From Microvirga sp. VF16 (lineage in GTDB: Bacteria; Pseudomonadota; Alphaproteobacteria; Rhizobiales; Beijerinckiaceae), in assembly GCF_016864375.1 (NCBI RefSeq), contig NZ_CP069354.1, positions 5,105,501 to 5,169,500 of the forward strand: 64,000 nt of DNA, written 5' to 3'. The notes under the pieces are model-generated. The model was not told the DNA's origin, searched no databases, and saw nothing but the letters and a program-made list of their open reading frames with translations. The first letter of the stretch is position 1; each line of letters opens with the position of its first letter. The position numbers and the translations under genes were made by a program. Shown here in pieces: positions 1 through 64,000 of the stretch.

Positions 1-463
1 TCGTGAAGGGAAGCTGCACACCCGAGTAGAAGAGCACGAGCGAAAATGGTGACCCCAGAAGTCCGATGTCACGCATCTGCTGATAAAGTGGAATCAGCGC
101 CAACTGGAATGGCAGGATCATGCCAGCAAGGAAAAAGATATAGAGGCCGTATCCAAGCCGCGGCGTGCAGCGGGCGATAAAGTAAGCGGCGACCGAGCCG
201 ATTGCGACGAGAATTAGCAGGCTGCATACCACGACGGTCAGGCTGGAGAACAGCGCGCTGCCAAGATATGCATCGTTCCACGCAGCCGCAAAATTTCCGA
301 GATACGGCTCGCCAGGGGGCGAGAGAGGCGCCTCCCGCCACTCGCTCTGAGATTTGAAGGCGAGAACGATGATGATGTAGATCGGGAATGCGAAGATTGC
401 CGCAAGACCGATCATTCCGAATTCGAGCAGAAGCGTGCCGAGAGTGTATCGCCTGCTATCCAT
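1..463 (-). CDS. Carbohydrate ABC transporter permease, MalG type (partial)
   Basis: This is the N-terminal 154 residues of an inner-membrane sugar permease; the rest lies beyond the window start. Translation from ATG at 463 gives MDSRRYTLGTLLLE, then a hydrophobic segment (about residues 12-35), a periplasmic loop containing YLGNFAAAWND, and further hydrophobic segments from about residue 68 on. This is the usual N-terminal plan of the MalG/UgpE family, and the NF-x-AAWND loop supports it. The start overlaps the stop of the upstream permease by 8 bases, so the two are translationally coupled. It would form a heterodimer with that permease. Substrate unknown; the neighbouring glycoside hydrolase suggests an oligosaccharide or glycoside. 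Confidence 0.88.
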   Translation of the reverse strand, partial: MDSRRYTLGTLLLEFGMIGLAAIFAFPIYIIIVLAFKSQSEWREAPLSPPGEPYLGNFAAAWNDAYLGSALFSSLTVVVCSLLILVAIGSVAAYFIARCTPRLGYGLYIFFLAGMILPFQLALIPLYQQMRDIGLLGSPFSLVLFYSGVQLPFT

Positions 464-1388
464 GGGAGATCTCCCGCTTCTTCAGGAAATGGGTCGCGGT
501 GTAGACGAGTGCGGCGACGAGGACCGAGAAAACCAGGGCGGTCGCGGAACCGTACCCGTATTCTCCAAACTGGAAGCTCGTCTTGTAGATGATCGTCGAC
601 AATGTCTCCGTCGCGTATCCGGGGCCGCCGCCAGTGAGCACGTAAATCTGGTCGAAGAACTTCAGGCCCTGGATCAGCGCAATCACGACGTTGATCGTCA
701 TGGCGGGAGCGAGCAACGGCAGGATGATGAAGACCAAACGCTGCACTCCTCCTGCTCCGTCAATCTTGGCAGCTTCGACCAGTTCTTTGGGAACGTTCTG
801 GAGCCCGGCAAGAAATATCACCATCGCAAGTCCGATGGAGCCCCACCCGGTCACGAAGATGACGCAGAAGAGCGCAAGGTGAGGATCCCCCAACCATTGC
901 TGCGTCCAGTTTCCGAGCCCAATGGCCTGCAGCACCTGATTGAGCGCTCCGCTCGTGGAGAAGATGTATTTCCACGAGAATGACATGATCACCGGCGTGA
1001 GCACGACCGGCATGAAGAAGATCAGCCGGAGGATGTTTCGGCTCTTGATCTGGGTGTCCAAGGCAAGGGCCAGCAAAAGGCCGATGATCACCTTTGAGAG
1101 AACGAGTGCGAATGCCATGACGAGAGTCATGGAAATCGCCGAGATGGCCTGTGGATCGCTGAAAATCCGCTTGAAGTTGGCAAGTCCGACAAAGTCGTAA
1201 GACGGATCGAGACCATTCCAGTTGGTGAAGGCATATCCCGCGCCGGAGAGCATGGGGTACACGAGAACATAGCTGTAGACGACTAGTGCCGGCAGGATGA
1301 ACCACCAGCTGACCCCGGCATCGAACCGCAAGGGACGCCTTTTCTCGGAGGCCATGGGTTGAGTCATGTTGACCGTGTTAACGCTCAT
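456..1388 (-). CDS. Carbohydrate ABC transporter permease, MalF/UgpA type
   Basis: A 310-residue inner-membrane permease of a sugar ABC importer. About six hydrophobic segments are visible, the first at about residues 30-50 (WFILPALVVYSYVLVYPML). The family's cytoplasmic EAA loop is present as ELVEAAKIDGAGGVQRLVFIILP, the contact for the ATPase. The ATG at 1388 has an AAAGGTGG ribosome site. Downstream it overlaps the MalG-type permease; upstream is the binding protein, separated by a hairpin. No ATPase gene is visible in the window, so it must lie beyond the left edge or be shared. Confidence 0.92.
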   Translation of the reverse strand: MSVNTVNMTQPMASEKRRPLRFDAGVSWWFILPALVVYSYVLVYPMLSGAGYAFTNWNGLDPSYDFVGLANFKRIFSDPQAISAISMTLVMAFALVLSKVIIGLLLALALDTQIKSRNILRLIFFMPVVLTPVIMSFSWKYIFSTSGALNQVLQAIGLGNWTQQWLGDPHLALFCVIFVTGWGSIGLAMVIFLAGLQNVPKELVEAAKIDGAGGVQRLVFIILPLLAPAMTINVVIALIQGLKFFDQIYVLTGGGPGYATETLSTIIYKTSFQFGEYGYGSATALVFSVLVAALVYTATHFLKKREISHG

Positions 1389-1413
1389 GAAGCCACCTTT
1401 CTGAAAGTAGGTG

Positions 1414-1440
1414 GAGCTCTAGGAATCGTCCCTAGAGCTC
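1414..1440 (-). terminator. Hairpin between binding-protein and permease genes
   Basis: GAGCTCTAGG and CCTAGAGCTC form a perfect 10-bp stem with a 7-base loop, just after the binding-protein stop and before the permease start. No T-run follows. By analogy with other ABC operons it probably protects or attenuates the transcript so the binding protein is made in excess. Confidence 0.6.
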
Positions 1441-1447
1441 GGTGCCG

Positions 1448-2725
1448 TCAGCGGGCCTGGAAGGCCTGATCCATCCGACGCAGCACATCCTCAGGTGTTG
1501 CCGATCCATTCAGCATTTCTTGCACGCCGCTGAAATGCGTCTGCTGCACCCGCGCGTTCGGCCACTTGTTGTCCATGAACAGGACACCCTTGTCGCCCAC
1601 GTATGGCATCATTTTCGCGAAGATCGGGCTCGGCTCGACTCCCTCCGCCAGGACAGGAGTTTCCAGCACGCGGCCGAGCTCCTGCATTTCCTTCGGCTGG
1701 GACAGGAAGTTCAGGAAGGCCAGCGCGGCCTCCTTGTTGCGCGTCGCAGCGTTGACTCCGAGGCCGTTGGCGAGGCTCATCGGGATCTGGGTTTCATCGG
1801 GACTGTCGTTTCCGGGAATCGGCCAGACCTCGAAGTCACGATGGCCAGCGAAATTGAGGAGAGCAAGCGCACTCGGGCTCGTCAGGATCGACATTGCCGC
1901 CTTGCCCGAAGCGACCATCTGGAGCGCCTCGTCATAGGACGTTCCATTGGGATTGGGATTGAAGAACCCGCGCCGGTTCAGTTCCAGGTACTTCGTCATC
2001 GCCTCGCGCCACCCGTCCGAGGTTGCGAAGGTTGCTTTGCCCTCAAGCATATCTTCGGCAAAGCGAGGATTCTTCTTGTAGACCGTGGTAGGAACCAGGG
2101 CGTAGTTGATCAGCTGGGTAACCCAAGGCGTGCCGTTGCCGAGCGCAATCGGCACCTTGCCGGCATCTTTGATCTTTTGGCACAGATCGAGAAACTCGCT
2201 CCACGTCTTCGGCTGCGAGAGTTTGAGCTCATTCATGACCCGCAGATTCGCGAATGCTCCGATCATGCTGATGAAAGGCGCGAAGAAGTAGGGTTTCCCG
2301 CCTGACAGATAAACATCGTGGAACGCCTTGGGCACCGATTTGGTGAAAGGCTGACCGCTCAGGTCCTGCAGAAAGCCGGCCGGCGCAATCTGCTGCACGG
2401 CCAACGGGTTACCGTTGCCGGGCCATACGGTGATGATGTCCGGAGCTGTTCGCGACGTCAGCTGCACGCGCGTCGTTGTCTGGATCTGATCCGTGGCAGC
2501 GAACTCGGCTCGAACATTCAGATCCGGGAATTGCTGCATGAAGCGCTGCACTGCAGGCTGGTAGCCGTTGCGATATGAGCTATTGGCATAGACGCGCAGC
2601 GAGCCGCTCTGCGCCCATCCGGCCGAACCAAGCGAACTTATCCCGAGAGCGCCGGCACCAGCAGCGGCCGATTTGAGAAAGCCACGACGCGACAGATTCC
2701 GCGCACCAATCTTGGATGTGCTCAT
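1448..2725 (-). CDS. Sugar ABC transporter substrate-binding protein
   Basis: A 425-residue periplasmic solute-binding protein of the family 1 carbohydrate type. The chosen start (ATG 2725, AGGGAGG six bases upstream) gives an N-terminus with a twin-arginine motif (LSRRGFLKS) and a hydrophobic stretch ending AGWAQ, so Tat export is likely. The mature part begins GSLRVYANSSYRNG and contains PDIITVWPGNGNP, typical of this fold. A longer reading frame to 2809 exists, but it would put extra polar residues before the signal peptide. It is the first gene of the transport operon and is followed by an intercistronic hairpin. Confidence 0.9.
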   Translation of the reverse strand: MSTSKIGARNLSRRGFLKSAAAGAGALGISSLGSAGWAQSGSLRVYANSSYRNGYQPAVQRFMQQFPDLNVRAEFAATDQIQTTTRVQLTSRTAPDIITVWPGNGNPLAVQQIAPAGFLQDLSGQPFTKSVPKAFHDVYLSGGKPYFFAPFISMIGAFANLRVMNELKLSQPKTWSEFLDLCQKIKDAGKVPIALGNGTPWVTQLINYALVPTTVYKKNPRFAEDMLEGKATFATSDGWREAMTKYLELNRRGFFNPNPNGTSYDEALQMVASGKAAMSILTSPSALALLNFAGHRDFEVWPIPGNDSPDETQIPMSLANGLGVNAATRNKEAALAFLNFLSQPKEMQELGRVLETPVLAEGVEPSPIFAKMMPYVGDKGVLFMDNKWPNARVQQTHFSGVQEMLNGSATPEDVLRRMDQAFQAR

Positions 2726-2935
2726 TACGTTCCTCCCTATGAAAGTGCCTGCAGGCACGTTCCGATTATTGTCTGGTACGGTCCGACGATCTGCGCCGTC
2801 TTCAATCACTCAGATCCAGCCGCTTCGCTTAAAAGCGCTGCTCAACAGCTGTGAGGTTCATATGCCAAAATGCTTCAATAATAATCTAAATCCGTCAAGA
2901 ACAATCTTTAGTGTCCATACCGGGCTTGACAAGTA

Positions 2936-2964
2936 TCCGCCTCAGTCCAAGGATTAAAGAAAAA
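2936..2964 (+). promoter_or_regulatory. Candidate promoter for deoR-type gene in the divergent intergenic region
   Basis: The 268-base gap 2726-2993 separates the transporter operon from the DeoR gene and is unusually AT-rich at 2860-2925. A perfect TTGACA (2936-2941) is followed after 17 bases by AAGGAT, a weak -10. On the other strand TTGACG (2893-2898) may serve the transporter. A DeoR operator is expected here, but no clear repeat was recognised. Confidence 0.3.
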
Positions 2965-2993
2965 GCGGCTTCGATGAGCCTTCGGGAGGGATC

Positions 2994-3803
2994 ATGCTCG
3001 AAGTTGAGCGGCAGCGAATGATATTAAAGCGCGTGAATGAGCGTTCGGTCGTTAGCGTGTCCGACCTCATGGATCTTCTCGACGTTTCCGAGGCAACGAT
3101 CCGCCGCGATATCCAATCCTTGGCAGAAGCTGGACAGCTGCGTCGGGTGCGTGGAGGCGTCGAAGCCTTGCACCCAAGGCACAGCACTTACTTGGCCGGC
3201 GTTCCCTTCAATCTGGCCGAAAGCGTCAATATCCCTCAAAAACGCGCAATCGCCAAAGCGGCCGCGGCCCTGGTTGAGCCCGGCGAGGCAATCATCATCA
3301 ATGGTGGAACGACCACCATGCGCCTCGCCGAACATATTCGCGATATGGAGATCGATGTTCTCACCAACTCCTTCCCGATCGCATCACTCCTCTTCCCTAA
3401 AGGGCGGGCGCGCATCACGCTCCCTGGCGGCACACTCTACCCTGAGCAGAACATCATTCTCAGCCCCTTCGAGGATGATGCAGTGCAGCATTTCTGGGCA
3501 TCGAAGCTGTTCACCGGAGCTTTCGGCATCAGCCGCGTGGGCTTGATGGAAGCGGATCCGTTGATCGTTCATGCAACGCGGAAGCTTTTGCGCCAGGCAG
3601 AGCGAATTGTCGTTCTCGCAGACAGCAGCAAGCTTCGCCGACAATCAGCGATCATTGTTGCTCCGCTGGAAAAGATCTCCACCCTGGTCACTGACAGTGG
3701 CGCCACGGAGGCGATGCTGGAACCGTTCCGCGAGGCCGGCGTCGAGGTCGTCCTGGCGGAGGCTGATCCGAAGGCCGATAAGGATTTCAGCGAGGTCGCC
3801 TGA
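2994..3803 (+). CDS. DeoR/GlpR family transcriptional regulator
   Basis: A 269-residue sugar-responsive repressor. Residues 1-58 form the DeoR helix-turn-helix (ERQRMILKRVNERSVVSVSDLMDLLDVSEATIRRDIQSL). The rest is the sugar-phosphate isomerase-like sensor domain, with the family motifs NGGTTTMRLAEH and LPGGTLYPEQ. GGGAGGG precedes the ATG. It diverges from the sugar transporter and lies 80 bases before the glycosidase, so it probably controls both. The effector is probably a sugar phosphate (family knowledge); its identity cannot be told. Confidence 0.9.
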   Translation: MLEVERQRMILKRVNERSVVSVSDLMDLLDVSEATIRRDIQSLAEAGQLRRVRGGVEALHPRHSTYLAGVPFNLAESVNIPQKRAIAKAAAALVEPGEAIIINGGTTTMRLAEHIRDMEIDVLTNSFPIASLLFPKGRARITLPGGTLYPEQNIILSPFEDDAVQHFWASKLFTGAFGISRVGLMEADPLIVHATRKLLRQAERIVVLADSSKLRRQSAIIVAPLEKISTLVTDSGATEAMLEPFREAGVEVVLAEADPKADKDFSEVA

Positions 3804-3883
3804 GCGACCGGCTGCGCCTCAGTGCGACTCTGTCTCCCCCCAGACAACATCTGCCCCATTCAAGCATTGACGAGGAGCTACCG

Positions 3884-6481
3884 ATGCCCGCGACCTCCAT
3901 CAGCACGATTTCAGAAGTCGAGCGCGCGTTCGCATCCCCGCCAGATGACAGCCGCATCATGATGCGCTGGTGGTGGTTCGGCCCCGCCGTCGAGGAGGCT
4001 CAGCTTCTTGCCGAGATGAGGGCCATGAAAGCGGCCGGCATCGGCGGTTTTGAAGTGGCGGTGCTCTATCCACTAACGCTGGATCAGCCGGAACGCGGGA
4101 TCCGCAACTACCCCTATATGTCAGGCACGTTTCTCGACCGCATCCGCTTCGTATCCCGCATGGCCCTGGAACTCGGTCTTCGCATGGATGTCACGATCGG
4201 CAGCGGCTGGTCCTATGGCGGGCCCCACATCACGCCGGAGCTGGCGGCGGCGCGGCTGCGATCCGACATCCGGGAGATCATCGGACGGCAGAATGCCATC
4301 AGCCGACCCATGCCCTACGACAATGAAGAACTGGTTGCGGCCCTAATCGGCCGCGGCTCGAAGCAGGAGATGCCGCACTTCTATGATGTGCTCGATATTT
4401 CCGGGGATGGTCCCATTCCGATCCCGGCCGGCGACGGCCCTCGGATCATCGCATTCTACTTCTCGAGCAAGACCGGTCAGGCGGTCAAACGCGCAGCCGT
4501 CGGGGCGGAAGGCTATGTCCTCGACCACATGAACCGAGCCGCGGTCGAGAGGCATCTGGAGGAGATCGGAGACAAGATCCTGGACGCCGCCGAACCGGGC
4601 AGCATCCATGCCATTTTCTGCGACAGCCTGGAGGTTTATGAGGCGAACTGGACGGAGAACATGCTCGCCGAATTCAAGAAGCGGCGAGGTTACGATATCA
4701 AACCTTTCCTGCCCTTCATCGAATTCGAAGCAGGCGATCGCTACACGGAAATCCGACGGGATTTCGGTCGCACGATCTCGGAGCTGTACGAGGAAAACTT
4801 CCTCGTTCCCATGCGCGAATGGGCGGAAAAGCGGCGGGTGCTGTTCCGCATGCAGAATTACGGTATGCCGCCGACAACGCTCGCGAGTCATAAGCACCTT
4901 CATTTGATCGAAGGTGAAAGCTGGGGCTGGCCAGGCCTGCCTGAGACCAAATGGGCTTCATCGGCCGCGCATCTGCTCAATGTTCCCGTGACATCATCGG
5001 AGACATGGACATGGGCGCATTCTCCGTCGTTCCGTGCGACGCCCCTTGATCTGAAGGGCGAGGCCGATCAACACTTCCTTTTGGGCATCAATCAGCTCAT
5101 TGGGCATGGCTGGCCCTATTCTCCGTCACACGCAGGCGAGCCAGGCTGGGCATTGTATGCTGCTGCGGCGCTGTCGAATAAGAATCCCTGGTGGCCCGTC
5201 ATGCCGGACCTCGCCGCCTATCTCCACAGGGTGAGCTATGTTCTTCGTCAGGGAAAGCCTCGCGCGGAGGTCGCTCTTTATGCTCCGTCGGAAGACGCCT
5301 GGGGAGCGTTTAAGCCGGGCGAGCGGGCCTACCTGAATCTCTGGAGGCAAATCCAGAACTATATCGGCCCTGGGGTTTTCGAAGCCATCGGTCAGGCCGG
5401 CCACGACTTCGACCTATTCGACGACGGAACACTCACTGAGGCTACGGCAAAGCAGTATTCTTGCGTGATCCTTCCGCATGTGCGGTTCATGCCAGAGGCG
5501 ACGAAAGCCTGGCTTAAAGAATTCGCCGCGAATGGCGGCGAGATCATTGCCGTGTCGCGCGTGCCGGAAGGAAATTGGCCGGATCTTGACGTCGTCGATG
5601 TGTCTGAGTTGGCCGCACGTCTTGCTTGGCAAGTTCCGCCGAGCCTCGCCTTAAGCGAGGCATCCCCAACTGTGGGATTCGTGCGGCGGCAACTCGCCGA
5701 TGCCGACATCTATTTTGTCGCGAACACGGGCAACAATCCGGTTGAGACAAAGGCCCGCTTTGCGTCAGCCTTCCGCCATATCGAGATCTGGGATCCGATG
5801 AGCGGCGAGATATCCCAGGTTCCCGGAAACTCGGCGGCGCTTCAGCTTGAGCCCTATGGATCCACCCTCGTCGTTCTGCGCAAGGAAAAGAGCTCCAATG
5901 CGGCGAAACCTCGCCGTTCCATTCAGCGATCGGCGGAGATCCGCAATGAATGGAAGCTTGATGCGGTGGGAACCCGCGAGCGGTCGACCGTTCTCCCGCA
6001 TTCCTGGGCCGGTGACAGCGATATGCGGCACTATTCCGGCCCGGTCAGATACCGCACCATCGTGGACTGGAGCCAAGCTCGCGCCGCGGGCGATCGCATC
6101 GTTCTCGATTTTGGAGATGTCGCTCCCTCTGAAAGGGAGATGGTGGGTGGCGCTCCGCTGCGAGGCAAATCCTACGCCGCCCTTGTCTCGACGCCCATAC
6201 GGGATGCGGCAACAATCTACGTCAACGGCAAGCGTATCGGCTCCTTGTGGGCTCCCCCGTTCCGAATCGATGTGACGAACGCGTGGGTTGAGGGAAGCAA
6301 CGAGATCGTTGTCGAAGTTTACAACACGGCGATCAATCTGCTTTCCGAAGGCGGACGATTGCCCGATGTGGCGGCTTTGACTGAGCGTTACGGCCAGCGA
6401 GCTCGCATCCAGGACATGGACAGCATTAGCCCCCTCCCCTCCGGTATTCTCTCGGTACCGCGGATTGTCTTGGAGCGCTGA
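3884..6481 (+). CDS. GH106-like glycoside hydrolase (alpha-L-rhamnosidase-like)
   Basis: An 865-residue protein resembling family GH106. Near the N-terminus it has the tryptophan-rich MMRWWWFGPAV strand followed by EMRAMKAAGIGGFEVAVLYP, typical of this barrel. Acidic motifs that could be catalytic are IEGESWG (about residue 345) and SSETWTW (about 370). The last 170 residues (ATIYVNGKRIGSLW) look like a galactose-binding-type beta-sandwich. No signal peptide is evident, so it may act in the cytoplasm on imported glycosides. The ATG has a GAGGAG site. It probably forms an operon with the DeoR gene. Rhamnosidase activity is inferred from family likeness only. Confidence 0.75.
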   Translation: MPATSISTISEVERAFASPPDDSRIMMRWWWFGPAVEEAQLLAEMRAMKAAGIGGFEVAVLYPLTLDQPERGIRNYPYMSGTFLDRIRFVSRMALELGLRMDVTIGSGWSYGGPHITPELAAARLRSDIREIIGRQNAISRPMPYDNEELVAALIGRGSKQEMPHFYDVLDISGDGPIPIPAGDGPRIIAFYFSSKTGQAVKRAAVGAEGYVLDHMNRAAVERHLEEIGDKILDAAEPGSIHAIFCDSLEVYEANWTENMLAEFKKRRGYDIKPFLPFIEFEAGDRYTEIRRDFGRTISELYEENFLVPMREWAEKRRVLFRMQNYGMPPTTLASHKHLHLIEGESWGWPGLPETKWASSAAHLLNVPVTSSETWTWAHSPSFRATPLDLKGEADQHFLLGINQLIGHGWPYSPSHAGEPGWALYAAAALSNKNPWWPVMPDLAAYLHRVSYVLRQGKPRAEVALYAPSEDAWGAFKPGERAYLNLWRQIQNYIGPGVFEAIGQAGHDFDLFDDGTLTEATAKQYSCVILPHVRFMPEATKAWLKEFAANGGEIIAVSRVPEGNWPDLDVVDVSELAARLAWQVPPSLALSEASPTVGFVRRQLADADIYFVANTGNNPVETKARFASAFRHIEIWDPMSGEISQVPGNSAALQLEPYGSTLVVLRKEKSSNAAKPRRSIQRSAEIRNEWKLDAVGTRERSTVLPHSWAGDSDMRHYSGPVRYRTIVDWSQARAAGDRIVLDFGDVAPSEREMVGGAPLRGKSYAALVSTPIRDAATIYVNGKRIGSLWAPPFRIDVTNAWVEGSNEIVVEVYNTAINLLSEGGRLPDVAALTERYGQRARIQDMDSISPLPSGILSVPRIVLER

Positions 6482-6795
6482 AAGGCCTCGATCGGCACTC
6501 AAGGACGAAAATTGATCTTCGCAGGATGGACTGGTGAGCCCATCCTCCCCTCACATTGCTCGCGTAAGCTACTATTGCAATTGGGAACACCGCCTAGAGA
6601 TTAGCGAGGATCACACGCTTCGCGGGATAGGGCATTGCTTGGCCTCCCCCCGAGTTGGCGGAAGAGAACCTGCACGTATGAGAATGTCATGCCCGCTCCC
6701 CACTGAACTTCGACTTCGGGCCGCCCATAATGCGTTTCAAGGTGCCGATTACAATGGTCGAGCAACTCGGCCTGCAAGCGCTGCATCGCGTCCGC
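6482..6795. other. Intergenic region after the GH106-like gene
   Basis: A 314-base stretch between the convergent glycosidase and transglycosylase genes. Apart from one doubtful 61-codon frame on the minus strand (6601-6786), nothing is seen: no strong terminator hairpin, RNA gene or repeat. Confidence 0.5.
6601..6786 (-). CDS. Possible 61-residue hypothetical protein
   Basis: An ATG-started frame directly downstream of the transglycosylase on the same strand, beginning MQRLQAELLDHCNRHLE. The composition is protein-like (a helical start, then an aromatic-containing middle), but codon choice is mixed, no good ribosome site precedes it and no family is recognised. It could be chance. Confidence 0.22.
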   Translation of the reverse strand: MQRLQAELLDHCNRHLETHYGRPEVEVQWGAGMTFSYVQVLFRQLGGRPSNALSREACDPR

Positions 6796-8085
6796 TCACG
6801 GGTTGGCTCCGCGGATTGCCTGAATAAGAGCGGTTTCGGGGAAACAGGTCTGATCCAGGCGGCTTTTGGCCTGCCATTGCCCGATTGCTGTGCGCGTTGC
6901 AAAGCCAACCAGGCCATCGACCTTTCCGACATCATAACCGTGCCCCTTCAGGCGCTCCTGCATGGCCTGGAGATCGCTGCGTTTCATGGCATCTGTCGGC
7001 CGCCACTGCCCGGCGAAAGCCGAGGCACCGCTCATGCGATCGGCGAGATGGCCGATGAAGAGCGCGTACAGATCGGACTCGTTGTACTGCTTGAGGACGT
7101 AGAAATTCTCGGAGACCAGAAAGGATGGTCCCAGGCGGCCTGCGGGCATCACCAGGAAAGCAGTTGTATTGCCATTCCACGCGGGCCAGGCGTCGCCGCT
7201 GGAAGGTGTCAGGCCGAGCCGCAGCCATTCCTGCACGGATCTGCCCCGTCGTGGCCCTTCGAGCGTACAGGAGACGGCCTGCGGCAGGCTCACCTCCAAG
7301 CCCCAGCGCGAATCCGGTTTCCAGCCATGCTCGCGCAGATAGTTCGCGATGGACGCGAGACTGTCCGGCACCGAGTGCCAAACATCCCTCCGTCCGTCCG
7401 CATCAGCGTCAACGGCATAGCGCAGGAACTTCGAAGGAAGGAGCTGCGGCTGTCCCATGGCTCCGGCCCAGGACGACAGCAGGGTCTCGCCGGAAAAATG
7501 ATCCTCCTCGAGGATCACCAGAGCGGCCAGGAGCTCCGGATAATACAGTGCACGCCGGCGTCCCATGAAAGCCTGCGTGGCCAGAACCCGCAGTGCCTGG
7601 TGCCGCGCCGCGACACGGCCGAAATGCGACTCCCTTCCCCAGATTGCGACGACGATCTCCCGTGGCACGCCGTATCGTCGCTCGATGTCGTCGAGCACAG
7701 CGTTCCACTGCCTGAGGAGTTCGCCGCCACGCTTCGCGAGAGATGCGAGCTGAGCCTCGGCGAAATAGCGGCCGGGATGCTGAAACTCTGCTTGACGTTG
7801 ATCATCGGACGGAGCCGTCCGGCCGGGCGGCTGAAGCTCTGGGAGATCCCAGTCGAGCCTCATCGCCGACAGGTTCCGCTCGAAAGTTTCCCGGGAGACA
7901 CCCTGTTTGTGCGCATCGGGCCAGACGGTCTGCCTGAGCCAGTCTTGGAACTGTGCCTCGGTGGCAAGATGTGTGCCCGACCGTTGTCCTTGTGCTGACG
8001 AAATTCCTGGCTTCGCAATGGCACACGCGAGAAGGGCCACAAGAACTGCGACTGAAAAGCGGATAAGGCGGACCGACACCGGCAT
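6796..8085 (-). CDS. Lytic murein transglycosylase with peptidoglycan-binding domain (MltB type)
   Basis: A 429-residue periplasmic enzyme that cleaves peptidoglycan glycan strands, forming 1,6-anhydro ends. From ATG 8085 the first 32 residues are a signal peptide (VRLIRFSVAVLVALLACAIA). The SLT_2 catalytic domain follows: QDWLRQTVWPDAHKQGVS at its start, then IWGRESHFG, whose Glu is the expected catalytic acid. The C-terminal 60 residues (LQAMQERLKGHGYDVGKVDG) are a PG_binding_1 domain. A GTG start at 8154 is possible but would place 23 polar residues before the signal sequence. It stands alone. Confidence 0.9.
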   Translation of the reverse strand: MPVSVRLIRFSVAVLVALLACAIAKPGISSAQGQRSGTHLATEAQFQDWLRQTVWPDAHKQGVSRETFERNLSAMRLDWDLPELQPPGRTAPSDDQRQAEFQHPGRYFAEAQLASLAKRGGELLRQWNAVLDDIERRYGVPREIVVAIWGRESHFGRVAARHQALRVLATQAFMGRRRALYYPELLAALVILEEDHFSGETLLSSWAGAMGQPQLLPSKFLRYAVDADADGRRDVWHSVPDSLASIANYLREHGWKPDSRWGLEVSLPQAVSCTLEGPRRGRSVQEWLRLGLTPSSGDAWPAWNGNTTAFLVMPAGRLGPSFLVSENFYVLKQYNESDLYALFIGHLADRMSGASAFAGQWRPTDAMKRSDLQAMQERLKGHGYDVGKVDGLVGFATRTAIGQWQAKSRLDQTCFPETALIQAIRGANP

Positions 8086-8236
8086 GGCCGAGAGTCTAGC
8101 GCACGACCGACTAAGAGGAAGTGCTTCCTCCCGAACAAAAGAATTTTTCAGCACGATCGGCCAGCAGCGGACAGCCCCCTCTTACCAATCTCCGAATTCG
8201 GCATAAAGCACTCACATCTCTGCGAGCGAATACTGC

Positions 8237-9202
8237 TTACGCTTTCTCCTCGACCGGAGGCGTTCCGTAGGTGTGAAACGACTCGACTGTCTTCATGCCC
8301 CAGGCCTGCCCCTTCTTGCGCTCTTCCTCCGTCCAGACGATCGGCTTCCAATCCGGTGCGAGAATGAGACGGGCGCCGGCATTGCACACCTCGACCCGGT
8401 TGCCGCCGGGTTCGTAAACATACAGAAAGAAGGTCTGCTGGACCGCGTGCTTATGCGGGCCGGATTCGATGGGGATTCCAGCCTCCAGGAAAATGTCGGC
8501 TGCCCTCAAGACATCCTCGCGGCTGTCGAGGGCGTAGGTCAGGTGATGGAAGCGGCCTTTTGCGCCGGTATGATCGCGGGTGAACGCGAAGTCATAACTC
8601 TTGTTGGTCAGCGTCATCCACATGCCGGCCTCGGTGCCGTCATTGAGGACGATCTGTTCGGTCAAACGGCATCCGAGATAGGTCTCGTAGAAGATCCGGT
8701 TCGACCGGATATCCGAGGCAAGGCAATTCAAGTGATCGAGCCGACGGACATTGGCGCCCCGTGCCGGAAAACGTTGCGCCTGGTTCTTCAAGGCCGGCTT
8801 CAGCTCCGGCGGAGCTTGATACCACTCGGTTTCGTAATAGAGCTCGATGACGTGCCCGTCCGGATCGCGGCAGAGGAAAGCCGGGCCGTGGCCGAGATCG
8901 CCATCGGTCCAGCCGATATCGTAACCGGATCCTTTCAGGGCCGCGACACGACGTTCGAGCGCCTGCTGGCTGCGCGCACGGAACGCCATGTGGCCCATGC
9001 CCGGCTTCTTCGATGCCGTGAGTTTGAGCGTGTGATGCTCGTAATCGTCCCAGCCGCGGAGATAAACCGAGTCGCCCCGCCGACCGCTCTCCGTCATGCC
9101 CATCACATCGACGAAGAAGCGCAAGCTCTCTTCCGGCTTCGGCGTGAGCAGTTCAAGGTGACCGAGATGGGCAAGGTCGAGCACCGATTCGTCATGCATC
9201 AT
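8237..9202 (-). CDS. Type I extradiol ring-cleavage dioxygenase (catechol 2,3-dioxygenase-like)
   Basis: A 321-residue two-module VOC protein. The N-terminal module starts LAHLGHLELLTPKPEESLRF. The C-terminal module carries the family iron ligands: H157 (RRLDHLN), H219 or H220 (RFHHLTYAL) and E271 (GNRVEVC), so it should be an active Fe(II) meta-cleavage enzyme. ATG 9202 was preferred; an in-frame TTG lies at 9223. It is the last gene of the Rieske/Liv operon, which suggests it opens the ring of a catechol made by the upstream oxygenase. The exact substrate is unknown. It is unrelated to the LigB-type enzyme at 20.8 kb. Confidence 0.85.
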   Translation of the reverse strand: MMHDESVLDLAHLGHLELLTPKPEESLRFFVDVMGMTESGRRGDSVYLRGWDDYEHHTLKLTASKKPGMGHMAFRARSQQALERRVAALKGSGYDIGWTDGDLGHGPAFLCRDPDGHVIELYYETEWYQAPPELKPALKNQAQRFPARGANVRRLDHLNCLASDIRSNRIFYETYLGCRLTEQIVLNDGTEAGMWMTLTNKSYDFAFTRDHTGAKGRFHHLTYALDSREDVLRAADIFLEAGIPIESGPHKHAVQQTFFLYVYEPGGNRVEVCNAGARLILAPDWKPIVWTEEERKKGQAWGMKTVESFHTYGTPPVEEKA

Positions 9203-9262
9203 GATGTCTTTCGCGCGCAGCAATGGCCGCGAGGGAACTTGGGAGAGTTCCCTCGCCTGCGA

Positions 9263-10396
9263 TCAGGCCGCCTTCTTGGCCCCGGAGCCGGGGCTGCCCC
9301 ACACTTCTTCGGCAATCTCGACGATCATGCGCAGCTTGGCCCACTGCTCGTCCTCGGCCAGCGTGTTGCCTTCCTCCGTGGAGGCGAAGCCGCATTGCGG
9401 CGAGAGGCAGAGCTGGTCGAGATCGACATACTTGGCAGCCTCATCGATCCGGCGCTTGATGTCGTCCTTCTTCTCAAGCGTGCCGGTCTTGGAGGTCACA
9501 AGGCCCAGAACGACCGACTTGCCCTTCGGCAGGAAACGCAGGGGCTCGAATCCCCCGGCGCGGTCCGTATCCCATTCCATGAAATAGCCGTCGACCGGCA
9601 TGCTGTTGAACAGCACCTCCGCCACCGGCTCGTATCCGCCCGACGCGATGAAAGTCGAGCGGAAGTTGCCGCGGCACAGATGCATGGTGATCGTCAGATC
9701 CTCCGGCTTGTCCCTGAGGGCCTCGCGCACCATGCCGGCATAGATCTCCGGCTGTTTCTCCGGATCGTCACCGCGCTGACGCAGCATCTCGCGCTGTTCC
9801 GGGTCGCAGAGATAGGCGAACGAGATGTCGTCGAGCTGGAGATAGCGGCATCCGGCATCGTAGAAGGCGTGCACCGCCTTGTTGTAGGCTTTGCCGACAT
9901 CGGCATAGAACTGGTCCATCTCGGGATAGACGCCCATGTTCATCATTTTCCGCCCGCCGCGGTAGTGAAGCATGCTCGGACCGGGGATCGTCATCTTCGC
10001 CACGCGATCCGTGTTGTCCTTCACGAAGCGGAAATGATCGATCATCGGGTGGTGGCCGGAGAAGTCGACCTTGCCTGTGATCCGCAGTGCCTTCGTGATG
10101 CCGATGCCACCCTTGAAGTGCATGCCTGAATCGGCCTCGACAGAGGTGACGCCATCGAGGTGTTCCAGAAAATCGAAATGCCAGAAGGCGCGGCGGAACT
10201 CCCCATCCGTCACAGCCTGCAGGCCGATCTCCTCCTGACGCTTGATCAAGGCCCGGATCTCGCGATCCTCGACCTCCTTCAAGGCTTCATCCGAAATCTC
10301 ACCGTCGTGATGCCTATGACGCGCTTCCTTCAGGGCTGCGGTGCGAAGCAGGCTGCCAACCATGTCGGCACGGAAAGGCGGTTTGGTGCGTTGCAT
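9263..10396 (-). CDS. MetE C-terminal-like methyltransferase (methionine synthase II family)
   Basis: A 377-residue zinc barrel protein related to the C-terminal half of cobalamin-independent methionine synthase. Visible family motifs are the start FRADMVGSLLRT, YLQLDDISFAYL, MHLCRGN (His-x-Cys zinc ligands) and LSPQCGFAS (Cys ligand). The ATG at 10396 has a GGAGGAG site. It lacks the N-terminal barrel of full MetE, like YxjG-type and coenzyme M transferase relatives. Sitting in an operon with a VanAB-type demethylase, it may move a methyl or thiol-linked group from an aromatic intermediate; that role is inference. Confidence 0.8.
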   Translation of the reverse strand: MQRTKPPFRADMVGSLLRTAALKEARHRHHDGEISDEALKEVEDREIRALIKRQEEIGLQAVTDGEFRRAFWHFDFLEHLDGVTSVEADSGMHFKGGIGITKALRITGKVDFSGHHPMIDHFRFVKDNTDRVAKMTIPGPSMLHYRGGRKMMNMGVYPEMDQFYADVGKAYNKAVHAFYDAGCRYLQLDDISFAYLCDPEQREMLRQRGDDPEKQPEIYAGMVREALRDKPEDLTITMHLCRGNFRSTFIASGGYEPVAEVLFNSMPVDGYFMEWDTDRAGGFEPLRFLPKGKSVVLGLVTSKTGTLEKKDDIKRRIDEAAKYVDLDQLCLSPQCGFASTEEGNTLAEDEQWAKLRMIVEIAEEVWGSPGSGAKKAA

Positions 10397-10421
10397 GAGC
10401 TTCTCCTCCAGATGAATGGGT

Positions 10422-11156
10422 CTAACGCGTGGCAATACGCGCCGGCTTTTTCTTGGCGGTCACCCCGAGATGCTGCTCGAGGGCAGTCGGGTTCTCGATA
10501 AGAGACCGGCTCGTACCGGCGTGCACAACGGTGCCTCGGTCGAGGATGACGGCATTGTCGGTCACGCCGAGGATCTTCTGAGCATGCTGCTCCACCACGA
10601 TGGCCGACATGCCCTCCCCGCGGATGATCCGCTTCAGGGCGGCCAGCAGCTCCTCGATGATGATGGGGGCAAGTCCCTCCGTCGGCTCATCCAGCAGCAG
10701 GACCTTGGGATTGAGCACGAGCGCCCGGGCGATGGCCAGCATCTGCTGCTCGCCGCCGGAGAGCTGGTTGCCGAGATTGGAGCGGCGCTCCTTGAGCCGC
10801 GGGAACATCTCGTATACCCGGTTGACATTCCACGCTCCGGGACGGGCGACCGCGGTGAGGTTTTCTTCCACGGTCAGCGACCTGAAGATGTTGCGCTCCT
10901 GCGGCACCCAGCCGATGCCGGCCTGCGCCCGCTTGTCGGGGCGGGTCTTCGTAACATCCCGACCATCGAGCACGATGGAGCCGCCCCGTTGGCGGGTCAC
11001 GCCGATGATCGTGTTGATCAGGGTCGTCTTGCCGGTGCCGTTGCGGCCGAGCACGGCCAGGGATTCTCCCGGCTTGAGGGAGAGATCGATCTTCGAGATC
11101 ACGATCGCTTCGCCGTAACCTGCGGAGACTTGGCTGAGCTTGAGAAGATCACTCAT
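10422..11156 (-). CDS. livF: Branched-chain amino acid-type ABC transporter ATPase LivF
   Basis: A 244-residue ATPase of the Liv/HAAT importer. Walker A is GRNGTGKTT, the signature is LSGGEQQML and Walker B is VLLLDEPTEG. The start is MSDLLKLSQVSAGYGEA, whose ATG overlaps the livG stop by 8 bases; a longer frame to 11216 lies inside livG and is unlikely. In this operon the transporter probably carries an aromatic acid or phenolic compound, as many Liv-type systems near aromatic genes do; no sequence feature proves the ligand. Confidence 0.93.
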   Translation of the reverse strand: MSDLLKLSQVSAGYGEAIVISKIDLSLKPGESLAVLGRNGTGKTTLINTIIGVTRQRGGSIVLDGRDVTKTRPDKRAQAGIGWVPQERNIFRSLTVEENLTAVARPGAWNVNRVYEMFPRLKERRSNLGNQLSGGEQQMLAIARALVLNPKVLLLDEPTEGLAPIIIEELLAALKRIIRGEGMSAIVVEQHAQKILGVTDNAVILDRGTVVHAGTSRSLIENPTALEQHLGVTAKKKPARIATR

Positions 11157-11901
11157 CGATGCTCTCCCCGAGATACACGGCCCGAACCCGGGGATCGGTC
11201 GAGACCTCCTCGACACTGCCTTCGGTGAACAGCGCGCCGTTGACCAGAACCGAGATCCGGTCGGCGAAGCTGAACACGAGGTCCATATCGTGCTCGATCA
11301 GGAGGACAGAAACATCCCGCGGCAGGGCTGCCACCGTGGCAAGCAACTCGTGCCGCTCGGCCTCCGGCACACCTGCGGCCGGCTCATCGAGGAGCAGCAC
11401 GCGCGGCCGGCAGGCAAAGGCAACGGCGATCTCCAGAAGGCGCTGCTTGCCATAGGCGAGGTTCGAGGTGCGTTCGTCCAGCACATCGGTGAGGCGGAAG
11501 CGCTGGGCGATCTCGATGATCTCGTCGACGATCTCGCGCTTGCTGCCGATCACGCGCCACCAGTCACGTCCGCCTCCCATGCGCTCCGACACGGCGAGGC
11601 CCAGGGTTTCGAGGGGCGTCATGGCCGGAAAGAGCTGATTGATCTGGAAGGTGCGGGCGAGGCCGCGCTGGACCCGCAATTCGGGCCGCAGGCGTGTGAT
11701 GTCTTCGCCTTCCAGCAGGATCTGCCCGGAGGTCGGCGTGAGCACGCCCGTGAGGAGGTTGATGAACGTGGTCTTGCCGGCGCCGTTCGGGCCGATCAGG
11801 GCATGGCGAGCTCCCTGCTCCAACTTGAACGACACGTTGTCCGTGGCCAAAAGGCCGCCGAAGCGCTTGATCAGGCCTCTTGTTTCGAGAACGGCCGCCA
11901 T
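11149..11901 (-). CDS. livG: Branched-chain amino acid-type ABC transporter ATPase LivG
   Basis: A 250-residue partner ATPase. Walker A is GPNGAGKTTF and Walker B is VLLLDEPAAGV. The C-terminal segment VLLIEHDMDLVFSFADRISVL is typical of LivG. The ABC signature region reads LAYGKQRLLEIA, the LivG variant of LSGGQ. It starts 1 base after the livM stop and overlaps livF, so the three are coupled. Confidence 0.93.
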   Translation of the reverse strand: MAAVLETRGLIKRFGGLLATDNVSFKLEQGARHALIGPNGAGKTTFINLLTGVLTPTSGQILLEGEDITRLRPELRVQRGLARTFQINQLFPAMTPLETLGLAVSERMGGGRDWWRVIGSKREIVDEIIEIAQRFRLTDVLDERTSNLAYGKQRLLEIAVAFACRPRVLLLDEPAAGVPEAERHELLATVAALPRDVSVLLIEHDMDLVFSFADRISVLVNGALFTEGSVEEVSTDPRVRAVYLGESIDE

Positions 11902-11902
11902 C

Positions 11903-12940
11903 TCAAACCTCCCGGGCTTTCGTTGTCGGCAAGGGTTGCGGGCTTTCCGCCGTCAGGCTGCGTCTCGACCGCGGCCACAGGGCCCTGATCCGATCCGTCA
12001 ACCGCTCACGCCCTGCCAACACGAGCAGAACGAGGATCAATCCAATCCAGAACTGCCAGTATTGCGGCGTCCAGGCCGAAAGGACGTCCTGCAGCACCTT
12101 GAAGAAGACGGCGCCGATGAGCCCGCCGTAGAGATAGCCGACGCCCCCGATCACCAGAACCAGCATCACATCGGCCGAGCGGTGGAAGGCGAGCACATCA
12201 AGCGAAACGAACTGGGTCGTCTGCGCCAGCAGCCCACCAGCCACGCCCGCATAGGCGGCCGCCAGCGTATAGACCGCCACGAGGCGGCGGTTGACCGGAA
12301 TGCCCACGGCACGAGCCCTGAGGGGATTATCACGGATCGAGCACAGCGACAGGCCATAGGGCGACACGACGATCCGGCGCGCGAGCACGAACAGCAGGAA
12401 CGTCACCACGAGGCTATAGGCATAGGCCGTCGTGCCGAAGATGTCGAATTCGAACAGCCCGAGAATTGGCCCCATGCTGATGCCCTGCAATCCGTCCGCG
12501 CCTCCGGTCAGCCACGACATCTGGTTGGCCAACTCACCGAGGACGAGCGCGACACCCAGCGTCACCATCAGCTTCGTCAGATCCGAACCGCGCAGCACAA
12601 GGAAGCTGGTGACGAATCCGAGGATCGCCGCCGCAATCGCCGCGACGCCCAAGCCGACGAGAGGGTCCCCCATGCCATTCTTGGCGAGGATGCCGGCCGC
12701 ATAGGCGCCGAGGCCGAAAAAGGCGGCGTGGCCCAGGGATACGATGCCGGCATAGCCAAGGATCAGGTCCAGAGAGAGTGCGAACAGACCGATGATCGCG
12801 ATCTCGTTCAGAATGAGATGGCGCTCGGGCAGGAAGAACAGGGTCGCGGCCGCCACAAGCCAGAAGGCGATCTCGCCCCAACTCCATCGACCTCTGCGGC
12901 TCAGAGCCGCCCTGACATTATCGGCAGTATTGGACTGCAT
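11903..12940 (-). CDS. livM: Branched-chain amino acid-type ABC transporter permease LivM
   Basis: A 345-residue inner-membrane permease with about nine hydrophobic segments and the LivM motifs LGYAGIVSLGHAAFFGLGAY and SLCSIRDNPLRARAVGIPV (cytoplasmic coupling loop). ATG 12940 with AGGA upstream was chosen; a GTG at 12970, overlapping the livH stop, would add ten residues. It pairs with LivH. Confidence 0.92.
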   Translation of the reverse strand: MQSNTADNVRAALSRRGRWSWGEIAFWLVAAATLFFLPERHLILNEIAIIGLFALSLDLILGYAGIVSLGHAAFFGLGAYAAGILAKNGMGDPLVGLGVAAIAAAILGFVTSFLVLRGSDLTKLMVTLGVALVLGELANQMSWLTGGADGLQGISMGPILGLFEFDIFGTTAYAYSLVVTFLLFVLARRIVVSPYGLSLCSIRDNPLRARAVGIPVNRRLVAVYTLAAAYAGVAGGLLAQTTQFVSLDVLAFHRSADVMLVLVIGGVGYLYGGLIGAVFFKVLQDVLSAWTPQYWQFWIGLILVLLVLAGRERLTDRIRALWPRSRRSLTAESPQPLPTTKAREV

Positions 12941-12959
12941 CGGTTTATTTCCTACCGTT

Positions 12960-13814
12960 TCAGCGCGCACGGGCGAACAGGCCCTGTGGGCGAAGAACGA
13001 GAACGACGATCATGAGCGTGTAGATGACGAAGGCGCCCAGGCTCGGCACGTAATACTTGCCGGCCACATCGGCGATGCCGAGCAGCAGGGAGGCCACGAA
13101 GGGGCCGGTGATGCTCGTCGTACCGCCGACCGTGACGACGATCAGGAAGTAGATCATGAACTTGAGCGGGAATGTGGGATCGAGCCCCAGGATCTCCGCT
13201 CCCAGCGCACCACCCAGTCCCGCGAGTCCTGAGCCAACCGCGAAGGTGACAGCGAAGATCACGCTGACATTGATGCCAAGGCCGCGAGCGACGCGAGGAT
13301 CGTCCACCGCGGCTCTCAAGCGGCTGCCGAAGCGGGTTCTGGTCAGGATGAACTGAAGCGCGACCACGAGGACGCCGCAGATAGCGATGATGAAACTGCG
13401 ATAGAGCCCGACCTGGATGCCGAGAACCTCGACGCGTCCCTGAAGCCAGGTCGGGATCTGGATCATCTGCTGCTGCGATCCCATGGTGTAGTCGACGGCC
13501 GCGACGGCCATGAACACCAAGCCGATCGAGAACAGGACCTGATCGAGATGGCTGCGCGTGTAAAGACGCTTGTAGAGGGTCCGCTCGAGCACGAGCCCCG
13601 CGAGAGCCGGCACGATGAAGGCCAGCGGAAGAGTCAGGAGGAACGGCACGCCATAGCGGTTCATCAGAACGGCCGTCACATAGCCGCCCGCCATGGCGAA
13701 GGCGCCGTGAGCCAGGTTGACGAAGTTCATCAATCCGAGCGTGACGGCAAGCCCGCAGGCCAGCACGAACAACAGCATGCCATAGGCAATACCGTCAAAG
13801 AGGATGGTCAGCAC
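12960..13814 (-). CDS. livH: Branched-chain amino acid-type ABC transporter permease LivH
   Basis: A 284-residue permease with LivH hallmarks: GIAYGMLLFVLACGLAVTLGLM at the start, NLAHGAFAMAGGYV, and RAAVDDPRVARGLGINV in the coupling loop. GTG at 13814 is preceded by GGAGAG; a TTG at 13835 is the longer option. A strong hairpin lies between livK1 and this gene, which would lower permease expression relative to the binding protein. Confidence 0.92.
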   Translation of the reverse strand: MLTILFDGIAYGMLLFVLACGLAVTLGLMNFVNLAHGAFAMAGGYVTAVLMNRYGVPFLLTLPLAFIVPALAGLVLERTLYKRLYTRSHLDQVLFSIGLVFMAVAAVDYTMGSQQQMIQIPTWLQGRVEVLGIQVGLYRSFIIAICGVLVVALQFILTRTRFGSRLRAAVDDPRVARGLGINVSVIFAVTFAVGSGLAGLGGALGAEILGLDPTFPLKFMIYFLIVVTVGGTTSITGPFVASLLLGIADVAGKYYVPSLGAFVIYTLMIVVLVLRPQGLFARAR

Positions 13815-13837
13815 CGTTCTCTCCAGGAAACGCAAGG

Positions 13838-13863
13838 CAAGCGCCGCCTCATGGCGGCGCTTG
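13838..13863 (-). terminator. Intercistronic hairpin between livK1 and livH
   Basis: CAAGCGCCGCC pairs with GGCGGCGCTTG in an 11-bp perfect stem with a TCAT loop. It sits 12 bases after the livK1 stop. No T-run follows in the direction of transcription, so it is probably a partial terminator or an RNA-stabilising 3' end. Confidence 0.65.
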
Positions 13864-13874
13864 TCAGATAATCA

Positions 13875-15038
13875 TCAATTTGACTTGGCGGCTTTCACCG
13901 GGTCCTTGACGTTCGGGATGGTGGCGAATTCCACGTTGTAGAGCTCGCCGTCCTTGCGCTCGACCTTGCGCACATAGATGTTCTGGATGATGTCGCGGGT
14001 CTGCGGGTCGATGGAGACGGGACCGCGTGGGCTGGTCCAGCTCATGCCTTTCATCGCGTCGACCAGCGCCTGACCGCCAGCGCCGTTGGTCTTCTTCAGG
14101 CCCTCGTAGATCAGGTGCATGCCATCATAGCCGCCGACCGCCATGAAGTTCGGGCGCATGCCGTTGTTCGCCTTCTTGAAGGCTTCGACGAACGCTTTGT
14201 TCTCGGGGCTGTCATGGGCTGCGGAATAATGCTGGGTGGTGATGGCACCGAGAGCGACGTCGCCCATGCCGTTGAGGATATCATCGTCGGTCACGTCGCC
14301 GGGGCCGATGAGCTTGATACCGCTCTTGTCGAGACCGCGCTCCACGAACTGCTTCATGAACTGCGCGCCGACGCCTGAAGGCACGAACACGAACAAGGCG
14401 TCCGGCTTGGCATCGGCTACCTTCTGCAGGAAGGGCGAGAAGTCCGGATTGGCGAGCGGCACCCGCAGGTTCTCCACCTGCCCACCCTTGGCGGTGAAGG
14501 CGCCGGTGAAGGCTTTCTCAGCGTCAATTCCGGGACCGTAATCGGACACGAGGGTCGCGACCTTCTTGATCCCGTTCTGCGCCGCCCACTCCGCCATTGG
14601 CACGGTCGCCTGCGGCAGGGTGAAGCTGGTGCGCACGATGAAGGGAGAAGCCTCGGTGATGGTTGCGGTCGCAGCCGCCATCACCACTTCCGGTACTTTC
14701 GCCTGCGTGGCCAGAGGCGCCGAAGCAAGCGCCAGCGGCGTCAACCCAAAGCCTGCCAGCACGGCGATCTTGTCATTGACGATGAGTTCCTGTGCCAAGC
14801 GCTTGGTGACATCGGCCGTGCCGGTGTCGTCCTTGACGATGAGCTGGACCTTCTTGCCGGCGACCGTATCGCCCTTCTGCTGCATGTAGAGTTTGGCTGC
14901 CGCCTCGATCTGGCGTCCCGTGGAGGCGAAGGGGCCTGTCATCGGCAGGATCAGGCCGATCTTCACCGTCTCCTGGGCCGATGCCGCCCCGGTCAGGGCC
15001 AACACGGCCGCGGCACCTAAGAATGTGCGTCTCAACAT
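13875..15038 (-). CDS. Liv-type ABC transporter periplasmic binding protein (copy 1)
   Basis: A 387-residue periplasmic binding protein of the LivK/HAAT family. A Sec signal peptide spans residues 1-21 (cleavage after ASA), followed by ETVKIGLILPMTGPFASTGR, the first strand of the fold. The ATG has GAGTGAGGAAAC upstream. It lies between the GntR gene and livHMGF and is the ligand-recognition part of that importer. It is nearly identical in blocks to the protein at 18063-19238; the two differ mainly at residues 85-180 and 230-265, the parts likely to shape the ligand pocket. Confidence 0.93.
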   Translation of the reverse strand: MLRRTFLGAAAVLALTGAASAQETVKIGLILPMTGPFASTGRQIEAAAKLYMQQKGDTVAGKKVQLIVKDDTGTADVTKRLAQELIVNDKIAVLAGFGLTPLALASAPLATQAKVPEVVMAAATATITEASPFIVRTSFTLPQATVPMAEWAAQNGIKKVATLVSDYGPGIDAEKAFTGAFTAKGGQVENLRVPLANPDFSPFLQKVADAKPDALFVFVPSGVGAQFMKQFVERGLDKSGIKLIGPGDVTDDDILNGMGDVALGAITTQHYSAAHDSPENKAFVEAFKKANNGMRPNFMAVGGYDGMHLIYEGLKKTNGAGGQALVDAMKGMSWTSPRGPVSIDPQTRDIIQNIYVRKVERKDGELYNVEFATIPNVKDPVKAAKSN

Positions 15039-15076
15039 GTTTCCTCACTCCCTCTTTGGCTTTTTAGCCATTCGAC

Positions 15077-15832
15077 TTAGGCGCGGATGCGCCGCTTGAT
15101 GAGCGCAGAACCCGGCACAAGGTCCATGTCCCTCTGGTTTGTAAGCGCTCTTTCCAGATTGCGGTGGGCAATGCGCGCATGCTCCCGCATGATCGCTTCG
15201 GCCCGGCTCCCCTCCCGCCGTTCGATGGCGGTCAGGACGCAGCGATGCTGATCCTGGGCGACGGTCAGGATATGATGCAGCTCCGGCGAGCGGGACTGAA
15301 CGGGAACCAAGGCGCTTGCCGAAGCAAAAGGCAGAGCGCTCGCCCGTTCGAGCTGACGCGCCAAAGGCGGACTGTCGGCCATGTCGATCAGAATTCCGTG
15401 GAACCGGGCATTCAGTTCGACATATTGCGAGAGGTCGATCTCAGGCAGGTCCCGGCGGATGACGTCATCGATCTCATCGAGACATTCGGCAGCCGTGAGA
15501 AGCGCAGAGCGGCTGGCGCCATGCTCGGCGGCAAGGCGCGCGGCCAGGCCCTCGAGAGTTCCGCGAATTTCGATGGAGACGAAGACTTCCTTCTCGGAAA
15601 AAGCCTTCACGGCAAATCCACCGGACGGGATCGCCTCCAGCAAACCCTCTTCCTCAAGCCGGACGAGAGCCATGCGAACCGGGGTTCGTGACACACCGAG
15701 CCGCTCGACCATCTGCAGTTCGGAAACCCGCTCGCCAGGGTTCAACGCCCCTCGCAGCACTAGCTCGCGCAGGGCAAGCTGCGCCTTTACGGTCTGCGAG
15801 AGCGAGCGGTCACTGGCTTTGTCCATGGTCAT
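15077..15832 (-). CDS. GntR family (FCD/FadR-type) transcriptional regulator
   Basis: A 251-residue regulator. The winged helix (residues 12-75, with ERLGVSRTPVRMALVRLEEEGLL) is followed by an FCD ligand-binding domain (EIRGTLEGLAARLAAEH). The start ATG (15832) overlaps the reductase stop as TGATG, so translation is coupled; an alternative ATG lies at 15826. VanR-type regulators of this family repress vanillate demethylase genes, so it probably controls the operon it sits in, through the CTGTATACAG palindrome at 17919-17928. Confidence 0.9.
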   Translation of the reverse strand: MTMDKASDRSLSQTVKAQLALRELVLRGALNPGERVSELQMVERLGVSRTPVRMALVRLEEEGLLEAIPSGGFAVKAFSEKEVFVSIEIRGTLEGLAARLAAEHGASRSALLTAAECLDEIDDVIRRDLPEIDLSQYVELNARFHGILIDMADSPPLARQLERASALPFASASALVPVQSRSPELHHILTVAQDQHRCVLTAIERREGSRAEAIMREHARIAHRNLERALTNQRDMDLVPGSALIKRRIRA

Positions 15833-16806
15833 CAAGCCGCCCTGTCTGCTGTGTCGATGGTGATGCTGCCGCCTGCGACCCGCGAGACGCAGGTGCAGAG
15901 TTTGGCATTGGCCGCCTTTTCCTCGTCGTTGAAGAACACGTCGCGGTGGTCGACGATGCCGTCCACCTCCAGGATATACAGCGCGCACAACCCGCACTCG
16001 CCGCGCCTGCAGTCGGAGATCATGGCGACGCCGGCAGTCTCCAGGGCATCGAGCATGGTCTGGTTCTGCGGAACGTCGACCACGAGATTGAGGCGGGGGA
16101 TGTTGACCTTGAAGGGTTGGGAGGCAAACCGCCCACTGTTGCCAAAGGTCTCGAACCGCAATTGCTCGACCGGGCGACCGCTCTGCTGCCAGGCCCGCTT
16201 GGCCGCCTCCAGCATGCCGATGGGACCACAGACATAAAGCTCGCCGCCCGGCGCCAGCCGAGCGATCTCGGAAGCGAGGTTCACCCTGTCCCCGTCCTCG
16301 TCGAGGAACATCTGCAACCGGCCGCCGATGCGCTCCCGCAACTCGTCGGCAAGAGCGGCATCCTCTCTACGGCGACAGGCATAGAGCACCCGGAAATCGG
16401 CATTGATGTCAGCGAGAGCCAAAGCCATGGTGAAGATCGGCGTGATGCCGATGCCCCCGGCGAGCAGGAGATATTCCGGCCGGCCCCGGCCGAGATCGAA
16501 GTGATTGCCCGGAGTCGAGATGGTGAGCTGAGCTCCGGGTTTCAGGCTCCACATATAGGCGGAGCCGCCGCGGGTATCGCCGAGGAGTTTCACGGCGATC
16601 CGGTAGATGCCGTCCGCGCAGGGACCGACGATCGAATAGGAACGCACGTCCGGCCGTTCGCCGATCTGCACTGTCACGTTGATATGACTGCCGGGCTTCG
16701 GGATGACGAAGTCTCCCGAAGGTTCGATCTCGAAGAGCCGGGTGTCGGGAGAAAGATCCCGCGTCCGGATCAGCTTCGCGGCCCGCCAGTCGAGTTGCTC
16801 AGCCAT
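15832..16806 (-). CDS. Rieske oxygenase reductase, PDR/VanB type (FMN/NAD and 2Fe-2S)
   Basis: A 324-residue electron-transfer protein. The N-terminal flavin domain has RSYSIVGP; the NAD domain has LLAGGIGITPI and FRVLYACRR. A C-terminal plant-type ferredoxin has CRRGECGLC and a distant LCTCVS, giving the four cysteine ligands. This order (flavin, NAD, ferredoxin) is that of phthalate dioxygenase reductase and VanB. It lies 8 bases after the Rieske oxygenase gene and should supply it with electrons from NAD(P)H. Confidence 0.9.
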   Translation of the reverse strand: MAEQLDWRAAKLIRTRDLSPDTRLFEIEPSGDFVIPKPGSHINVTVQIGERPDVRSYSIVGPCADGIYRIAVKLLGDTRGGSAYMWSLKPGAQLTISTPGNHFDLGRGRPEYLLLAGGIGITPIFTMALALADINADFRVLYACRRREDAALADELRERIGGRLQMFLDEDGDRVNLASEIARLAPGGELYVCGPIGMLEAAKRAWQQSGRPVEQLRFETFGNSGRFASQPFKVNIPRLNLVVDVPQNQTMLDALETAGVAMISDCRRGECGLCALYILEVDGIVDHRDVFFNDEEKAANAKLCTCVSRVAGGSITIDTADRAA

Positions 16807-16814
16807 CGGCAGAC

Positions 16815-17897
16815 CTACTCGGCCGCCTGGTTTGGAACGTGGGGCTGCGGGCCGTATTCATCGTCCAGCATCCCGTCGATCAGCTTGCGCGCCCAGAGGG
16901 CGCCGGCATCGATGTTGAGATTGTAGAAAGGCATCCGCGGATTTCTATCGATCGCGATCTGCTGCGCTTCGAGTACCGTGTGGTCCTGATCGTAGACACC
17001 CTTGCCCTCATTGACGTGGGCCTTGTTGATGTCTCGCGTGAGCTGCTCGTCGTCCTTCCGAAAGGTTCTGACGAAGTTCCAGAAATAGTGGCAGGTCCTG
17101 TCCGTCACGGGCGTGATGGCAGCCAGGAAGGCACCATTGACGCCCTGCGAACGGTTGCCTTGAGGAGCGCCGGTTCCTGTCACGGCAACACCCACATCGC
17201 CGACGATGGTGGACGGGGCCTGGAAATAGATGATCTGCCACCGGTCCACATGTTCGCCGGGCCTGTTGAGCTGCTTGGCCCAGAAAGGCGGCGGCTCGAT
17301 ATTGATCATCCAGCGCGTCACGGTCGCGGTGCGATCCGTGTGCGTGACGTCGAAGGGTGCGCTGGTGATCGCCTCATCGCCAATGCTGCCTGCATGAACG
17401 TAGGTCTCGTGCGTCAGGTCCATGAGATTGTCGATGACGAGACGGTAATCGCATTTCAGGCTGTAGAAAGTGCCGCCCTCGCCCACCCAGTCAGTGCCGT
17501 CGTTCCAATGGAAATCCGGAATTTTCGCCGGATCCGCGAGCGCTGGATCACCGGGCCAGAGCCAAACGAGACGATGACGCTCGGCGACAGGATAGGAGCG
17601 GACGCAAGCCGACGGATTGATGGTCTTCTGCGCCGGCATGTAGGTGCATCGACCGGCCGAATTGAAGACGAGCCCGTGATAGCCGCAGATCACCTGGTCG
17701 CCCTCGAGACGCCCCATGGAAAGCGGCAGCAGCCGATGCCAGCAAGCATCTTCCAGTGCAGTGACCTGGCCATCCGTGCGACGATAGAGAACGACGTCCT
17801 TATTGCAGATGGTCCGGGCTGCGAGCTCATGCCTGATCTCATGGCTCCAGGCCGCGGCATACCAAGCGTTGAGAGGAAAGGCTTTGGCGTGCGTCAT
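16815..17897 (-). CDS. Rieske non-heme iron oxygenase, vanillate O-demethylase-like
   Basis: A 360-residue oxygenase alpha subunit. The Rieske 2Fe-2S ligands are C52-x-H54 and C71-xx-H74 (ACWHRLLPLSMG, CGYHGLVF). The mononuclear iron site has H163 and H168 within DNLMDLTHETYVHAG, with the bridging Asp at 156 or 160. The N-terminus FPLNAWYAAAWSHEI is characteristic of the VanA/toluenesulfonate group. It probably hydroxylates or O-demethylates a methoxylated aromatic acid, releasing formaldehyde. First gene of a ten-gene operon, preceded by a GntR-type palindrome. VanA identity is likely but substrate could differ (syringate, 3-O-methylgallate). Confidence 0.88.
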   Translation of the reverse strand: MTHAKAFPLNAWYAAAWSHEIRHELAARTICNKDVVLYRRTDGQVTALEDACWHRLLPLSMGRLEGDQVICGYHGLVFNSAGRCTYMPAQKTINPSACVRSYPVAERHRLVWLWPGDPALADPAKIPDFHWNDGTDWVGEGGTFYSLKCDYRLVIDNLMDLTHETYVHAGSIGDEAITSAPFDVTHTDRTATVTRWMINIEPPPFWAKQLNRPGEHVDRWQIIYFQAPSTIVGDVGVAVTGTGAPQGNRSQGVNGAFLAAITPVTDRTCHYFWNFVRTFRKDDEQLTRDINKAHVNEGKGVYDQDHTVLEAQQIAIDRNPRMPFYNLNIDAGALWARKLIDGMLDDEYGPQPHVPNQAAE

Positions 17898-17918
17898 CTG
17901 TTATCTCCCTCAAGCGGA

Positions 17919-17928
17919 CTGTATACAG
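17919..17928 (-). promoter_or_regulatory. Candidate GntR operator at Rieske operon promoter
   Basis: CTGTATACAG is a perfect 10-bp palindrome 21 bases before the start of the Rieske oxygenase gene. A near copy, CTGTATACAT, lies at 18004-18013. Binding by the operon's own GntR protein is inferred. Confidence 0.5.
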
Positions 17929-17947
17929 ACGATAGGCTGCAGCAACT

Positions 17948-17984
17948 ATACTTGCGGATAATAGTAGGAATTTTACGCAAGTAT
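17948..17984. promoter_or_regulatory. Inverted repeat ATACTTGCG / CGCAAGTAT
   Basis: A 9-bp perfect inverted repeat (17948-17956 and 17976-17984) separated by 19 AT-rich bases, between the two CTGTATAC sites. It is probably part of the promoter and operator of the Rieske operon. Which protein binds it is not known. Confidence 0.45.
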
Positions 17985-18003
17985 CCAGGCGACATCGACC
18001 ATC

Positions 18004-18013
18004 CTGTATACAT
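18004..18013. promoter_or_regulatory. Second CTGTATAC half-matching site
   Basis: CTGTATACAT matches nine of ten bases of the palindrome at 17919-17928. The two sites are 85 bases apart, close to eight helical turns, which would allow looping. Confidence 0.4.
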
Positions 18014-18019
18014 AAATGC

Positions 18020-18047
18020 AAGGGCGCCATCGCGTGATGGCGCCCTT
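18020..18047 (-). terminator. Terminator hairpin after livK2
   Basis: AAGGGCGCCATC pairs perfectly with GATGGCGCCCTT (12 bp, GCGT loop). It lies 16 bases after the stop of the second LivK-like gene and marks the end of the LigB operon. Only a short T-rich stretch follows. Confidence 0.75.
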
Positions 18048-18062
18048 GGAATAGTCAGTGAC

Positions 18063-19238
18063 TTAGTTTGACTTGGCGGCTTTCACCGGATCCTTGACGT
18101 TCGGGATGGTGGCGAATTCCACGTTGTAGAGCTCGCCGTCCTTGCGCTCGACCTTGCGCACATAGATGTTCTGGATGATGTCGCGGGTCTGCGGGTCGAT
18201 GGAGACTGGACCGCGCGGACTGGCCCAGCTCATGCCTTTCATCGCGTCGACCAGCGCCTGACCGCCAGCGCCGTTGGTCTTCTTCAGGCCCTCGTAGATC
18301 AGGTGCATGCCATCATAGCCGCCGACCGCCATGAAGTTGGGGCGCATGCCGTTGTTCGCCTTCTTGAAGGCTTCGACGAATGCCTTGTTCTCGGGGCTGT
18401 CGTGAGAGGCCGAGTAGTGGTGCGCGGTCACGGCGCCAAGGGCCACATCGCCAATATTGTTGAGCAAATCGTCATCCGTGACGCTGCCCTCCGCGAGGAA
18501 CCGGATACCGCTCTTGTCGAGACCGCGCTCCACGAACTGCTTCATGAACTGTGCGCCGACGCCTGAGGGCACGAACGCCAGCAAGGCGTCCGGTTTGGCA
18601 TCGGCCACCTTCTGCAGGAAGGGCGAGAAGTCCGGATTGGCAAGCGGCACCCGCAGGTTCTCCACCTGTCCGCCAGCCTTGGTAAAGGTCTCGGTGAAGG
18701 CCTTCTCGACATCGATGCCCGGAGCGTAATCCGACACGATGGTGACGACGCGCTTGAGCCCCTCCTTCGCGGCCCATTCGGCGAGAGGCACCGTGACCTG
18801 GGCCGCCGTGAAGCTCGACCGCACGATATAGGGCGACTGCTCGGGAATGATCGACGTGGCAGCCGCCATGACCACTTCCGGCACTTTCGCTTGCGTGGCC
18901 AGAGGCGCCGTCGCCAGGGCGAGCGGAGTCAAGCCGAAGCCTGCCAGCACGGAGACCTTCTCCTGAACGATCAGCTCCTGCGCCAGACGCTTGGTGACAT
19001 CGGCCGTGCCGGTGTCGTCCTTGACGATGAGCTGGATCTTCTTGCCGGCGACCGTATCGCCCTTCTGCTGCATGTAGAGTTTGGCCGCGGCCTCGATCTG
19101 GCGTCCCGTGGAGGCGAAGGGGCCGGTCATCGGCAGGATCAGGCCGATCTTCACCGCTTCCTGGGCCGATGCCGCCCCGGTCAGGGCCAGCAGGGCCGCC
19201 GCCGCACTGGCGGCGCTTATGAAAGTCCGTCGTAACAT
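18063..19238 (-). CDS. Liv-type ABC transporter periplasmic binding protein (copy 2)
   Basis: A 391-residue paralog of the protein at 13875-15038, with a signal peptide (residues 1-25) and the same mature start VKIGLILPMTGPFASTG. The last 115 residues differ from copy 1 by one residue, while segments such as TSIIPEQSPYIVRSSFTAAQV are clearly different. It has no permease of its own; it probably delivers a second ligand to LivHMGF. It is the last gene of the operon that starts with the hydrolase-LigA fusion, so its ligand may be a substrate of that pathway. Confidence 0.92.
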   Translation of the reverse strand: MLRRTFISAASAAAALLALTGAASAQEAVKIGLILPMTGPFASTGRQIEAAAKLYMQQKGDTVAGKKIQLIVKDDTGTADVTKRLAQELIVQEKVSVLAGFGLTPLALATAPLATQAKVPEVVMAAATSIIPEQSPYIVRSSFTAAQVTVPLAEWAAKEGLKRVVTIVSDYAPGIDVEKAFTETFTKAGGQVENLRVPLANPDFSPFLQKVADAKPDALLAFVPSGVGAQFMKQFVERGLDKSGIRFLAEGSVTDDDLLNNIGDVALGAVTAHHYSASHDSPENKAFVEAFKKANNGMRPNFMAVGGYDGMHLIYEGLKKTNGAGGQALVDAMKGMSWASPRGPVSIDPQTRDIIQNIYVRKVERKDGELYNVEFATIPNVKDPVKAAKSN

Positions 19239-19262
19239 TTGCCACTCCTCCCGTTTGAACCT

Positions 19263-19311
19263 CCCCGGCGCTCCTGTCAGGCACTTGGCGGCCTCTTGGC
19301 AGGAGCCGGGG
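19263..19311 (-). terminator. Imperfect hairpin between Bug gene and livK2
   Basis: CCCCGGCGCTCCTG and CAGGAGCCGGGG pair with a small bulge across a 23-base loop, located between the Bug gene stop and the livK2 start. A possible partial terminator or processing site. Confidence 0.45.
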
Positions 19312-19339
19312 AAGGAATGTCAGTTGGGTCTTTCGCCCG

Positions 19340-20356
19340 CTATTCGGGCTTGATCCCGGTACGCTTCACGAGGTCGCCCCACCGCACCATCTCCTTGTCG
19401 ATGTGATCGCGAAATTCGGCAGGCGTGTTGGTCCAGACCTCAGCTCCCTCCAGCGACAGGCGCTCGGCGATCTCAGGTGCGGCCATCGCCGTTCTGATCT
19501 CGGTGTTGAGCCGATCCACGACGGCTTTCGGCGTGCCGGTCGGAACCAGGATGCCATACCATTGAGACGCCTCGAATCCGGAGAACCCGGATTCCGCCAC
19601 GGTCGGCACCATGGGAGCACTCTTGAGGCGTGACGATCCGGAGACGGCGAGAGCCCGCATCGTACCGGCTTCCACATGCTGAAGCAGGTTGGGCGCGCCC
19701 GTGAAGATGAGCTGCACACGCCCTCCGAGCAGATCCGTCACGGCCGGCGCCGTGCCTCGGTAAGGAACGTGAGTCATCGTGATTCCGGCACGGTCGGCGA
19801 GGGCCACCATGGCGATATGTGCCGCACTTCCGATGCCGCCGGAGGCATAGTTCAGCTTACCCGGATTCTGCTTGGCATAGGCGATCAGTTCCTGAAGCGT
19901 CTTGGCCGGAACATCCGGGTGGACGACGAGCATGTTGTGCACGTTGGCGATGCCGCTGACCGGCTCGAAGCTTTTCACCGGATCGTAAGGCAGCTTCGGA
20001 TAAAGCGCCGGGTTCACGGCGAACGTGCCGATATGGCCCATCACCAGGGTATGACCATCCGCGGCGGCACGGGCAACGGAACCAACCCCGACAGAGCCGC
20101 CCGCACCGGGGCGGGATTCGACGATCACCGGATATTTGAGGGCACCCTCAAGCCTTTGCCCGAGAAGCCGCGCGAGAATATCTGTCGACCCGCCAGGTGT
20201 GAAAGGCACGACCAGAAGGATGTTTTGGCTTGGATACGTCTGGGCCGCAGCGCGCACTGAATAGGCGGCGGTCATGCCCAAGGCTGCTGCTCCCATCAGG
20301 ATCTGGCGGCGAGTGACGGTGGAGTGAGTTGCCCCCCAGGGTGAATTGCCATTCAT
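19340..20356 (-). CDS. Bug family periplasmic binding protein (TctC-like), no. 1
   Basis: A 338-residue Bug (tripartite tricarboxylate transporter receptor) protein. From ATG 20356 (AGAGGAAA upstream) the N-terminus has VTRRQILMGAAALGM, a possible Tat signal, and the mature part begins YPSQNILLVVPFTPGGSTD, the family's first strand with the carboxylate-binding loop. No TctAB genes are adjacent. It sits in the LigB operon, so it probably binds an aromatic or pathway-related carboxylate, as a transporter part or a sensor. Confidence 0.9.
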   Translation of the reverse strand: MNGNSPWGATHSTVTRRQILMGAAALGMTAAYSVRAAAQTYPSQNILLVVPFTPGGSTDILARLLGQRLEGALKYPVIVESRPGAGGSVGVGSVARAAADGHTLVMGHIGTFAVNPALYPKLPYDPVKSFEPVSGIANVHNMLVVHPDVPAKTLQELIAYAKQNPGKLNYASGGIGSAAHIAMVALADRAGITMTHVPYRGTAPAVTDLLGGRVQLIFTGAPNLLQHVEAGTMRALAVSGSSRLKSAPMVPTVAESGFSGFEASQWYGILVPTGTPKAVVDRLNTEIRTAMAAPEIAERLSLEGAEVWTNTPAEFRDHIDKEMVRWGDLVKRTGIKPE

Positions 20357-20393
20357 ATACAGTTTCCTCTGGCTTCTTATTTTGATGTGGTCT

Positions 20394-20750
20394 TTATCGA
20401 TGTGCAGATGTCGGCAGCATGGTTTCTTCTGTCCTCTCACGCGTCATGGGATCGATCCGATGTGCCTGGAATCGTGACGCCAAGGCTGTGATCTCGATCG
20501 ACTCGACGAGGCCCGCAAGCGCGAACGGATCTGTCTCCGCAAAGGCTTGAGCGGCCTCGCGGGACGGCGCCTCCAGCACGCCGAAATTGCCGATCGGCGT
20601 CTCGCCGTCGTCCTCTGTCAGGGCGCTTCCGATCAACACCTTGGCAAGCCCGCCTCCACCCGTGGCAACGTGCTGGCGATGCGCGTCCCGATGCTGCTCC
20701 CGCAGGCCTGTCGCATCGCTCCGATGGCGGCAGATCATGAGCCAGTACAT
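20394..20750 (-). CDS. YciI-like ferredoxin-fold protein
   Basis: A 118-residue protein of the YciI-like dimeric alpha/beta barrel type: MYWLMICRHRSDATGLREQHRDAHRQH at the start and GNFGVLEAPSREAAQAFAETDPFALAGL in the second half, including the conserved DPF. Members are found in aromatic pathways but most have no assigned reaction. It starts five bases after the LigB stop. A possible role is isomerisation or lactone handling of a ring-cleavage product. GTG at 20780, inside ligB, is an alternative start. Confidence 0.75.
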   Translation of the reverse strand: MYWLMICRHRSDATGLREQHRDAHRQHVATGGGGLAKVLIGSALTEDDGETPIGNFGVLEAPSREAAQAFAETDPFALAGLVESIEITALASRFQAHRIDPMTRERTEETMLPTSAHR

Positions 20751-20754
20751 GGCG

Positions 20755-21621
20755 TCACGCGGCTTGAGCCGGGGCAGCACTCGCCCGGTTTTCCATGACG
20801 ATCATGCCGGCTCCGGTCATGGACGCCGGCACGAAGTAGTGCTTGTGCCGGACCACCACGTCGTGATCCATGGCGCCGCGCATGACGAGCCACATCATGA
20901 GTTCCGCCCCCTCGCTGCCGAACATCTCGACATACTGCTCGCGCGACATGTTCGCGAGCTTGTCGGGATCATTGGCGATATCGCTCAGGAAGGCTTGGTC
21001 GGCTTCGGGATTGACGAAGCCGGCGCGGGCGCCCTGGAGCTGGTGGGAGAGCCCGCCGGTTCCGAGAATGACGAAGCGCTCGTCACTGTCGTAGCTCTCG
21101 ATGGCCTGGCGCAGAACGCGGCCCATCTCGTAGCAGCGGCTTGGAAGCGGGATCGGATACTGGATGACATTGACGAAGATCGGGACGACCCTCACCGGCC
21201 ATTCCTCGGGCTTGCCCCAGAACAGCTCCATCGGCACCTGCAGCCCATGATCGACCTCGATCTCCTGGCAGATCATCGGGTCGAAGCGGTTCTCGACGAG
21301 TGTGTCGATGAAGTGCCACGAGAAATCGACGGCCCCCTTGAAGGGAGCGATGGCGCGCGGTCCCCACCCCTCGTCAACCGGGCGATATTCCTCCGCGCAA
21401 CCCACGGCGAAGGTCGGCACCTTGTCGAGGAAGAAGGTGTTGCCGTGATCATTGAAGATCACGACGGCCACGTCGGGCTTGTTCTCTCTCACCCATTTCT
21501 GACCGGGGATGTAGCCGTCGAAGAATGGTTTCCAGTCCGGCGTATCCCGCAACCCCTTGTCGAGTGCCGCACCGATCGAGGGAACATGAGACGTTCCGAG
21601 TCCTCCGATGAGCCTTGCCAT
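20755..21621 (-). CDS. ligB: Type II extradiol dioxygenase, LigB-like beta subunit
   Basis: A 288-residue catalytic subunit of the protocatechuate 4,5-dioxygenase family. H12 (GTSHVP) and H59 (FNDHGN) match the Fe(II)-binding histidines of the LigB fold; the mid-protein HGLQVPMELFWG is also typical. Length fits LigB (about 300). It starts three bases after the LigA-containing gene, as expected for an alpha-beta pair. Protocatechuate, gallate or 3-O-methylgallate are all possible substrates; no LigC gene is seen, which favours gallate or 3-O-methylgallate. Confidence 0.88.
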   Translation of the reverse strand: MARLIGGLGTSHVPSIGAALDKGLRDTPDWKPFFDGYIPGQKWVRENKPDVAVVIFNDHGNTFFLDKVPTFAVGCAEEYRPVDEGWGPRAIAPFKGAVDFSWHFIDTLVENRFDPMICQEIEVDHGLQVPMELFWGKPEEWPVRVVPIFVNVIQYPIPLPSRCYEMGRVLRQAIESYDSDERFVILGTGGLSHQLQGARAGFVNPEADQAFLSDIANDPDKLANMSREQYVEMFGSEGAELMMWLVMRGAMDHDVVVRHKHYFVPASMTGAGMIVMENRASAAPAQAA

Positions 21622-21623
21622 TC

Positions 21624-22718
21624 TTATTTCTTCCCTAAACGATCCCGCAGGAAATCCGCGTGCTCCATTCCCGCCTGGTGCGCGCCGATCTCCGTGATGC
21701 GCACGGGATCGACAGCCGAGATCTTGAGAATGAAGAACAGGTTTCCACCCAGCCGCACCATCTCGCGCCAGTTGCGGGTCATCACCGCGTCCTTCTCCTC
21801 GGACGTCAGACCGAAGCGGTCGAGATAGGCACTCTCGTTCTCCCGGAACGCTTCCCGATTGGCGGGATTGCTGAGCCCCATCGCCATCTTGTTGATGCGG
21901 TATCCGCGAAGTGACCGCTTGCGGTCGAACAGCGGTGTGTCCGGGATACGATCCCCGTTCTCAGCCATCGGTTTCGCCTCCCTACCCGCGGCGCGGTTGG
22001 CGCTCGCATTCTCATTCGTGAATCCAAGGAAGCGAAGCAGCGCCTCGGACACCTGATCGGGTTGCTCCAGCAGAGACATGTGGCCACTATCCTCGATCAC
22101 GACGAGTTCGGCACCTGGGATCAGGGACGCCATCTCCTCATGCTGAGCCAGCGGACTCCAACGATCCTGACGGCCGACCATCACCAGGGTCGGACAGGCG
22201 ATGCTCGGAAGATGCGGCCGCACATTCGGCCGATTGAGAAGTGCCTGGATCTGGCGGTCATGCTGCTCGGGCGTGGCGCGCATGACCATCGCCTTGAGCG
22301 GGGCAAGGAGGGTTCGATCCCCAATCCTGTCCTCGTGAACCATCGGCGGCAGCCATCTGTCGGCCAGGGCTCCCATACCCTCGGCAAAAGCCAGATCGAT
22401 CATGGCCTGGCGCTTCGCCTCCTCCCCCTCCCGCCGAGCATCGACGCCCGTGTCGATCAGGGCAAGCTTCTCGATGCGCTCGGGAGCCAGGCGGACCATC
22501 TCCATGGCCACGCGGGCCCCCATGGAATGCCCGATTGCGATCAGAGGCCCATCAGCAAGTGCCAGCGCGGAACGGGCCATGGCCTCGATGGAATCGAGCT
22601 GAGAGAAATCCGCGATGCGGATGTCGGCATGGGGCTCGAGTGCTGCCCTCTGCGCCTCCCAGATGCTGGCGTCGCAGAGGAGCCCCGGCAACAACACGAC
22701 GGTCGGCCTTTCGCTCAT
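21624..22718 (-). CDS. Alpha/beta hydrolase fused to LigA (4,5-dioxygenase alpha subunit)
   Basis: A 364-residue two-domain protein. Residues 1-235 are an alpha/beta hydrolase: VVLLPGLLCDASIW, nucleophile elbow IGHSMGAR, acid loop VGRQDRW, and a histidine in EDSGHMSLLEQPD. Residues 251-364 are a complete LigA (PLFDRKRSLRGYRINKMAMG ... NWREMVRLGGNLFFILK). An internal ATG at 21968, preceded by AGGGAGG eight bases upstream, would make LigA alone (114 residues). ATG 22718 was chosen as start; an ATG at 22814 would lie inside the LysR-type operator. First gene of its operon, followed by ligB. The hydrolase substrate is unknown; an aromatic ester or ring-cleavage product fits. Confidence 0.85.
   Translation of the reverse strand: MSERPTVVLLPGLLCDASIWEAQRAALEPHADIRIADFSQLDSIEAMARSALALADGPLIAIGHSMGARVAMEMVRLAPERIEKLALIDTGVDARREGEEAKRQAMIDLAFAEGMGALADRWLPPMVHEDRIGDRTLLAPLKAMVMRATPEQHDRQIQALLNRPNVRPHLPSIACPTLVMVGRQDRWSPLAQHEEMASLIPGAELVVIEDSGHMSLLEQPDQVSEALLRFLGFTNENASANRAAGREAKPMAENGDRIPDTPLFDRKRSLRGYRINKMAMGLSNPANREAFRENESAYLDRFGLTSEEKDAVMTRNWREMVRLGGNLFFILKISAVDPVRITEIGAHQAGMEHADFLRDRLGKK
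21966..21983 (-). promoter_or_regulatory. Internal ribosome binding site and start for LigA domain
   Basis: On the minus strand AGGGAGG (21977-21983) lies eight bases before an in-frame ATG (21966-21968) at the domain junction. A TAG triplet in the +1 frame overlaps the ribosome site, as if a separate hydrolase gene once ended here. LigA may be made both fused and free. Confidence 0.6.
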
Positions 22719-22769
22719 GTGTCCCCGTACGTTTTCTCCCTGGAGGCGAGCATGGGCCAGGGGCCAAAG

Positions 22770-22815
22770 ATGAAGCAAATGGTTTGTTTTGAAGGATTGA
22801 TGAAATTCCTTCATG
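22770..22815 (-). promoter_or_regulatory. LysR-type operator, copy A (hydrolase-ligA-ligB operon)
   Basis: One of three copies of a 45-46 bp element. Read towards the target gene it has ATGAAGGAATTTCAT (an ATGAA-N5-TTCAT palindrome, a T-N11-A LysR box), then the conserved CAAACCATTTGCTTCAT. It lies 52 bases upstream of the fusion gene start. Copy B at 24800-24845 shares its first 21 plus-strand bases exactly. Confidence 0.75.
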
Positions 22816-22824
22816 AACTAGCGG

Positions 22825-23808
22825 CTATTGCTTGGGGATACCGGCCTTCTCGATCACGGCCCGCCATTTCTCGATGTCCGAGCGAAGACGCTCGCTCAGT
22901 TCGGCGGGAGTCTCGCTTCGCGCCTCGATACCGAGATCGAGGAGGCGAGCCTTCACGTCTTCCGCCTTCAGAATGTCCTGCAGGGCCTTGTTGAGAGTAT
23001 CGATGACGGACTGGGGCGTTCCCTTGGGAGCGAACAGGGCGTTCCACGACGTCACGTCGAAGCCCTCGATCCCAGCCTCCCGCACGGTCGGAACATCGGG
23101 CATAGCAGCGGAGCGGCGCGGTCCAGACGAGGCAATGGCTCTGACCTGTTTGCCCTCAAGTCCGGATTTCACCGCCGCCTGTGTGTCGATGAGCATATGC
23201 GTGTCGTCTCTGAGCAGTGACACCAGCGCATCGGGCGTGCTGCGGAACGGCACGTGAACCATGTCGACCTTGGCCTCCGATCGGAACAGGACCGAGGAGA
23301 GATGCTGGCTACTGCCAACGGCAACCGTGGCAACGTTCAGCGTTCCGGGCTTGTCCTTGGCCTGCTGAAGGAGGTCCTTGAGGCTCTTGAAGTTCGAATT
23401 CGCGTTGACCACGAAGAGGAAGTCGAATGTCCCAAGAGTCGAAATCGGAACGAAGTCGGTCTGCGGATTGAAGGGCAAGTTGGCGAAGAGCGGCACGCTG
23501 ATCGCGGTGCCGTTCGTGAGCATGGTCAGGGTGTATCCATCGGGAGCGCCCGAGAGCGCGGCACGGGCCGCCGTGATGCCGCCGGCTCCCGGCATGTTCT
23601 CGACGATGAAGCGCTGCCCGAGCTTTTCGCTCAGCTTCTCCGACACGATGCGGATCGTGATGTCGGCCACGCCGCCGGCCCCGAAGGGAACCACCACTTT
23701 CACAGGGCGGGTGGGATAGGCCGATTGCGCCTGCACAGGAGCGGATGTTCCGAGGCCCGCCGCCATGGCGAGAGCCAACAGAGATCGTCTCGTGACCGTT
23801 CCGAACAT
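22825..23808 (-). CDS. Bug family periplasmic binding protein (TctC-like), no. 2
   Basis: A 327-residue Bug protein. From ATG 23808 (AGGGAGA upstream) it has VTRRSLLALAMAAGLGTSAPVQAQ as signal peptide and YPTRPVKVVVPFGAGGVADI as the mature start. MPGAGGITAARAALSGAPDGYTL is the second family signature. It follows the LigI gene by 52 bases, in the same LysR-type regulated unit, and has no TctAB neighbours. It may bind PDC or an aromatic acid (inference). Confidence 0.9.
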   Translation of the reverse strand: MFGTVTRRSLLALAMAAGLGTSAPVQAQSAYPTRPVKVVVPFGAGGVADITIRIVSEKLSEKLGQRFIVENMPGAGGITAARAALSGAPDGYTLTMLTNGTAISVPLFANLPFNPQTDFVPISTLGTFDFLFVVNANSNFKSLKDLLQQAKDKPGTLNVATVAVGSSQHLSSVLFRSEAKVDMVHVPFRSTPDALVSLLRDDTHMLIDTQAAVKSGLEGKQVRAIASSGPRRSAAMPDVPTVREAGIEGFDVTSWNALFAPKGTPQSVIDTLNKALQDILKAEDVKARLLDLGIEARSETPAELSERLRSDIEKWRAVIEKAGIPKQ

Positions 23809-23860
23809 GATGTGTTTCTCCCTGATCTTTGGATGTGTTGCGTCGGTGTATCGGCGGTTT

Positions 23861-24739
23861 TCAATCCGCAAAGCGGAACAGGCGCGCTGGGTTTTCGACG
23901 AGAAGTTTGTGCTGAACGGCCGGATCCGGCGCGTAGAGCGGGATGAGATCGACCAAGTCGCCGTCATCGGGCATGACCGGCACGTTCGGGTGCGGCCAGT
24001 CCGTTCCCCAGAGGACGCGATCCGGCGCCGCATCGATCAGCGCCTTGCCGAAGGGAGCAACATCGTGGAAGGGCGGCCCAGCGCGTGAGATACGCTCGGG
24101 GCACGTGACCTTGACCCAGCACTTCTCGTCGCTCTGCACCAGATCCAGCAGCGCCACGAAGGCAGGCTGATCGAGGCCGAGACTCGCATCGACGACGCCC
24201 ATGTGGTCGAGCACGTAAGGAACGGGCAATGCCGTCAGTCTGGACCTGAAGTCAGGGAGCAAGGTTGCAGGAAGATAGAGATCAACATGCCAGTCGAGAG
24301 CGGCGATGCGTTCCACGATCCTGTCGAAGGAAGACATGTCGGGCATCCTGCCGAGACGCGGCAGGAAGGTGAAGCGGCATCCGGTGATGCCCGCGTCGGC
24401 AAGGCGCCGGAGATCCCGGTCGCTGAATGTCTCGTCCACGTTCGCGACGCCCTTATAACGCCCGTTGCTCTGGGCGATCGCATCGGTCACCACGCGGTTG
24501 TCGCGTCCGTGGGGCGTCGCGTTGACGATGACAGCCCGCTCGACACCGAGACGATCATGCAGCGCGCGGAACATCTCCAGCGGCGCATCCGGCGGCGTGT
24601 AGGGCCGCTCCGGCACATAGGGATAGCGATCGTTCGGCCCGAAGATGTGACAATGCGTGTCACACGTCTTCGGCGGCAGCTTGAAGGACGGGACGTGCGG
24701 ATTGGGATGCGGAGGCGGGATCATCGGCGCTGACGTCAT
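23861..24739 (-). CDS. ligI: 2-pyrone-4,6-dicarboxylate lactonase LigI
   Basis: A 292-residue amidohydrolase-fold enzyme that hydrolyses 2-pyrone-4,6-dicarboxylate (PDC) to 4-oxalomesaconate. CDTHCHIFGPNDRYPYVPERPYTPPDAPLEMF is the LigI/barbiturase-like N-terminus with the HxH motif; HMGVVDASLG and LWGTDWPHPN (the conserved Asp-x-x-His region) follow. ATG 24739 was chosen; earlier frames lie in the operator. It shares a divergent promoter region with the LysR gene and carries LysR-type element B. Its presence means the pathway passes through PDC. Confidence 0.87.
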   Translation of the reverse strand: MTSAPMIPPPHPNPHVPSFKLPPKTCDTHCHIFGPNDRYPYVPERPYTPPDAPLEMFRALHDRLGVERAVIVNATPHGRDNRVVTDAIAQSNGRYKGVANVDETFSDRDLRRLADAGITGCRFTFLPRLGRMPDMSSFDRIVERIAALDWHVDLYLPATLLPDFRSRLTALPVPYVLDHMGVVDASLGLDQPAFVALLDLVQSDEKCWVKVTCPERISRAGPPFHDVAPFGKALIDAAPDRVLWGTDWPHPNVPVMPDDGDLVDLIPLYAPDPAVQHKLLVENPARLFRFAD

Positions 24740-24799
24740 GCGAATGAGCTGACCTTCATGAAGCGGTTTTGGCGGCCCATGAAATGCTTCAGCGTTAAA

Positions 24800-24845
24800 A
24801 TGAAGCAAATGGTTTGTTTTTGGCGATTAATGAATATACTTCATA
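24800..24845 (-). promoter_or_regulatory. LysR-type operator, copy B (ligI / lysR divergent promoter)
   Basis: The second copy of the element, with ATGAAGTATATTCAT (T-N11-A box) distal and CAAACCATTTGCTTCAT proximal to ligI. It starts 60 bases before the ligI start and 45 before the divergent lysR, so it could activate ligI and repress lysR, the classic LysR arrangement. Confidence 0.78.
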
Positions 24846-24890
24846 TATCCGGACAAATGGAAACTGGCCCTCCCTTGAACGAATGAACTC

Positions 24891-25853
24891 ATGCGCATCG
24901 ACTTTCTCGGTCTCCATGCCTTCGTCGCCATTGCCGAGCGCGGCAGCTTCCAGCACGCAGCGGCGCATCTCAACCTGTCCCAGACGGCTCTCAGCCACCG
25001 GATTCGCAAGCTCGAGGAGGACCTTGGCGTGAAGCTTCTGTCGCGGACCACCCGCGAGGTCTCGCTCACCCAAGCCGGCCTCAATCTTCTGCCCAAGGTG
25101 AAGGAAACCATCGAAAGCCTTGCCGGCTCCCTGGACGAACTCCGCCAGGAGGGGCGCAGCCGCCAGGAAACCCTGTCGATCGGATGCCTTCCCACCATCG
25201 CGTCCGGCCGGCTGCCCACGGCGTTGCGCCATTTCCAGGAGCGGCACCCGGATGTGGTGCTGCGGATCTACGACAACTCGGCGACCGAGATCAGCAACCT
25301 GGTTCAGGACGGCACGATTGCGTTCGGCATCACTCTCGTGGCTGCACACCGGTGGGATTTCGACATCGAGATGCTGATCAAGGACCCGTTCACGCTCGTC
25401 TGTCCCGAGGATCACCCCCTGGCGGTGCAATCGGATGTGAGCTGGTCCGATCTCGCGGAAGAGCCGCTGATCAGGATCAGTCCTCAGACGGGAAACAGAA
25501 TCATCATCGATGACGCGTTGGGCAGCCGCCGGGAGGCCCTGAGCTGGCGCTTCGAGGTCCAGCATATTCAGACGGCGGTCGCTCTCGTCCGAGCGGGGGT
25601 CGCCATAACGGTCATTCCCAGTCTCGCCTTCGACACGGTGGACGAGCGTGGCCTCAAGCTGATCCCCTTGCGCAATCCGAGCGTCACCCGCCAGCTCGGC
25701 ATCATCTCGAAGCGAGGCACACCGCTGTCTCCCCTCGCGGACGAGCTGCGTAAGCATATCGTGCAGACATTTGCCGAACCTAAGCAGAAGCCGTCGGCAG
25801 GACGGACCGCCAAACCACGCAGCAGGATGAAAAAAATTCATCAAAGCCCATAA
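24891..25853 (+). CDS. LysR family regulator of the 4,5-cleavage genes
   Basis: A 320-residue LysR-type regulator. The N-terminal HTH is FVAIAERGSFQHAAAHLNLSQTALSHRIRKLE, followed by GVKLLSRTTREVSLTQAG. The effector domain starts TLSIGCLPTIASGRLPTALR. It diverges from ligI and is followed by the tautomerase operon, with conserved elements in front of each. The probable inducer is a pathway substrate or intermediate such as PDC, gallate or protocatechuate. The C-terminal 20 residues are lysine/arginine-rich and its stop codon lies inside element C. Confidence 0.92.
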   Translation: MRIDFLGLHAFVAIAERGSFQHAAAHLNLSQTALSHRIRKLEEDLGVKLLSRTTREVSLTQAGLNLLPKVKETIESLAGSLDELRQEGRSRQETLSIGCLPTIASGRLPTALRHFQERHPDVVLRIYDNSATEISNLVQDGTIAFGITLVAAHRWDFDIEMLIKDPFTLVCPEDHPLAVQSDVSWSDLAEEPLIRISPQTGNRIIIDDALGSRREALSWRFEVQHIQTAVALVRAGVAITVIPSLAFDTVDERGLKLIPLRNPSVTRQLGIISKRGTPLSPLADELRKHIVQTFAEPKQKPSAGRTAKPRSRMKKIHQSP

Positions 25854-25871
25854 ATAAACCATTTGCTGCAC
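25827..25871 (+). promoter_or_regulatory. LysR-type operator, copy C (tautomerase operon)
   Basis: The third copy, on the plus strand: ATGAAAAAAATTCAT (T-N11-A box), then AAACCATTTGCTGCA. It overlaps the 3' end of the lysR coding sequence and ends 77 bases before the ATG of the tautomerase gene. Orientation and spacing to the gene match copies A and B. Confidence 0.73.
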
Positions 25872-25948
25872 CCAAATGGCTGAGGCACCCTGCCCGCAAG
25901 CATTCACCAGCAGGCGGGAGACGGACCATTCAGCCTCGCATCCCTTGC

Positions 25949-27037
25949 ATGATCCTTCGCGGCGGCACCTCCAAGGGCGCCTATTTCCTGGCCGACGATC
26001 TTCCGTCCGATCCGGCGCAGCGCGACGCGCTTCTGCTGTCGATCATGGGATCGCCGGACCCGCGCCAGATCGACGGCATCGGCGGCGCTCATCCGCTCAC
26101 GAGCAAGATCGCCATCGTATCCAGGTCGAAGCGTCCGGATTGCGATGTGGATTTTCTGTTCGGCCAGGTGGTTGTCGACAAGCCCAAGGTGGACGTCACG
26201 CCCAATTGCGGCAACATCCTTGCCGGCATTGGGCCGTTTGCCATCGAGCGCGGTCTTGTTCCCGTGCAAGGCACCGTAACGCGAGTTCGCGTCCACACGG
26301 TGAATACGGGGACGATTGCGGAGCTGAGCGTCCAGACCCCTGACGGTCATGTGGCCTATGGCGGCCATGCGCGCATCGATGGCGTGCCGGGAACCGCCTC
26401 ACCGATTGCCGTCGAATTTCTCGATGCCGCCGGCTCCGTCTGCGGCTCGCTGCTGCCGACAGGAAATGTTGTCGATCGCGTCGCCGGGGTCGACGCAACC
26501 TTGATCGACAACGGCATGCCGGTGGTGCTGCTCGAAGCCGCAGCCGTCGGCCGGACCGGATACGAGCCTCGCGATGTGCTCGACAAGGATGTGGAACTGA
26601 GGACGCGTCTTGAGGAAATCCGCCTTGAGGCAGGCAGGCTCATGGGGCTCAGCGACGTCTCGTCCAAGGTCGTGCCCAAGATGGCGCTGGTCGCGCCACC
26701 GGCTGCGGGCGGACATGTCTGCACGCGCAGCTTCATTCCCCACGAATGCCACGCCTCCATCGGCGTTTTTGCGGCCGTGACGGTCGCCACCGCCTGCGTG
26801 CTGCCCGGATCTCCTGCGGCCCGTGTCGCCAGGATTCCGCCCGGACGCGAGAAGACGCTCTCGGTCGAGCATCCGACCGGCGAGTTCAGCGTGGTGATCG
26901 AAGTCGGCGGAACCAAGGAGAGTCCCGTCGTGGAAAAGGCGGGCCTGCTGCGGACGGCGCGCCTGCTCTTCGAGGGCTATGCTTTCGCGCACGATGCCCT
27001 GGCGCATTCGCTCGAGGCTGGCCGCGACGCCGCCTGA
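25949..27037 (+). CDS. galD: 4-oxalomesaconate tautomerase (PrpF family, GalD/LigU)
   Basis: A 362-residue PrpF-family isomerase converting the keto/enol or double-bond isomers of 4-oxalomesaconate. Strong landmarks are MILRGGTSKGAYFLADDLP, IDGIGGAHPLTSKIAIVSRS and TPNCGNILAGIGPFAIERG, all diagnostic of the 4-oxalomesaconate branch. The ATG at 25949 is in the middle of a conserved start: the codons before it read IQPRIPC, as in homologs, but no ATG, GTG or TTG occurs in frame upstream. GGGAG precedes an in-frame ATT at 25928, which may be the real start. First gene of the operon with the hydratase and aldolase. Confidence 0.9.
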   Translation: MILRGGTSKGAYFLADDLPSDPAQRDALLLSIMGSPDPRQIDGIGGAHPLTSKIAIVSRSKRPDCDVDFLFGQVVVDKPKVDVTPNCGNILAGIGPFAIERGLVPVQGTVTRVRVHTVNTGTIAELSVQTPDGHVAYGGHARIDGVPGTASPIAVEFLDAAGSVCGSLLPTGNVVDRVAGVDATLIDNGMPVVLLEAAAVGRTGYEPRDVLDKDVELRTRLEEIRLEAGRLMGLSDVSSKVVPKMALVAPPAAGGHVCTRSFIPHECHASIGVFAAVTVATACVLPGSPAARVARIPPGREKTLSVEHPTGEFSVVIEVGGTKESPVVEKAGLLRTARLLFEGYAFAHDALAHSLEAGRDAA

Positions 27038-27066
27038 TTGAAACAACTCTTTTCCTTGAGGACATC

Positions 27067-27789
27067 ATGAGTACTGGAAAGACCGGACTTGTCGTCACCG
27101 CCCATCCCGGTGACTTCGTATGGCGCGCAGGCGGCGCCATCGCCCTGCATGCGAAGAAGGGCTATCGCATGAAGATCGCCTGCCTCTCCTTCGGCGAACG
27201 CGGCGAGAGCCAATGGGCCTGGAAGAAGGGCGACGTGTCGCTTGCCGACGTGAAGGCACAGCGCCGCGAAGAAGCCGAGCGCGCCGCAGAGACCCTTGGG
27301 GCCGAGATCGAGTTCTTCGATGCGGGCGATTACCCGCTCCATACGACTCCTGAAATGCTCGACCGTCTCGTCGACATCTACCGCGAGCTCAAGCCCTCCT
27401 TCGTGCTCACGCACTCCCTGGAGGATCCCTACAACGTCGATCACCCGGAGGCGACGCGCTTTGCGCAGGAAGCCCGCATCATCGCGCAGGCCGCCGGCCA
27501 CAAGCCGAATCCCGATCTCACCTACAATGCACCGCCGGTCTTCCTGTTCGAGCCGCACCAGCCCGAGCAGTGCAACTACAAGCCCAATGTGATCCTGAAC
27601 ATCGACGACGTGTGGGATACGAAGCGCAAGGCCTTCGAGATCCTGGCGGCCCAGAAGCACCTGTGGGAATACTACACCCGGGTGGCCCTGAACCGCGGCA
27701 TGCAGGGTGGCCGCAATTCTGGTCGCGCCATGACCTATGGCGAAGCCTATCAGCGCATCTTCCCCCAGATCGTCGAGGAACTGGCATGA
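27067..27789 (+). CDS. galB: 4-oxalomesaconate hydratase (PIG-L family, GalB-like)
   Basis: A 240-residue zinc-dependent PIG-L-fold protein. [21 protein letters not shown] carries the N-terminal metal-site His and Asp; [16 protein letters not shown] supplies the second His. Extended likeness to GalB ([34 protein letters not shown]) rather than to deacetylases supports hydration of 4-oxalomesaconate to 4-carboxy-4-hydroxy-2-oxoadipate (CHA). ATG 27067 with TTGAGGA upstream; the stop overlaps the aldolase start (ATGA). Confidence 0.87.
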
Positions 27790-28478
27790 AACCCGTCGTC
27801 GTCACCAACACGCCGCGCATCGATCAGTCGGTGATCGACCGCTTCGCGGAACTCGGCACCGCAACGACCCATGAGGCCATGGGGCGCGTCGGTCTCATGA
27901 AGCCTTACATGCGGCCGATCTGGGCGGGAGCGCAGGTGGCGGGCAGCGCCGTGACAGTGCTGGCTCAGCCGGGCGACAACTGGATGATCCACGTGGCCGT
28001 CGAGCAGTGCAAGCCCGGCGACATTCTGGTTGTCGGCGTGACCACCGACAATACGGACGGCATGTTCGGCGATCTCCTGGCCACGTCGCTTAAGGCACGC
28101 GGCGTGGTCGGTCTCGTCATCGATGCCGGCGTCCGTGATGTGAAGACCCTGACCGAGATGGGCTTTCCCGTCTGGTCGCGCGCCGTTTCGGCAAAGGGCA
28201 CGGTGAAGGCGACCCTCGGATCGGTCAACGTTCCTGTCGTCTGCGCAGGCGCTCTGGTGAAGCCCGGCGATGTGATCGTTGCCGATGACGACGGTGTCGT
28301 GGTGGTGCCGCGCAAGGAGGCCGAGGCCGTTGCGGCCGCGGGCGAGGCCCGCGTTGCCAATGAAGGATCGAAGCGCGAGACTCTCGCCTCGGGCGTTCTC
28401 GGCCTCGACCTCTACAAAATGCGCGAGCCGCTCGCGAAGGCGGGTCTCACTTACGTCGAATACAAGGATGAGGACTGA
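27786..28478 (+). CDS. galC: CHA / HMG aldolase (RraA family, GalC/LigK)
   Basis: A 230-residue RraA-fold class II aldolase. Motifs include [40 protein letters not shown] and [22 protein letters not shown], where the last holds the conserved arginine and metal-binding Asp. It cleaves 4-carboxy-4-hydroxy-2-oxoadipate to pyruvate and oxaloacetate, the last step of the pathway. The four-base ATGA overlap with the hydratase indicates translational coupling. Confidence 0.9.
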
Positions 28479-28514
28479 CGGTTCCGTCAGCCTCATGAGG
28501 AATGGTGCAACCCC

Positions 28515-29351
28515 ATGAGTCTTGAGATCGCCTTCATCGGCTATGGAGAAGTCGGGCAACTCTTCTCCCGTCAGCTTGCGACCCGACCGGATGTGAGGAT
28601 CACGGTCTATGACATCCTCTTCGACGATGCTCTGAAAGGATCGGAGCTGCGGCAACGGGCGTCGGAAGCCGGAGTTCACGCCGCCGACAGCGCCGCCGAT
28701 GCCTGTCGGAAAGCCGATATCGTAATCTCCGCCGTCACGGCGGATTCCGCCGTCACGGCGGCGCGGCAGGCTGCTCTCCATCTTCACGCTTCGCAGATCT
28801 ATATCGACCTCAACTCCGTCTCTCCTGCGACCAAGGAGCGGGTGGCCGAAGCTGTTCGTGAGAAGGGCGCGGACTTTGTCGAATTTGCCGTGATGGCTCC
28901 TGTGAGCGGCCCCGGGATTGAGGTTCCGATCCTGAGCGGCGGCAAGCGCGCAGAGGAGGTCTCGGCGCGGCTTAACGGGCTCGGCATGAAAATCACGCCG
29001 GTCAGTTCCGAGATCGGCACGGCATCCGCCACCAAGTTGTGCCGAAGCATCGTCATCAAGGGCATGGAAGCCCTGATGGTCGACTTCACCCTGGCTTCGG
29101 AGAAAGCGGGCGTCATGCCGGCCGTTCTGGAAAGCCTGAAAGCCTCCTATCCCGGCATGGATTGGGAGAGTGTCGCGAAGGTCATGATGTCACGCGTCCG
29201 GCAGCACGGCATCCGACGCGCTGCGGAAATGCGCGAAGCCAGCCGCATGATCGATGAACTGGGCCTGGACGGTTCGCTCGCGAAGGCCATCGCCGAGCGC
29301 CACGAGAGCTTCGCCAAAGCGAGTGTCCGAGTGCGCCCTCAAACGGAGTGA
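28515..29351 (+). CDS. NAD(P)-dependent oxidoreductase with DUF1932 domain
   Basis: A 278-residue protein with an N-terminal Rossmann fold of the 6-phosphogluconate dehydrogenase group (IAFIGYGEVGQLFSRQL) and a C-terminal helical DUF1932 domain (ATKLCRSIVIKGMEALMVDF). It also has VEFAVMAPVSGPG, matching the family's substrate loop. It follows the aldolase by 36 bases in the same operon. A role as an oxidoreductase in this pathway is plausible, for instance replacing the absent LigC (CHMS dehydrogenase), but that is inference only. Confidence 0.82.
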   Translation: MSLEIAFIGYGEVGQLFSRQLATRPDVRITVYDILFDDALKGSELRQRASEAGVHAADSAADACRKADIVISAVTADSAVTAARQAALHLHASQIYIDLNSVSPATKERVAEAVREKGADFVEFAVMAPVSGPGIEVPILSGGKRAEEVSARLNGLGMKITPVSSEIGTASATKLCRSIVIKGMEALMVDFTLASEKAGVMPAVLESLKASYPGMDWESVAKVMMSRVRQHGIRRAAEMREASRMIDELGLDGSLAKAIAERHESFAKASVRVRPQTE

Positions 29352-29475
29352 GGATTACCGTGAGAGGGGCTGAATGAGGCGATCGCTGGAGTTTGTTTCA
29401 AGACACAATCAACAAAGCTCTGCATTCGAACTGCAAGCGCATTTCTGCTCACAAGAACGTCGATGAGCCAGAATC

Positions 29476-29503
29476 CATACGGCGGCAGGTCTGCCGCCGT
29501 ATG
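29476..29503. terminator. Bidirectional terminator between convergent genes
   Basis: CATACGGCGGCAG and CTGCCGCCGTATG form a perfect 13-bp stem with a GT loop, between the convergent DUF1932 and Bug genes. Confidence 0.8.
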
Positions 29504-29514
29504 GTGGAAGCTTA

Positions 29515-30504
29515 TTAATTGTCGATCTTTGCCCCTGCATCAGCGACAACCTGCTTCCATTTCTGAGACTCACTCGCGATCAGGGCCGCAAACTCTGCCG
29601 GCTGATTGGCCGCGATCGTGACACCGACCTTTTCAAGCTGAGCCTTGACCTTGTCGCTCCTCAAGGCGGCGATCATGCTGTCCGAGATGGCTTTCCGCGT
29701 TGCATCGGGTGTCTTTGCCGGAGCAACAAAGCCGAACCATGCGACAGCTTCGGCACTCACGCCACTTTCCTTGAGTGTCGGCAATTCCGGTGCCAAGGGA
29801 TGGCGCGCAGGGCTCGTCACAGCAAGCCCGCGCAGCTTTTCGGCGCGCATATGGGGCAACGCGGTGGGAAGGTTGTCGAACATCAACTGCACCTGCCCGC
29901 TGAGAAGATCTTTAAGTGCGGGAGCGCTGCCTTTATAGGGAACGTGCAGGATATCGACACCGGCGGCCTTCTTGAACATCTCACCGCAGAGATGGCCGGT
30001 CGTGCCGTTGCCCATGGAGGCGAAGTTCAGCTTGCCCGGGTTCTTTTTTGCATAGGCAATCAACTCAGCCACGTTCTTCACGGGCACGGATGGATGCACG
30101 ATCAGTGCATTCGGAACCGTACCTGCCAGAGTGAGCGGCGCGAAATCCTTGACCGGGTCGTAGCCCAGCTGACTGAAAAGCCAAGGATTGATGGCCAGGA
30201 CGCCGATGGGAGCCATGAGAAGAGTACGGCCGTCTGCTTCGGAGCGCGCGACATATTGCGCTCCGACGGAACCGCTCGCGCCGGGGCGGTTGTCGACGAC
30301 GACAGTGGCTCCTGTTTCCGTCATATGCTGCGCTACCGCTCGAGCAATGATGTCGTTCGCTCCACCGGGATCGAAAGGCACGACAATGGTAATGGTGCCC
30401 GAAGGCAGCGAACCGGCAGCAGAAGCTCGTGAATGCAATCCCCCGAATGCTGTAGCACTTGCCAGCATTCCAACGAATGTTCGCCTGTTGTAAGCTTGAC
30501 TCAT
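29515..30504 (-). CDS. tctC: Bug family periplasmic binding protein (TctC), no. 3
   Basis: A 329-residue Bug protein from ATG 30504 (GAGGGAGAGG upstream). Signal peptide YNRRTFVGMLASATAFGGL...SRASA, then GTITIVVPFDPGGANDIIARA, and DNRPGASGSVGAQYVARSEADG. It lies 290 bases downstream of the operon that holds tctAB and shares an upstream element with that operon, so it is the most likely binding partner for this TctAB transporter. Confidence 0.88.
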   Translation of the reverse strand: MSQAYNRRTFVGMLASATAFGGLHSRASAAGSLPSGTITIVVPFDPGGANDIIARAVAQHMTETGATVVVDNRPGASGSVGAQYVARSEADGRTLLMAPIGVLAINPWLFSQLGYDPVKDFAPLTLAGTVPNALIVHPSVPVKNVAELIAYAKKNPGKLNFASMGNGTTGHLCGEMFKKAAGVDILHVPYKGSAPALKDLLSGQVQLMFDNLPTALPHMRAEKLRGLAVTSPARHPLAPELPTLKESGVSAEAVAWFGFVAPAKTPDATRKAISDSMIAALRSDKVKAQLEKVGVTIAANQPAEFAALIASESQKWKQVVADAGAKIDN

Positions 30505-30563
30505 ACCACCTCTCCCTCGCGATCTCTGGCCGGCGGCATGCAGTCCGGCCAAGTTAAAAGATC

Positions 30564-30600
30564 TTTTTTCTTATTGCGAAATTTATTTCGTTCTTAGAAT
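30564..30600 (-). promoter_or_regulatory. Shared AT-rich element upstream of tctC (candidate IclR operator)
   Basis: A 37-base AT-rich element beginning with plus-strand TTTTTTCTTA, with CGAAAT-TT-ATTTCG as its core palindrome and ending TTAGAA. It matches the element at 43586-43622 at about 30 of 37 positions without gaps. Confidence 0.6.
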
Positions 30601-30795
30601 TGATTATGAAGAACTTGAAATAACCGTCAAGCGATACTTGCTTGCAAATGCGAATATTATGACATGCTGTGCGGTGAAGGGGCTATTTTCAGAACGGGAT
30701 GCTTTCAGCCTGAGCTTGCCGATCATCTCGAAAGATTGCGGCGCTCCCCAGACTGGCGGTTGCAGCATGGAACGCAGGCCCCTGTCCTGTGCCGC

Positions 30796-32895
30796 TCATC
30801 CCGCCACCTCGATGAGGGCATCAAGAACCAGGCAATGCTCGCCGGATGCGCCCAGGCCTACCGGGTTTGCATCGATGCTTGAAATCGCGCCTTGCATCGC
30901 GTCGACAAGAGCGCCGATGCGAACGGCGATCTCCGCAAGAGGTGCGAGATCCAGAGCGGGTTCGCCTCTGGTTCCCGCCCAGATGCTTGCGACGCGCAAG
31001 CGTTCGACGGCCCGAACGGCTGTTTCTTGGTCGAAGGGCCAGGACAAGGTCACGACATCCTGACGGGCCTCCGTATACTTCCCCCCCTCACCGATCAGCA
31101 CGACGGAACCAAAGACTTTATCCCATCGGGCTCCTACGAAAGCTTCTGCCCGCAACCTGGTGAAGGGTGCCACGATCACATGCGGATCGTGCTCGCCATA
31201 TGCTCGCATGCGAGCGGTGATACGCTCATAGGCAGCCGCAACATCGCTTGCTTTAGCGCATCCGAGTTCCACAAGACCGAATTCCGACTTGTGTGGGAAG
31301 CGGGAGGAGCATCCTTTCACGACAACGCTTCCACCCCAGTTCTGCCACGCCGCAACGGCCTCTTCTGCCGTCGTGCAAAGGGTATAAGGGACGATCGGAA
31401 TGCCGGCCAGTCCGAGAATATTCAGACTTTCGGCCTCATCGAGAAACCCGGGTCTCGGAACATCCGGCCGCTCCGGCAGCGTTTGTCCGGCGCAGCGCAA
31501 TGGCGGTTGCTGCGCGCGGCGGAAAACCGAAAGCGCCTGAAGCGCGTCGCTGTCATGTTCGAAAACCGCTGCTCCGGACAGCGCCATTTCGGCACGGGCT
31601 CCCGCAGTGGGGGTGACAACCAGCGTCAGGGCACCTGAACTCAGGCGGAAGCGCTCAAGGTCACGGGAAAAACGGGGGAAGTCATATCCCCGCACGGAAC
31701 CCGGCAGATTCAACAGGATCGTATCAACGGCAGGATCGGCAGCGACCGTGTCGAGAGTGCGCTCGAGCATGGTCGAATCTGTCAGAAGAGCAGGCGTCAC
31801 GTCGATGGGATTGGCTGTATTGCCGTTCGGAGGAATGATCCCGTCGAGGGACCTCCTCGTCTCATCGGATAGTTGGGCCAGCGGAACGTCCAAGCGCTCA
31901 CACAGATCGGCGCCAAGAACACAGGCAGCACCGGAATTGCTGACGAGAGCAAGTCCGTTTACTCCAGCGTCCCTCCGCTGCAAGGCCAGCGGGACGACAT
32001 CGACAAGATCGCGTAGGCTATCGACGCGGCAGATGCCGATCCGGGACAGAAATGCGTCCACCACCCTGTCGTCCGATGCGAGCGCTCCCGTATGAGATTG
32101 CGCCGCCTTCTGACCGGATGCGCTTGCCCCCGCCTTGACACAGAGGACCAACTGACCGGCGGCCCGGGCCTTTTCAGCGGCTGCCGCAAGCTTGCCTGCA
32201 TCCGCAACGCTCTCGAGATAAAGCAGGACGATGGAAATATCCGGATCGTCCGCAATGACATCCAGCAGATCGGCAGCCGAGATATCAGCCTCGTTTCCGG
32301 TCGCGTGAACGTAGCGAACCCCGATCCCCCGCTCGCGCAGGAGCCCATAGATGACCGAACTCATTGCGCCGCTTTGGCTGACAACCGCAATCGGACCATC
32401 TTCAACGGCATATTCCTGAAAAGTCGTCGCAAAGCTGGCAATCAGCCTGGAGCGTGCACAGAGACTGCCCTGGGAATTCGGCCCAAGGATCCTAAGACCT
32501 CTGGCTCGCGCCTCCCTGATCAGACGCGCCTCATGGGCATGTCCCTGATCTCCACTTTCCCGAAACCCGGCCGAGAAAACGATGCAGGTCTTAACGGATG
32601 CTACGACACAATCCCGGATCGCTGCTTCAACGGCCTCCGCTCCCGGAACCGCGATAATTGCCATGTCCGGCTGTGCCGGCACATCGGCAAGGTTCTGAAA
32701 AACCTGCCATTCATCAATTCTGCCGCCAGCAGGATTGATGGAATAAACCTCTCCGGAGAACCCACCCAGACGGAGATTGGAAAGCGTCCGCCCGCCGATT
32801 TTCTGGGGATTCGACGATGCCCCGATCACGGCTACTGCATGCGGGACATGCAGGGCCGTTTTCCAGTCGATTGCTTGTGGTGTTGGCAAGATCAC
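30796..32895 (-). CDS. NDP-forming acyl-CoA ligase family protein, no. 1
   Basis: A 699-residue fused ADP- or GDP-forming acyl-CoA synthetase. A CoA-binding Rossmann domain (AVAVIGASSNPQKIGGRTL, residues 20-40) is followed by a succinyl-CoA ligase-like domain with VVSQSGAMSS and H268 (QSHTGALASDD), the expected phosphohistidine. The C-terminal 220 residues are an ATP-grasp domain (VVVKGCSSRFPHKSEFGLVEL). It makes a CoA thioester from a carboxylate. The GTG start overlaps the crotonase stop (GTGA). Paralog of the protein at 39725-41851. Confidence 0.88.
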   Translation of the reverse strand: MILPTPQAIDWKTALHVPHAVAVIGASSNPQKIGGRTLSNLRLGGFSGEVYSINPAGGRIDEWQVFQNLADVPAQPDMAIIAVPGAEAVEAAIRDCVVASVKTCIVFSAGFRESGDQGHAHEARLIREARARGLRILGPNSQGSLCARSRLIASFATTFQEYAVEDGPIAVVSQSGAMSSVIYGLLRERGIGVRYVHATGNEADISAADLLDVIADDPDISIVLLYLESVADAGKLAAAAEKARAAGQLVLCVKAGASASGQKAAQSHTGALASDDRVVDAFLSRIGICRVDSLRDLVDVVPLALQRRDAGVNGLALVSNSGAACVLGADLCERLDVPLAQLSDETRRSLDGIIPPNGNTANPIDVTPALLTDSTMLERTLDTVAADPAVDTILLNLPGSVRGYDFPRFSRDLERFRLSSGALTLVVTPTAGARAEMALSGAAVFEHDSDALQALSVFRRAQQPPLRCAGQTLPERPDVPRPGFLDEAESLNILGLAGIPIVPYTLCTTAEEAVAAWQNWGGSVVVKGCSSRFPHKSEFGLVELGCAKASDVAAAYERITARMRAYGEHDPHVIVAPFTRLRAEAFVGARWDKVFGSVVLIGEGGKYTEARQDVVTLSWPFDQETAVRAVERLRVASIWAGTRGEPALDLAPLAEIAVRIGALVDAMQGAISSIDANPVGLGASGEHCLVLDALIEVAG

Positions 32896-33674
32896 GCCGC
32901 GCTCTCACTCTGGGGAGCGGTCCCTCGATCCCGCCAGGCTGCCATAGCCTTCGCGAAGTCGCCGGACTGCAAACCGAGGCGCTGGCATTGCAAATAGATG
33001 TCGTAGGCTTCCGCGAAATCGCCGTAGGCAATTTCATTCATAGCCCGCTTGGTCAGTCGGACCCCATCCGTCGCGATTGAGACCGTGCGCGCCACCACCT
33101 GCTCGAAGGCCTCATCCTTTGCTTCGTCATCAACCACCCTGTTGACGAGACCGATGCGAGCGGCCTCCTCGCCATCCATGAAATCGCCCCACATGACGAT
33201 TTCCTTGGCACGCCCAAGCCCTACGAAGCGGGCGAGCCGCATTACAGAGAGGCCGGGAACCAATCCTTCCTTGCCGGCGGGCACGCCGATCTTGGTGCCT
33301 CGCGTAGCAACCCGGAGATCACAGGACAGGGCAAGCTGGACACCGCTGCCGAGCGCATGGCCATGCATGCAGGCAATCGCGATCTTGTCGGATGTCTCGA
33401 TCATCCGCAGACACTCTTCCCACAAGCGGAAATTCCGCTCGTCGATCAGACCCGCAGAGAGATCCGTCAGGTCGATTCCCGCGCAGAAAGCCCGGCCTTC
33501 TCCGCGAAAGGCAATGACTTTGATGGCATCGTCATTGATACAAAGAGCAAGAGCTGCCTGAAGGTCCCACTTGCTGGCGAAATCGAGAGCGTTCAACCGC
33601 TTCGGCCGGTTGAACGTGATCCAACCCGCCCCGTTCCTTTTCTCCAGATGGAGAGTTGAAAAATCTGTTCTCAT
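32892..33674 (-). CDS. Enoyl-CoA hydratase/isomerase (crotonase) family protein
   Basis: A 260-residue crotonase-fold protein. The oxyanion-hole segments are FRGEGRAFCAGIDL (about residues 54-67) and MHGHALGSGVQLALSCDLRVA (about 104-124). A Glu expected near the second oxyanion segment for hydration is not obvious: AGKEGLVPGLSVMRLARFVG carries one Glu. It may be a hydratase, isomerase or a decarboxylase-type member. It lies 6 bases after the IclR gene and overlaps ligase 1. Confidence 0.85.
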   Translation of the reverse strand: MRTDFSTLHLEKRNGAGWITFNRPKRLNALDFASKWDLQAALALCINDDAIKVIAFRGEGRAFCAGIDLTDLSAGLIDERNFRLWEECLRMIETSDKIAIACMHGHALGSGVQLALSCDLRVATRGTKIGVPAGKEGLVPGLSVMRLARFVGLGRAKEIVMWGDFMDGEEAARIGLVNRVVDDEAKDEAFEQVVARTVSIATDGVRLTKRAMNEIAYGDFAEAYDIYLQCQRLGLQSGDFAKAMAAWRDRGTAPQSESAA

Positions 33675-33680
33675 CGAATC

Positions 33681-34541
33681 CTAACCTTTTAGGCGCATCG
33701 GTCGATCGGCCATGCTCCGATCGCGCAGCATGAGAGATCGGCGGATCTGATCGGCGGCATCCTGAAGAGGAGGAAGATACTCGCGAAGAATTTCGCTACG
33801 GGAGATCTTCGGCCGGTTGAAACTGATGTTGATGGCGGAGTTGACGCGGTCGTCCTCACCGAAGATCGGAACCGAGAGGCCGCTCACGTGCTCGGCCATC
33901 TCTCCCGTCACCCAGGAATGCCCTTGTGCCTGATCGTCCTTGATTCGCTGGCGCAAGGCCTTGGGGTCCGTGATGGTCGCACCGGTATAGGCCCGCAGAT
34001 CCGCGCGCTCGAAATAATCGGCAAGCTCGCGCTCGTTCAATCCGCCGAGGAGAATGCTTCCCATCGAGGTTGCATGAGCCGGACGCCTTGTCCCGATGCC
34101 GAAATCGCCGGACGCGATGCGCCGCACGGGAATGCGCAGAACATAGACGACATCCGTATCGTCCAGGACACCGACCGCGCAGGTTTCGCCGGTCCTCTCG
34201 ACCAGTTCCTCCAGAATGGGCTGAGCGAAATGATAAAGCGGAAGGGACGTCAGATAGGAGTAGCCCAGGGACAGGATCCGCGGCGTGAGAAAGTAGAACC
34301 TGTCCTTTGTTCCGGCATAGCCGAGAGCCACGAGCGTGAGAAGAAGCCGCCTTGCGCCGGCAACCGTCAAGCCTGAGCGTTCAGCGACCTGCGACAAGGT
34401 CAGCATATGCGAATTCTCGCCGAAAGCCCGGATGACCTTCAGTCCGCGGGCAAACCCGGCAACGAAATCCGGTTGGGCATCGAGGGTGACGCCGCCGGTC
34501 GCTTCCTGCTCGATTCCCTTGCTGTGTGCTCTACGTCCCAT
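33681..34541 (-). CDS. IclR family transcriptional regulator
   Basis: A 286-residue regulator. The N-terminal winged helix (LSQVAERSGLTVAGARRLLLTLVALGYA) is followed by the IclR effector domain (VERTGETCAVGVLDDTDVVYVLRIP and SMGSILLGGLNERELADYF). This subgroup includes PcaR/PobR-type regulators of aromatic and acid catabolism. It is embedded inside the operon it probably controls, between tctA and the crotonase gene. Confidence 0.92.
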   Translation of the reverse strand: MGRRAHSKGIEQEATGGVTLDAQPDFVAGFARGLKVIRAFGENSHMLTLSQVAERSGLTVAGARRLLLTLVALGYAGTKDRFYFLTPRILSLGYSYLTSLPLYHFAQPILEELVERTGETCAVGVLDDTDVVYVLRIPVRRIASGDFGIGTRRPAHATSMGSILLGGLNERELADYFERADLRAYTGATITDPKALRQRIKDDQAQGHSWVTGEMAEHVSGLSVPIFGEDDRVNSAINISFNRPKISRSEILREYLPPLQDAADQIRRSLMLRDRSMADRPMRLKG

Positions 34542-34550
34542 GGAAAGCTC

Positions 34551-36044
34551 TTACGCCTCTTCTTGAAATACGGTTGCGCGGGTGCGCCTTAAATTGGGCA
34601 GTAAAATCACGCAGAGCAAGATCAAAGCAGCAGCCAGGAGCGTCGCCGAGATGGGGCGCGCAATGATGTTGATGGGATCACCTCGGGCCAGCAACATGGC
34701 CCGACGGAAGTTTTCCTCCAGCATTGGACCGAGAACCAAGCCCAGCAGCATAGGACCGACTTCGAAGTTCAGCTTGACCAGGCCGTACCCGATCACGCCG
34801 AACAGCCCCAGGATCAGCACGTCGAAAGGCATCTTGTTGACGCTGTAGGTCCCGACGCAACAGATCACGACAATACAGGGGAACAGGATTTCGTATGGCA
34901 TCTTGAACAGCTTGGTCCATAGCCCCACGAAGGGAATATTGATGATGACGAGCAGCAGGTTTCCAATCAGCATGCTCGCAATCACCGTCCAGAACAGAAG
35001 CGACTGCTCCGTCAGAATCTGCGGCCCCGGCGTGATGCCGTGAAGCATCAGGCCGCCCGCGATCAGGGCCATCACCGGATTGGCCGGAATGCCCAGGGTG
35101 AGCATCGGGATAAAGGAGGTCTGGGCCCCGGCATTGTTGGCCGATTCAGGCCCCGCCACACCTTCGATCGCCCCGCTTCCAAACTTCTCCGGATGGCGCG
35201 ACAGCTTTTTCTCGAGGGCGTAGGACGCGAATGAACTGAGAACGGCCCCGCCGCCGGGCAGCACGCCCAGGACCGATCCAACGATCGAACCCCGCGCAAT
35301 CGGAGCGGCCGATGCGGCAAGATCATCGCGGTTGGGCCATAGACGCTCGATCCGGGCCACGACGTTTACGCCGGCTCTTTTCTGGCCCAGGGTGGAGAAG
35401 ATCTCTCCGATCCCGAACACGCCCATAGCAATGGCGGCGAAGCTCAATCCATCTGCCAGTTGCGGAATGTTGAAGTTGAGACGCTGCAGTCCGGAATTGA
35501 CATCGGTTCCGACGAGACCGAGCAGGAGACCGACCGTGATCATGGCCAGCGCCTTGATGATGGATCCCCGGGCGAGAACCACGGCTCCGACGAGCCCTAA
35601 CGACATCAAGGCGAAGTATTCCGCTGGTCCGAATTGCTGTGCGAATTCTGACAGCGGGACCGAAACGAAGGCGATGACAGCGGTTGCAAACAAACCCGCG
35701 ACGAACGACCCGATCGCCGCGATCGACAAGGCGATCCCCGCTCTGCCCTTCTGCGCCATGCGATAACCGTCGAGGCAGGTCACGACAGTGGATGTCTCGC
35801 CAGGGATGTTGACCAGAATCGCCGTGATGGAGCCGCCATACTGCGCCCCGTAATAGATGCCTGCCAGCATCACGATCGCCGCAGCGGGGCTCAGGTGATA
35901 GGTGATCGGCAGAAGCATTGCGATCGTTGCGACCGGCCCCAATCCGGGGAGAACGCCGACAAAGGTTCCAACAAGCGCCCCGATGAAGCAGGCCAGCAGA
36001 TTGCCGGGCTCCAATGCGACGAGAAGGCCGTCGAAAAAAGACAT
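34551..36044 (-). CDS. tctA: Tripartite tricarboxylate transporter large permease TctA
   Basis: A 497-residue membrane protein with the TctA signature [21 protein letters not shown] at residues 26-46 and [21 protein letters not shown] soon after, with a second inverted copy [21 protein letters not shown] in the middle. About 12 hydrophobic segments. It is the ion-coupled transport channel of a tripartite uptake system for a carboxylate. It follows tctB by 9 bases. Confidence 0.94.
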
Positions 36045-36053
36045 GAGGACCTC

Positions 36054-36500
36054 TCAGCGGGGAAGAAGAGGAAGGTTGATCTGCAACACTCCCAGAAACA
36101 GGAGAGCACTGCCGAGGGCAATGAGGCCGGACTGGATGAGATTGCGTCGCCACCTCTGTTCAGGACTGGCCAATGTGGCCGTCACGGAAACGAGGAAGGC
36201 GCTGATCAGGAAGCCGGCGCTCTCGATCAGGATCGCGAAAAGAATGATCGCGAGGGTGACGAAGAAGGCGGGCCGGAGGTCGTGCAACGGGATCGAAACC
36301 CGTTCATCTTTCCAGATCCCCTCGAGGAGTATGATGCAACCGAAGACGACGACGATCACCGCAAGCCAGAACGGCATGAATCCGGCCCCCATGCGGGTGA
36401 GAGTTCCTTGCGGAAGACTGCTTCCTATTCCGATGACTGCGCCGCCGAACAAGATCAGAACACTGCCGGCCCAGAGATTCACCCGTTGTAGCATCGTCAC
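36054..36500 (-). CDS. tctB: Tripartite tricarboxylate transporter small permease TctB
   Basis: A 148-residue protein with four hydrophobic segments: LWAGSVLILFGGAVIGIGS, FMPFWLAVIVVVFGCIILLEG, FFVTLAIILFAILIESAGFL and a C-terminal IALGSALLFLGVLQINLPL. This matches TctB. The GTG start (36500) has GGAGT upstream; an ATG two codons on is possible. Confidence 0.88.
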   Translation of the reverse strand: MTMLQRVNLWAGSVLILFGGAVIGIGSSLPQGTLTRMGAGFMPFWLAVIVVVFGCIILLEGIWKDERVSIPLHDLRPAFFVTLAIILFAILIESAGFLISAFLVSVTATLASPEQRWRRNLIQSGLIALGSALLFLGVLQINLPLLPR

Positions 36501-36520
36501 ACTCCGCCTCGTGCAGGTCG

Positions 36521-38017
36521 CTATATCGTCACATCAATCCAGACATTCTTCAACCGGGTATATTTGAGATAGGCCGCCGCTCCGAAATCCTTGCCGAAGC
36601 CCGAGCGCTTGAACCCGCCGAACGGTGTTCCGATGTCCGTCGAGCGTCCATAGGTGTTGATCCAGATCATGCCCGCCTCGATGCGTCGTGCCGCATCCAA
36701 GGCTCTGGTGATGTTCTGCGTGTGGATGCCGGCTGCCAACCCGTAGGTATCATGCGCGGCGAGTGCGAAGGCCTCTTCCGGCTCGCGAAAGGTTTGCACG
36801 GACAGGACAGGACCGAAGACTTCCTCCTGCTGCAGGGGGTTGTCCTGATCGACCACTGCAATCGTGGGCGCATAGAACGCTCCACCATGATTCTCGATAC
36901 GGTTGCCCCCGAGCCGAATCTCGGCTCCGGCCGAAGCGCCACGCCGTACAATATCTTCCACCCGATCCAACTGACGGTGGGAAACGATGGGAGCGAGAGT
37001 AGTCTGCTCATCCCAGGTTGCGCCGGCTCTCACCCGTTTCATCCGTGCGCCGACATCCTCCAGCAATTGATCCGCCAGCGATTCATGAACGATCAGCCGG
37101 CTGCCGCAGTAACAGAGCTGCCCGCCATTGCGCGACGTGCCGGAGGCCACCATGTCGGCCAGCCGCGCTCGGTCGGGCACGTCGGCAAAGACAATCTGCG
37201 GGCTCTTGCCTCCGAGTTCCAGCGTCACCGGCTTGGGGCCGGTCTCAGCTGCGACAGCCATGATCCGGCGCCCCGTGGCGGTCGATCCGGTAAAGGACAC
37301 GCAGGCCACGTCGGGATGCCGCACGAGAGGCTCACCGGCATTCATCCCGTCCCCGACAACCACATTGAAGATGCCGGCGGGGAGGCCCGCCTCGATGGCG
37401 AGTTCCGCGAGTCGCACCGCCGTGAAGGGCGTGAGCTCCGATGGCTTCAGGACGACCGCATTTCCTGCCGCGATCGCCGGTGCGAATTTCGCCGTGGCGA
37501 GGACCATCGGCACATTCCAGGGCGAGATCGCTCCGACGACGCCATAAGGCTCGGGAACACCGACACTCCAGACAGACGACGCGGTCGGATAGAGTGCGCC
37601 GTCGAACTTGTCAGCACATTCGCCATAGAAGCGCAGGAGTTCGGCGGTCACCGGAACGTCCCGGATGCGGGTTTCAGCAATCACCCGCGTTGTCGTGACG
37701 GCCTCGAGCCTCGCCAGTTCTTCCCCATGGGTTTCGACCAGTTCGGCCCAGCGGCGCATCACCGCCGCGCGATGCCGGGGAGCCGCCTCCCGCCAGCCAC
37801 TCGTTCTGAAAGCCAGCGCAGCCGCGGCCACAGCCTCATCGACCAAACTTTGGCGTGCCCCAGGCATGCCGGCGATCAGACGCCCGTCGGACGGACGATG
37901 GATGGGGAGAACATCTCCGTCCCCGTCACGCCTATGCCCATTCACGAATGAGCCGAGCGTAAGCGCAATGCTATCGGCGTCGAAGGGGCTGCCGATCGTT
38001 TCAGCTGGTGCGCGCAT
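36521..38017 (-). CDS. NAD(P)-dependent aldehyde dehydrogenase
   Basis: A 498-residue ALDH. Catalytic Cys302 lies in NGGQLCYCGSR, the general base E267 in LELGGKSP and the oxyanion Asn168 in SPWNVP; cofactor loop GSTATGR is at 245-251. All residues needed are present. It oxidises an aldehyde to an acid. Its start overlaps the stop of the ThDP enzyme by 17 bases, so the likely substrate is the aldehyde made by that enzyme. Confidence 0.92.
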   Translation of the reverse strand: MRAPAETIGSPFDADSIALTLGSFVNGHRRDGDGDVLPIHRPSDGRLIAGMPGARQSLVDEAVAAAALAFRTSGWREAAPRHRAAVMRRWAELVETHGEELARLEAVTTTRVIAETRIRDVPVTAELLRFYGECADKFDGALYPTASSVWSVGVPEPYGVVGAISPWNVPMVLATAKFAPAIAAGNAVVLKPSELTPFTAVRLAELAIEAGLPAGIFNVVVGDGMNAGEPLVRHPDVACVSFTGSTATGRRIMAVAAETGPKPVTLELGGKSPQIVFADVPDRARLADMVASGTSRNGGQLCYCGSRLIVHESLADQLLEDVGARMKRVRAGATWDEQTTLAPIVSHRQLDRVEDIVRRGASAGAEIRLGGNRIENHGGAFYAPTIAVVDQDNPLQQEEVFGPVLSVQTFREPEEAFALAAHDTYGLAAGIHTQNITRALDAARRIEAGMIWINTYGRSTDIGTPFGGFKRSGFGKDFGAAAYLKYTRLKNVWIDVTI

Positions 38018-39725
38018 AGACGGCCTCGCAGATCACGTTGATGACAGCCTGTCGTCCCTCTTCTCGCACCGCGTGCAGGGCACGTCGCAACGCCGCCGGC
38101 AGTTCGGCGGGATCGTCGACCCGCTCACCATAGCCGCCGCTCGCCATCACGATCTGCTCGTAATCGGGCGAAGGCTCCAGAGTGGCGAATGGCGGTTCAT
38201 CCTCATGAGCAGCATAGCCATGGGGATACATCGAGAGTGTCGCACGATGCACCGCGCCCCAACGTCGATTGTTGAAGATGACGAAAAGGACGGGCAGTCC
38301 AAGGGCTCTGGACACCATATGGGTCGGTGTGGGATTGCCGAACATGTATGTTCCATCGCCGATGCCTGCGATCACCGTCGCCGAGGGCCGCCCCAGCTTG
38401 GCGCCGAGCGCCGCGCCCATGGCCCAGCCGAGCCCGCCGGCAGGGCTGTGGGCGAAAAACGTACCGGGTCGATCGATGGTCAATTCCTCGAGGACAAAGG
38501 GATATTCGTTGATCAGAATCGTGTCTTCGTCCTTGACGGCATTGATGCAGGCGGTCACCCAGCGCGGTGTCATGGTTGCGGGAGCGCGCGCCTCGGCAAA
38601 CTGGCTGCTGACTCCGTAGGAACGGCGCTGCTGCGCGATTTCCAGCCGGCGTGCCCTGATGAGAACCGTGTCTTCCGTTTCATCGGATAGCGTCTCGAGA
38701 AGGCGTTCGAGCAACGTTGCCGCGTCGGACATGATGGTGAGATCCGCCGCGAAGCTCCGCATGGGATAACGCTGGAACAGGGGGTCGAGCCCGACCTGCA
38801 CGACGGTCGCTGCAATCGGCCCCACCTCATCCGGAATCCAGGGCACATCGCTTTCCAGAACGATCACCAGATCGGCCTGCCTGACGAAAGGTGTCGGATT
38901 GTAGCCGCAATGCATCGGGTGACCGGTCGGCAGCGCCATGTATCGCGGCCGGTATTGGACCACCGGGATGGCGAATCTCTCGGCGACATGGGCCAGAGCC
39001 GACCAGAGATCTTCGGAATGCCCTGCCGCGGAGGTGACGATGACAGGTTTCCTCGCTGTCATGATCAGGTCGGCCAGGCGCCCCACGGCCTCGGAGCAGG
39101 GCTCGGGCTTGGTCGCGGGCATCATCATCGGGGATGCAGGTGTCGTCGCCTTGGCGCGCGTTGCAGCCAGAACTTCGCGCGGCAATGTCAGATAGACCGG
39201 TCCCGGCGGGGAGCTCTGAGCCACGGCCATCGCGCGGTCGATGACCGCCTCGAGTTGAGCAGGATGGCGCAGCTCGTATTCCCACTTCACCAACTCGCGC
39301 AGCATGCCCGCCTGGTCGAACATCTCCTGGGCCCAGTTGATGTAGTTGTTGCGGCCTCCGAACACGCCGCTTTCCGTAATCGGCGTCCGGCCGGCCGCCA
39401 GGAGAATCGGGATGTTGAGGCGCGCCGCATTGTAAATCCCGTTGAGCGCATTTGCCGTTCCAAGCCCCACATGAACCATGACAGCCTGAAGGCGCCCGGT
39501 GACCATGTAATTGCCATGCGCCATCGCCATGGCGACATTCTCGTGCGGAACGACAACAGGCTGCGGCACTGGACGGCCGAGTTGTTGCGCACGGGCAATC
39601 GCTTCGATCAACGGGGGGAAATCGGTTCCGGCATTGCCGAAGATATACTCGACGCCTCTCTCGACGAACAGATCGAGCATCCCTTCGGCGACGCTGGCGA
39701 CTTCATCCGTTGCGACCTGATCCAT
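38001..39725 (-). CDS. ThDP-dependent enzyme, benzoylformate decarboxylase/acetolactate synthase-like
   Basis: A 574-residue thiamine diphosphate enzyme. GNAGTDFPPLIEA in the PYR domain, the catalytic-type E62 (VVPHENVAMAMAHG) and a C-terminal GDGTYMFGNPTPTH...FNN motif binding Mg-ThDP are visible. The FAD-type central domain is short, so it is more like a 2-oxo acid decarboxylase or oxalyl/benzoylformate-type enzyme than a true acetolactate synthase. Coupled to the ALDH gene, it suggests a 2-oxo acid to aldehyde to acid sequence. Confidence 0.87.
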   Translation of the reverse strand: MDQVATDEVASVAEGMLDLFVERGVEYIFGNAGTDFPPLIEAIARAQQLGRPVPQPVVVPHENVAMAMAHGNYMVTGRLQAVMVHVGLGTANALNGIYNAARLNIPILLAAGRTPITESGVFGGRNNYINWAQEMFDQAGMLRELVKWEYELRHPAQLEAVIDRAMAVAQSSPPGPVYLTLPREVLAATRAKATTPASPMMMPATKPEPCSEAVGRLADLIMTARKPVIVTSAAGHSEDLWSALAHVAERFAIPVVQYRPRYMALPTGHPMHCGYNPTPFVRQADLVIVLESDVPWIPDEVGPIAATVVQVGLDPLFQRYPMRSFAADLTIMSDAATLLERLLETLSDETEDTVLIRARRLEIAQQRRSYGVSSQFAEARAPATMTPRWVTACINAVKDEDTILINEYPFVLEELTIDRPGTFFAHSPAGGLGWAMGAALGAKLGRPSATVIAGIGDGTYMFGNPTPTHMVSRALGLPVLFVIFNNRRWGAVHRATLSMYPHGYAAHEDEPPFATLEPSPDYEQIVMASGGYGERVDDPAELPAALRRALHAVREEGRQAVINVICEAVYARTS

Positions 39726-41851
39726 TATTGTTGTCCTTCTGCGTATTCGATCAGGGCATCGGCCACGACGACGGCACCGCCGCGCTCGGCGAGAACCGGG
39801 TTGAGATCGATAGAGGCGATAGCCGGGCCGGCACGAAGCATGATCGCGGCAAGCCGGAGCATCATGTCCACGACGCCATCCACATCGATGGCAGGGTCAC
39901 CACGGAGTGCCCCAAAGAGCGGGGCCATCCGTAAGGACTGAAGCGAAGCCTTCGCGGCCGCGCGGGAGAAGGGTGCAAGGAGAACCGCGACATCATCAAG
40001 CGCTTCGACGTATTTTCCGCCGGCCCCGACCGTGATCACAGGACCGAATTTCGGATCGTAGCGCCCTCCGAGCAGCAACTCGACATCCGCCTTCTTCATC
40101 TCCGCGAGGATCACTCCCTCGGAACGGACGCCAAGATCCTTCATCCGTTGCTGCATGGCCTGGGTCACCTGCGCGGCTTCATCGGATGTGGCAATGCCAA
40201 GGCGGACCAGCCCATACTCAGACTTGTGAGGGACGTCAGGCGAGCATCCTTTGATCACCAAGGGCGCCTTCAAGCCGGCAAAGGCCCGCCGCCCCTCGTC
40301 CGGGGTATGGCACAATCTCATCCGCGGCGTGGGGAGGCCGCAAGCCTGAAGCAGGGACAACGAGGCCCATTCGCTTGCATAAACCTGACCATAAGGAACT
40401 TCCGTTGGAAGCAACGGCAGCTTGATATCCTCGATCATGACAGGCGATGCGGAGCCGGCTTCCAGCTGATTCCACCGCGCCAGTTGAGCGAGGGCCGCAA
40501 TGGCATGGCTGTCATGATCGAAAGCCGCGATCCCGCCTTTCCGGAAAGCATCGGCGGTCGAGGGATTGGGTGTGACAACGGCAACGGCGGCTCCTGTCCG
40601 GTGACTGTAGCTGCGTGCCGCCTCCACGAAGCCGGGGACATCGTAACCTGCCCCTGCATTGGGCAGGGAAATCATCATCTGATCGGCAAAGTCGCTTCTG
40701 GCGAGAACGTCGAGGGCCTGTCCGAACAAGCCGCTCTGGGACAAAAGAGCGCCCGTGAGGTCGAGAGGGTTGCTCGGCGTGGCGAATGACGGGAGAACCG
40801 CCGCGAGCGCCGCGCGGGTCGGGCCCTTCACATCCGGCATGTCGAGACCATGGGCCTCAGCCAGATCCGCCGCCATCACGCAGCTTGCGCCGGAATTGCT
40901 CACCACAGCCAGACGGCGCCCGCGGGAACGTTTCCCGGAAAGGAACAAGTCGGCAGCGTTGACAAGCCCGTGCATATCGTCAACACGCAGAATCCCGTGC
41001 TGCCGGAGAAAGGCATCCACCACCCGATCTTCACTGAGAAGCGCACCGGTGTGGGAGCTGGCTGCGGCGGCTCCTCGCGTGGAGCGGCCCGATTTGAGTG
41101 CCAGAACAGGCACGCCGCGAGCATGAGCGCGCATCGCAACGGCTGCCAAAGCAGCAGGATTCTGGATGCTTTCCATATAAAGGAGGAGGAGCCTGATGCT
41201 CGAATCGTCCAGAACGCTCGCCGCTAGATCTGCGACCGTTACATCGGCCTCGTTCCCGGTCGCATGAGCGTAGCGGACGCCGATCCCGGCCCGACGCAAA
41301 TGCGCATAAGGCACGACACTCATGGCGCCGCTCTGGCTCACAATTCCGACGGGTCCGTCACTCGGCTCGATCTCGCTGAACAGCGTCGCAAAGCTTGCAA
41401 TGGTCCCATTGCCGAAGTTGGCGACCCCCTGCGTGTTCGGCCCTATGATCCGCATCCCGGCTCTGCGGGCGGTTGCGACAATGCTGTCCTGGACCGCGCG
41501 TCCCTCAGGACCCGTTTCGCCAAAACCCGAGGTGAGAACCACAACCACCTCAACGCCCCGCTCGGCACAAGCCTGAACGGCCGAGAGGGCGTTGGCTGCA
41601 GGCACGGCCACAATGGCGAGTTCAGGCCGGTCCGGAACTTCGCGCAGGCTGGAGAACGCTTTGATACCCTGGACCTCGGATCGCGTCGGATTGATGGGAA
41701 AAATGCGCCCGTTGAAACCGAACCGTTGCATATAGCGAAGAGGCCGCCCACCGACCTTGTCCGGACTGTTCGATGCGCCGATGACTGCAACGCAGCGGGG
41801 CTGAAGAACGGCCTGCCACCAGCTGTTGGGGTTTGCCATGGCACCGCTCAT
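39725..41851 (-). CDS. NDP-forming acyl-CoA ligase family protein, no. 2
   Basis: A 708-residue paralog of ligase 1. CoA-binding start CVAVIGASNSPDKVGGRPL, phosphohistidine H267 in SSHTGALLSEDRVVDAFL, and a C-terminal ATP-grasp domain (PLVIKGCSPDVPHKSEYGLVRL). It overlaps both neighbours (RidA by ATGA, the ThDP enzyme by TAATG). It would activate the acid produced by the ALDH, or a related one. Confidence 0.88.
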   Translation of the reverse strand: MSGAMANPNSWWQAVLQPRCVAVIGASNSPDKVGGRPLRYMQRFGFNGRIFPINPTRSEVQGIKAFSSLREVPDRPELAIVAVPAANALSAVQACAERGVEVVVVLTSGFGETGPEGRAVQDSIVATARRAGMRIIGPNTQGVANFGNGTIASFATLFSEIEPSDGPVGIVSQSGAMSVVPYAHLRRAGIGVRYAHATGNEADVTVADLAASVLDDSSIRLLLLYMESIQNPAALAAVAMRAHARGVPVLALKSGRSTRGAAAASSHTGALLSEDRVVDAFLRQHGILRVDDMHGLVNAADLFLSGKRSRGRRLAVVSNSGASCVMAADLAEAHGLDMPDVKGPTRAALAAVLPSFATPSNPLDLTGALLSQSGLFGQALDVLARSDFADQMMISLPNAGAGYDVPGFVEAARSYSHRTGAAVAVVTPNPSTADAFRKGGIAAFDHDSHAIAALAQLARWNQLEAGSASPVMIEDIKLPLLPTEVPYGQVYASEWASLSLLQACGLPTPRMRLCHTPDEGRRAFAGLKAPLVIKGCSPDVPHKSEYGLVRLGIATSDEAAQVTQAMQQRMKDLGVRSEGVILAEMKKADVELLLGGRYDPKFGPVITVGAGGKYVEALDDVAVLLAPFSRAAAKASLQSLRMAPLFGALRGDPAIDVDGVVDMMLRLAAIMLRAGPAIASIDLNPVLAERGGAVVVADALIEYAEGQQ

Positions 41852-42276
41852 CGGGCTGCCCCCAGGGTAATCCCAGCATGCACGGGTTCCAGCACGGCGG
41901 TTGCACGGATCTCAATCAATGCCTCGGGTCTGACGAGACCGGATACCAGCACGCCTGTCGCAGCCGGGTAAGGTGCTCCGCCGAACACCTCGCGACGAAC
42001 GGCCGCCGTGTGCTCGTAACCCTCAAATGTGGTGACGTAATCGATGGTTTCCACGATGTTGTTGAGGCCTGCACCCAGGGTACGCAGGACATTTTCCATT
42101 TTCTGAAAAATGTAGCGCGTCTGTGCAGCAATATCGCCGGCACCGATGATCTGCCGGTTCTCATCGGTCGCCGTCATGCCGGAAAGCCAGACGATATTTC
42201 CGACGCGAACCGCAGGCGAAAAGGTCAGACGGTCACTCAGAACGCCAACCGGCTCAAAGACTTTTTCTGTGCTCAT
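41848..42276 (-). CDS. RidA/YjgF family protein
   Basis: A 142-residue RidA-like protein: LTFSPAVRVGNIVWLSGMTATDEN, AAQTRYIFQKMENVLRTLGAGLNNIVE and LVRPEALIEIRATAVLE, where the Arg of EIRA matches the imine-binding arginine. Such proteins hydrolyse reactive enamines/imines or act as catabolic hydrolases. Operon context suggests a catabolic intermediate. Start overlaps the dehydratase stop by ATGA. Confidence 0.88.
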   Translation of the reverse strand: MSTEKVFEPVGVLSDRLTFSPAVRVGNIVWLSGMTATDENRQIIGAGDIAAQTRYIFQKMENVLRTLGAGLNNIVETIDYVTTFEGYEHTAAVRREVFGGAPYPAATGVLVSGLVRPEALIEIRATAVLEPVHAGITLGAAR

Positions 42277-42764
42277 GCGCCAACTCCACTGCGCATTCGG
42301 AGACGATAATCGTGATGGCCTTCGGCGACGATGCCTTTCTGGCTTTCTCGCAACTTGACGGTGAAGCGGACCCGTCCATGATGCTTCTCGCGCGATGCCT
42401 GCAGCGAGTGAACTTCATGCTCGGGAGTCACCCGGTCTCCAATGAAGACGGGCTGAAGAAAGCGCATCTCCTGACCGATGAACGCCACCATCGAATCGTG
42501 CAGCCGCGCTGAAAGCGGAGAGGCTCCGAGGGCCGATAGTCCTGTCAGCAGCAGGCCGTGGGCGACGCAGCGGCCAAAGGTCGACTGAGCCGCATAAACC
42601 TCGTCGTAATGGATCGGATGCGCGTCACCCGTGAGGGCCGCGAAAGCCTGGAAATCGCCCTGCGTAAGCTGCCGCTCGCGGCCGACCACCCTCATGCCCA
42701 CTTCGAGATCTTCGAAGAAAAGCTGAGACTGACCGACCGGTCGCAGGGCGCTCCTGTCGCTCAT
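42273..42764 (-). CDS. MaoC-like (R)-hydratase, hot-dog fold
   Basis: A 163-residue MaoC family dehydratase. FFEDLEVGMRVVGRERQLTQGDF, then ALTGDAHPIHYDEVYAAQSTFG, containing the Asp and His of the hydratase-2 motif, and CVAHGLLLTGLSA. Adds water to, or removes it from, an acyl-CoA. It is one of three consecutive hot-dog proteins in the operon. Confidence 0.88.
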   Translation of the reverse strand: MSDRSALRPVGQSQLFFEDLEVGMRVVGRERQLTQGDFQAFAALTGDAHPIHYDEVYAAQSTFGRCVAHGLLLTGLSALGASPLSARLHDSMVAFIGQEMRFLQPVFIGDRVTPEHEVHSLQASREKHHGRVRFTVKLRESQKGIVAEGHHDYRLRMRSGVGA

Positions 42765-42770
42765 GAAGAG

Positions 42771-43109
42771 TCAGTCCTTCTCGATGGTGGCGGACCCGAC
42801 CACGACGGCCGCCCCGCCCACGGTCTCCGTGATCGCGCCATCCTCGGAAAGCTCGACGACGAGATCGTCGCCAGGACATACGGGCGCGATCCATTTTGTC
42901 CGCAGGCGACCGTGCCTGAACCAGTCGGCGCCGTACTTTTGAAGAGCCATGTCGCAGGCGAAAGCAGACAGATGCGGACCATGCACCAGGGTGCCGCGAA
43001 AGCCGCGCTGTACGGCATAATCATGGTCGTAATGGATAATGTCGTAGTCACCGTTGATGTCGCCGTAGCGATCGATCTTTTCCTGCGTGATCTCAATCGT
43101 GTGCTGCAT
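42771..43109 (-). CDS. MaoC-like dehydratase, short form
   Basis: A 112-residue hot-dog protein with DINGDYDIIHYDHDYAVQRGFRG (hydratase-like Asp and His) and GTLVHGPHLSAFACDM. ATG 43109 has GGAGT upstream. It starts 4 bases after the stop of the next gene upstream, and the two may form one heteromeric dehydratase, as in other split MaoC pairs. Confidence 0.82.
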   Translation of the reverse strand: MQHTIEITQEKIDRYGDINGDYDIIHYDHDYAVQRGFRGTLVHGPHLSAFACDMALQKYGADWFRHGRLRTKWIAPVCPGDDLVVELSEDGAITETVGGAAVVVGSATIEKD

Positions 43110-43113
43110 GGAC

Positions 43114-43572
43114 TTACTCCGGCACATGGAACGTGTTGATGAGAGAGGACAGCAGCACGCCGTCGGCTCGATGGAAGTCGCCGCGCCAGCGGATGTAGCG
43201 GCGCCCGCGCTTCTCGAACTTCTCCGCAATCTCGCCGCTGGCGATGATCTCGGTGGATTCATCGGCGTAGATCGGATGATGCCAGCGGAAATCCGCCTCG
43301 ATCATCACGATGCCCTGGATCGGCGGATAGGTCCGGTAGACCACGCCGGTCATGTACACGAACAGCACGTTCGGCGGAGCGATGGGCCGCCCGTCAAGCC
43401 GGTAGAGGCCGAGGTCGGCCTCCACCGCACGCGCATACTCATCCACGATGTCCGGCGTGATCATGAAGCGCACAGGCTTCAGCTTCTGCCCGACGGTGAA
43501 GGCTGCATAGGGCGTACCGGGCGTCGCCCCCTCGCGGATTTTCACGTCGCTTGGCCTGATCATCATCGACAC
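43114..43572 (-). CDS. FAS1-like/MaoC N-terminal-type dehydratase domain protein
   Basis: A 152-residue hot-dog protein lacking the usual Asp-His hydratase motif: FTVGQKLKPVRFMITPDIVDEYARAVEADL, then IAPPNVLFVYMTGVVYRTYPP and the beta strands IVMIEADFRWHHPIYADEST. This is the form of the FAS1-like (structural) half of two-subunit dehydratases. First gene of the long operon. GTG start with GGGAG upstream; an in-frame ATG follows two codons later. Confidence 0.75.
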   Translation of the reverse strand: MSMMIRPSDVKIREGATPGTPYAAFTVGQKLKPVRFMITPDIVDEYARAVEADLGLYRLDGRPIAPPNVLFVYMTGVVYRTYPPIQGIVMIEADFRWHHPIYADESTEIIASGEIAEKFEKRGRRYIRWRGDFHRADGVLLSSLINTFHVPE

Positions 43573-43585
43573 GGCTCAATCTCCC

Positions 43586-43622
43586 TTTTTTCTTAATACA
43601 AAATATTTTTCTTTATTAGAAA
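43586..43622 (-). promoter_or_regulatory. Shared AT-rich element upstream of the dehydratase operon (candidate IclR operator)
   Basis: An AT-rich 37-base element matching that at 30564-30600. It starts TTTTTTCTTA and holds an ATATTT/AAATAT inverted repeat. It lies between the operon and the divergent quinone reductase gene, in a position to control both. Confidence 0.6.
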
Positions 43623-43696
43623 TATGTGACTACAATCTCGTGCCCGAGTCAACACGTTCCTTGGCTCGAACCGCCAGTGACGAAAGGTAGAGAGAC

Positions 43697-44422
43697 ATGA
43701 AGGTCCTGTTGGTCCATGCGCATCCTGAACCCGCATCCTTCTGCACGGCCATGAAAGATGCGGCCGTGGACACGCTGCGTCGGGCCGGGCACGAGGTGAC
43801 GGTTTCGGATCTCTACGAGCAGAGGTTCAACCCGGTGGCGGGCCCCGACGACTTTGGCAGTCGTCGCAATCCCGATTATCTCGTCTATTCCCTGGAGCAG
43901 CGAAACGGCTGGCAGAACGGAACGATCGCAACCGACATCGCCTGCGAAGCCGAGCGCGTGTTGGAAAGCGACCTCCTCATCCTGAACTTTCCGATCTTCT
44001 GGTTCTCGGTGCCGGCGATCATGAAGGGCTGGATCGACCGGGTTTTTCTGTCAGGAGCCTTTTTTGGCGGGAAGCGCATCTACGATCGCGCCGAACTGAC
44101 GGGCAAGAAAGCGCTGGTCACCGCGACGCTTGGCGGGCGGGAGCACATGTTCGGCACTCAGGCTGTCCATGGCGAAATAACCGGGATGCTTCGCCACCTG
44201 CTCCAGGGCACCCTGGGCTATTGCGGCTTCCAGGTGCTCCAGCCGTTCTTTGCCTTTCATGTTCCCTACCTATCGGACGCGGAGCGCCAGAAATGGCTGG
44301 ACGACTATCGCAACTATCTCGGCGAGATCGAAACGCTTCCGCGTCTCCCCATGCCGTCCCTCGACGACTATGACGACATTCTGCGCCCTTTGACACAGAA
44401 ACCGCAGCCGTCTCTTCCATAG
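43697..44422 (+). CDS. NAD(P)H:quinone oxidoreductase, flavodoxin-like fold
   Basis: A 241-residue flavodoxin-fold protein of the NQO1/MdaB family. MKVLLVHAHPEPASFCTAMKD is the FMN/FAD-binding start; LLILNFPIFWFSVPAIMKGWIDRVFLSGAFFGG is the family signature. It reduces quinones by two electrons, protecting cells from products of aromatic breakdown. Divergent from the dehydratase operon and may be co-regulated by the IclR protein. Confidence 0.9.
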   Translation: MKVLLVHAHPEPASFCTAMKDAAVDTLRRAGHEVTVSDLYEQRFNPVAGPDDFGSRRNPDYLVYSLEQRNGWQNGTIATDIACEAERVLESDLLILNFPIFWFSVPAIMKGWIDRVFLSGAFFGGKRIYDRAELTGKKALVTATLGGREHMFGTQAVHGEITGMLRHLLQGTLGYCGFQVLQPFFAFHVPYLSDAERQKWLDDYRNYLGEIETLPRLPMPSLDDYDDILRPLTQKPQPSLP

Positions 44423-44515
44423 GGCATGACCTGTGCGCCAGGATGCACCATGGCCTTCAGCACTGACCGTGCGAACGACACTGCAGCGACATGCACGCCG
44501 CGACGTCGTGGGTGA

Positions 44516-46456
44516 TCATTTTCCGTCGCGCTCAGTCTCGGTCGTGGACGGCTCGTGCAGCTTCCCACAAAGTTCGAAGATCGAAATGGTCGCCTCGAAT
44601 CCCTTGGGCTGGATCGTGTCGATCATCCGGAAGGCGAAGCGGTCGGCAACGCGTTGGCGGACGGCCTCGCTGACGAGGATCTCGGTGCCGTATTCCTTGT
44701 TGAGCGGCTCCAGCCGCGCGGCCAGATTCACGGTCGCGCCGAGGACCGTGTAGGCCATCCGGTCCGAGGAACCGATGGTGCCGACGACCGCTTCCCCGGT
44801 GTGGATCCCGAACCGTGTGCTGTAGGCGGGCCATCCTTCGCTTTCGAATTCCGCATTGAGCTTTCGGTTGGCCTCCCGGCAGGCCAGCACGGCCGCGCAG
44901 GCATGGGCGACATGATCGGGATCGTCCGCCGGTGCGTTCCAGATCGCCATGACGGCATCGCCGACGAATTTGTCCACCGTGCCGCCGTGCTCCATGATCA
45001 CCGCCGACAGGACGGCGAGATAATGCGACGTCCGAATCATCACCTGCTCGGGATCGGCCTTCTCGGTGATGTTGGTGAAGCCCTCGATATCGGTGAACAG
45101 GACCGTGATCTCGCGCCGCGAGCCGCCGAGCCGCAGGGCATCGCCCGTCGCGACGAGCTGCTGGACCAGCCGTTTCGGAACGAAGCTCGCAAACGTCCGC
45201 ACCACGGTCCGCATGGTGGCGACCGATTGCCCGAGATCGTCGATCTCGCGGATCATCGAACGGACCTCGCTTGCCGGTCCCTCTGTCTCGAACCGCTGGA
45301 TGCGATCCGTTTCGAGAGCGAGCGCCTTCATGGAACGGGACAGCATTGAGCCGATCCACCAGACCACCGGGAGCGCAGCGAGAACGAAGCCGAGCGCCAG
45401 GAGCACCAGACGCCGCCGTCCCGCCTCGATCTCCGCGAAGAACTCGTCGAGCGGCGCCATGACGGCCAGCTTGAGACCGGACGGTCCGGCGGTCTTGATC
45501 GACCGGAACGCCGCCACATAGGTTCGCCCGTCCGCCGCTTCGAAAATCTGCTGCGCCGCTCCACCCTGCCGCCACGTGTTCAAGGGTTTCGCGATGTCGA
45601 CATCCGTCATCTGGTCGAGACGCGGCAGATCGAGCGACCCATTGGCGGCACCGGCGTGCAGGACCTCCGACATGCGCGGATGCGCGACGATCCGACCGCT
45701 GTCGTCGAAGAGGAACACGACGCCGGAGGTTCCGAGTTTCTGGGATCGCAGAAAGGCATCCGTGTCGGCGAGAAGGATATCGCCAGCCGCGATCCCGCGT
45801 CGTCCCTGCGCGAACGGCACGCGCACCGTATAGCCGATCAAATTGGCCGCCCTGAACACGTAAGGATCGGTGATAGCCTCGGCGCCGGGCTGGAACGCGT
45901 CGCGATACCACGGCCTCTCGCGCGGATCGTAATCCGCTTCGCGCTGCTCCTGAGCAAGAATCGCGAGGTCGGGAGAGAGATAGAAGGTGAATCGTGTTCT
46001 CGACGATCCACCGTTCAGCGTCTCGATGACAGTCAGCCGGAACGCGGCGTCGGCGGGAGCGCGGAGCTGAGTGCGGAGGGCGGGTCCGGCCCGATCCAGC
46101 ACGTCGAGCTCGATGAAGGCACCATCGTCGTAGCCGACATAGAGATTGTAGAGCTGTCCATATCGGCGCAGAAGCGCTGCCAGAATTGAATAGAGCGGCG
46201 GATTGCCCAGGATCGTCCCGGATTCGACAGACTGGAGCTGCCGCAGCACTTCGAGGATATCGAGCACATCCCTGAACTGCCCGTCGACCCGGTCGGCCGT
46301 ATGGTCGGCCACCCGGTCGATGAAGGCGAGCGCCGCCGAGCGGGTGATCGACCGGGCCCGGTCGAAGCTCAGAAAGACCAGAGCGAGGCCGACGGCCAGC
46401 ACCACCGCCACGAACAGCGCCGTGATCGAGAGTTGATAGCCGAGCCGAACGCGCAT
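44516..46456 (-). CDS. Membrane adenylate/guanylate cyclase with Cache and HAMP domains
   Basis: A 646-residue sensor cyclase. A first hydrophobic segment (YQLSITALFVAVVLAVGLALVFL), then a large periplasmic Cache domain (about 40-330), a second segment (LVLLALGFVLAALPVVWWIGS), HAMP, and a class III cyclase domain. ITVLFTDIEGFTNITE and VDKFVGDAVMAIWNAP give the two metal-binding aspartates; VLGATVNLAARLE follows. A lysine in the VDKFVGD motif favours ATP as substrate. ATG 46456 (GGAAGG) was chosen over a GTG at 46486. It follows a Crp/Fnr gene on the same strand. Confidence 0.88.
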   Translation of the reverse strand: MRVRLGYQLSITALFVAVVLAVGLALVFLSFDRARSITRSAALAFIDRVADHTADRVDGQFRDVLDILEVLRQLQSVESGTILGNPPLYSILAALLRRYGQLYNLYVGYDDGAFIELDVLDRAGPALRTQLRAPADAAFRLTVIETLNGGSSRTRFTFYLSPDLAILAQEQREADYDPRERPWYRDAFQPGAEAITDPYVFRAANLIGYTVRVPFAQGRRGIAAGDILLADTDAFLRSQKLGTSGVVFLFDDSGRIVAHPRMSEVLHAGAANGSLDLPRLDQMTDVDIAKPLNTWRQGGAAQQIFEAADGRTYVAAFRSIKTAGPSGLKLAVMAPLDEFFAEIEAGRRRLVLLALGFVLAALPVVWWIGSMLSRSMKALALETDRIQRFETEGPASEVRSMIREIDDLGQSVATMRTVVRTFASFVPKRLVQQLVATGDALRLGGSRREITVLFTDIEGFTNITEKADPEQVMIRTSHYLAVLSAVIMEHGGTVDKFVGDAVMAIWNAPADDPDHVAHACAAVLACREANRKLNAEFESEGWPAYSTRFGIHTGEAVVGTIGSSDRMAYTVLGATVNLAARLEPLNKEYGTEILVSEAVRQRVADRFAFRMIDTIQPKGFEATISIFELCGKLHEPSTTETERDGK

Positions 46457-46585
46457 GACCTCAAGCCTTCCGGTCATCCCGGCCACAGAGTTGTCCGGTA
46501 TCCAGCTCTTGTCAAAAATACCTTGATCGGGCTGCGGGCATGCAGGTCTGCGACAGCGCGAAATCCGAGAGGATCGGTCCGCCTA

Positions 46586-47323
46586 TCACCTCCTGATATG
46601 AAGATAGGCGGGATCGAAATCGCCGGCCGTTTGAAGCGCCTCCCAATCCGGAATGTGGAGCGTGCCGCCGCGCAGGACGATCATCCCCTCGCTTCGCAGA
46701 TCCTGAAGAACGCGGTTCACGTGCACCGTCGAAAGTCCCAATGCATCCCCGAGCTCGTTCTGGGTCACCGGCAGATCATAGCCTTTCGGCCCCGCAAGCC
46801 CGACGGCACTCAACCGAACATGAAGCTCGCACAGGAGGTGGGCGATGCGCTGATAGGCGCTGCGCCGTCCCATGCCGATCATCCACTCGCGGAACATGGC
46901 CGCATCGATGAGCGTGTCGCGCCAGAAAACCCTGACCAGACCGGGATGTCGATCCAGCAGATCCTGCAACGTGTCGTGAGGGATCAGGGCCACGCTGCTC
47001 GTCACCAGCGTTCCGATGGTGTTGTCCAGGATCTTCATGTGGAAGCCCTGCAGATCGGGCATGTCACCCGGAATGTAAAAGCCCATGATCTGCCGCTTGC
47101 CGTCGGGGAGGATCTTGTAGCGGCAGACGAAACCGCTGAGGACCAGGCAGCAATCGGTGGGGCGCTCCCCATCCCGGACGATATCGCTATCGGCCTCGAA
47201 AACCTTGACGTTCAACGACAGTTCCAGGAGCGCCTGCCGCTCCTCGTCGGACAGATCGGCAATGCTGTCCAGCTTGCGAAGGAGCGGATTGGACTGAGCC
47301 TGTCTTTGCATGGCAAAGCTCAT
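46586..47323 (-). CDS. Crp/Fnr family transcriptional regulator
   Basis: A 245-residue regulator with a cyclic-nucleotide-binding fold (residues 25-140, with VLSGFVCRYKILPDGKRQIMGFYIPGDM) and a C-terminal HTH (VTQNELGDALGLSTVHVNRVLQDLRSEG). No Fnr-type cysteine cluster is seen. The ATG has a GGGAGGTG site. It lies 129 bases upstream of the cyclase gene on the same strand, so it may respond to the cyclic nucleotide made by that enzyme; this group also includes stress-type regulators without a nucleotide ligand. Confidence 0.88.
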   Translation of the reverse strand: MSFAMQRQAQSNPLLRKLDSIADLSDEERQALLELSLNVKVFEADSDIVRDGERPTDCCLVLSGFVCRYKILPDGKRQIMGFYIPGDMPDLQGFHMKILDNTIGTLVTSSVALIPHDTLQDLLDRHPGLVRVFWRDTLIDAAMFREWMIGMGRRSAYQRIAHLLCELHVRLSAVGLAGPKGYDLPVTQNELGDALGLSTVHVNRVLQDLRSEGMIVLRGGTLHIPDWEALQTAGDFDPAYLHIRR

Positions 47324-47442
47324 CGTAGCACCTCCCGACCCATCGGCTGTACCAGATTGCACAGCTCTGACCACATAACAGACCGGCGCAGTCCTATACC
47401 TGTCTTTCCCCATGATCTTACTTAAGGCAGGTTGGAGACCTC

Positions 47443-47682
47443 TCAATGAGGGTGCCTCACCTCATGCTGGGCAAGATCCTGCAGGATCGCCTCGCGGTGG
47501 TCGTACCATGCGGCCAGCGTCTCTCGCAGCGTCAGCAGCAGCTTTTCCGCCTCTCTCACGTCATGGCCGTCCCGGCGCATTTCCTCGATCCGGAGCATCT
47601 GGTTCGTCACCCGCACCTCGCCTTCAGTAATACCTAGCTCGGCCTTGGCCAAATGCGCTCGTTCAAGGGCCGGATCGGGCAT
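47443..47682 (-). CDS. Hypothetical small helical protein
   Basis: A 79-residue charged, helical protein from ATG 47682 (AGGAGAG six bases upstream). PDPALERAHLAKAELGITEGEVRVTNQMLRIEEMRRDGHD suggests a coiled coil. No family is recognised. Similar short proteins occur near stress regulators in this group. A frame to 47703 would add seven residues. Confidence 0.65.
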   Translation of the reverse strand: MPDPALERAHLAKAELGITEGEVRVTNQMLRIEEMRRDGHDVREAEKLLLTLRETLAAWYDHREAILQDLAQHEVRHPH

Positions 47683-47792
47683 CACTGCTCTCCTCTTGAT
47701 CATAGGCTGCCATCAAGCCCCGTGGAGACAGGTGCCGACGACAAGCTTCATTCCCGCCAGGCCAAAAAATCGGTGCATCTTCCGCTATTTAG

Positions 47793-47818
47793 GGAACACC
47801 CGGCCCTAAATTTTTGTT
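47793..47818 (+). promoter_or_regulatory. Candidate EcfG-type promoter before cheB
   Basis: GGAAC (47793-47797), 17 bases, TGTT (47815-47818), 31 bases before the start of the CheB gene. It matches the alphaproteobacterial general-stress promoter form GGAAC-N16/17-CGTT except for one base. Confidence 0.5.
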
Positions 47819-47848
47819 CACTCTTCGCGGCGCAACCAAAGGCCATTC

Positions 47849-48877
47849 ATGAGCAATCGTGACATCATCGTCATTGGCGGATCCTCGGGAGCAACGGCTC
47901 CTCTCAAGACGATCCTGGGAGCCCTTCCCCAAGACCTGCCGGCCGCCGTATTCATAGTACTGCACATTCCAGCCCGAAGCATCGGTATTTTGTCGACAGT
48001 CGCGTCCGCAGCCGGTCTTCTGCCCGTTCATGCCGCAGCCGAGGGCATGCAGATCAAGCCCGGCAATGTCTATCTGGCCGTCCCGGACCATCACCTCATC
48101 TTGACCAAAGGCCAAATCCGGCTGGGCCGCGGCCCGCGGGAGAACATGGCGCGGCCGGCCATCGACCCCCTCTTTCGCTCGGCCGCGGCTGCCTATGGAT
48201 CTCGTGTCATCGGGGTCATTCTGAGCGGCCTCCTCAACGATGGAGCCTCAGGGCTCGAAGCCGTGAAGCGCTGCGGCGGCGTCACCCTCGTCCAGGACCC
48301 GGCCGATGCGATCGCCGAGGAGATGCCCAGGAGCGCCCTGGAGGCGACGACGGTTGACCTGATGGCGTCCGGCAAACGGATCGGCGACGTTCTGGCCGAT
48401 CTCGTGCGCGAGCCCGCTGGCCCAAGCGTTCCGGTTCCACCGGAAATCCGGCTGGAGGTCGATATCGCGGCAGGTGAACGGGTCGACAGTGAGATCATCG
48501 GTCAGTTCGCGGAGCCCGTCGCTCTCACCTGTCCCAATTGCAGCGGCGTTCTCTCCAAGGTGCGGGGAGGAAAACCGCTCAGGTTCCGCTGCCAGGTTGG
48601 ACATGCCTTGACGGCCGCGGTGGTGGCGAAGGAGCAGGAGAGCGCCGTGGACGAGGCGCTCCGGGTTGCCTTGCGCATCATCGAGGAGCGGGCCGAGCTG
48701 GTCAGCCGGATGGCCGAGGATGGGCGACGCAGCGGTCGCAAAGCCGTTGCTGAAATGTACGAGGAGAGAGCCATCGAGTATCGGCGATATGCCGACACCC
48801 TGCGCCAGGCGGTTCTGCAATCCATGACGCCGCTCGGACTTCGGATGGACGAAGGGGCGCAGGACAGCGAGGAATAG
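47849..48877 (+). CDS. Stand-alone CheB-type methylesterase
   Basis: A 342-residue protein with a CheB methylesterase domain but no receiver. The catalytic triad is present: Ser in IGGSSGATAPL (residue 12 or 13), His in FIVLHIPARS and Asp in LSGLLNDGASGL. The C-terminal 120 residues include two CPNC-type cysteines (LTCPNCSGVLSKVRGGKPLRFRCQVGH), a likely zinc-binding knuckle, followed by a helical tail. It probably deamidates or demethylates an MCP-like target, or acts in a stress signalling pathway. It precedes the CheB-CheR kinase by 84 bases. Confidence 0.88.
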   Translation: MSNRDIIVIGGSSGATAPLKTILGALPQDLPAAVFIVLHIPARSIGILSTVASAAGLLPVHAAAEGMQIKPGNVYLAVPDHHLILTKGQIRLGRGPRENMARPAIDPLFRSAAAAYGSRVIGVILSGLLNDGASGLEAVKRCGGVTLVQDPADAIAEEMPRSALEATTVDLMASGKRIGDVLADLVREPAGPSVPVPPEIRLEVDIAAGERVDSEIIGQFAEPVALTCPNCSGVLSKVRGGKPLRFRCQVGHALTAAVVAKEQESAVDEALRVALRIIEERAELVSRMAEDGRRSGRKAVAEMYEERAIEYRRYADTLRQAVLQSMTPLGLRMDEGAQDSEE

Positions 48878-48961
48878 TCCATAGACCCGGCATCATATTT
48901 TGGGAGGTGGTACAATTCTTCGTAGTATGGCAAATCCTCTCCCGAGCTGGGAAATTTCATC

Positions 48962-51900
48962 GTGGCCGCCAAGAAGAGCAACAAAAAAACCTCCTCCGAG
49001 ACTGTCCAGAACCCTGAGGCTGCGCAGGGAGGCGGCGTCCTTGTCGTCGCCGTCGGAGCCTCGGGAGCGCATAGCGATTCCCTGGAGCGTTTTCTCGCGG
49101 AACTGACGATCGAACCCCGAATGGCGGTTGCCGTCGTCTTCCAACAGCGGGAGGCATTGGACGAGGACCGCTTCAAAGCCGCGCTGGCAGAACACGGCCG
49201 TCAACTGACCCTGGCCACCGACGGAGCGCCGGCCGAGCCCGGCAAGATCTATTGGTCGAAACCCAATATGATCCTGACCCTGGAAAATGGCCGCTTCCAG
49301 ACCCGGATGGCTCAGGAGCCTCCGGGCGAACGCGGAACCATCGACAGCTTTCTCATCTCGGTCGCTCAGGATCAGGAAGCGCGCGCCATCGGTGTCATCT
49401 TCTCGGGCACCAGCGGTGACGGCACGCTTGGCGTCACGGCCCTGAAGGAGGCCGGCGGCCTGACGCTGGCCGAGGAAAGCCATGAGCTTTCCGGCGAGGG
49501 GATCATCCCCAATCACAGCCCCGTCGCTCTCGTCGACTTCGTGCTGCCTCCCGAGGAGTTGGCGAAACGCGTGCAGCTCTATGTGAGCCACTTTGCGCGG
49601 TACAGCGAGGCGGCCCATGTCGATGCGGAGGCGGCCGAGATCACCGGGGCCCTGGCCGGCATCGCCACGATCCTGCGCAATCAGACCGGTCACGACTTTC
49701 ATGGCTACAAGCCGAATACCTTCCTTCGGCGCGTTCAGCGCCGGATGCAGGTCGTGCAGACCGAGACCATCGAAGCCTATGTGGAGTTTCTGAGGACACA
49801 GGCGGATGAGGCGCAGAATCTCTTCAACGACCTCCTGATCGGTGTCACGCAGTTCTTTCGGGATCGCCGTGAATTCGAGCTTCTGGAAGCCCAGGTGATC
49901 CCCAAGCTCTTCGAGGGCAAGACCCGTAACGACCAGATCCGGATCTGGGTGCTCGGCTGTTCCACCGGCGAGGAAGCCTATTCCATCGGCATCCTCCTGC
50001 GCGAGCATATGGCAGGGCTCGACACGGTGCCGCATGTCCAGATCTTCGCCAGCGATATCGATGGCCGTGCCCTCGCGGCTGCCCGGGTGGGCCGCTACAC
50101 CGAGGCGGTCACGAAGGATGTCACGCCGGAGCGGCTGGCACGCTGGTTCGTCAAGGAAGGCAACACCTATTGCGTCGTCAAGGAGCTGCGGGAGATGTGT
50201 ATCTTCTCGCAGCACAGCGTCATCAAGGACGCGCCCTTCTCGCGCCTCGACATGATCTCCTGCCGCAACCTGCTGATCTATCTCAACGCGGATCTTCAGG
50301 ACCGGGTGATCCCGCTCTTCCACTTTGCCCTCAGGCCGGGCGGCTATCTGTTCCTCGGCAATTCCGAAAATATCTCCCGCCACACCAGACTCTTCGCGCC
50401 GGTGGACCGTGGTTTTCGCATCTTCCAGCGCCTTGAGACGACCGCGAGAGTTCTGCCGGACTTTCCCTTCACGGCCGTCGACCGCCGGCCGACGGAGAGC
50501 CCCTCACCCCTGCGACCGCGTCGGATCGAGGGCAGTCTGGCACGTCAGGCAGAGACCATCGCCGAACGCTATGCGCCGGCCTATGTGGTGACGGACGAGA
50601 ACTTCGACGTCATGCATTTCTCAGGCCGCACGGGGCGCTACATCGAGCCGGCCGGCGGAGCGGCGACTCTCAATCTGCTGAATCTCGTCCATGGCGACCT
50701 GCGCCTCGATCTGCGCGCCGCTCTGACCAAGGCTGCGGAAGAGAATCGGATCGTCCAGCTGGACGGGCTTCGGATAGGAACGAACGGCAAGCGTCTGGTC
50801 GTCGATATCGTCGTGGAGCCTATCCGGGATCAGCCGAACGCCGCGCCGGGTTTCGTCGTGCTCTTCAAGGACGGCGCGGCTCTCCCCGAGGAAGATAATA
50901 CGGCCGAGAAGGGTTCCTTCCTGCGGGACGAGCATGTGCAGCGGCTCGAAACCGAGCTGCGTGTCACCCGAGAGCGGCTCCAGGCCACCATCGAGGAGTT
51001 GGAGAGCACGAACGAGGAGCTGAAATCCTCGAACGAAGAGTATCAGTCTCTGAACGAAGAGCTTCAATCCGCCAATGAGGAACTGGAAACGTCCAAGGAG
51101 GAGCTGCAATCCGTCAACGAGGAGCTGACCACCGTCAACGGCGAACTCGCGCATCGGGTCCAGGAACTCGGCCGCTCGAACAGCGATCTGAAGAACCTTT
51201 TGGAGAGCACGCAGATCGCCACGATCTTCCTCGACAACGAGCTGCGGGTGATGAACTACACGCCGGCCGTGACCGAGCTTTTCCACCTTGTCGAAACCGA
51301 CGTCGGGCGGCCGATTGCGCATATCAAATCGCGCATCGCCTATGACGACCTTCAGGACGACGCCCGCCGCGTCGTGCGGACCCTTGGCAGCGTCGACCGC
51401 GAGATCGAGGATGCTGCAACCGGCACCCGCTACATGATCCGCGTTCTGCCTTACCGCAGCATCGACAATTATATCGGCGGCGCCGTGGTGACCTTTACGG
51501 ATGTCACTCCGTTGACCCGCGCGCAGCAGGCTCTGCGCGAAAGCGAGGAACGGTTCCGCGCCATGGCCGAACAGGCGGAGGTCGGCATCGCCATGGTCGA
51601 TCGCGATAGCCGCGTGATCTACATCAACGACCGCTACTGCGCCATGATCGGACAGCCTCGCGATCTGATCCTCGGCCGCACGGTCGAGGAGCTGACATAT
51701 CCCGACGACAATGGCCACAGCAAGCCGTTGCTGGAACAGGCGCTTGCCGGCGGCCAGCCCTTCGTGATCGAAAAGCGCCACCTTCATCCCGACCGTTCGA
51801 TGATCTGGGTGAGAAGCAGCGTCAGCGCCCGGCGCGATGCGGCCGGCAAGGTGGTGGGCGGGCTCGCCGTTGCGATCGATCTGACGGAGCGGGTCCGTGC

Positions 51901-52603
51901 CGAAGAGGCTTTGCGGGAAAGCGAGAGGCATGCAAAGCTCCTGATGGCGGAGTTGCAGCACCGCGTTCGCAACACCCTCGCCATCGTCCGTTCGATTACG
52001 AGACGAACCGCCGCGAACAGCGAAACGGTCGACGACTACGCCATGCATCTCGAAGGGCGCATCGAAGCCTTCGCCCGCACCCAGACCATGGCAACGCGCT
52101 CGGCCGAGGCCGTCATCAATCTCGAAGAGCTGGTCAGGGACGAACTGCTCGCTCACGCGGTGAGGGATGACGAGAAGGCTCATGTCGAGGGGCCGCCCGT
52201 CCGGCTGCGGGCCGCCGTTGCGGAAAAGCTGGGCATGGCGATCCACGAGCTCGCCACCAACGCCGTCAAATACGGCGCTCTGTCGGAAAACGACGGCCAT
52301 GTCGATGTGACCTGGCGCATCGAGGGTGTCGACGGTGACCGGAAGCTCACACTGGAATGGCGGGAAACGGGCGTCCGCATCGCAGCCTCGGCCCCGCGCA
52401 GGCGCGGCTTCGGCACCGAGCTGATCGAACGCACTCTTCCCTATGAGATCGATGCGACGACGGCACTGGAATTCACGCCGGGCGGCGTCCGGTGCGTGAT
52501 CGAATTTCCGCTCAACCAGCACACCGCTCTCATGGGCGCGTTGCAACCGTCGGACCGCCACGGTCAGGATGATCAGGCAAGCGAGCCTGGCCCTCCCTCC
52601 TGA
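48962..52603 (+). CDS. CheB-CheR-PAS-HWE hybrid histidine kinase
   Basis: A 1213-residue fusion. CheB domain (residues 25-205): Ser34 and Asp153 are seen, but the usual catalytic His is replaced by Gln (VVFQQ, 61-62), so it is probably inactive. CheR domain (220-480) with SAM motif WVLGCSTGEEAYS. A coiled coil rich in SNEELKSSNEEYQSLNEELQ repeats (660-735), PAS domains (740-980) and a C-terminal HWE kinase: H1000 in AELQHRVRNTLA, HELATNAVKYGALS and LEWRE. It is a cytoplasmic sensor kinase with a methyltransferase module. GTG start. No partner response regulator is adjacent. Confidence 0.93.
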   Translation: MAAKKSNKKTSSETVQNPEAAQGGGVLVVAVGASGAHSDSLERFLAELTIEPRMAVAVVFQQREALDEDRFKAALAEHGRQLTLATDGAPAEPGKIYWSKPNMILTLENGRFQTRMAQEPPGERGTIDSFLISVAQDQEARAIGVIFSGTSGDGTLGVTALKEAGGLTLAEESHELSGEGIIPNHSPVALVDFVLPPEELAKRVQLYVSHFARYSEAAHVDAEAAEITGALAGIATILRNQTGHDFHGYKPNTFLRRVQRRMQVVQTETIEAYVEFLRTQADEAQNLFNDLLIGVTQFFRDRREFELLEAQVIPKLFEGKTRNDQIRIWVLGCSTGEEAYSIGILLREHMAGLDTVPHVQIFASDIDGRALAAARVGRYTEAVTKDVTPERLARWFVKEGNTYCVVKELREMCIFSQHSVIKDAPFSRLDMISCRNLLIYLNADLQDRVIPLFHFALRPGGYLFLGNSENISRHTRLFAPVDRGFRIFQRLETTARVLPDFPFTAVDRRPTESPSPLRPRRIEGSLARQAETIAERYAPAYVVTDENFDVMHFSGRTGRYIEPAGGAATLNLLNLVHGDLRLDLRAALTKAAEENRIVQLDGLRIGTNGKRLVVDIVVEPIRDQPNAAPGFVVLFKDGAALPEEDNTAEKGSFLRDEHVQRLETELRVTRERLQATIEELESTNEELKSSNEEYQSLNEELQSANEELETSKEELQSVNEELTTVNGELAHRVQELGRSNSDLKNLLESTQIATIFLDNELRVMNYTPAVTELFHLVETDVGRPIAHIKSRIAYDDLQDDARRVVRTLGSVDREIEDAATGTRYMIRVLPYRSIDNYIGGAVVTFTDVTPLTRAQQALRESEERFRAMAEQAEVGIAMVDRDSRVIYINDRYCAMIGQPRDLILGRTVEELTYPDDNGHSKPLLEQALAGGQPFVIEKRHLHPDRSMIWVRSSVSARRDAAGKVVGGLAVAIDLTERVRAEEALRESERHAKLLMAELQHRVRNTLAIVRSITRRTAANSETVDDYAMHLEGRIEAFARTQTMATRSAEAVINLEELVRDELLAHAVRDDEKAHVEGPPVRLRAAVAEKLGMAIHELATNAVKYGALSENDGHVDVTWRIEGVDGDRKLTLEWRETGVRIAASAPRRRGFGTELIERTLPYEIDATTALEFTPGGVRCVIEFPLNQHTALMGALQPSDRHGQDDQASEPGPPS

Positions 52604-52691
52604 AGATAAGGCTTGACCTGACGGGGCGCTGTGTTCTCCATTTGGCCGTCGAAAGCTGCCGCGCTTACTGCCTCCAGCCTGAGGATCTGCA

Positions 52692-53582
52692 TTGGACTGG
52701 GACAAGATCAGACTGTTCTACGAAGTCGTCAACGCTGGGAATTTCACCCGTGCCGGCGAAAAGCTCGGAGTCAACCAGTCATCCATCAGCCGGCAGATCA
52801 GCGCCCTCGAGCATGATTTGAAGATCCTGCTCTTCCACCGGCATCCGCGCGGCCTCGTCCTGACGGAACATGGCGACGTGCTCTTCCGGGCCGCCCAGGA
52901 TATTCGCCTTCGCCTGGAGGAAACCCGTCAGCGCCTGACCGAGACCAGCGAGCGGCCCGCCGGCGATCTCAGGGTCACGGCGACCGTCGGCATCGGCGGC
53001 ATCTGGCTTGCCCGGCGCATTACGGAGTTTCTCGATCTCTATCCCGAGGTGCGCATCCAGCTCATTCTCACCAACGATGAACTGGATCTTGCGATGCGGG
53101 AAGCGGACATCGCCATTCGCCTGCGCCTGCCGGCTCAGCCCGACCTCATCCAGCGCCGTCTCTTCACCATCCAGTATCACGCTTACGCGGCCCATACCTA
53201 CATCGAGCGCTTCGGAGAGCCGGAGACCATCGAGGACCTCGACCGGCATTCCATCGTCAGTCTGGGAGGCGATCAGCCTGCTTTCATCCTCGACCTGCAT
53301 CACTTGGCGAATCTGGGGCGCAATCCCAAGGATCCCCGTCCGAGCCGCTTCGTGGTCAATGACAGCCTGGCGCTCCGGCAGGCCATCGAGAACGGAGCCG
53401 GGATCGGCATGGCTCCCGATTACGCGATGAGCAACAATCCGCGCGTGAAGCAGGTTCTGCGCGACGAGCAGATGCCGACTCTCGACAGCTATCTCGTCTA
53501 TCCGGAGGAGATGCGCTCCGTGGCGCGCGTCCAGGTCTTCCGCGACTTCCTCGTCTCCAAGGCGCAGCGCTGGGATTTTTGA
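52692..53582 (+). CDS. LysR family transcriptional regulator
   Basis: A 296-residue LysR regulator. The HTH starts KIRLFYEVVNAGNFTRAGEKLGVNQSSISRQISALEHDL, and the effector domain follows (RVTATVGIGGIWLARRITEFLDLYPEVRIQL). TTG appears to be the start codon. It stands alone, so its target cannot be told from context. Confidence 0.9.
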   Translation: MDWDKIRLFYEVVNAGNFTRAGEKLGVNQSSISRQISALEHDLKILLFHRHPRGLVLTEHGDVLFRAAQDIRLRLEETRQRLTETSERPAGDLRVTATVGIGGIWLARRITEFLDLYPEVRIQLILTNDELDLAMREADIAIRLRLPAQPDLIQRRLFTIQYHAYAAHTYIERFGEPETIEDLDRHSIVSLGGDQPAFILDLHHLANLGRNPKDPRPSRFVVNDSLALRQAIENGAGIGMAPDYAMSNNPRVKQVLRDEQMPTLDSYLVYPEEMRSVARVQVFRDFLVSKAQRWDF

Positions 53583-53676
53583 TCCGGCGCGGACGCGACG
53601 AGGTCGCAACCTCATTTTCTCCACGATTCTTGGGCTACCTAAGACATTCCCGGAAACGCTTCAGGGCTTCACCCCT

Positions 53677-53877
53677 ATGTCACGATCCTTCCTTGCCGTC
53701 TTGGCCATTGCCCTCGGCCTCCCCTTCCTGATCCTTCTGGCTCTCGTCTCGTCAGCCTCCGGTGTCAGCCCGAGCGTGTTCACGCATGCGCTCACCCTCG
53801 TGATCGTGTCGGTGTTCCTGATGCTGGTGGTTTTCGAGATCAAGCGGATCGTGGATCTGCCGCCGGATGCTCATTGA
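53677..53877 (+). CDS. Small two-helix membrane protein, hypothetical
   Basis: A 66-residue protein with two hydrophobic segments (SFLAVLAIALGLPFLILLALV and VFTHALTLVIVSVFLMLVVFEI). No family recognised. A strong hairpin follows the stop. Confidence 0.55.
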   Translation: MSRSFLAVLAIALGLPFLILLALVSSASGVSPSVFTHALTLVIVSVFLMLVVFEIKRIVDLPPDAH

Positions 53878-53897
53878 GATCCGGCATCGCTTTCAAG

Positions 53898-53940
53898 AGA
53901 ACTTGAGGATCGCGCTCCCGACGCTGGATCCTCAAGTTCT
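53898..53940. terminator. Terminator hairpin between convergent genes
   Basis: AGAACTTGAGGATC and GATCCTCAAGTTCT form a 14-bp perfect stem with a 15-base loop, between the small membrane protein gene and the convergent hypothetical gene. Confidence 0.75.
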
Positions 53941-53960
53941 TACTCCGATCGAGGATGTAA

Positions 53961-54176
53961 TTAAGCTGCGGCTCGCGACCGCTCCGGGCGCTCTTCAGCC
54001 GTCGCTCTCTCCAAAGCCAGCAGCAGAACGCCGATGTCTTCTTCAAGAAGATTGATAGCATTGCGAGCGTATTCGCGAAATTCCTGCTTGACGGCTTCAA
54101 TCTCGCCATCCCACAGGCAATCTTCATACTCGGCATCGTAAAATGCGCGAGCGACCAGCTCTACTTGATAATCCAT
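53961..54176 (-). CDS. Hypothetical acidic protein
   Basis: A 71-residue protein starting MDYQVELVARAFYDAEYEDCLWDGE, mostly helical and acidic (EAVKQEFREYARNAINLLEEDIGVLLLALE). No family recognised. The start at 54176 was preferred to a longer frame at 54257. Confidence 0.6.
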   Translation of the reverse strand: MDYQVELVARAFYDAEYEDCLWDGEIEAVKQEFREYARNAINLLEEDIGVLLLALERATAEERPERSRAAA

Positions 54177-54420
54177 GTATGCCCCGCTGCACCGTTCCGG
54201 TGATTTGTTATTGCTCTGAGTCCGCGGCGCAAATACGCATTTTACATTATGAATCAACTGATCCGCCGCAGGACAAGGTCAGGCTTACAGCCCGTTTCGA
54301 CTGATCCGCAACTCGCCACACGGACTACCCCAGAAGGAGTAGGCCGCACAGCAACGATCTCTATCTATAGGATAAGTGGCGGAATTTAGCCAAAAAGGAT
54401 CAAGCGGCCGGCAATTCTTC

Positions 54421-55182
54421 TCACTCACCCGGGACCAGGGAGTCGGCATTATCCTGTGAAAAGTTGAGATGCCCGGTCGCCCACATGGCGGCTTGCGTTC
54501 TGTTGGAGGCCTTCACCTTCCGCAGGATGGCCTTGATATGGACCTTCACCGTGGCCTCCGCCACGCCGAGCTCGCGCGCGATTACTTTATTCGAGGAGCC
54601 TTGGGTGAGGCACCGGAGGATCTGGGCTTCCCGCTCCGACAGCTTGCCGGGAAGCGATGCAGGATCGTTGGCCGGCCGGAAGGCAACGCCGTTGCCGAAA
54701 TGGGCCCGGCCTTGCCGAACCTGATCGAGAAGCGTGAGCCCGATCGAGGCCGGAATATAGCTCTCGCCCAGGATCACGATCTCGAGCGCTTTGACCAGGG
54801 CATGCCGATCCATGCTCGTCGGACAGAACCCGTCCATGCCGGCATGGCTGAGCTGCATGACGGTTTCGGGATCCATCGCATCGGTCAGAACGACCACGCG
54901 AGCCGATCGATACTGCGCTTTCAGCTCTGCCACGGCGGTCGTATATTCCTCCGTCGAGCGGTTCTCGCAGAGGACGAAGAGCACAGGCTCGTCATCGGTG
55001 AACGTGGGCAGACGCGACAGATCCTCATAAGGCTCTTTCGTGAGGATGAAGCGCGTTCCGGAGAGGATATGGCTGATGCCGGTGCGAAGCAGGAGATTCT
55101 GACAGATCAGGACCGTGGTGACGTTCTGGAACGGATCCTGAGCGATGGGAAGAATCTGCTTATAGACAACATCGTGTCTCAT
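54421..55182 (-). CDS. LuxR/NarL-type regulator with degenerate receiver
   Basis: A 253-residue protein. The N-terminal half has a receiver-like fold (VTTVLICQNLLLRTGISHIL; VVVLTDAMDPETVMQLSHAGMDGFCPT), but the phosphoacceptor position reads LFVLCENRS, with Glu or Asn instead of Asp. The C-terminal HTH is LSEREAQILRCLTQGSSNKVIARELGVAEATVKVHI, intact. It probably acts without phosphorylation or as a constitutive form. It is adjacent to, but not clearly coupled with, the GGDEF-EAL gene. A candidate EcfG promoter lies upstream. Confidence 0.85.
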   Translation of the reverse strand: MRHDVVYKQILPIAQDPFQNVTTVLICQNLLLRTGISHILSGTRFILTKEPYEDLSRLPTFTDDEPVLFVLCENRSTEEYTTAVAELKAQYRSARVVVLTDAMDPETVMQLSHAGMDGFCPTSMDRHALVKALEIVILGESYIPASIGLTLLDQVRQGRAHFGNGVAFRPANDPASLPGKLSEREAQILRCLTQGSSNKVIARELGVAEATVKVHIKAILRKVKASNRTQAAMWATGHLNFSQDNADSLVPGE

Positions 55183-55322
55183 GTGTGCTGTGCCCCCAAG
55201 TAACGTTCAGCGATGAACCGTGCAGGATCGTGACCCATCCGCATCGAACGTGAGGCGGCTGGCCTTCGTCGAAAGGTGTCGGATCCAGGAAGCCGATCCA
55301 CAATTGGATCAAGCGTGGCGAC

Positions 55323-55347
55323 AACAATCGGTACAGGCATTAGTTCC
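55323..55347 (-). promoter_or_regulatory. Candidate EcfG-type promoter before LuxR gene
   Basis: On the minus strand GGAAC (55347-55343) is followed after 16 bases by TGTT (55326-55323). It lies about 140 bases before the gene start. Confidence 0.35.
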
Positions 55348-55462
55348 TCGACGCTACGGCCCCGAAAGGGGTAACTCTCCGCGACCTGGGAATTTTGAGA
55401 TGCAGTGGCAATCTGCTCTGCACAACGAATAAGCAGAATGCATTCTCGCCACGATGCGGTGA

Positions 55463-57862
55463 TCACCGGGATCTGAAAGCAGTCGAGTCCCCGGCGTAGC
55501 ATTGGACCTCCTCAGAAGAGGATCGCGTCAACAAGCGCGTGATCTGCTCCTGCGAAAGCGCCTTCGAAAACAGATAGCCCTGCATCTCGTTACAGCCTGC
55601 CGTGTGAAGGAAATTCCTCTGGATCTCCGTCTCGACGCCTTCGGCCGTGACAGTGAGAGACATGGCATGGCCCAGCGAGACGATGGCCTTGATCACCGCG
55701 GCGGCTTTGGTTCCCTGTCCAAGGCTCTGAGTGAAGGATCGGTCGATCTTGATCTTGTCGACCTCGAACCGATGAAGATAGCCCAGGCTCGAATAGCCCG
55801 TGCCGAAATCGTCCAAGGCAATGCGGAAACCGGCATTTCGCAAGGCTCGGAGCGTATCGGTCGTTCCGCCTTCCTCATCCAGAAGAACGCTTTCGGTCAC
55901 CTCGAGCTCGATCCTGCAAGGATCCGCCCCGCATTCGCGCACGATGGCGATCACGTGATTGGCAAAGTCGCTGGATCTGAACTGAACCGGAGAAAGATTG
56001 ACGGAAACGAACACATCCGGCCAGCGTCGCGAGGCCAGGCAGGCCTGGCGCAGAATCCACTCGCCGAGCTGGACGATCAAGCCGGTTTGCTCGGCGACCG
56101 GAATGAACTGACTTGGTGGAATATATCCGCGCGTCGGATGCCTCCAGCGGGCAAGCGCTTCGACACCGATGATGGCGTCCCCGCCGACCGCAATCTGCGG
56201 CTGATAAGCGACTTCGAGACCCTCGCCGGACGCGAGCGCGATGCGAAGCTCCTCCTCGATGATCCTGCGCAGATTGACGGTCTCATCCATCTCCGGCGTG
56301 AAGATCCGATAACGGTTTCGCCCTTCGGCTTTGGCGCGATAGAGCGCGATATCGGCCTTTCTCATGAGCTCACTGCGATCCGTTCCGGCCTCGGGAGCGA
56401 GCACGATGCCGATGCTGGTGCCCACGAAGATGTGATTGCCCATGACGTCGTATGGCTCATGAGCCATGGCGAGAATCCGCTCGCAAAGAGCCTCAGGACC
56501 TTCCGCTCCTCCCTGACAAACCTGCACGATGGCGAATTCATCGCCTCCCAGTCGAGTGATGGTGTCGTCTTCCCCGACGAGCTTGGACAGTCGAACCGAG
56601 AAATCGCGGATGAGGCTGTCGCCGACAGAATGTCCGAGGGTGTCGTTGACGTGCTTGAAGCGGTCGAGATCCAGCATCATCACGGCGATCCGCTCGCCAT
56701 CCTGCCTGCGGGCGATGGCGTGGTTGAGCCGGTCCTCGAACAAGGCCCGGTTCGGCAGCCCGGTCAGCACGTCATGGAAGGCCAGATGATGGGCGTGGGC
56801 TTCGCTGGCCTTCAGTTCAAGAACGGTTCTTTCCAGTGCTGACATGGAGTGCTTCAGACGCTGCACCAACACGCCGAGCAGAATGAGAATGAGGATAGCG
56901 GCAAGGACAGTCGCGGGCCCGATGGCACCGAGAAGACGATCTCCCGGCACTTCCGGCTTCCAGATGAAATAGCCGATGAGGTCGCCCACATCGGACCGGA
57001 TCGGCACCGATATCTCACCTGATTTCGGATTGTCGACAACGGAGAAGCGCAGTCCCTCGATCAGATTCCGTTCCGAGATCTGCTTGATGAAGTTGCCGTC
57101 GAGATACCGGATGCCGACCAGGAGAAATTCTCTGTCCTGCGGGTAAGACACCGCCTCCGATTCAGGAACGATCTTCATGACGCTCACCGCCGCGGGCCGG
57201 CCGAACAGTTCCAGCAGGTGAGCATCATGGACGGCTCTTCCCGTTGTCAGGTGCGTTGCCTCGGCGCTTTCCGCCGCATGGTCCTTGTGCAGGGAATCCG
57301 GCGCTCCGCGTACTCTTGCAATGAGGCTGCCGATACTCTCCCGAACGCGCTCGAATTCATGGTTCGAGACGCGCGTTGCATCCATCACCGCATTGATTGG
57401 CTCATCCCGGTCGTTCAGGATGTAGACTTCCTCCTGACCGAAGGTGCGGCTGAGCCAAACCCCGATATTGGCGTCGATCCATGTAAGATCCAGCGGGCTC
57501 TTGGTGAGTTCCAGCACGGCATCGTCCCAGACGGCGACCATTTCCTGCTGCTGAGCGAGTTCCTTGACGACGGCCCTGATGCTGCGCTTCGTCATGCGAA
57601 GCTGGCGCTCGGCGGAGATATCGTTGCTCTTGTCGACCGCCCAGAGGATCGAAACCGCGCCGAGAGACAGCGTCGTCAGAGCAACGAAAAGAACAGGCAG
57701 AACAACGCTGCGAATGAAAGGCAGCGCCTGGCGATCAAAAGAAACAAAAGACTTCAACACGTCGGCACCGGAGCGAATCCCGGCGCCGATGAGGCTAAAA
57801 AAGGCCAGCGACGAGATCGCATTGAAAGATTTTTTGAGAATTTGGAACCGCCGGATTTTCAC
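55463..57862 (-). CDS. GGDEF-EAL protein with CHASE4-like sensor domain
   Basis: A 799-residue cyclic di-GMP enzyme. Two hydrophobic segments (about 50-75 and 300-325) enclose a periplasmic CHASE4-like domain (QQEMVAVWDDAVLELT). The GGDEF domain (350-510) has an intact GGDEF at 439-443 (RLGGDEFAIVQ); the EAL domain (535-790) has E568 in GVEALARWRHP and later DDFGTGYSSLGYL, both expected for activity. It may make and break c-di-GMP. GTG start with weak ribosome site; a 9-bp inverted repeat lies 27 bases upstream. Confidence 0.92.
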   Translation of the reverse strand: MKIRRFQILKKSFNAISSLAFFSLIGAGIRSGADVLKSFVSFDRQALPFIRSVVLPVLFVALTTLSLGAVSILWAVDKSNDISAERQLRMTKRSIRAVVKELAQQQEMVAVWDDAVLELTKSPLDLTWIDANIGVWLSRTFGQEEVYILNDRDEPINAVMDATRVSNHEFERVRESIGSLIARVRGAPDSLHKDHAAESAEATHLTTGRAVHDAHLLELFGRPAAVSVMKIVPESEAVSYPQDREFLLVGIRYLDGNFIKQISERNLIEGLRFSVVDNPKSGEISVPIRSDVGDLIGYFIWKPEVPGDRLLGAIGPATVLAAILILILLGVLVQRLKHSMSALERTVLELKASEAHAHHLAFHDVLTGLPNRALFEDRLNHAIARRQDGERIAVMMLDLDRFKHVNDTLGHSVGDSLIRDFSVRLSKLVGEDDTITRLGGDEFAIVQVCQGGAEGPEALCERILAMAHEPYDVMGNHIFVGTSIGIVLAPEAGTDRSELMRKADIALYRAKAEGRNRYRIFTPEMDETVNLRRIIEEELRIALASGEGLEVAYQPQIAVGGDAIIGVEALARWRHPTRGYIPPSQFIPVAEQTGLIVQLGEWILRQACLASRRWPDVFVSVNLSPVQFRSSDFANHVIAIVRECGADPCRIELEVTESVLLDEEGGTTDTLRALRNAGFRIALDDFGTGYSSLGYLHRFEVDKIKIDRSFTQSLGQGTKAAAVIKAIVSLGHAMSLTVTAEGVETEIQRNFLHTAGCNEMQGYLFSKALSQEQITRLLTRSSSEEVQCYAGDSTAFRSR

Positions 57863-58175
57863 CGACCTGGCAGGAGGGCGTCATGCCTTTGAGTTGCGCA
57901 ATGTGCGTCTGGCAACTCAACCCGCCACAGGTATCATGCTGAGAACAGCAAATTCCATCGGCCGGACCGTAAAGTCAACGCACCGGTCATTCCGGCCCGA
58001 TGCTTCGCATTTCAGAGTTAACGAACTTTTTCACTTACAATCGCTTCCGAAACGGGAAGAATGTCGACCGGGAACAACTAGGATCGGGCAATCTTCACAT
58101 TGAAAATGTCGGAGCGACCTCTCGCTCCACACGTGACCCGATGTGGACCCAAGCTTCTTCAGAGTATCTGGAAGG
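57863..58175. other. Upstream region of GGDEF-EAL gene
   Basis: A 313-base gap. It contains the inverted repeat TTGAGTTGC / GCAACTCAA (57889-57897 and 57912-57920), which may be an operator or leader hairpin of the gene. Nothing else is seen. Confidence 0.45.
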
Positions 58176-58466
58176 TCATTCTGGTTCCGCGTGGTCTTCC
58201 AAGGCCTGAATGAGCTCCATGCATTTCTCGGCGACGACAGCCGACACCTTCGGATCCCCATGGTAATGACGCATGGCCACGGCGTTCGCCTGCTCGAACA
58301 GATCGGTCAGATTTCCGGAGATGAAGGGGCGGGAGCTTGGAAACTCGAAGGATTTGGGCTCGGAACGGGATTGCGTTTTCGCAGGACGCTTGGGCTCAAA
58401 CAGCGTCAGAACCTCACATCGGTCGGCTATTTTCTTGAGATCCTTGAACGCGATGATCTCGGCCAT
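58176..58466 (-). CDS. Hypothetical protein
   Basis: A 96-residue protein from ATG 58466 with AGGAGTG upstream. It begins MAEIIAFKDLKKIADRCEVL and ends in a helical stretch (VAMRHYHGDPKVSAVVAEKCMELIQALED). No family recognised. A frame to 58808 exists, but the upstream part reads through repeats and has no ribosome site. An EcfG-like promoter lies upstream. Confidence 0.6.
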   Translation of the reverse strand: MAEIIAFKDLKKIADRCEVLTLFEPKRPAKTQSRSEPKSFEFPSSRPFISGNLTDLFEQANAVAMRHYHGDPKVSAVVAEKCMELIQALEDHAEPE

Positions 58467-58538
58467 GTCCACTCCTACGCAACAATTGAGCCCTGCTTTA
58501 CCCTCTTCCAATGCCGAGGTCATGGGGCCTGGATAAAA

Positions 58539-58564
58539 AACAAACGGTTCATGAAAACCGTTCC
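58539..58564 (-). promoter_or_regulatory. Candidate EcfG-type promoter before hypothetical gene
   Basis: Minus strand: GGAAC (58564-58560), 17 bases, TGTT (58542-58539), about 73 bases before the gene start. It also contains an AACGGTT/AACCGTT inverted repeat that might be an operator. Confidence 0.4.
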
Positions 58565-58642
58565 AGAGAATAATCGCTGCGGACAGGAATGTGACCCGCC
58601 TCTTTCGGGTTAACCAGGCTGTCGATACAACCTCGACGTCAT

Positions 58643-58827
58643 GGCCGGGCTCGGCCCGGCCACCCCGATCTTGTGGAGCTCTGTTGTCATCCCCGGCGGT
58701 CCGCAGGACCGGGACGGGGATCCATAGCGTTGAGCACGTGGGTGGATCCCATTCCTCGCTTCGCTCCGGCCGGGAATGACACCGGAGTCCTTCCCGCATC
58801 TGGATCACCGGCGCAAGGCCGGTGATG
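58643..58827. repeat. Cluster of intergenic palindromic repeats
   Basis: Four hairpin units in series: GGCCGGG-N5-CCCGGCC (58643-58661), CATCCCCG...CGGGGATCC (58688-58723), CATTCC...GGGAATG (58750-58778) and ATCACCGG...CCGGTGAT (58805-58826). Each is typical of the mosaic repeats found between genes in Hyphomicrobiales. No gene is seen in this stretch. Confidence 0.65.
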
Positions 58828-58886
58828 ACGAAGGGTGCCCATCAACAATTGCGTTTATGGACAGCGTCTGTTTTGGCTCGGATCTA

Positions 58887-58998
58887 GCGCATCGTGCGGA
58901 AAAGTGGACCCGGTTTTCCGCACCCAACGATGCGCCGCTTAAGGGATTGAGCATCGGATCAGATCCTAAAAGTGGGTCCACTTTTGGGTCCGATGCTC
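58887..58998. repeat. Paired REP-like palindromes with GTGG/CCAC core
   Basis: Two neighbouring palindromes. The first (58887-58935) has GCGCATCGT...ACGATGCGC around GCGGAAAA...TTTTCCGC. The second (58949-58998) has GAGCATCGGA...TCCGATGCTC around AAAAGTGG...CCACTTTT. They share GTGGACCC/GTGGGTCC cores and abut the DoxX stop, so they may also act as its terminator. Confidence 0.7.
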
Positions 58999-59417
58999 TA
59001 GCGCTCCCAGGAATGACGGAGCCCTGCCGGCTGTCTTGCACCATCGACGCTCCAGGCGCCCGGACCGGTAAAGACGAACAGAAGGAACACGAAGCAATAC
59101 AGGATGGCTGCATCGCCGCCGTTGAGCGCCGGGTATGGGCTCTGGGGAGCATGAAACATCCAATAGGCCACGGCCATCTCGCCGGCGAGAAGGAAGGCGA
59201 CGGGGCGGGTGAACCACCCGATCAGGATCAGAAAGCCTCCGACGAGTTCGAGGATGGCGCCGATCCCGAAAAGCGAGAGGAGCGGCGGCATTCCGCTTTC
59301 AGGAGGGGCCGGGAAGCCGAACAGCTTCTGCGTTCCATGTTCCATGAAGATCAGCGCCGTGACGATCCTCAGAACGGCCAGGGCATAGGGTGACCAACGA
59401 TCGAGTGTAGCGGACAT
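58998..59417 (-). CDS. DoxX family membrane protein
   Basis: A 139-residue protein with four hydrophobic segments. ALAVLRIVTALIFMEHGTQKLFGF is the DoxX signature; ELVGGFLILIGWFTRPVAFLLAGEMAVAYW follows. Function uncertain; linked to membrane redox stress in some bacteria. An EcfG-like promoter lies upstream, consistent with a stress role. Confidence 0.9.
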   Translation of the reverse strand: MSATLDRWSPYALAVLRIVTALIFMEHGTQKLFGFPAPPESGMPPLLSLFGIGAILELVGGFLILIGWFTRPVAFLLAGEMAVAYWMFHAPQSPYPALNGGDAAILYCFVFLLFVFTGPGAWSVDGARQPAGLRHSWER

Positions 59418-59492
59418 CGGACTAGGGCCTCCTGCCTGTGATCTGCGGCCTCGAGGCGGGCGCAGGTCCCTGACTGCTGGCTATGACAGACG

Positions 59493-59518
59493 AACATCGC
59501 TCCCGTGTCCGATGTTCC
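59493..59518 (-). promoter_or_regulatory. Candidate EcfG-type promoter before doxX
   Basis: Minus strand: GGAAC (59518-59514), 17 bases, TGTT (59496-59493), 76 bases before the DoxX start. Confidence 0.4.
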
Positions 59519-59665
59519 TCCCCTCGGCCCTGAATCGATCTCACTTGTTACTTTATTGCACACCCTCACGCTAAATTGAGGCCTCCGGTCTCGCGCCCGA
59601 GACGATCTAACCTTGCCCGGCGGGAGATTCGTGCCAGCTTGTCCCTCAGCATCATGGAGGTCGGG

Positions 59666-60487
59666 ATGGGTCCAAGGCGTCTTGGCATGGTCGCAGCTCG
59701 GATGATCGCGGCTCTCATGGCCGCATCGCTCTGGCTGCCTGTCCCGGATGCGCGAGCGGACACGGAAGTGGACGTGGCGCTCGTCCTCGCCGTGGATGTT
59801 TCCCGTTCCATGGATCCGGACGAACAGGAACTGCAGCGCGAGGGCTTCATCGAAGCCTTCCGATCACCCCAGGTGCATGACGCCATCCGCAACGGCATGC
59901 TGGGCCGGATCATCGTCACCTATTTCGAATGGTCGGGCGTCGACTATCAGCAGGTCATCGTTCCCTGGACCATCATCGATGGCCCGGAGGCTGCGATGAA
60001 ATTCGCGGACGGCCTGCACGACAATCCGATCGGCCGCGTGCGGCGCACATCGATCTCGGGCGCTATCGATTTCGGCGCGAAGCTTCTGGAGAAAACCGGC
60101 GTCGAGCCCATCCGCCGCGTGATCGACATCTCGGGCGACGGACCCAACAGCAGCGGGCGCGGCGTCGTTGCGGCACGCGACGAGGCGGTTGCGAAAGGCA
60201 TCACCATCAATGGGCTTCCCATCATGCTCAAGCGGCCGAGCGGCATGGGCGATATGGAGAATCTCGATCTCTATTACAAAGGCTGCGTCATCGGCGGCGA
60301 AGGCGCATTTCTCGTTCCCGTGCGCGAGCGCCAGCAATTTGCCGAAGCCATCCGCACGAAGATCATCCGCGAGATCGCAGCACTTCCCGCGCAGCCGCTG
60401 ATTCAGACGATTCAGGCGACAACACCCGTCAACTGCATGGAGGGCGACCGCGGCATGTATCGCTGGGACCGCTGGGATCGGAATTGA
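59666..60487 (+). CDS. DUF1194 (von Willebrand A-like) secreted protein
   Basis: A 273-residue protein. From ATG 59666 (GGAGG upstream) there is a signal peptide (MIAALMAASLWLPVPDARA), then VDVALVLAVDVSRSMDPDEQELQREGF, where DVSRSMD resembles the MIDAS metal-binding motif of VWA domains. ISGDGPNSSGRG is a second family landmark. Probably periplasmic; function unknown. ATG 59654 and 59576 are alternative starts. Confidence 0.85.
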   Translation: MGPRRLGMVAARMIAALMAASLWLPVPDARADTEVDVALVLAVDVSRSMDPDEQELQREGFIEAFRSPQVHDAIRNGMLGRIIVTYFEWSGVDYQQVIVPWTIIDGPEAAMKFADGLHDNPIGRVRRTSISGAIDFGAKLLEKTGVEPIRRVIDISGDGPNSSGRGVVAARDEAVAKGITINGLPIMLKRPSGMGDMENLDLYYKGCVIGGEGAFLVPVRERQQFAEAIRTKIIREIAALPAQPLIQTIQATTPVNCMEGDRGMYRWDRWDRN

Positions 60488-60505
60488 TATGGCCTCGAAC
60501 GAGGC

Positions 60506-61492
60506 TCATTCCAGCGTGATGTTCGCCGTTCTGATCACCTTCTCCCACTTGGCGCCCTCGTCCTGCATATAGGCGGCCATTTCCGACGGCGAGCTTTGAA
60601 GCACATCGATGCCGGCGCCGATCAGCTTCTCGCGGATCTCCGCATTGGCGATCACGCGGCGATAGGTGTCGTTGAGCTTGGTGATGATCTCGGTCGGCGT
60701 GTTCGCCGGGGCGACGAATCCCTGCCAGGCCCAGGCCTCGAATCCCGGATGATGGGCCGCCACCGGCGGCACGCCCGGAAGACCTGCGAATTCCTGCGGC
60801 GATGCGACGGCAATCGCCTGAATCGGACCGGAGAGCTGCGAGCGCGCGGTGGCGAAGTCGATGAACATCATGTCCACCTGTCCCGCGACCAGATCCTGCA
60901 CGGCGGGAGCAGCACCGCGATACGGCACATGAGTGAGTTTGATGCCGGTTCCTTGCGAGAGCAGTTCCGTCGCAAGGTGGAACGGGCTCCCTAAGCCCGG
61001 CGTCGCATAATTGATGCGGCCGGGATTCTTCTTCGCCTCGGCCACGAGTTCCGGGACGGATTTCACCGGCAGCTTGTTCGTGTTGACGAGGAGCACGAGC
61101 GCGAAGCGCCCGGTGAGCGAAATGGGGGTGAAGTCCTTGTAGGGATCGAAGGAGAGTTTTCGATAGAGCGTGCGGTTCGTCGCGAAGGTCGCCGTGTCGC
61201 CCAACAGAAGCGTATAGCCGTCGGGCTCTGCCCGCGCCGCCGCCTCGGCGCCGATATTGGTGCCGGCGCCAGGCTTGTTCTCGATGACGAATTGCTGCCC
61301 GAGCTGCTCGCCCATGGCGGCAAAGACGAGACGGGCGAAGAAATCCGTTCCGCCGCCGGCCGCATAGGGAACGATGACCCGGACAGGTCGGGTCGGGTAC
61401 GCGGATTGCGCAAGAGCAGACCACGGCGACAGGGTCGAGGCGGCGGAGGCTGCCGCCATGGTCTTGAGAAGGCTGCGGCGGGTCTGACTCAT
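60506..61492 (-). CDS. Bug family periplasmic binding protein (TctC-like), no. 4
   Basis: A 328-residue Bug protein. QTRRSLLKTMAAASAAS is a twin-arginine-like signal; the mature part starts YPTRPVRVIVPYAAGGGTDFF and has NKPGAGTNIGAEAAARAEPDGYTLL. It has no transporter genes nearby and is convergent with the DUF1194 gene. Substrate unknown. Confidence 0.9.
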   Translation of the reverse strand: MSQTRRSLLKTMAAASAASTLSPWSALAQSAYPTRPVRVIVPYAAGGGTDFFARLVFAAMGEQLGQQFVIENKPGAGTNIGAEAAARAEPDGYTLLLGDTATFATNRTLYRKLSFDPYKDFTPISLTGRFALVLLVNTNKLPVKSVPELVAEAKKNPGRINYATPGLGSPFHLATELLSQGTGIKLTHVPYRGAAPAVQDLVAGQVDMMFIDFATARSQLSGPIQAIAVASPQEFAGLPGVPPVAAHHPGFEAWAWQGFVAPANTPTEIITKLNDTYRRVIANAEIREKLIGAGIDVLQSSPSEMAAYMQDEGAKWEKVIRTANITLE

Positions 61493-61672
61493 GGCGTTCT
61501 CCCGGACATCGGTCCCGTTCTGGTTCAGGCGTCCGGCAGCACATAGCGGGGAAGCCCCCTCCGACCAGAGCTGGATAGGACGAAAGGGCGTTCATCTTTT
61601 TTGCCGCTACGCCTGAACATGCGGGCCGCCCCCGGCATTCCCCGTGGGCAGTTCATGAACAGGAGACGATGA

Positions 61673-61942
61673 ATGGGCGTGAAAAAGGAAGGGAAAAAGG
61701 AACAGGAAGATCTGATCGATGCCGGCTCGGAATTGTCCTTCCCGGCCAGCGACCCTCCGTCCTATATGGGCGGCTCGGCCGTCGCCGGCCCTCCTCCGCA
61801 GGATGAGCCGGCGCGGGAGCCGGTTACCAAGGCCGTCTCCAATCCTGAGGAGGTGAAGCCGGCGGCGGACGCCCCGCAGGACACCGATCCCGCCCAGGCC
61901 GGAGACGCGTCCAAGCGCCCCTCCGGCGGCACCGATCCTTGA
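61673..61942 (+). CDS. Small acidic proline-rich protein with SFPASDPPS motif
   Basis: An 89-residue, very likely disordered protein. The only conserved part is SELSFPASDPPSYM (residues 19-32), seen in many short proteins of Hyphomicrobiales; the rest is rich in Pro, Ala, Glu and Asp. Function not known. CAGGAGACG precedes the ATG. Confidence 0.75.
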   Translation: MGVKKEGKKEQEDLIDAGSELSFPASDPPSYMGGSAVAGPPPQDEPAREPVTKAVSNPEEVKPAADAPQDTDPAQAGDASKRPSGGTDP

Positions 61943-61967
61943 CTCTGTGGCGTGCCAACCCCATCGC

Positions 61968-62010
61968 CGATCTCTGGCACGTCCCTGGTGGCACGGCGTG
62001 CCAGAGATCG
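61968..62010. terminator. Hairpin after small acidic protein gene
   Basis: CGATCTCTGGCACG and CGTGCCAGAGATCG form a 14-bp perfect stem with a 15-base loop, 26 bases after the stop of the gene before it. Confidence 0.65.
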
Positions 62011-62097
62011 TCGTGAAATCCCCTGCCGAATTCGAGGACCTTCATCCTGCCTTCATCTTGGCAGTGGCATCTGCCTTGGGTGACTCTAAAATGATCT

Positions 62098-62117
62098 CTG
62101 ATCCCTTTCGGGATCAG
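62098..62117. terminator. Short hairpin upstream of pgm
   Basis: CTGATCCC and GGGATCAG pair across a four-base loop, 57 bases before the pgm start. It may be a terminator of upstream transcription or a leader element. Confidence 0.4.
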
Positions 62118-62164
62118 CTATGGATTCGAGAATTGGCCCGAGAGGGACCGCCTCAAGGAAGTGA

Positions 62165-63805
<1,641 letters not shown>

Positions 63806-63812
63806 CGCACGT

Positions 63813-64000
63813 CTAATAGGTTTCCCAGAGTCCTGGCGCCGCCAGCTCCAGAAGGTGACCGTCGGGATCCCGGAAATAGAGACTGGTCCCGCCTCGGGAC
63901 CAGGTCGTCCTGCTCTCGATGGGGATGCCGCGCTCCTGAAGCCGTCCCTCCCATGCGGCCAGTTCATCCCCTGAAACGGCAAAGCCGACATGCAGCGGCC
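63813..64000 (-). CDS. VOC family (glyoxalase-like) protein (partial)
   Basis: The last 61 residues of a small VOC protein cut by the window end; the start lies beyond. GGTSLYFRDPDGHLLELAAPG is the hallmark of the second half of a glyoxalase/bleomycin-resistance fold, with the Glu of LLELA as expected metal ligand. Function unknown. Convergent with pgm, 7 bases apart. Confidence 0.85.
   Translation of the reverse strand, partial: PLHVGFAVSGDELAAWEGRLQERGIPIESRTTWSRGGTSLYFRDPDGHLLELAAPGLWETY

Follow-up and report, generated by a model that had tools for sequence, protein, structure and literature searches.

The window, a 64,000-nucleotide stretch of the genome of Microvirga sp. VF16, carries on its minus strand a gene in which an alpha/beta hydrolase is joined to the dioxygenase subunit LigA; the separate gene for LigB starts 2 nt downstream (21621). 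The frame from 22718 to 21624 comprises 364 codons without an internal stop, and the host genome contains a single full-length copy of the fusion. Pfam places Abhydrolase_6 at residues 34-226 and LigA (PF07746) at residues 275-358, the latter with 93.9 bits against a cut-off of 25.3. The catalytic residues Ser65, Asp185, and His213 are identical wherever an aligned row has letters (53, 52, and 52 of 53 rows, respectively), and the triad is intact in all 17 fused genes of the alignment. The open frame, both Pfam domains and the intact catalytic residues confirm the sequence-only reading of this DNA, which had described a complete serine hydrolase and a complete LigA in one frame. The features of the locus are collected in Table 1.

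Table 1. Positions of the fusion gene, its parts and the neighbouring genes in the window
Feature	Position	Strand	Remarks
Hydrolase-LigA fusion gene	21624..22718	minus	364 aa, one open frame; full-length relatives known
Alpha/beta hydrolase domain, residues 1-232 (complete; ~5-231)	22023..22718	minus	Pfam; catalytic Ser65, Asp185, His213
Linker, residues 237-263	21930..22010	minus	predicted disordered; pLDDT <50 at 237-259 and 261-263
AGGGAGG, internal Shine-Dalgarno site	21977..21983	minus	-11.6 kcal/mol; counterpart of the ligA site in split relatives
LigA frame from internal ATG, 114 aa	21624..21968	minus	PF07746
LigB, catalytic dioxygenase subunit	20755..21621	minus	PF02900; 1b4u_B, E 2.1e-88
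YciI-like protein, fourth gene of the conserved core	20394..20750	minus	PF03795; first start at 20780
Rieske oxygenase, VanA type, probable O-demethylase	16815..17897	minus	PF19112 VanA_C, PF00355; best PDB match DdmC
Reductase partner, VanB type	15832..16806	minus	FAD_binding_6, NAD_binding_1, Fer2
2-Pyrone-4,6-dicarboxylate (PDC) hydrolase, LigI family	23861..24742	minus	PF04909; 4d8l, E 5.6e-71
LysR-type regulator, divergent	24891..25853	plus	LysR models matched, none over cut-off
4-Oxalomesaconate tautomerase (GalD)	25949..27037	plus	NF033377, 531.8 bits (above cut-off 440)
PIG-L family, probable GalB hydratase	27067..27789	plus	PF02585; role by family and position
RraA-like, probable CHA aldolase (GalC/LigK kind)	27780..28478	plus	PF03737; role by family and position

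An AlphaFold2 model of the fusion (31 sequences) has a mean pLDDT of 88.6 and a pTM of 0.65 and consists of two folded domains, with pLDDT mostly above 90 in the hydrolase domain. Searching with the whole model, Foldseek returned hydrolases only among the 50 matches listed and is therefore uninformative on the LigA domain.

At the junction, AGGGAGG (21983-21977) is followed by the 8-nt spacer CGAAACCG and an in-frame ATG (21968-21966), and an out-of-frame TAG (21984-21982) overlaps the motif. These elements, already pointed out in the sequence-only reading, were read directly in the junction sequence. Pairing energies were calculated with an anti-Shine-Dalgarno tail whose sequence we assumed. 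A site as strong as that of the window precedes only 0.23% of 1,329 internal in-frame ATGs, which were taken from 185 long, mechanically picked ORFs in 400 kb of the same genome. The gene probably yields both the fusion (~364 aa) and a free LigA of 114 aa. In relatives with two genes, the counterpart of the internal site is the start signal of the free-standing ligA, so that the presence of the site alone is no sign of a special dual-output design.

Among the open-licence PMC papers listed by our searches we found no published report of a hydrolase-LigA fusion, in line with the earlier claim that it is not among the known forms of LigA. The gallate dioxygenases GalA and DesB (3wku) likewise contain a LigA domain within a fused protein, but there it stands behind LigB, whereas in the window it stands behind the hydrolase and LigB is separate.

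Distribution and origin of the fusion

Scans of one genome per species and of 248 genomes of the family yielded, together with one locus from a class scan (L096), 53 distinct loci with adjacent hydrolase and ligA, window included. Five further records (L001, L013, L014, L015, and L020) have the same junction letters as the window, L046, L048, L057, and L065; they were taken as copies and dropped from the tree and the counts. The order hydrolase-ligA-ligB occurs in 52 loci other than that of the window, across the Alphaproteobacteria, and yciI usually comes next. In 17 of the 53 loci no stop separates the hydrolase from ligA, while the others have two adjacent genes, which mostly differ in frame and either are set apart by a short gap or overlap slightly. 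In L045 and L096 hydrolase and LigA share one frame with a single stop between them, one substitution away from the fused form.

The fused genes are found in Microvirga (the window and L040-L044), in two further members of the same family (L011, L012), in an Alsobacter MAG (L046), in Prosthecomicrobium (L047), in Ciceribacter (L056), and in six Rhodobacter-type genomes named as MAGs (L059-L064). The 16 other Microvirga loci in the tree comprise five fused and 11 split ones. The database search for the same two-domain order that the sequence-only reading had proposed thus finds it in close relatives as well as in other genera, and separate genes are not the state of all close relatives. In an even sample of the class (385 genomes) an uninterrupted full-length match was obtained only from the window's own genome; across the class the fusion is rare.

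On an unrooted tree built from hydrolase, LigA, and LigB the fused state requires at least five changes (six if L069 is counted as split), of which strongly supported branches force at least four, and it is clustered, as none of 500 shuffles gave so low a number. Gains and losses are indistinguishable on an unrooted tree; the distribution indicates either repeated joining of a neighbouring hydrolase gene and ligA or repeated loss of the fused state. L069, a Tabrizicola MAG from the fused Rhodobacter-type clade, has a hydrolase whose frame is broken, by decay or assembly error; only the 105 residues ahead of the break entered the tree, where the locus is labelled split and lies outside the count of five changes. 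The six fused Microvirga loci form one clade (support 100/99), in which the window and L041 are 95% identical over 621 columns.

The junction ATG is kept in nine of the 17 fused genes. In all six fused Microvirga loci it is present with a site of -8.0 to -15.1 kcal/mol, among the strongest 3.3% of the 1,329 internal ATGs and comparable with the ligA sites of split Microvirga (-6.1 to -15.1 kcal/mol). For the other genes with a junction ATG the values are -14.9 (L012), -6.4 (L046), and only -4.7 kcal/mol (L011). No junction ATG is present in L047, L056, and L059-L064. In these genes the first in-frame ATG beyond the junction falls on LigA residue 21-23 and is preceded by a weak ribosome site (-1.5 to -4.1 kcal/mol), and GTG and TTG codons near the junction, which score -7.0 at best, may give rise to minor free LigA. 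With no ATG at the junction of these eight genes, the Rhodobacter-type, Ciceribacter, and Prosthecomicrobium genomes probably have the fusion as their working and only LigA.

The fusion in Microvirga could be a near-neutral read-through brought about by a change of frame, with free LigA made from the internal site doing the work of the dioxygenase and the hydrolase carrying a harmless C-terminal tail. This would fit the junction ATG with its strong site in six of six fused Microvirga, the disordered linker, which is variable in sequence and length, and the 11 split Microvirga loci, which keep the same gene set. However, the six loci of the fused clade retain the fusion although their linkers have diverged, no stop having appeared in them, and the eight fused genes that lack the junction ATG offer only the weak start inside LigA. 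We consider a near-neutral read-through somewhat unlikely.

In the split loci L049 and L050 the hydrolase stops at a TGA that follows the ligA ribosome site and precedes the ATG of ligA. Compared with these two loci, the fused Microvirga genes are 2 nt shorter immediately ahead of this ribosome site. The reading frame of the hydrolase therefore runs past the TGA and continues in that of ligA; in L040-L043 the TGA is still visible out of frame. Most simply, the Microvirga fusion would have originated from a split ancestor by this 2-nt change, a direction that we infer.

An error of sequencing or assembly that joined two separate genes would take one indel, 11 of the 16 other Microvirga loci are split and the host assembly (9.95 Mb) is flagged as 17% contaminated, but the same in-frame fusion recurs, with linkers that have diverged, in other genera and in five further named records of Microvirga. 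This leaves the explanation a negligible chance and rules out a sequencing artefact; the finding is unaffected by the contamination flag.

Gene context and the reaction of the hydrolase

The neighbourhood of the fusion comprises genes for O-demethylation, PDC hydrolysis and the gal steps (Table 1). The best PDB match of the VanA-type oxygenase is the dicamba O-demethylase DdmC (E 8.6e-54). O-Demethylase genes were counted in 51 loci of at least 8 kb, namely 42 pair loci and nine plasmid loci chosen by their hydrolase. Of these, 17 contain a VanA-type gene and 17 a LigM-type gene; one has both, 33 have either, and 18 have neither. For the 42 pair loci alone the numbers are 14 (VanA-type), 13 (LigM-type), and 27 (either). 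Among the 18 loci with neither are eight Neorhizobium/Rhizobium-type ones from a single clade, others that are too short to extend as far as such a gene, and the plasmid loci L115, L117, and L120. The same core is consequently found with O-demethylases of two unrelated kinds. The LigM-type genes of L061 and L119 match the "Vanillate/3-O-methylgallate O-demethylase" structures 5tl4/5x1i with E values of 1e-159 to 1e-161, and in L061 a distance of 18 nt separates the end of the gene from the fusion frame. For the LigM-type gene ahead of the fusion in the Rhodobacter-type loci, the E value of this match is 3e-159. As in operons of LigM-type 3-O-methylgallate (3MGA)/vanillate O-demethylases, the fusion follows just after a LigM-type gene in six Rhodobacter-type loci, whereas Microvirga has a VanA-type gene instead.

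Relatives of the hydrolase (41-57% identical) are encoded on Sphingobium, Novosphingobium, and Roseomonas plasmids, next to LigAB and/or VanA- or LigM-type O-demethylases, folate genes, and SnoaL_4 genes. The exception is L117, with a 47% identical hydrolase and no LigAB or demethylase nearby. Next to the cluster, Microvirga, Roseomonas (41% identical), and Mesorhizobium all have a NAD_binding_2/DUF1932 dehydrogenase (28515-29351 in the window).

A precedent for this gene set is Pseudomonas sp. NGC7. According to the part of the report available to us (PMC12314914), syringate is converted there by VanA1B1, MgaAB, MgaC, and MgaD to OMA, which is followed by GalD, GalB, and GalC; MgaAB is LigAB-like, MgaC is an alpha/beta hydrolase, and MgaD belongs to the SnoaL family. 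CHMOD cyclises to PDC with a half-life of ~70 min, and an mgaC deletion gave PDC from syringate at 95% mol/mol (PMC12314914). Compared by kind only, the window shares with NGC7 the VanAB-type demethylase, the LigAB-like dioxygenase, the alpha/beta hydrolase, and GalD/GalB/GalC. In the available text mgaC (PSN_2689) and mgaA (PSN_2693) are separate and non-adjacent, whereas the window has the MgaA and MgaC kinds in one protein; furthermore, MgaD is of SnoaL type, whereas the window cluster has the YciI gene instead. In Novosphingobium aromaticivorans, as described in the accessible parts of PMC8091115 and PMC6888825, DesC and DesD lead from CHMOD to OMA by demethylation and isomerisation. The hydrolase of the window would act at the DesC step, but DesC and DesD are encoded by separate genes (Saro_2864 and Saro_2865). 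MgaC and DesC are given as only 13% identical to each other (PMC12314914).

We looked for a SnoaL gene in the window cluster and found none. YciI is present in 41 of 58 loci longer than 9 kb, and in the window as well, SnoaL_4 in five of the 58, all of them sphingomonad plasmids, and the two never occur together. As they exclude each other and SnoaL is the family of MgaD, YciI is a candidate for the CHMA tautomerase and may serve as such in clusters of this type.

The gene context points to catabolism of syringate and 3MGA. Because every NGC7 enzyme kind apart from SnoaL is present in the window cluster, the following route can be proposed. The VanA/B-type demethylase would convert syringate to 3MGA. 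The LigA domain together with the separate LigB would then open the ring of 3MGA, giving the methyl ester CHMOD, and the attached hydrolase domain would remove the methyl ester before CHMOD cyclises to PDC. GalD, GalB, and GalC would complete the route, and the LigI-type enzyme could rescue PDC.

Both PF07746 (LigA) and PF02900 (LigB) are matched over their cut-offs, which makes the pair a class III extradiol dioxygenase of the LigAB kind. His12, His59, and His193 of LigB are found in 53 of 53 rows and Glu240 in 52, with one gap; we take these residues to be metal ligands and the catalytic His. Protocatechuate 4,5-dioxygenase LigAB (1b4u) thus shares the two subunit families and the conserved metal/base residues with the window. 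In contrast to it, the LigA of the window has an N-terminal hydrolase and Ile in place of Phe103, and scores of 75.2 (TIGR02792, cut-off 108.6) and 82.5 (NF009918, cut-off 161) leave it under the NCBIfam models for the protocatechuate dioxygenase alpha subunit. A plain protocatechuate dioxygenase was rejected on these scores, yet the related LigBA of pPDL2, next to a hydrolase 52% identical to that of the window, cleaved protocatechuate, catechol, and benzenetriol according to the part of PMC3516476 at hand.

In the LigA of strain SYK-6, position 103 governs C5 selectivity, and some F103 substitutions speed 3MGA cleavage (available part of PMC10094722). The corresponding residue is Ile in 44 of the 53 pair loci, Met in eight, and Val in one; the LigA of the window, with Ile, lacks the Phe of the SYK-6 type. 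Of 22 control LigAs, taken from 289 genomes that sample the class evenly, five have Phe; all five are 55-92% identical to SYK-6 LigA, and none lies beside this hydrolase. As 13 of 18 controls with no adjoining hydrolase also lack Phe, the residue fits the 3MGA reading but is a weak argument and no proof. In the actinobacterial loci L081, L084, L086, and L087 LigA and LigB are 77-83% identical to those of the window, a LigM-type gene stands directly before ligA, and no hydrolase was seen; a transfer between phyla is probable for these two genes.

The hydrolase has what is expected of an enzyme of the MgaC/DesC kind, namely an alpha/beta hydrolase fold with intact Ser-Asp-His triad and, in the window, an accompanying set of O-demethylase, LigAB-type dioxygenase, and gal genes. 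Its likeliest reaction, by analogy, is the MgaC/DesC step, removal of the methyl ester from CHMOD after ring opening. Membership in the meta-cleavage C-C hydrolases and in PcaD was rejected, as the scores are far under the cut-offs (27.8 bits against 462 for the BphD-type model TIGR03343; for PcaD see below).

Alternatively, the hydrolase could act before the dioxygenase and free a catecholic acid from an ester or a feruloyl-type conjugate. Esterase folds rank high among the Foldseek matches listed (4uhc esterase and 7dq9 feruloyl esterase, besides the PcaD enol-lactonase 2xua), but fold matches do not tell substrates apart, MgaC is a direct precedent for the CHMOD step, and the relatives of the hydrolase lie beside O-demethylase, LigAB, and SnoaL_4 genes, as this step would lead one to expect. 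Action before ring opening is hence improbable. The sequence-only reading had suggested that substrate release is coupled to ring opening; gene context and the MgaC precedent, as far as PMC12314914 was available, indicate that the order is probably reversed and that the hydrolase works after ring opening on the methyl-ester product.

We regard a PcaD-like lactonase acting on PDC or another lactone as more improbable still. PcaDC (102.5 bits) and PcaD (87.3 bits) are the best NCBIfam matches and 2xua is a top fold, but the scores are far under the cut-offs of 390 and 255.85, a LigI-type PDC hydrolase is already in the cluster, and no beta-ketoadipate genes were seen among the genes scanned. In the PcaDC/PcaCD fusions (NF051488, NF051487) an alpha/beta hydrolase is likewise joined to a pathway neighbour; unlike the window, they belong to a different ring-cleavage pathway and have a different partner.

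Returning to hydrolysis of CHMOD, we conclude, with a probability of roughly 60%, that the fusion joins the enzymes of two successive steps of syringate catabolism, at its CHMOD branch.

Consequences of joining hydrolase and LigA

An esterase placed on LigA, the subunit that lids the active site of the dioxygenase, might lead from 3MGA to the dicarboxylate with no release of CHMOD. The PDC hydrolase would then be dispensable in genomes that have only the fusion, the internal ribosome site would set the esterase-bearing share where the junction start is kept, and the arrangement would have evolved repeatedly. We consider this proposal doubtful. With a half-life of ~70 min, CHMOD hardly requires channelling on kinetic grounds, and the PDC hydrolase of the window cluster also counts against such a need.

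The LigI-type PDC hydrolase was counted in 35 of the 43 non-window loci that have the adjacent pair and come from the one-genome-per-species scan. With the threshold fixed in advance (E<=1e-25), none of the eight genomes lacking the junction ATG has the gene, versus 19 of 27 others; at E<=1e-60, a cut-off picked after seeing the data, the figures are 0/8 versus 18/27 (Fisher p 0.001). The fused Microvirga keep it in five of five cases. The link is weak: the eight genomes represent three lineages only, with six MAGs from a single clade, and the LigI-type gene is also missing from several genomes of the split form. The absence of LigI would weakly fit a fusion that stands in for PDC rescue.

The hydrolase-LigA gene is an example of recurrent gene fusion, and it provides new alphaproteobacterial candidates for the 3MGA ring-cleavage route, including Microvirga, for which our literature search listed no work on syringate. 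Catabolism of syringyl lignin branches at CHMOD between hydrolysis and cyclisation to PDC, in which industry is interested as a building block for polymers, as set out in the available parts of PMC12314914 and PMC12481942. A natural fusion at this branch, with fused and split forms within one genus, would offer a clean test of its effect on the branch ratio and would allow one to test whether an unstable ring-cleavage product is handed over directly from the dioxygenase to the esterase.
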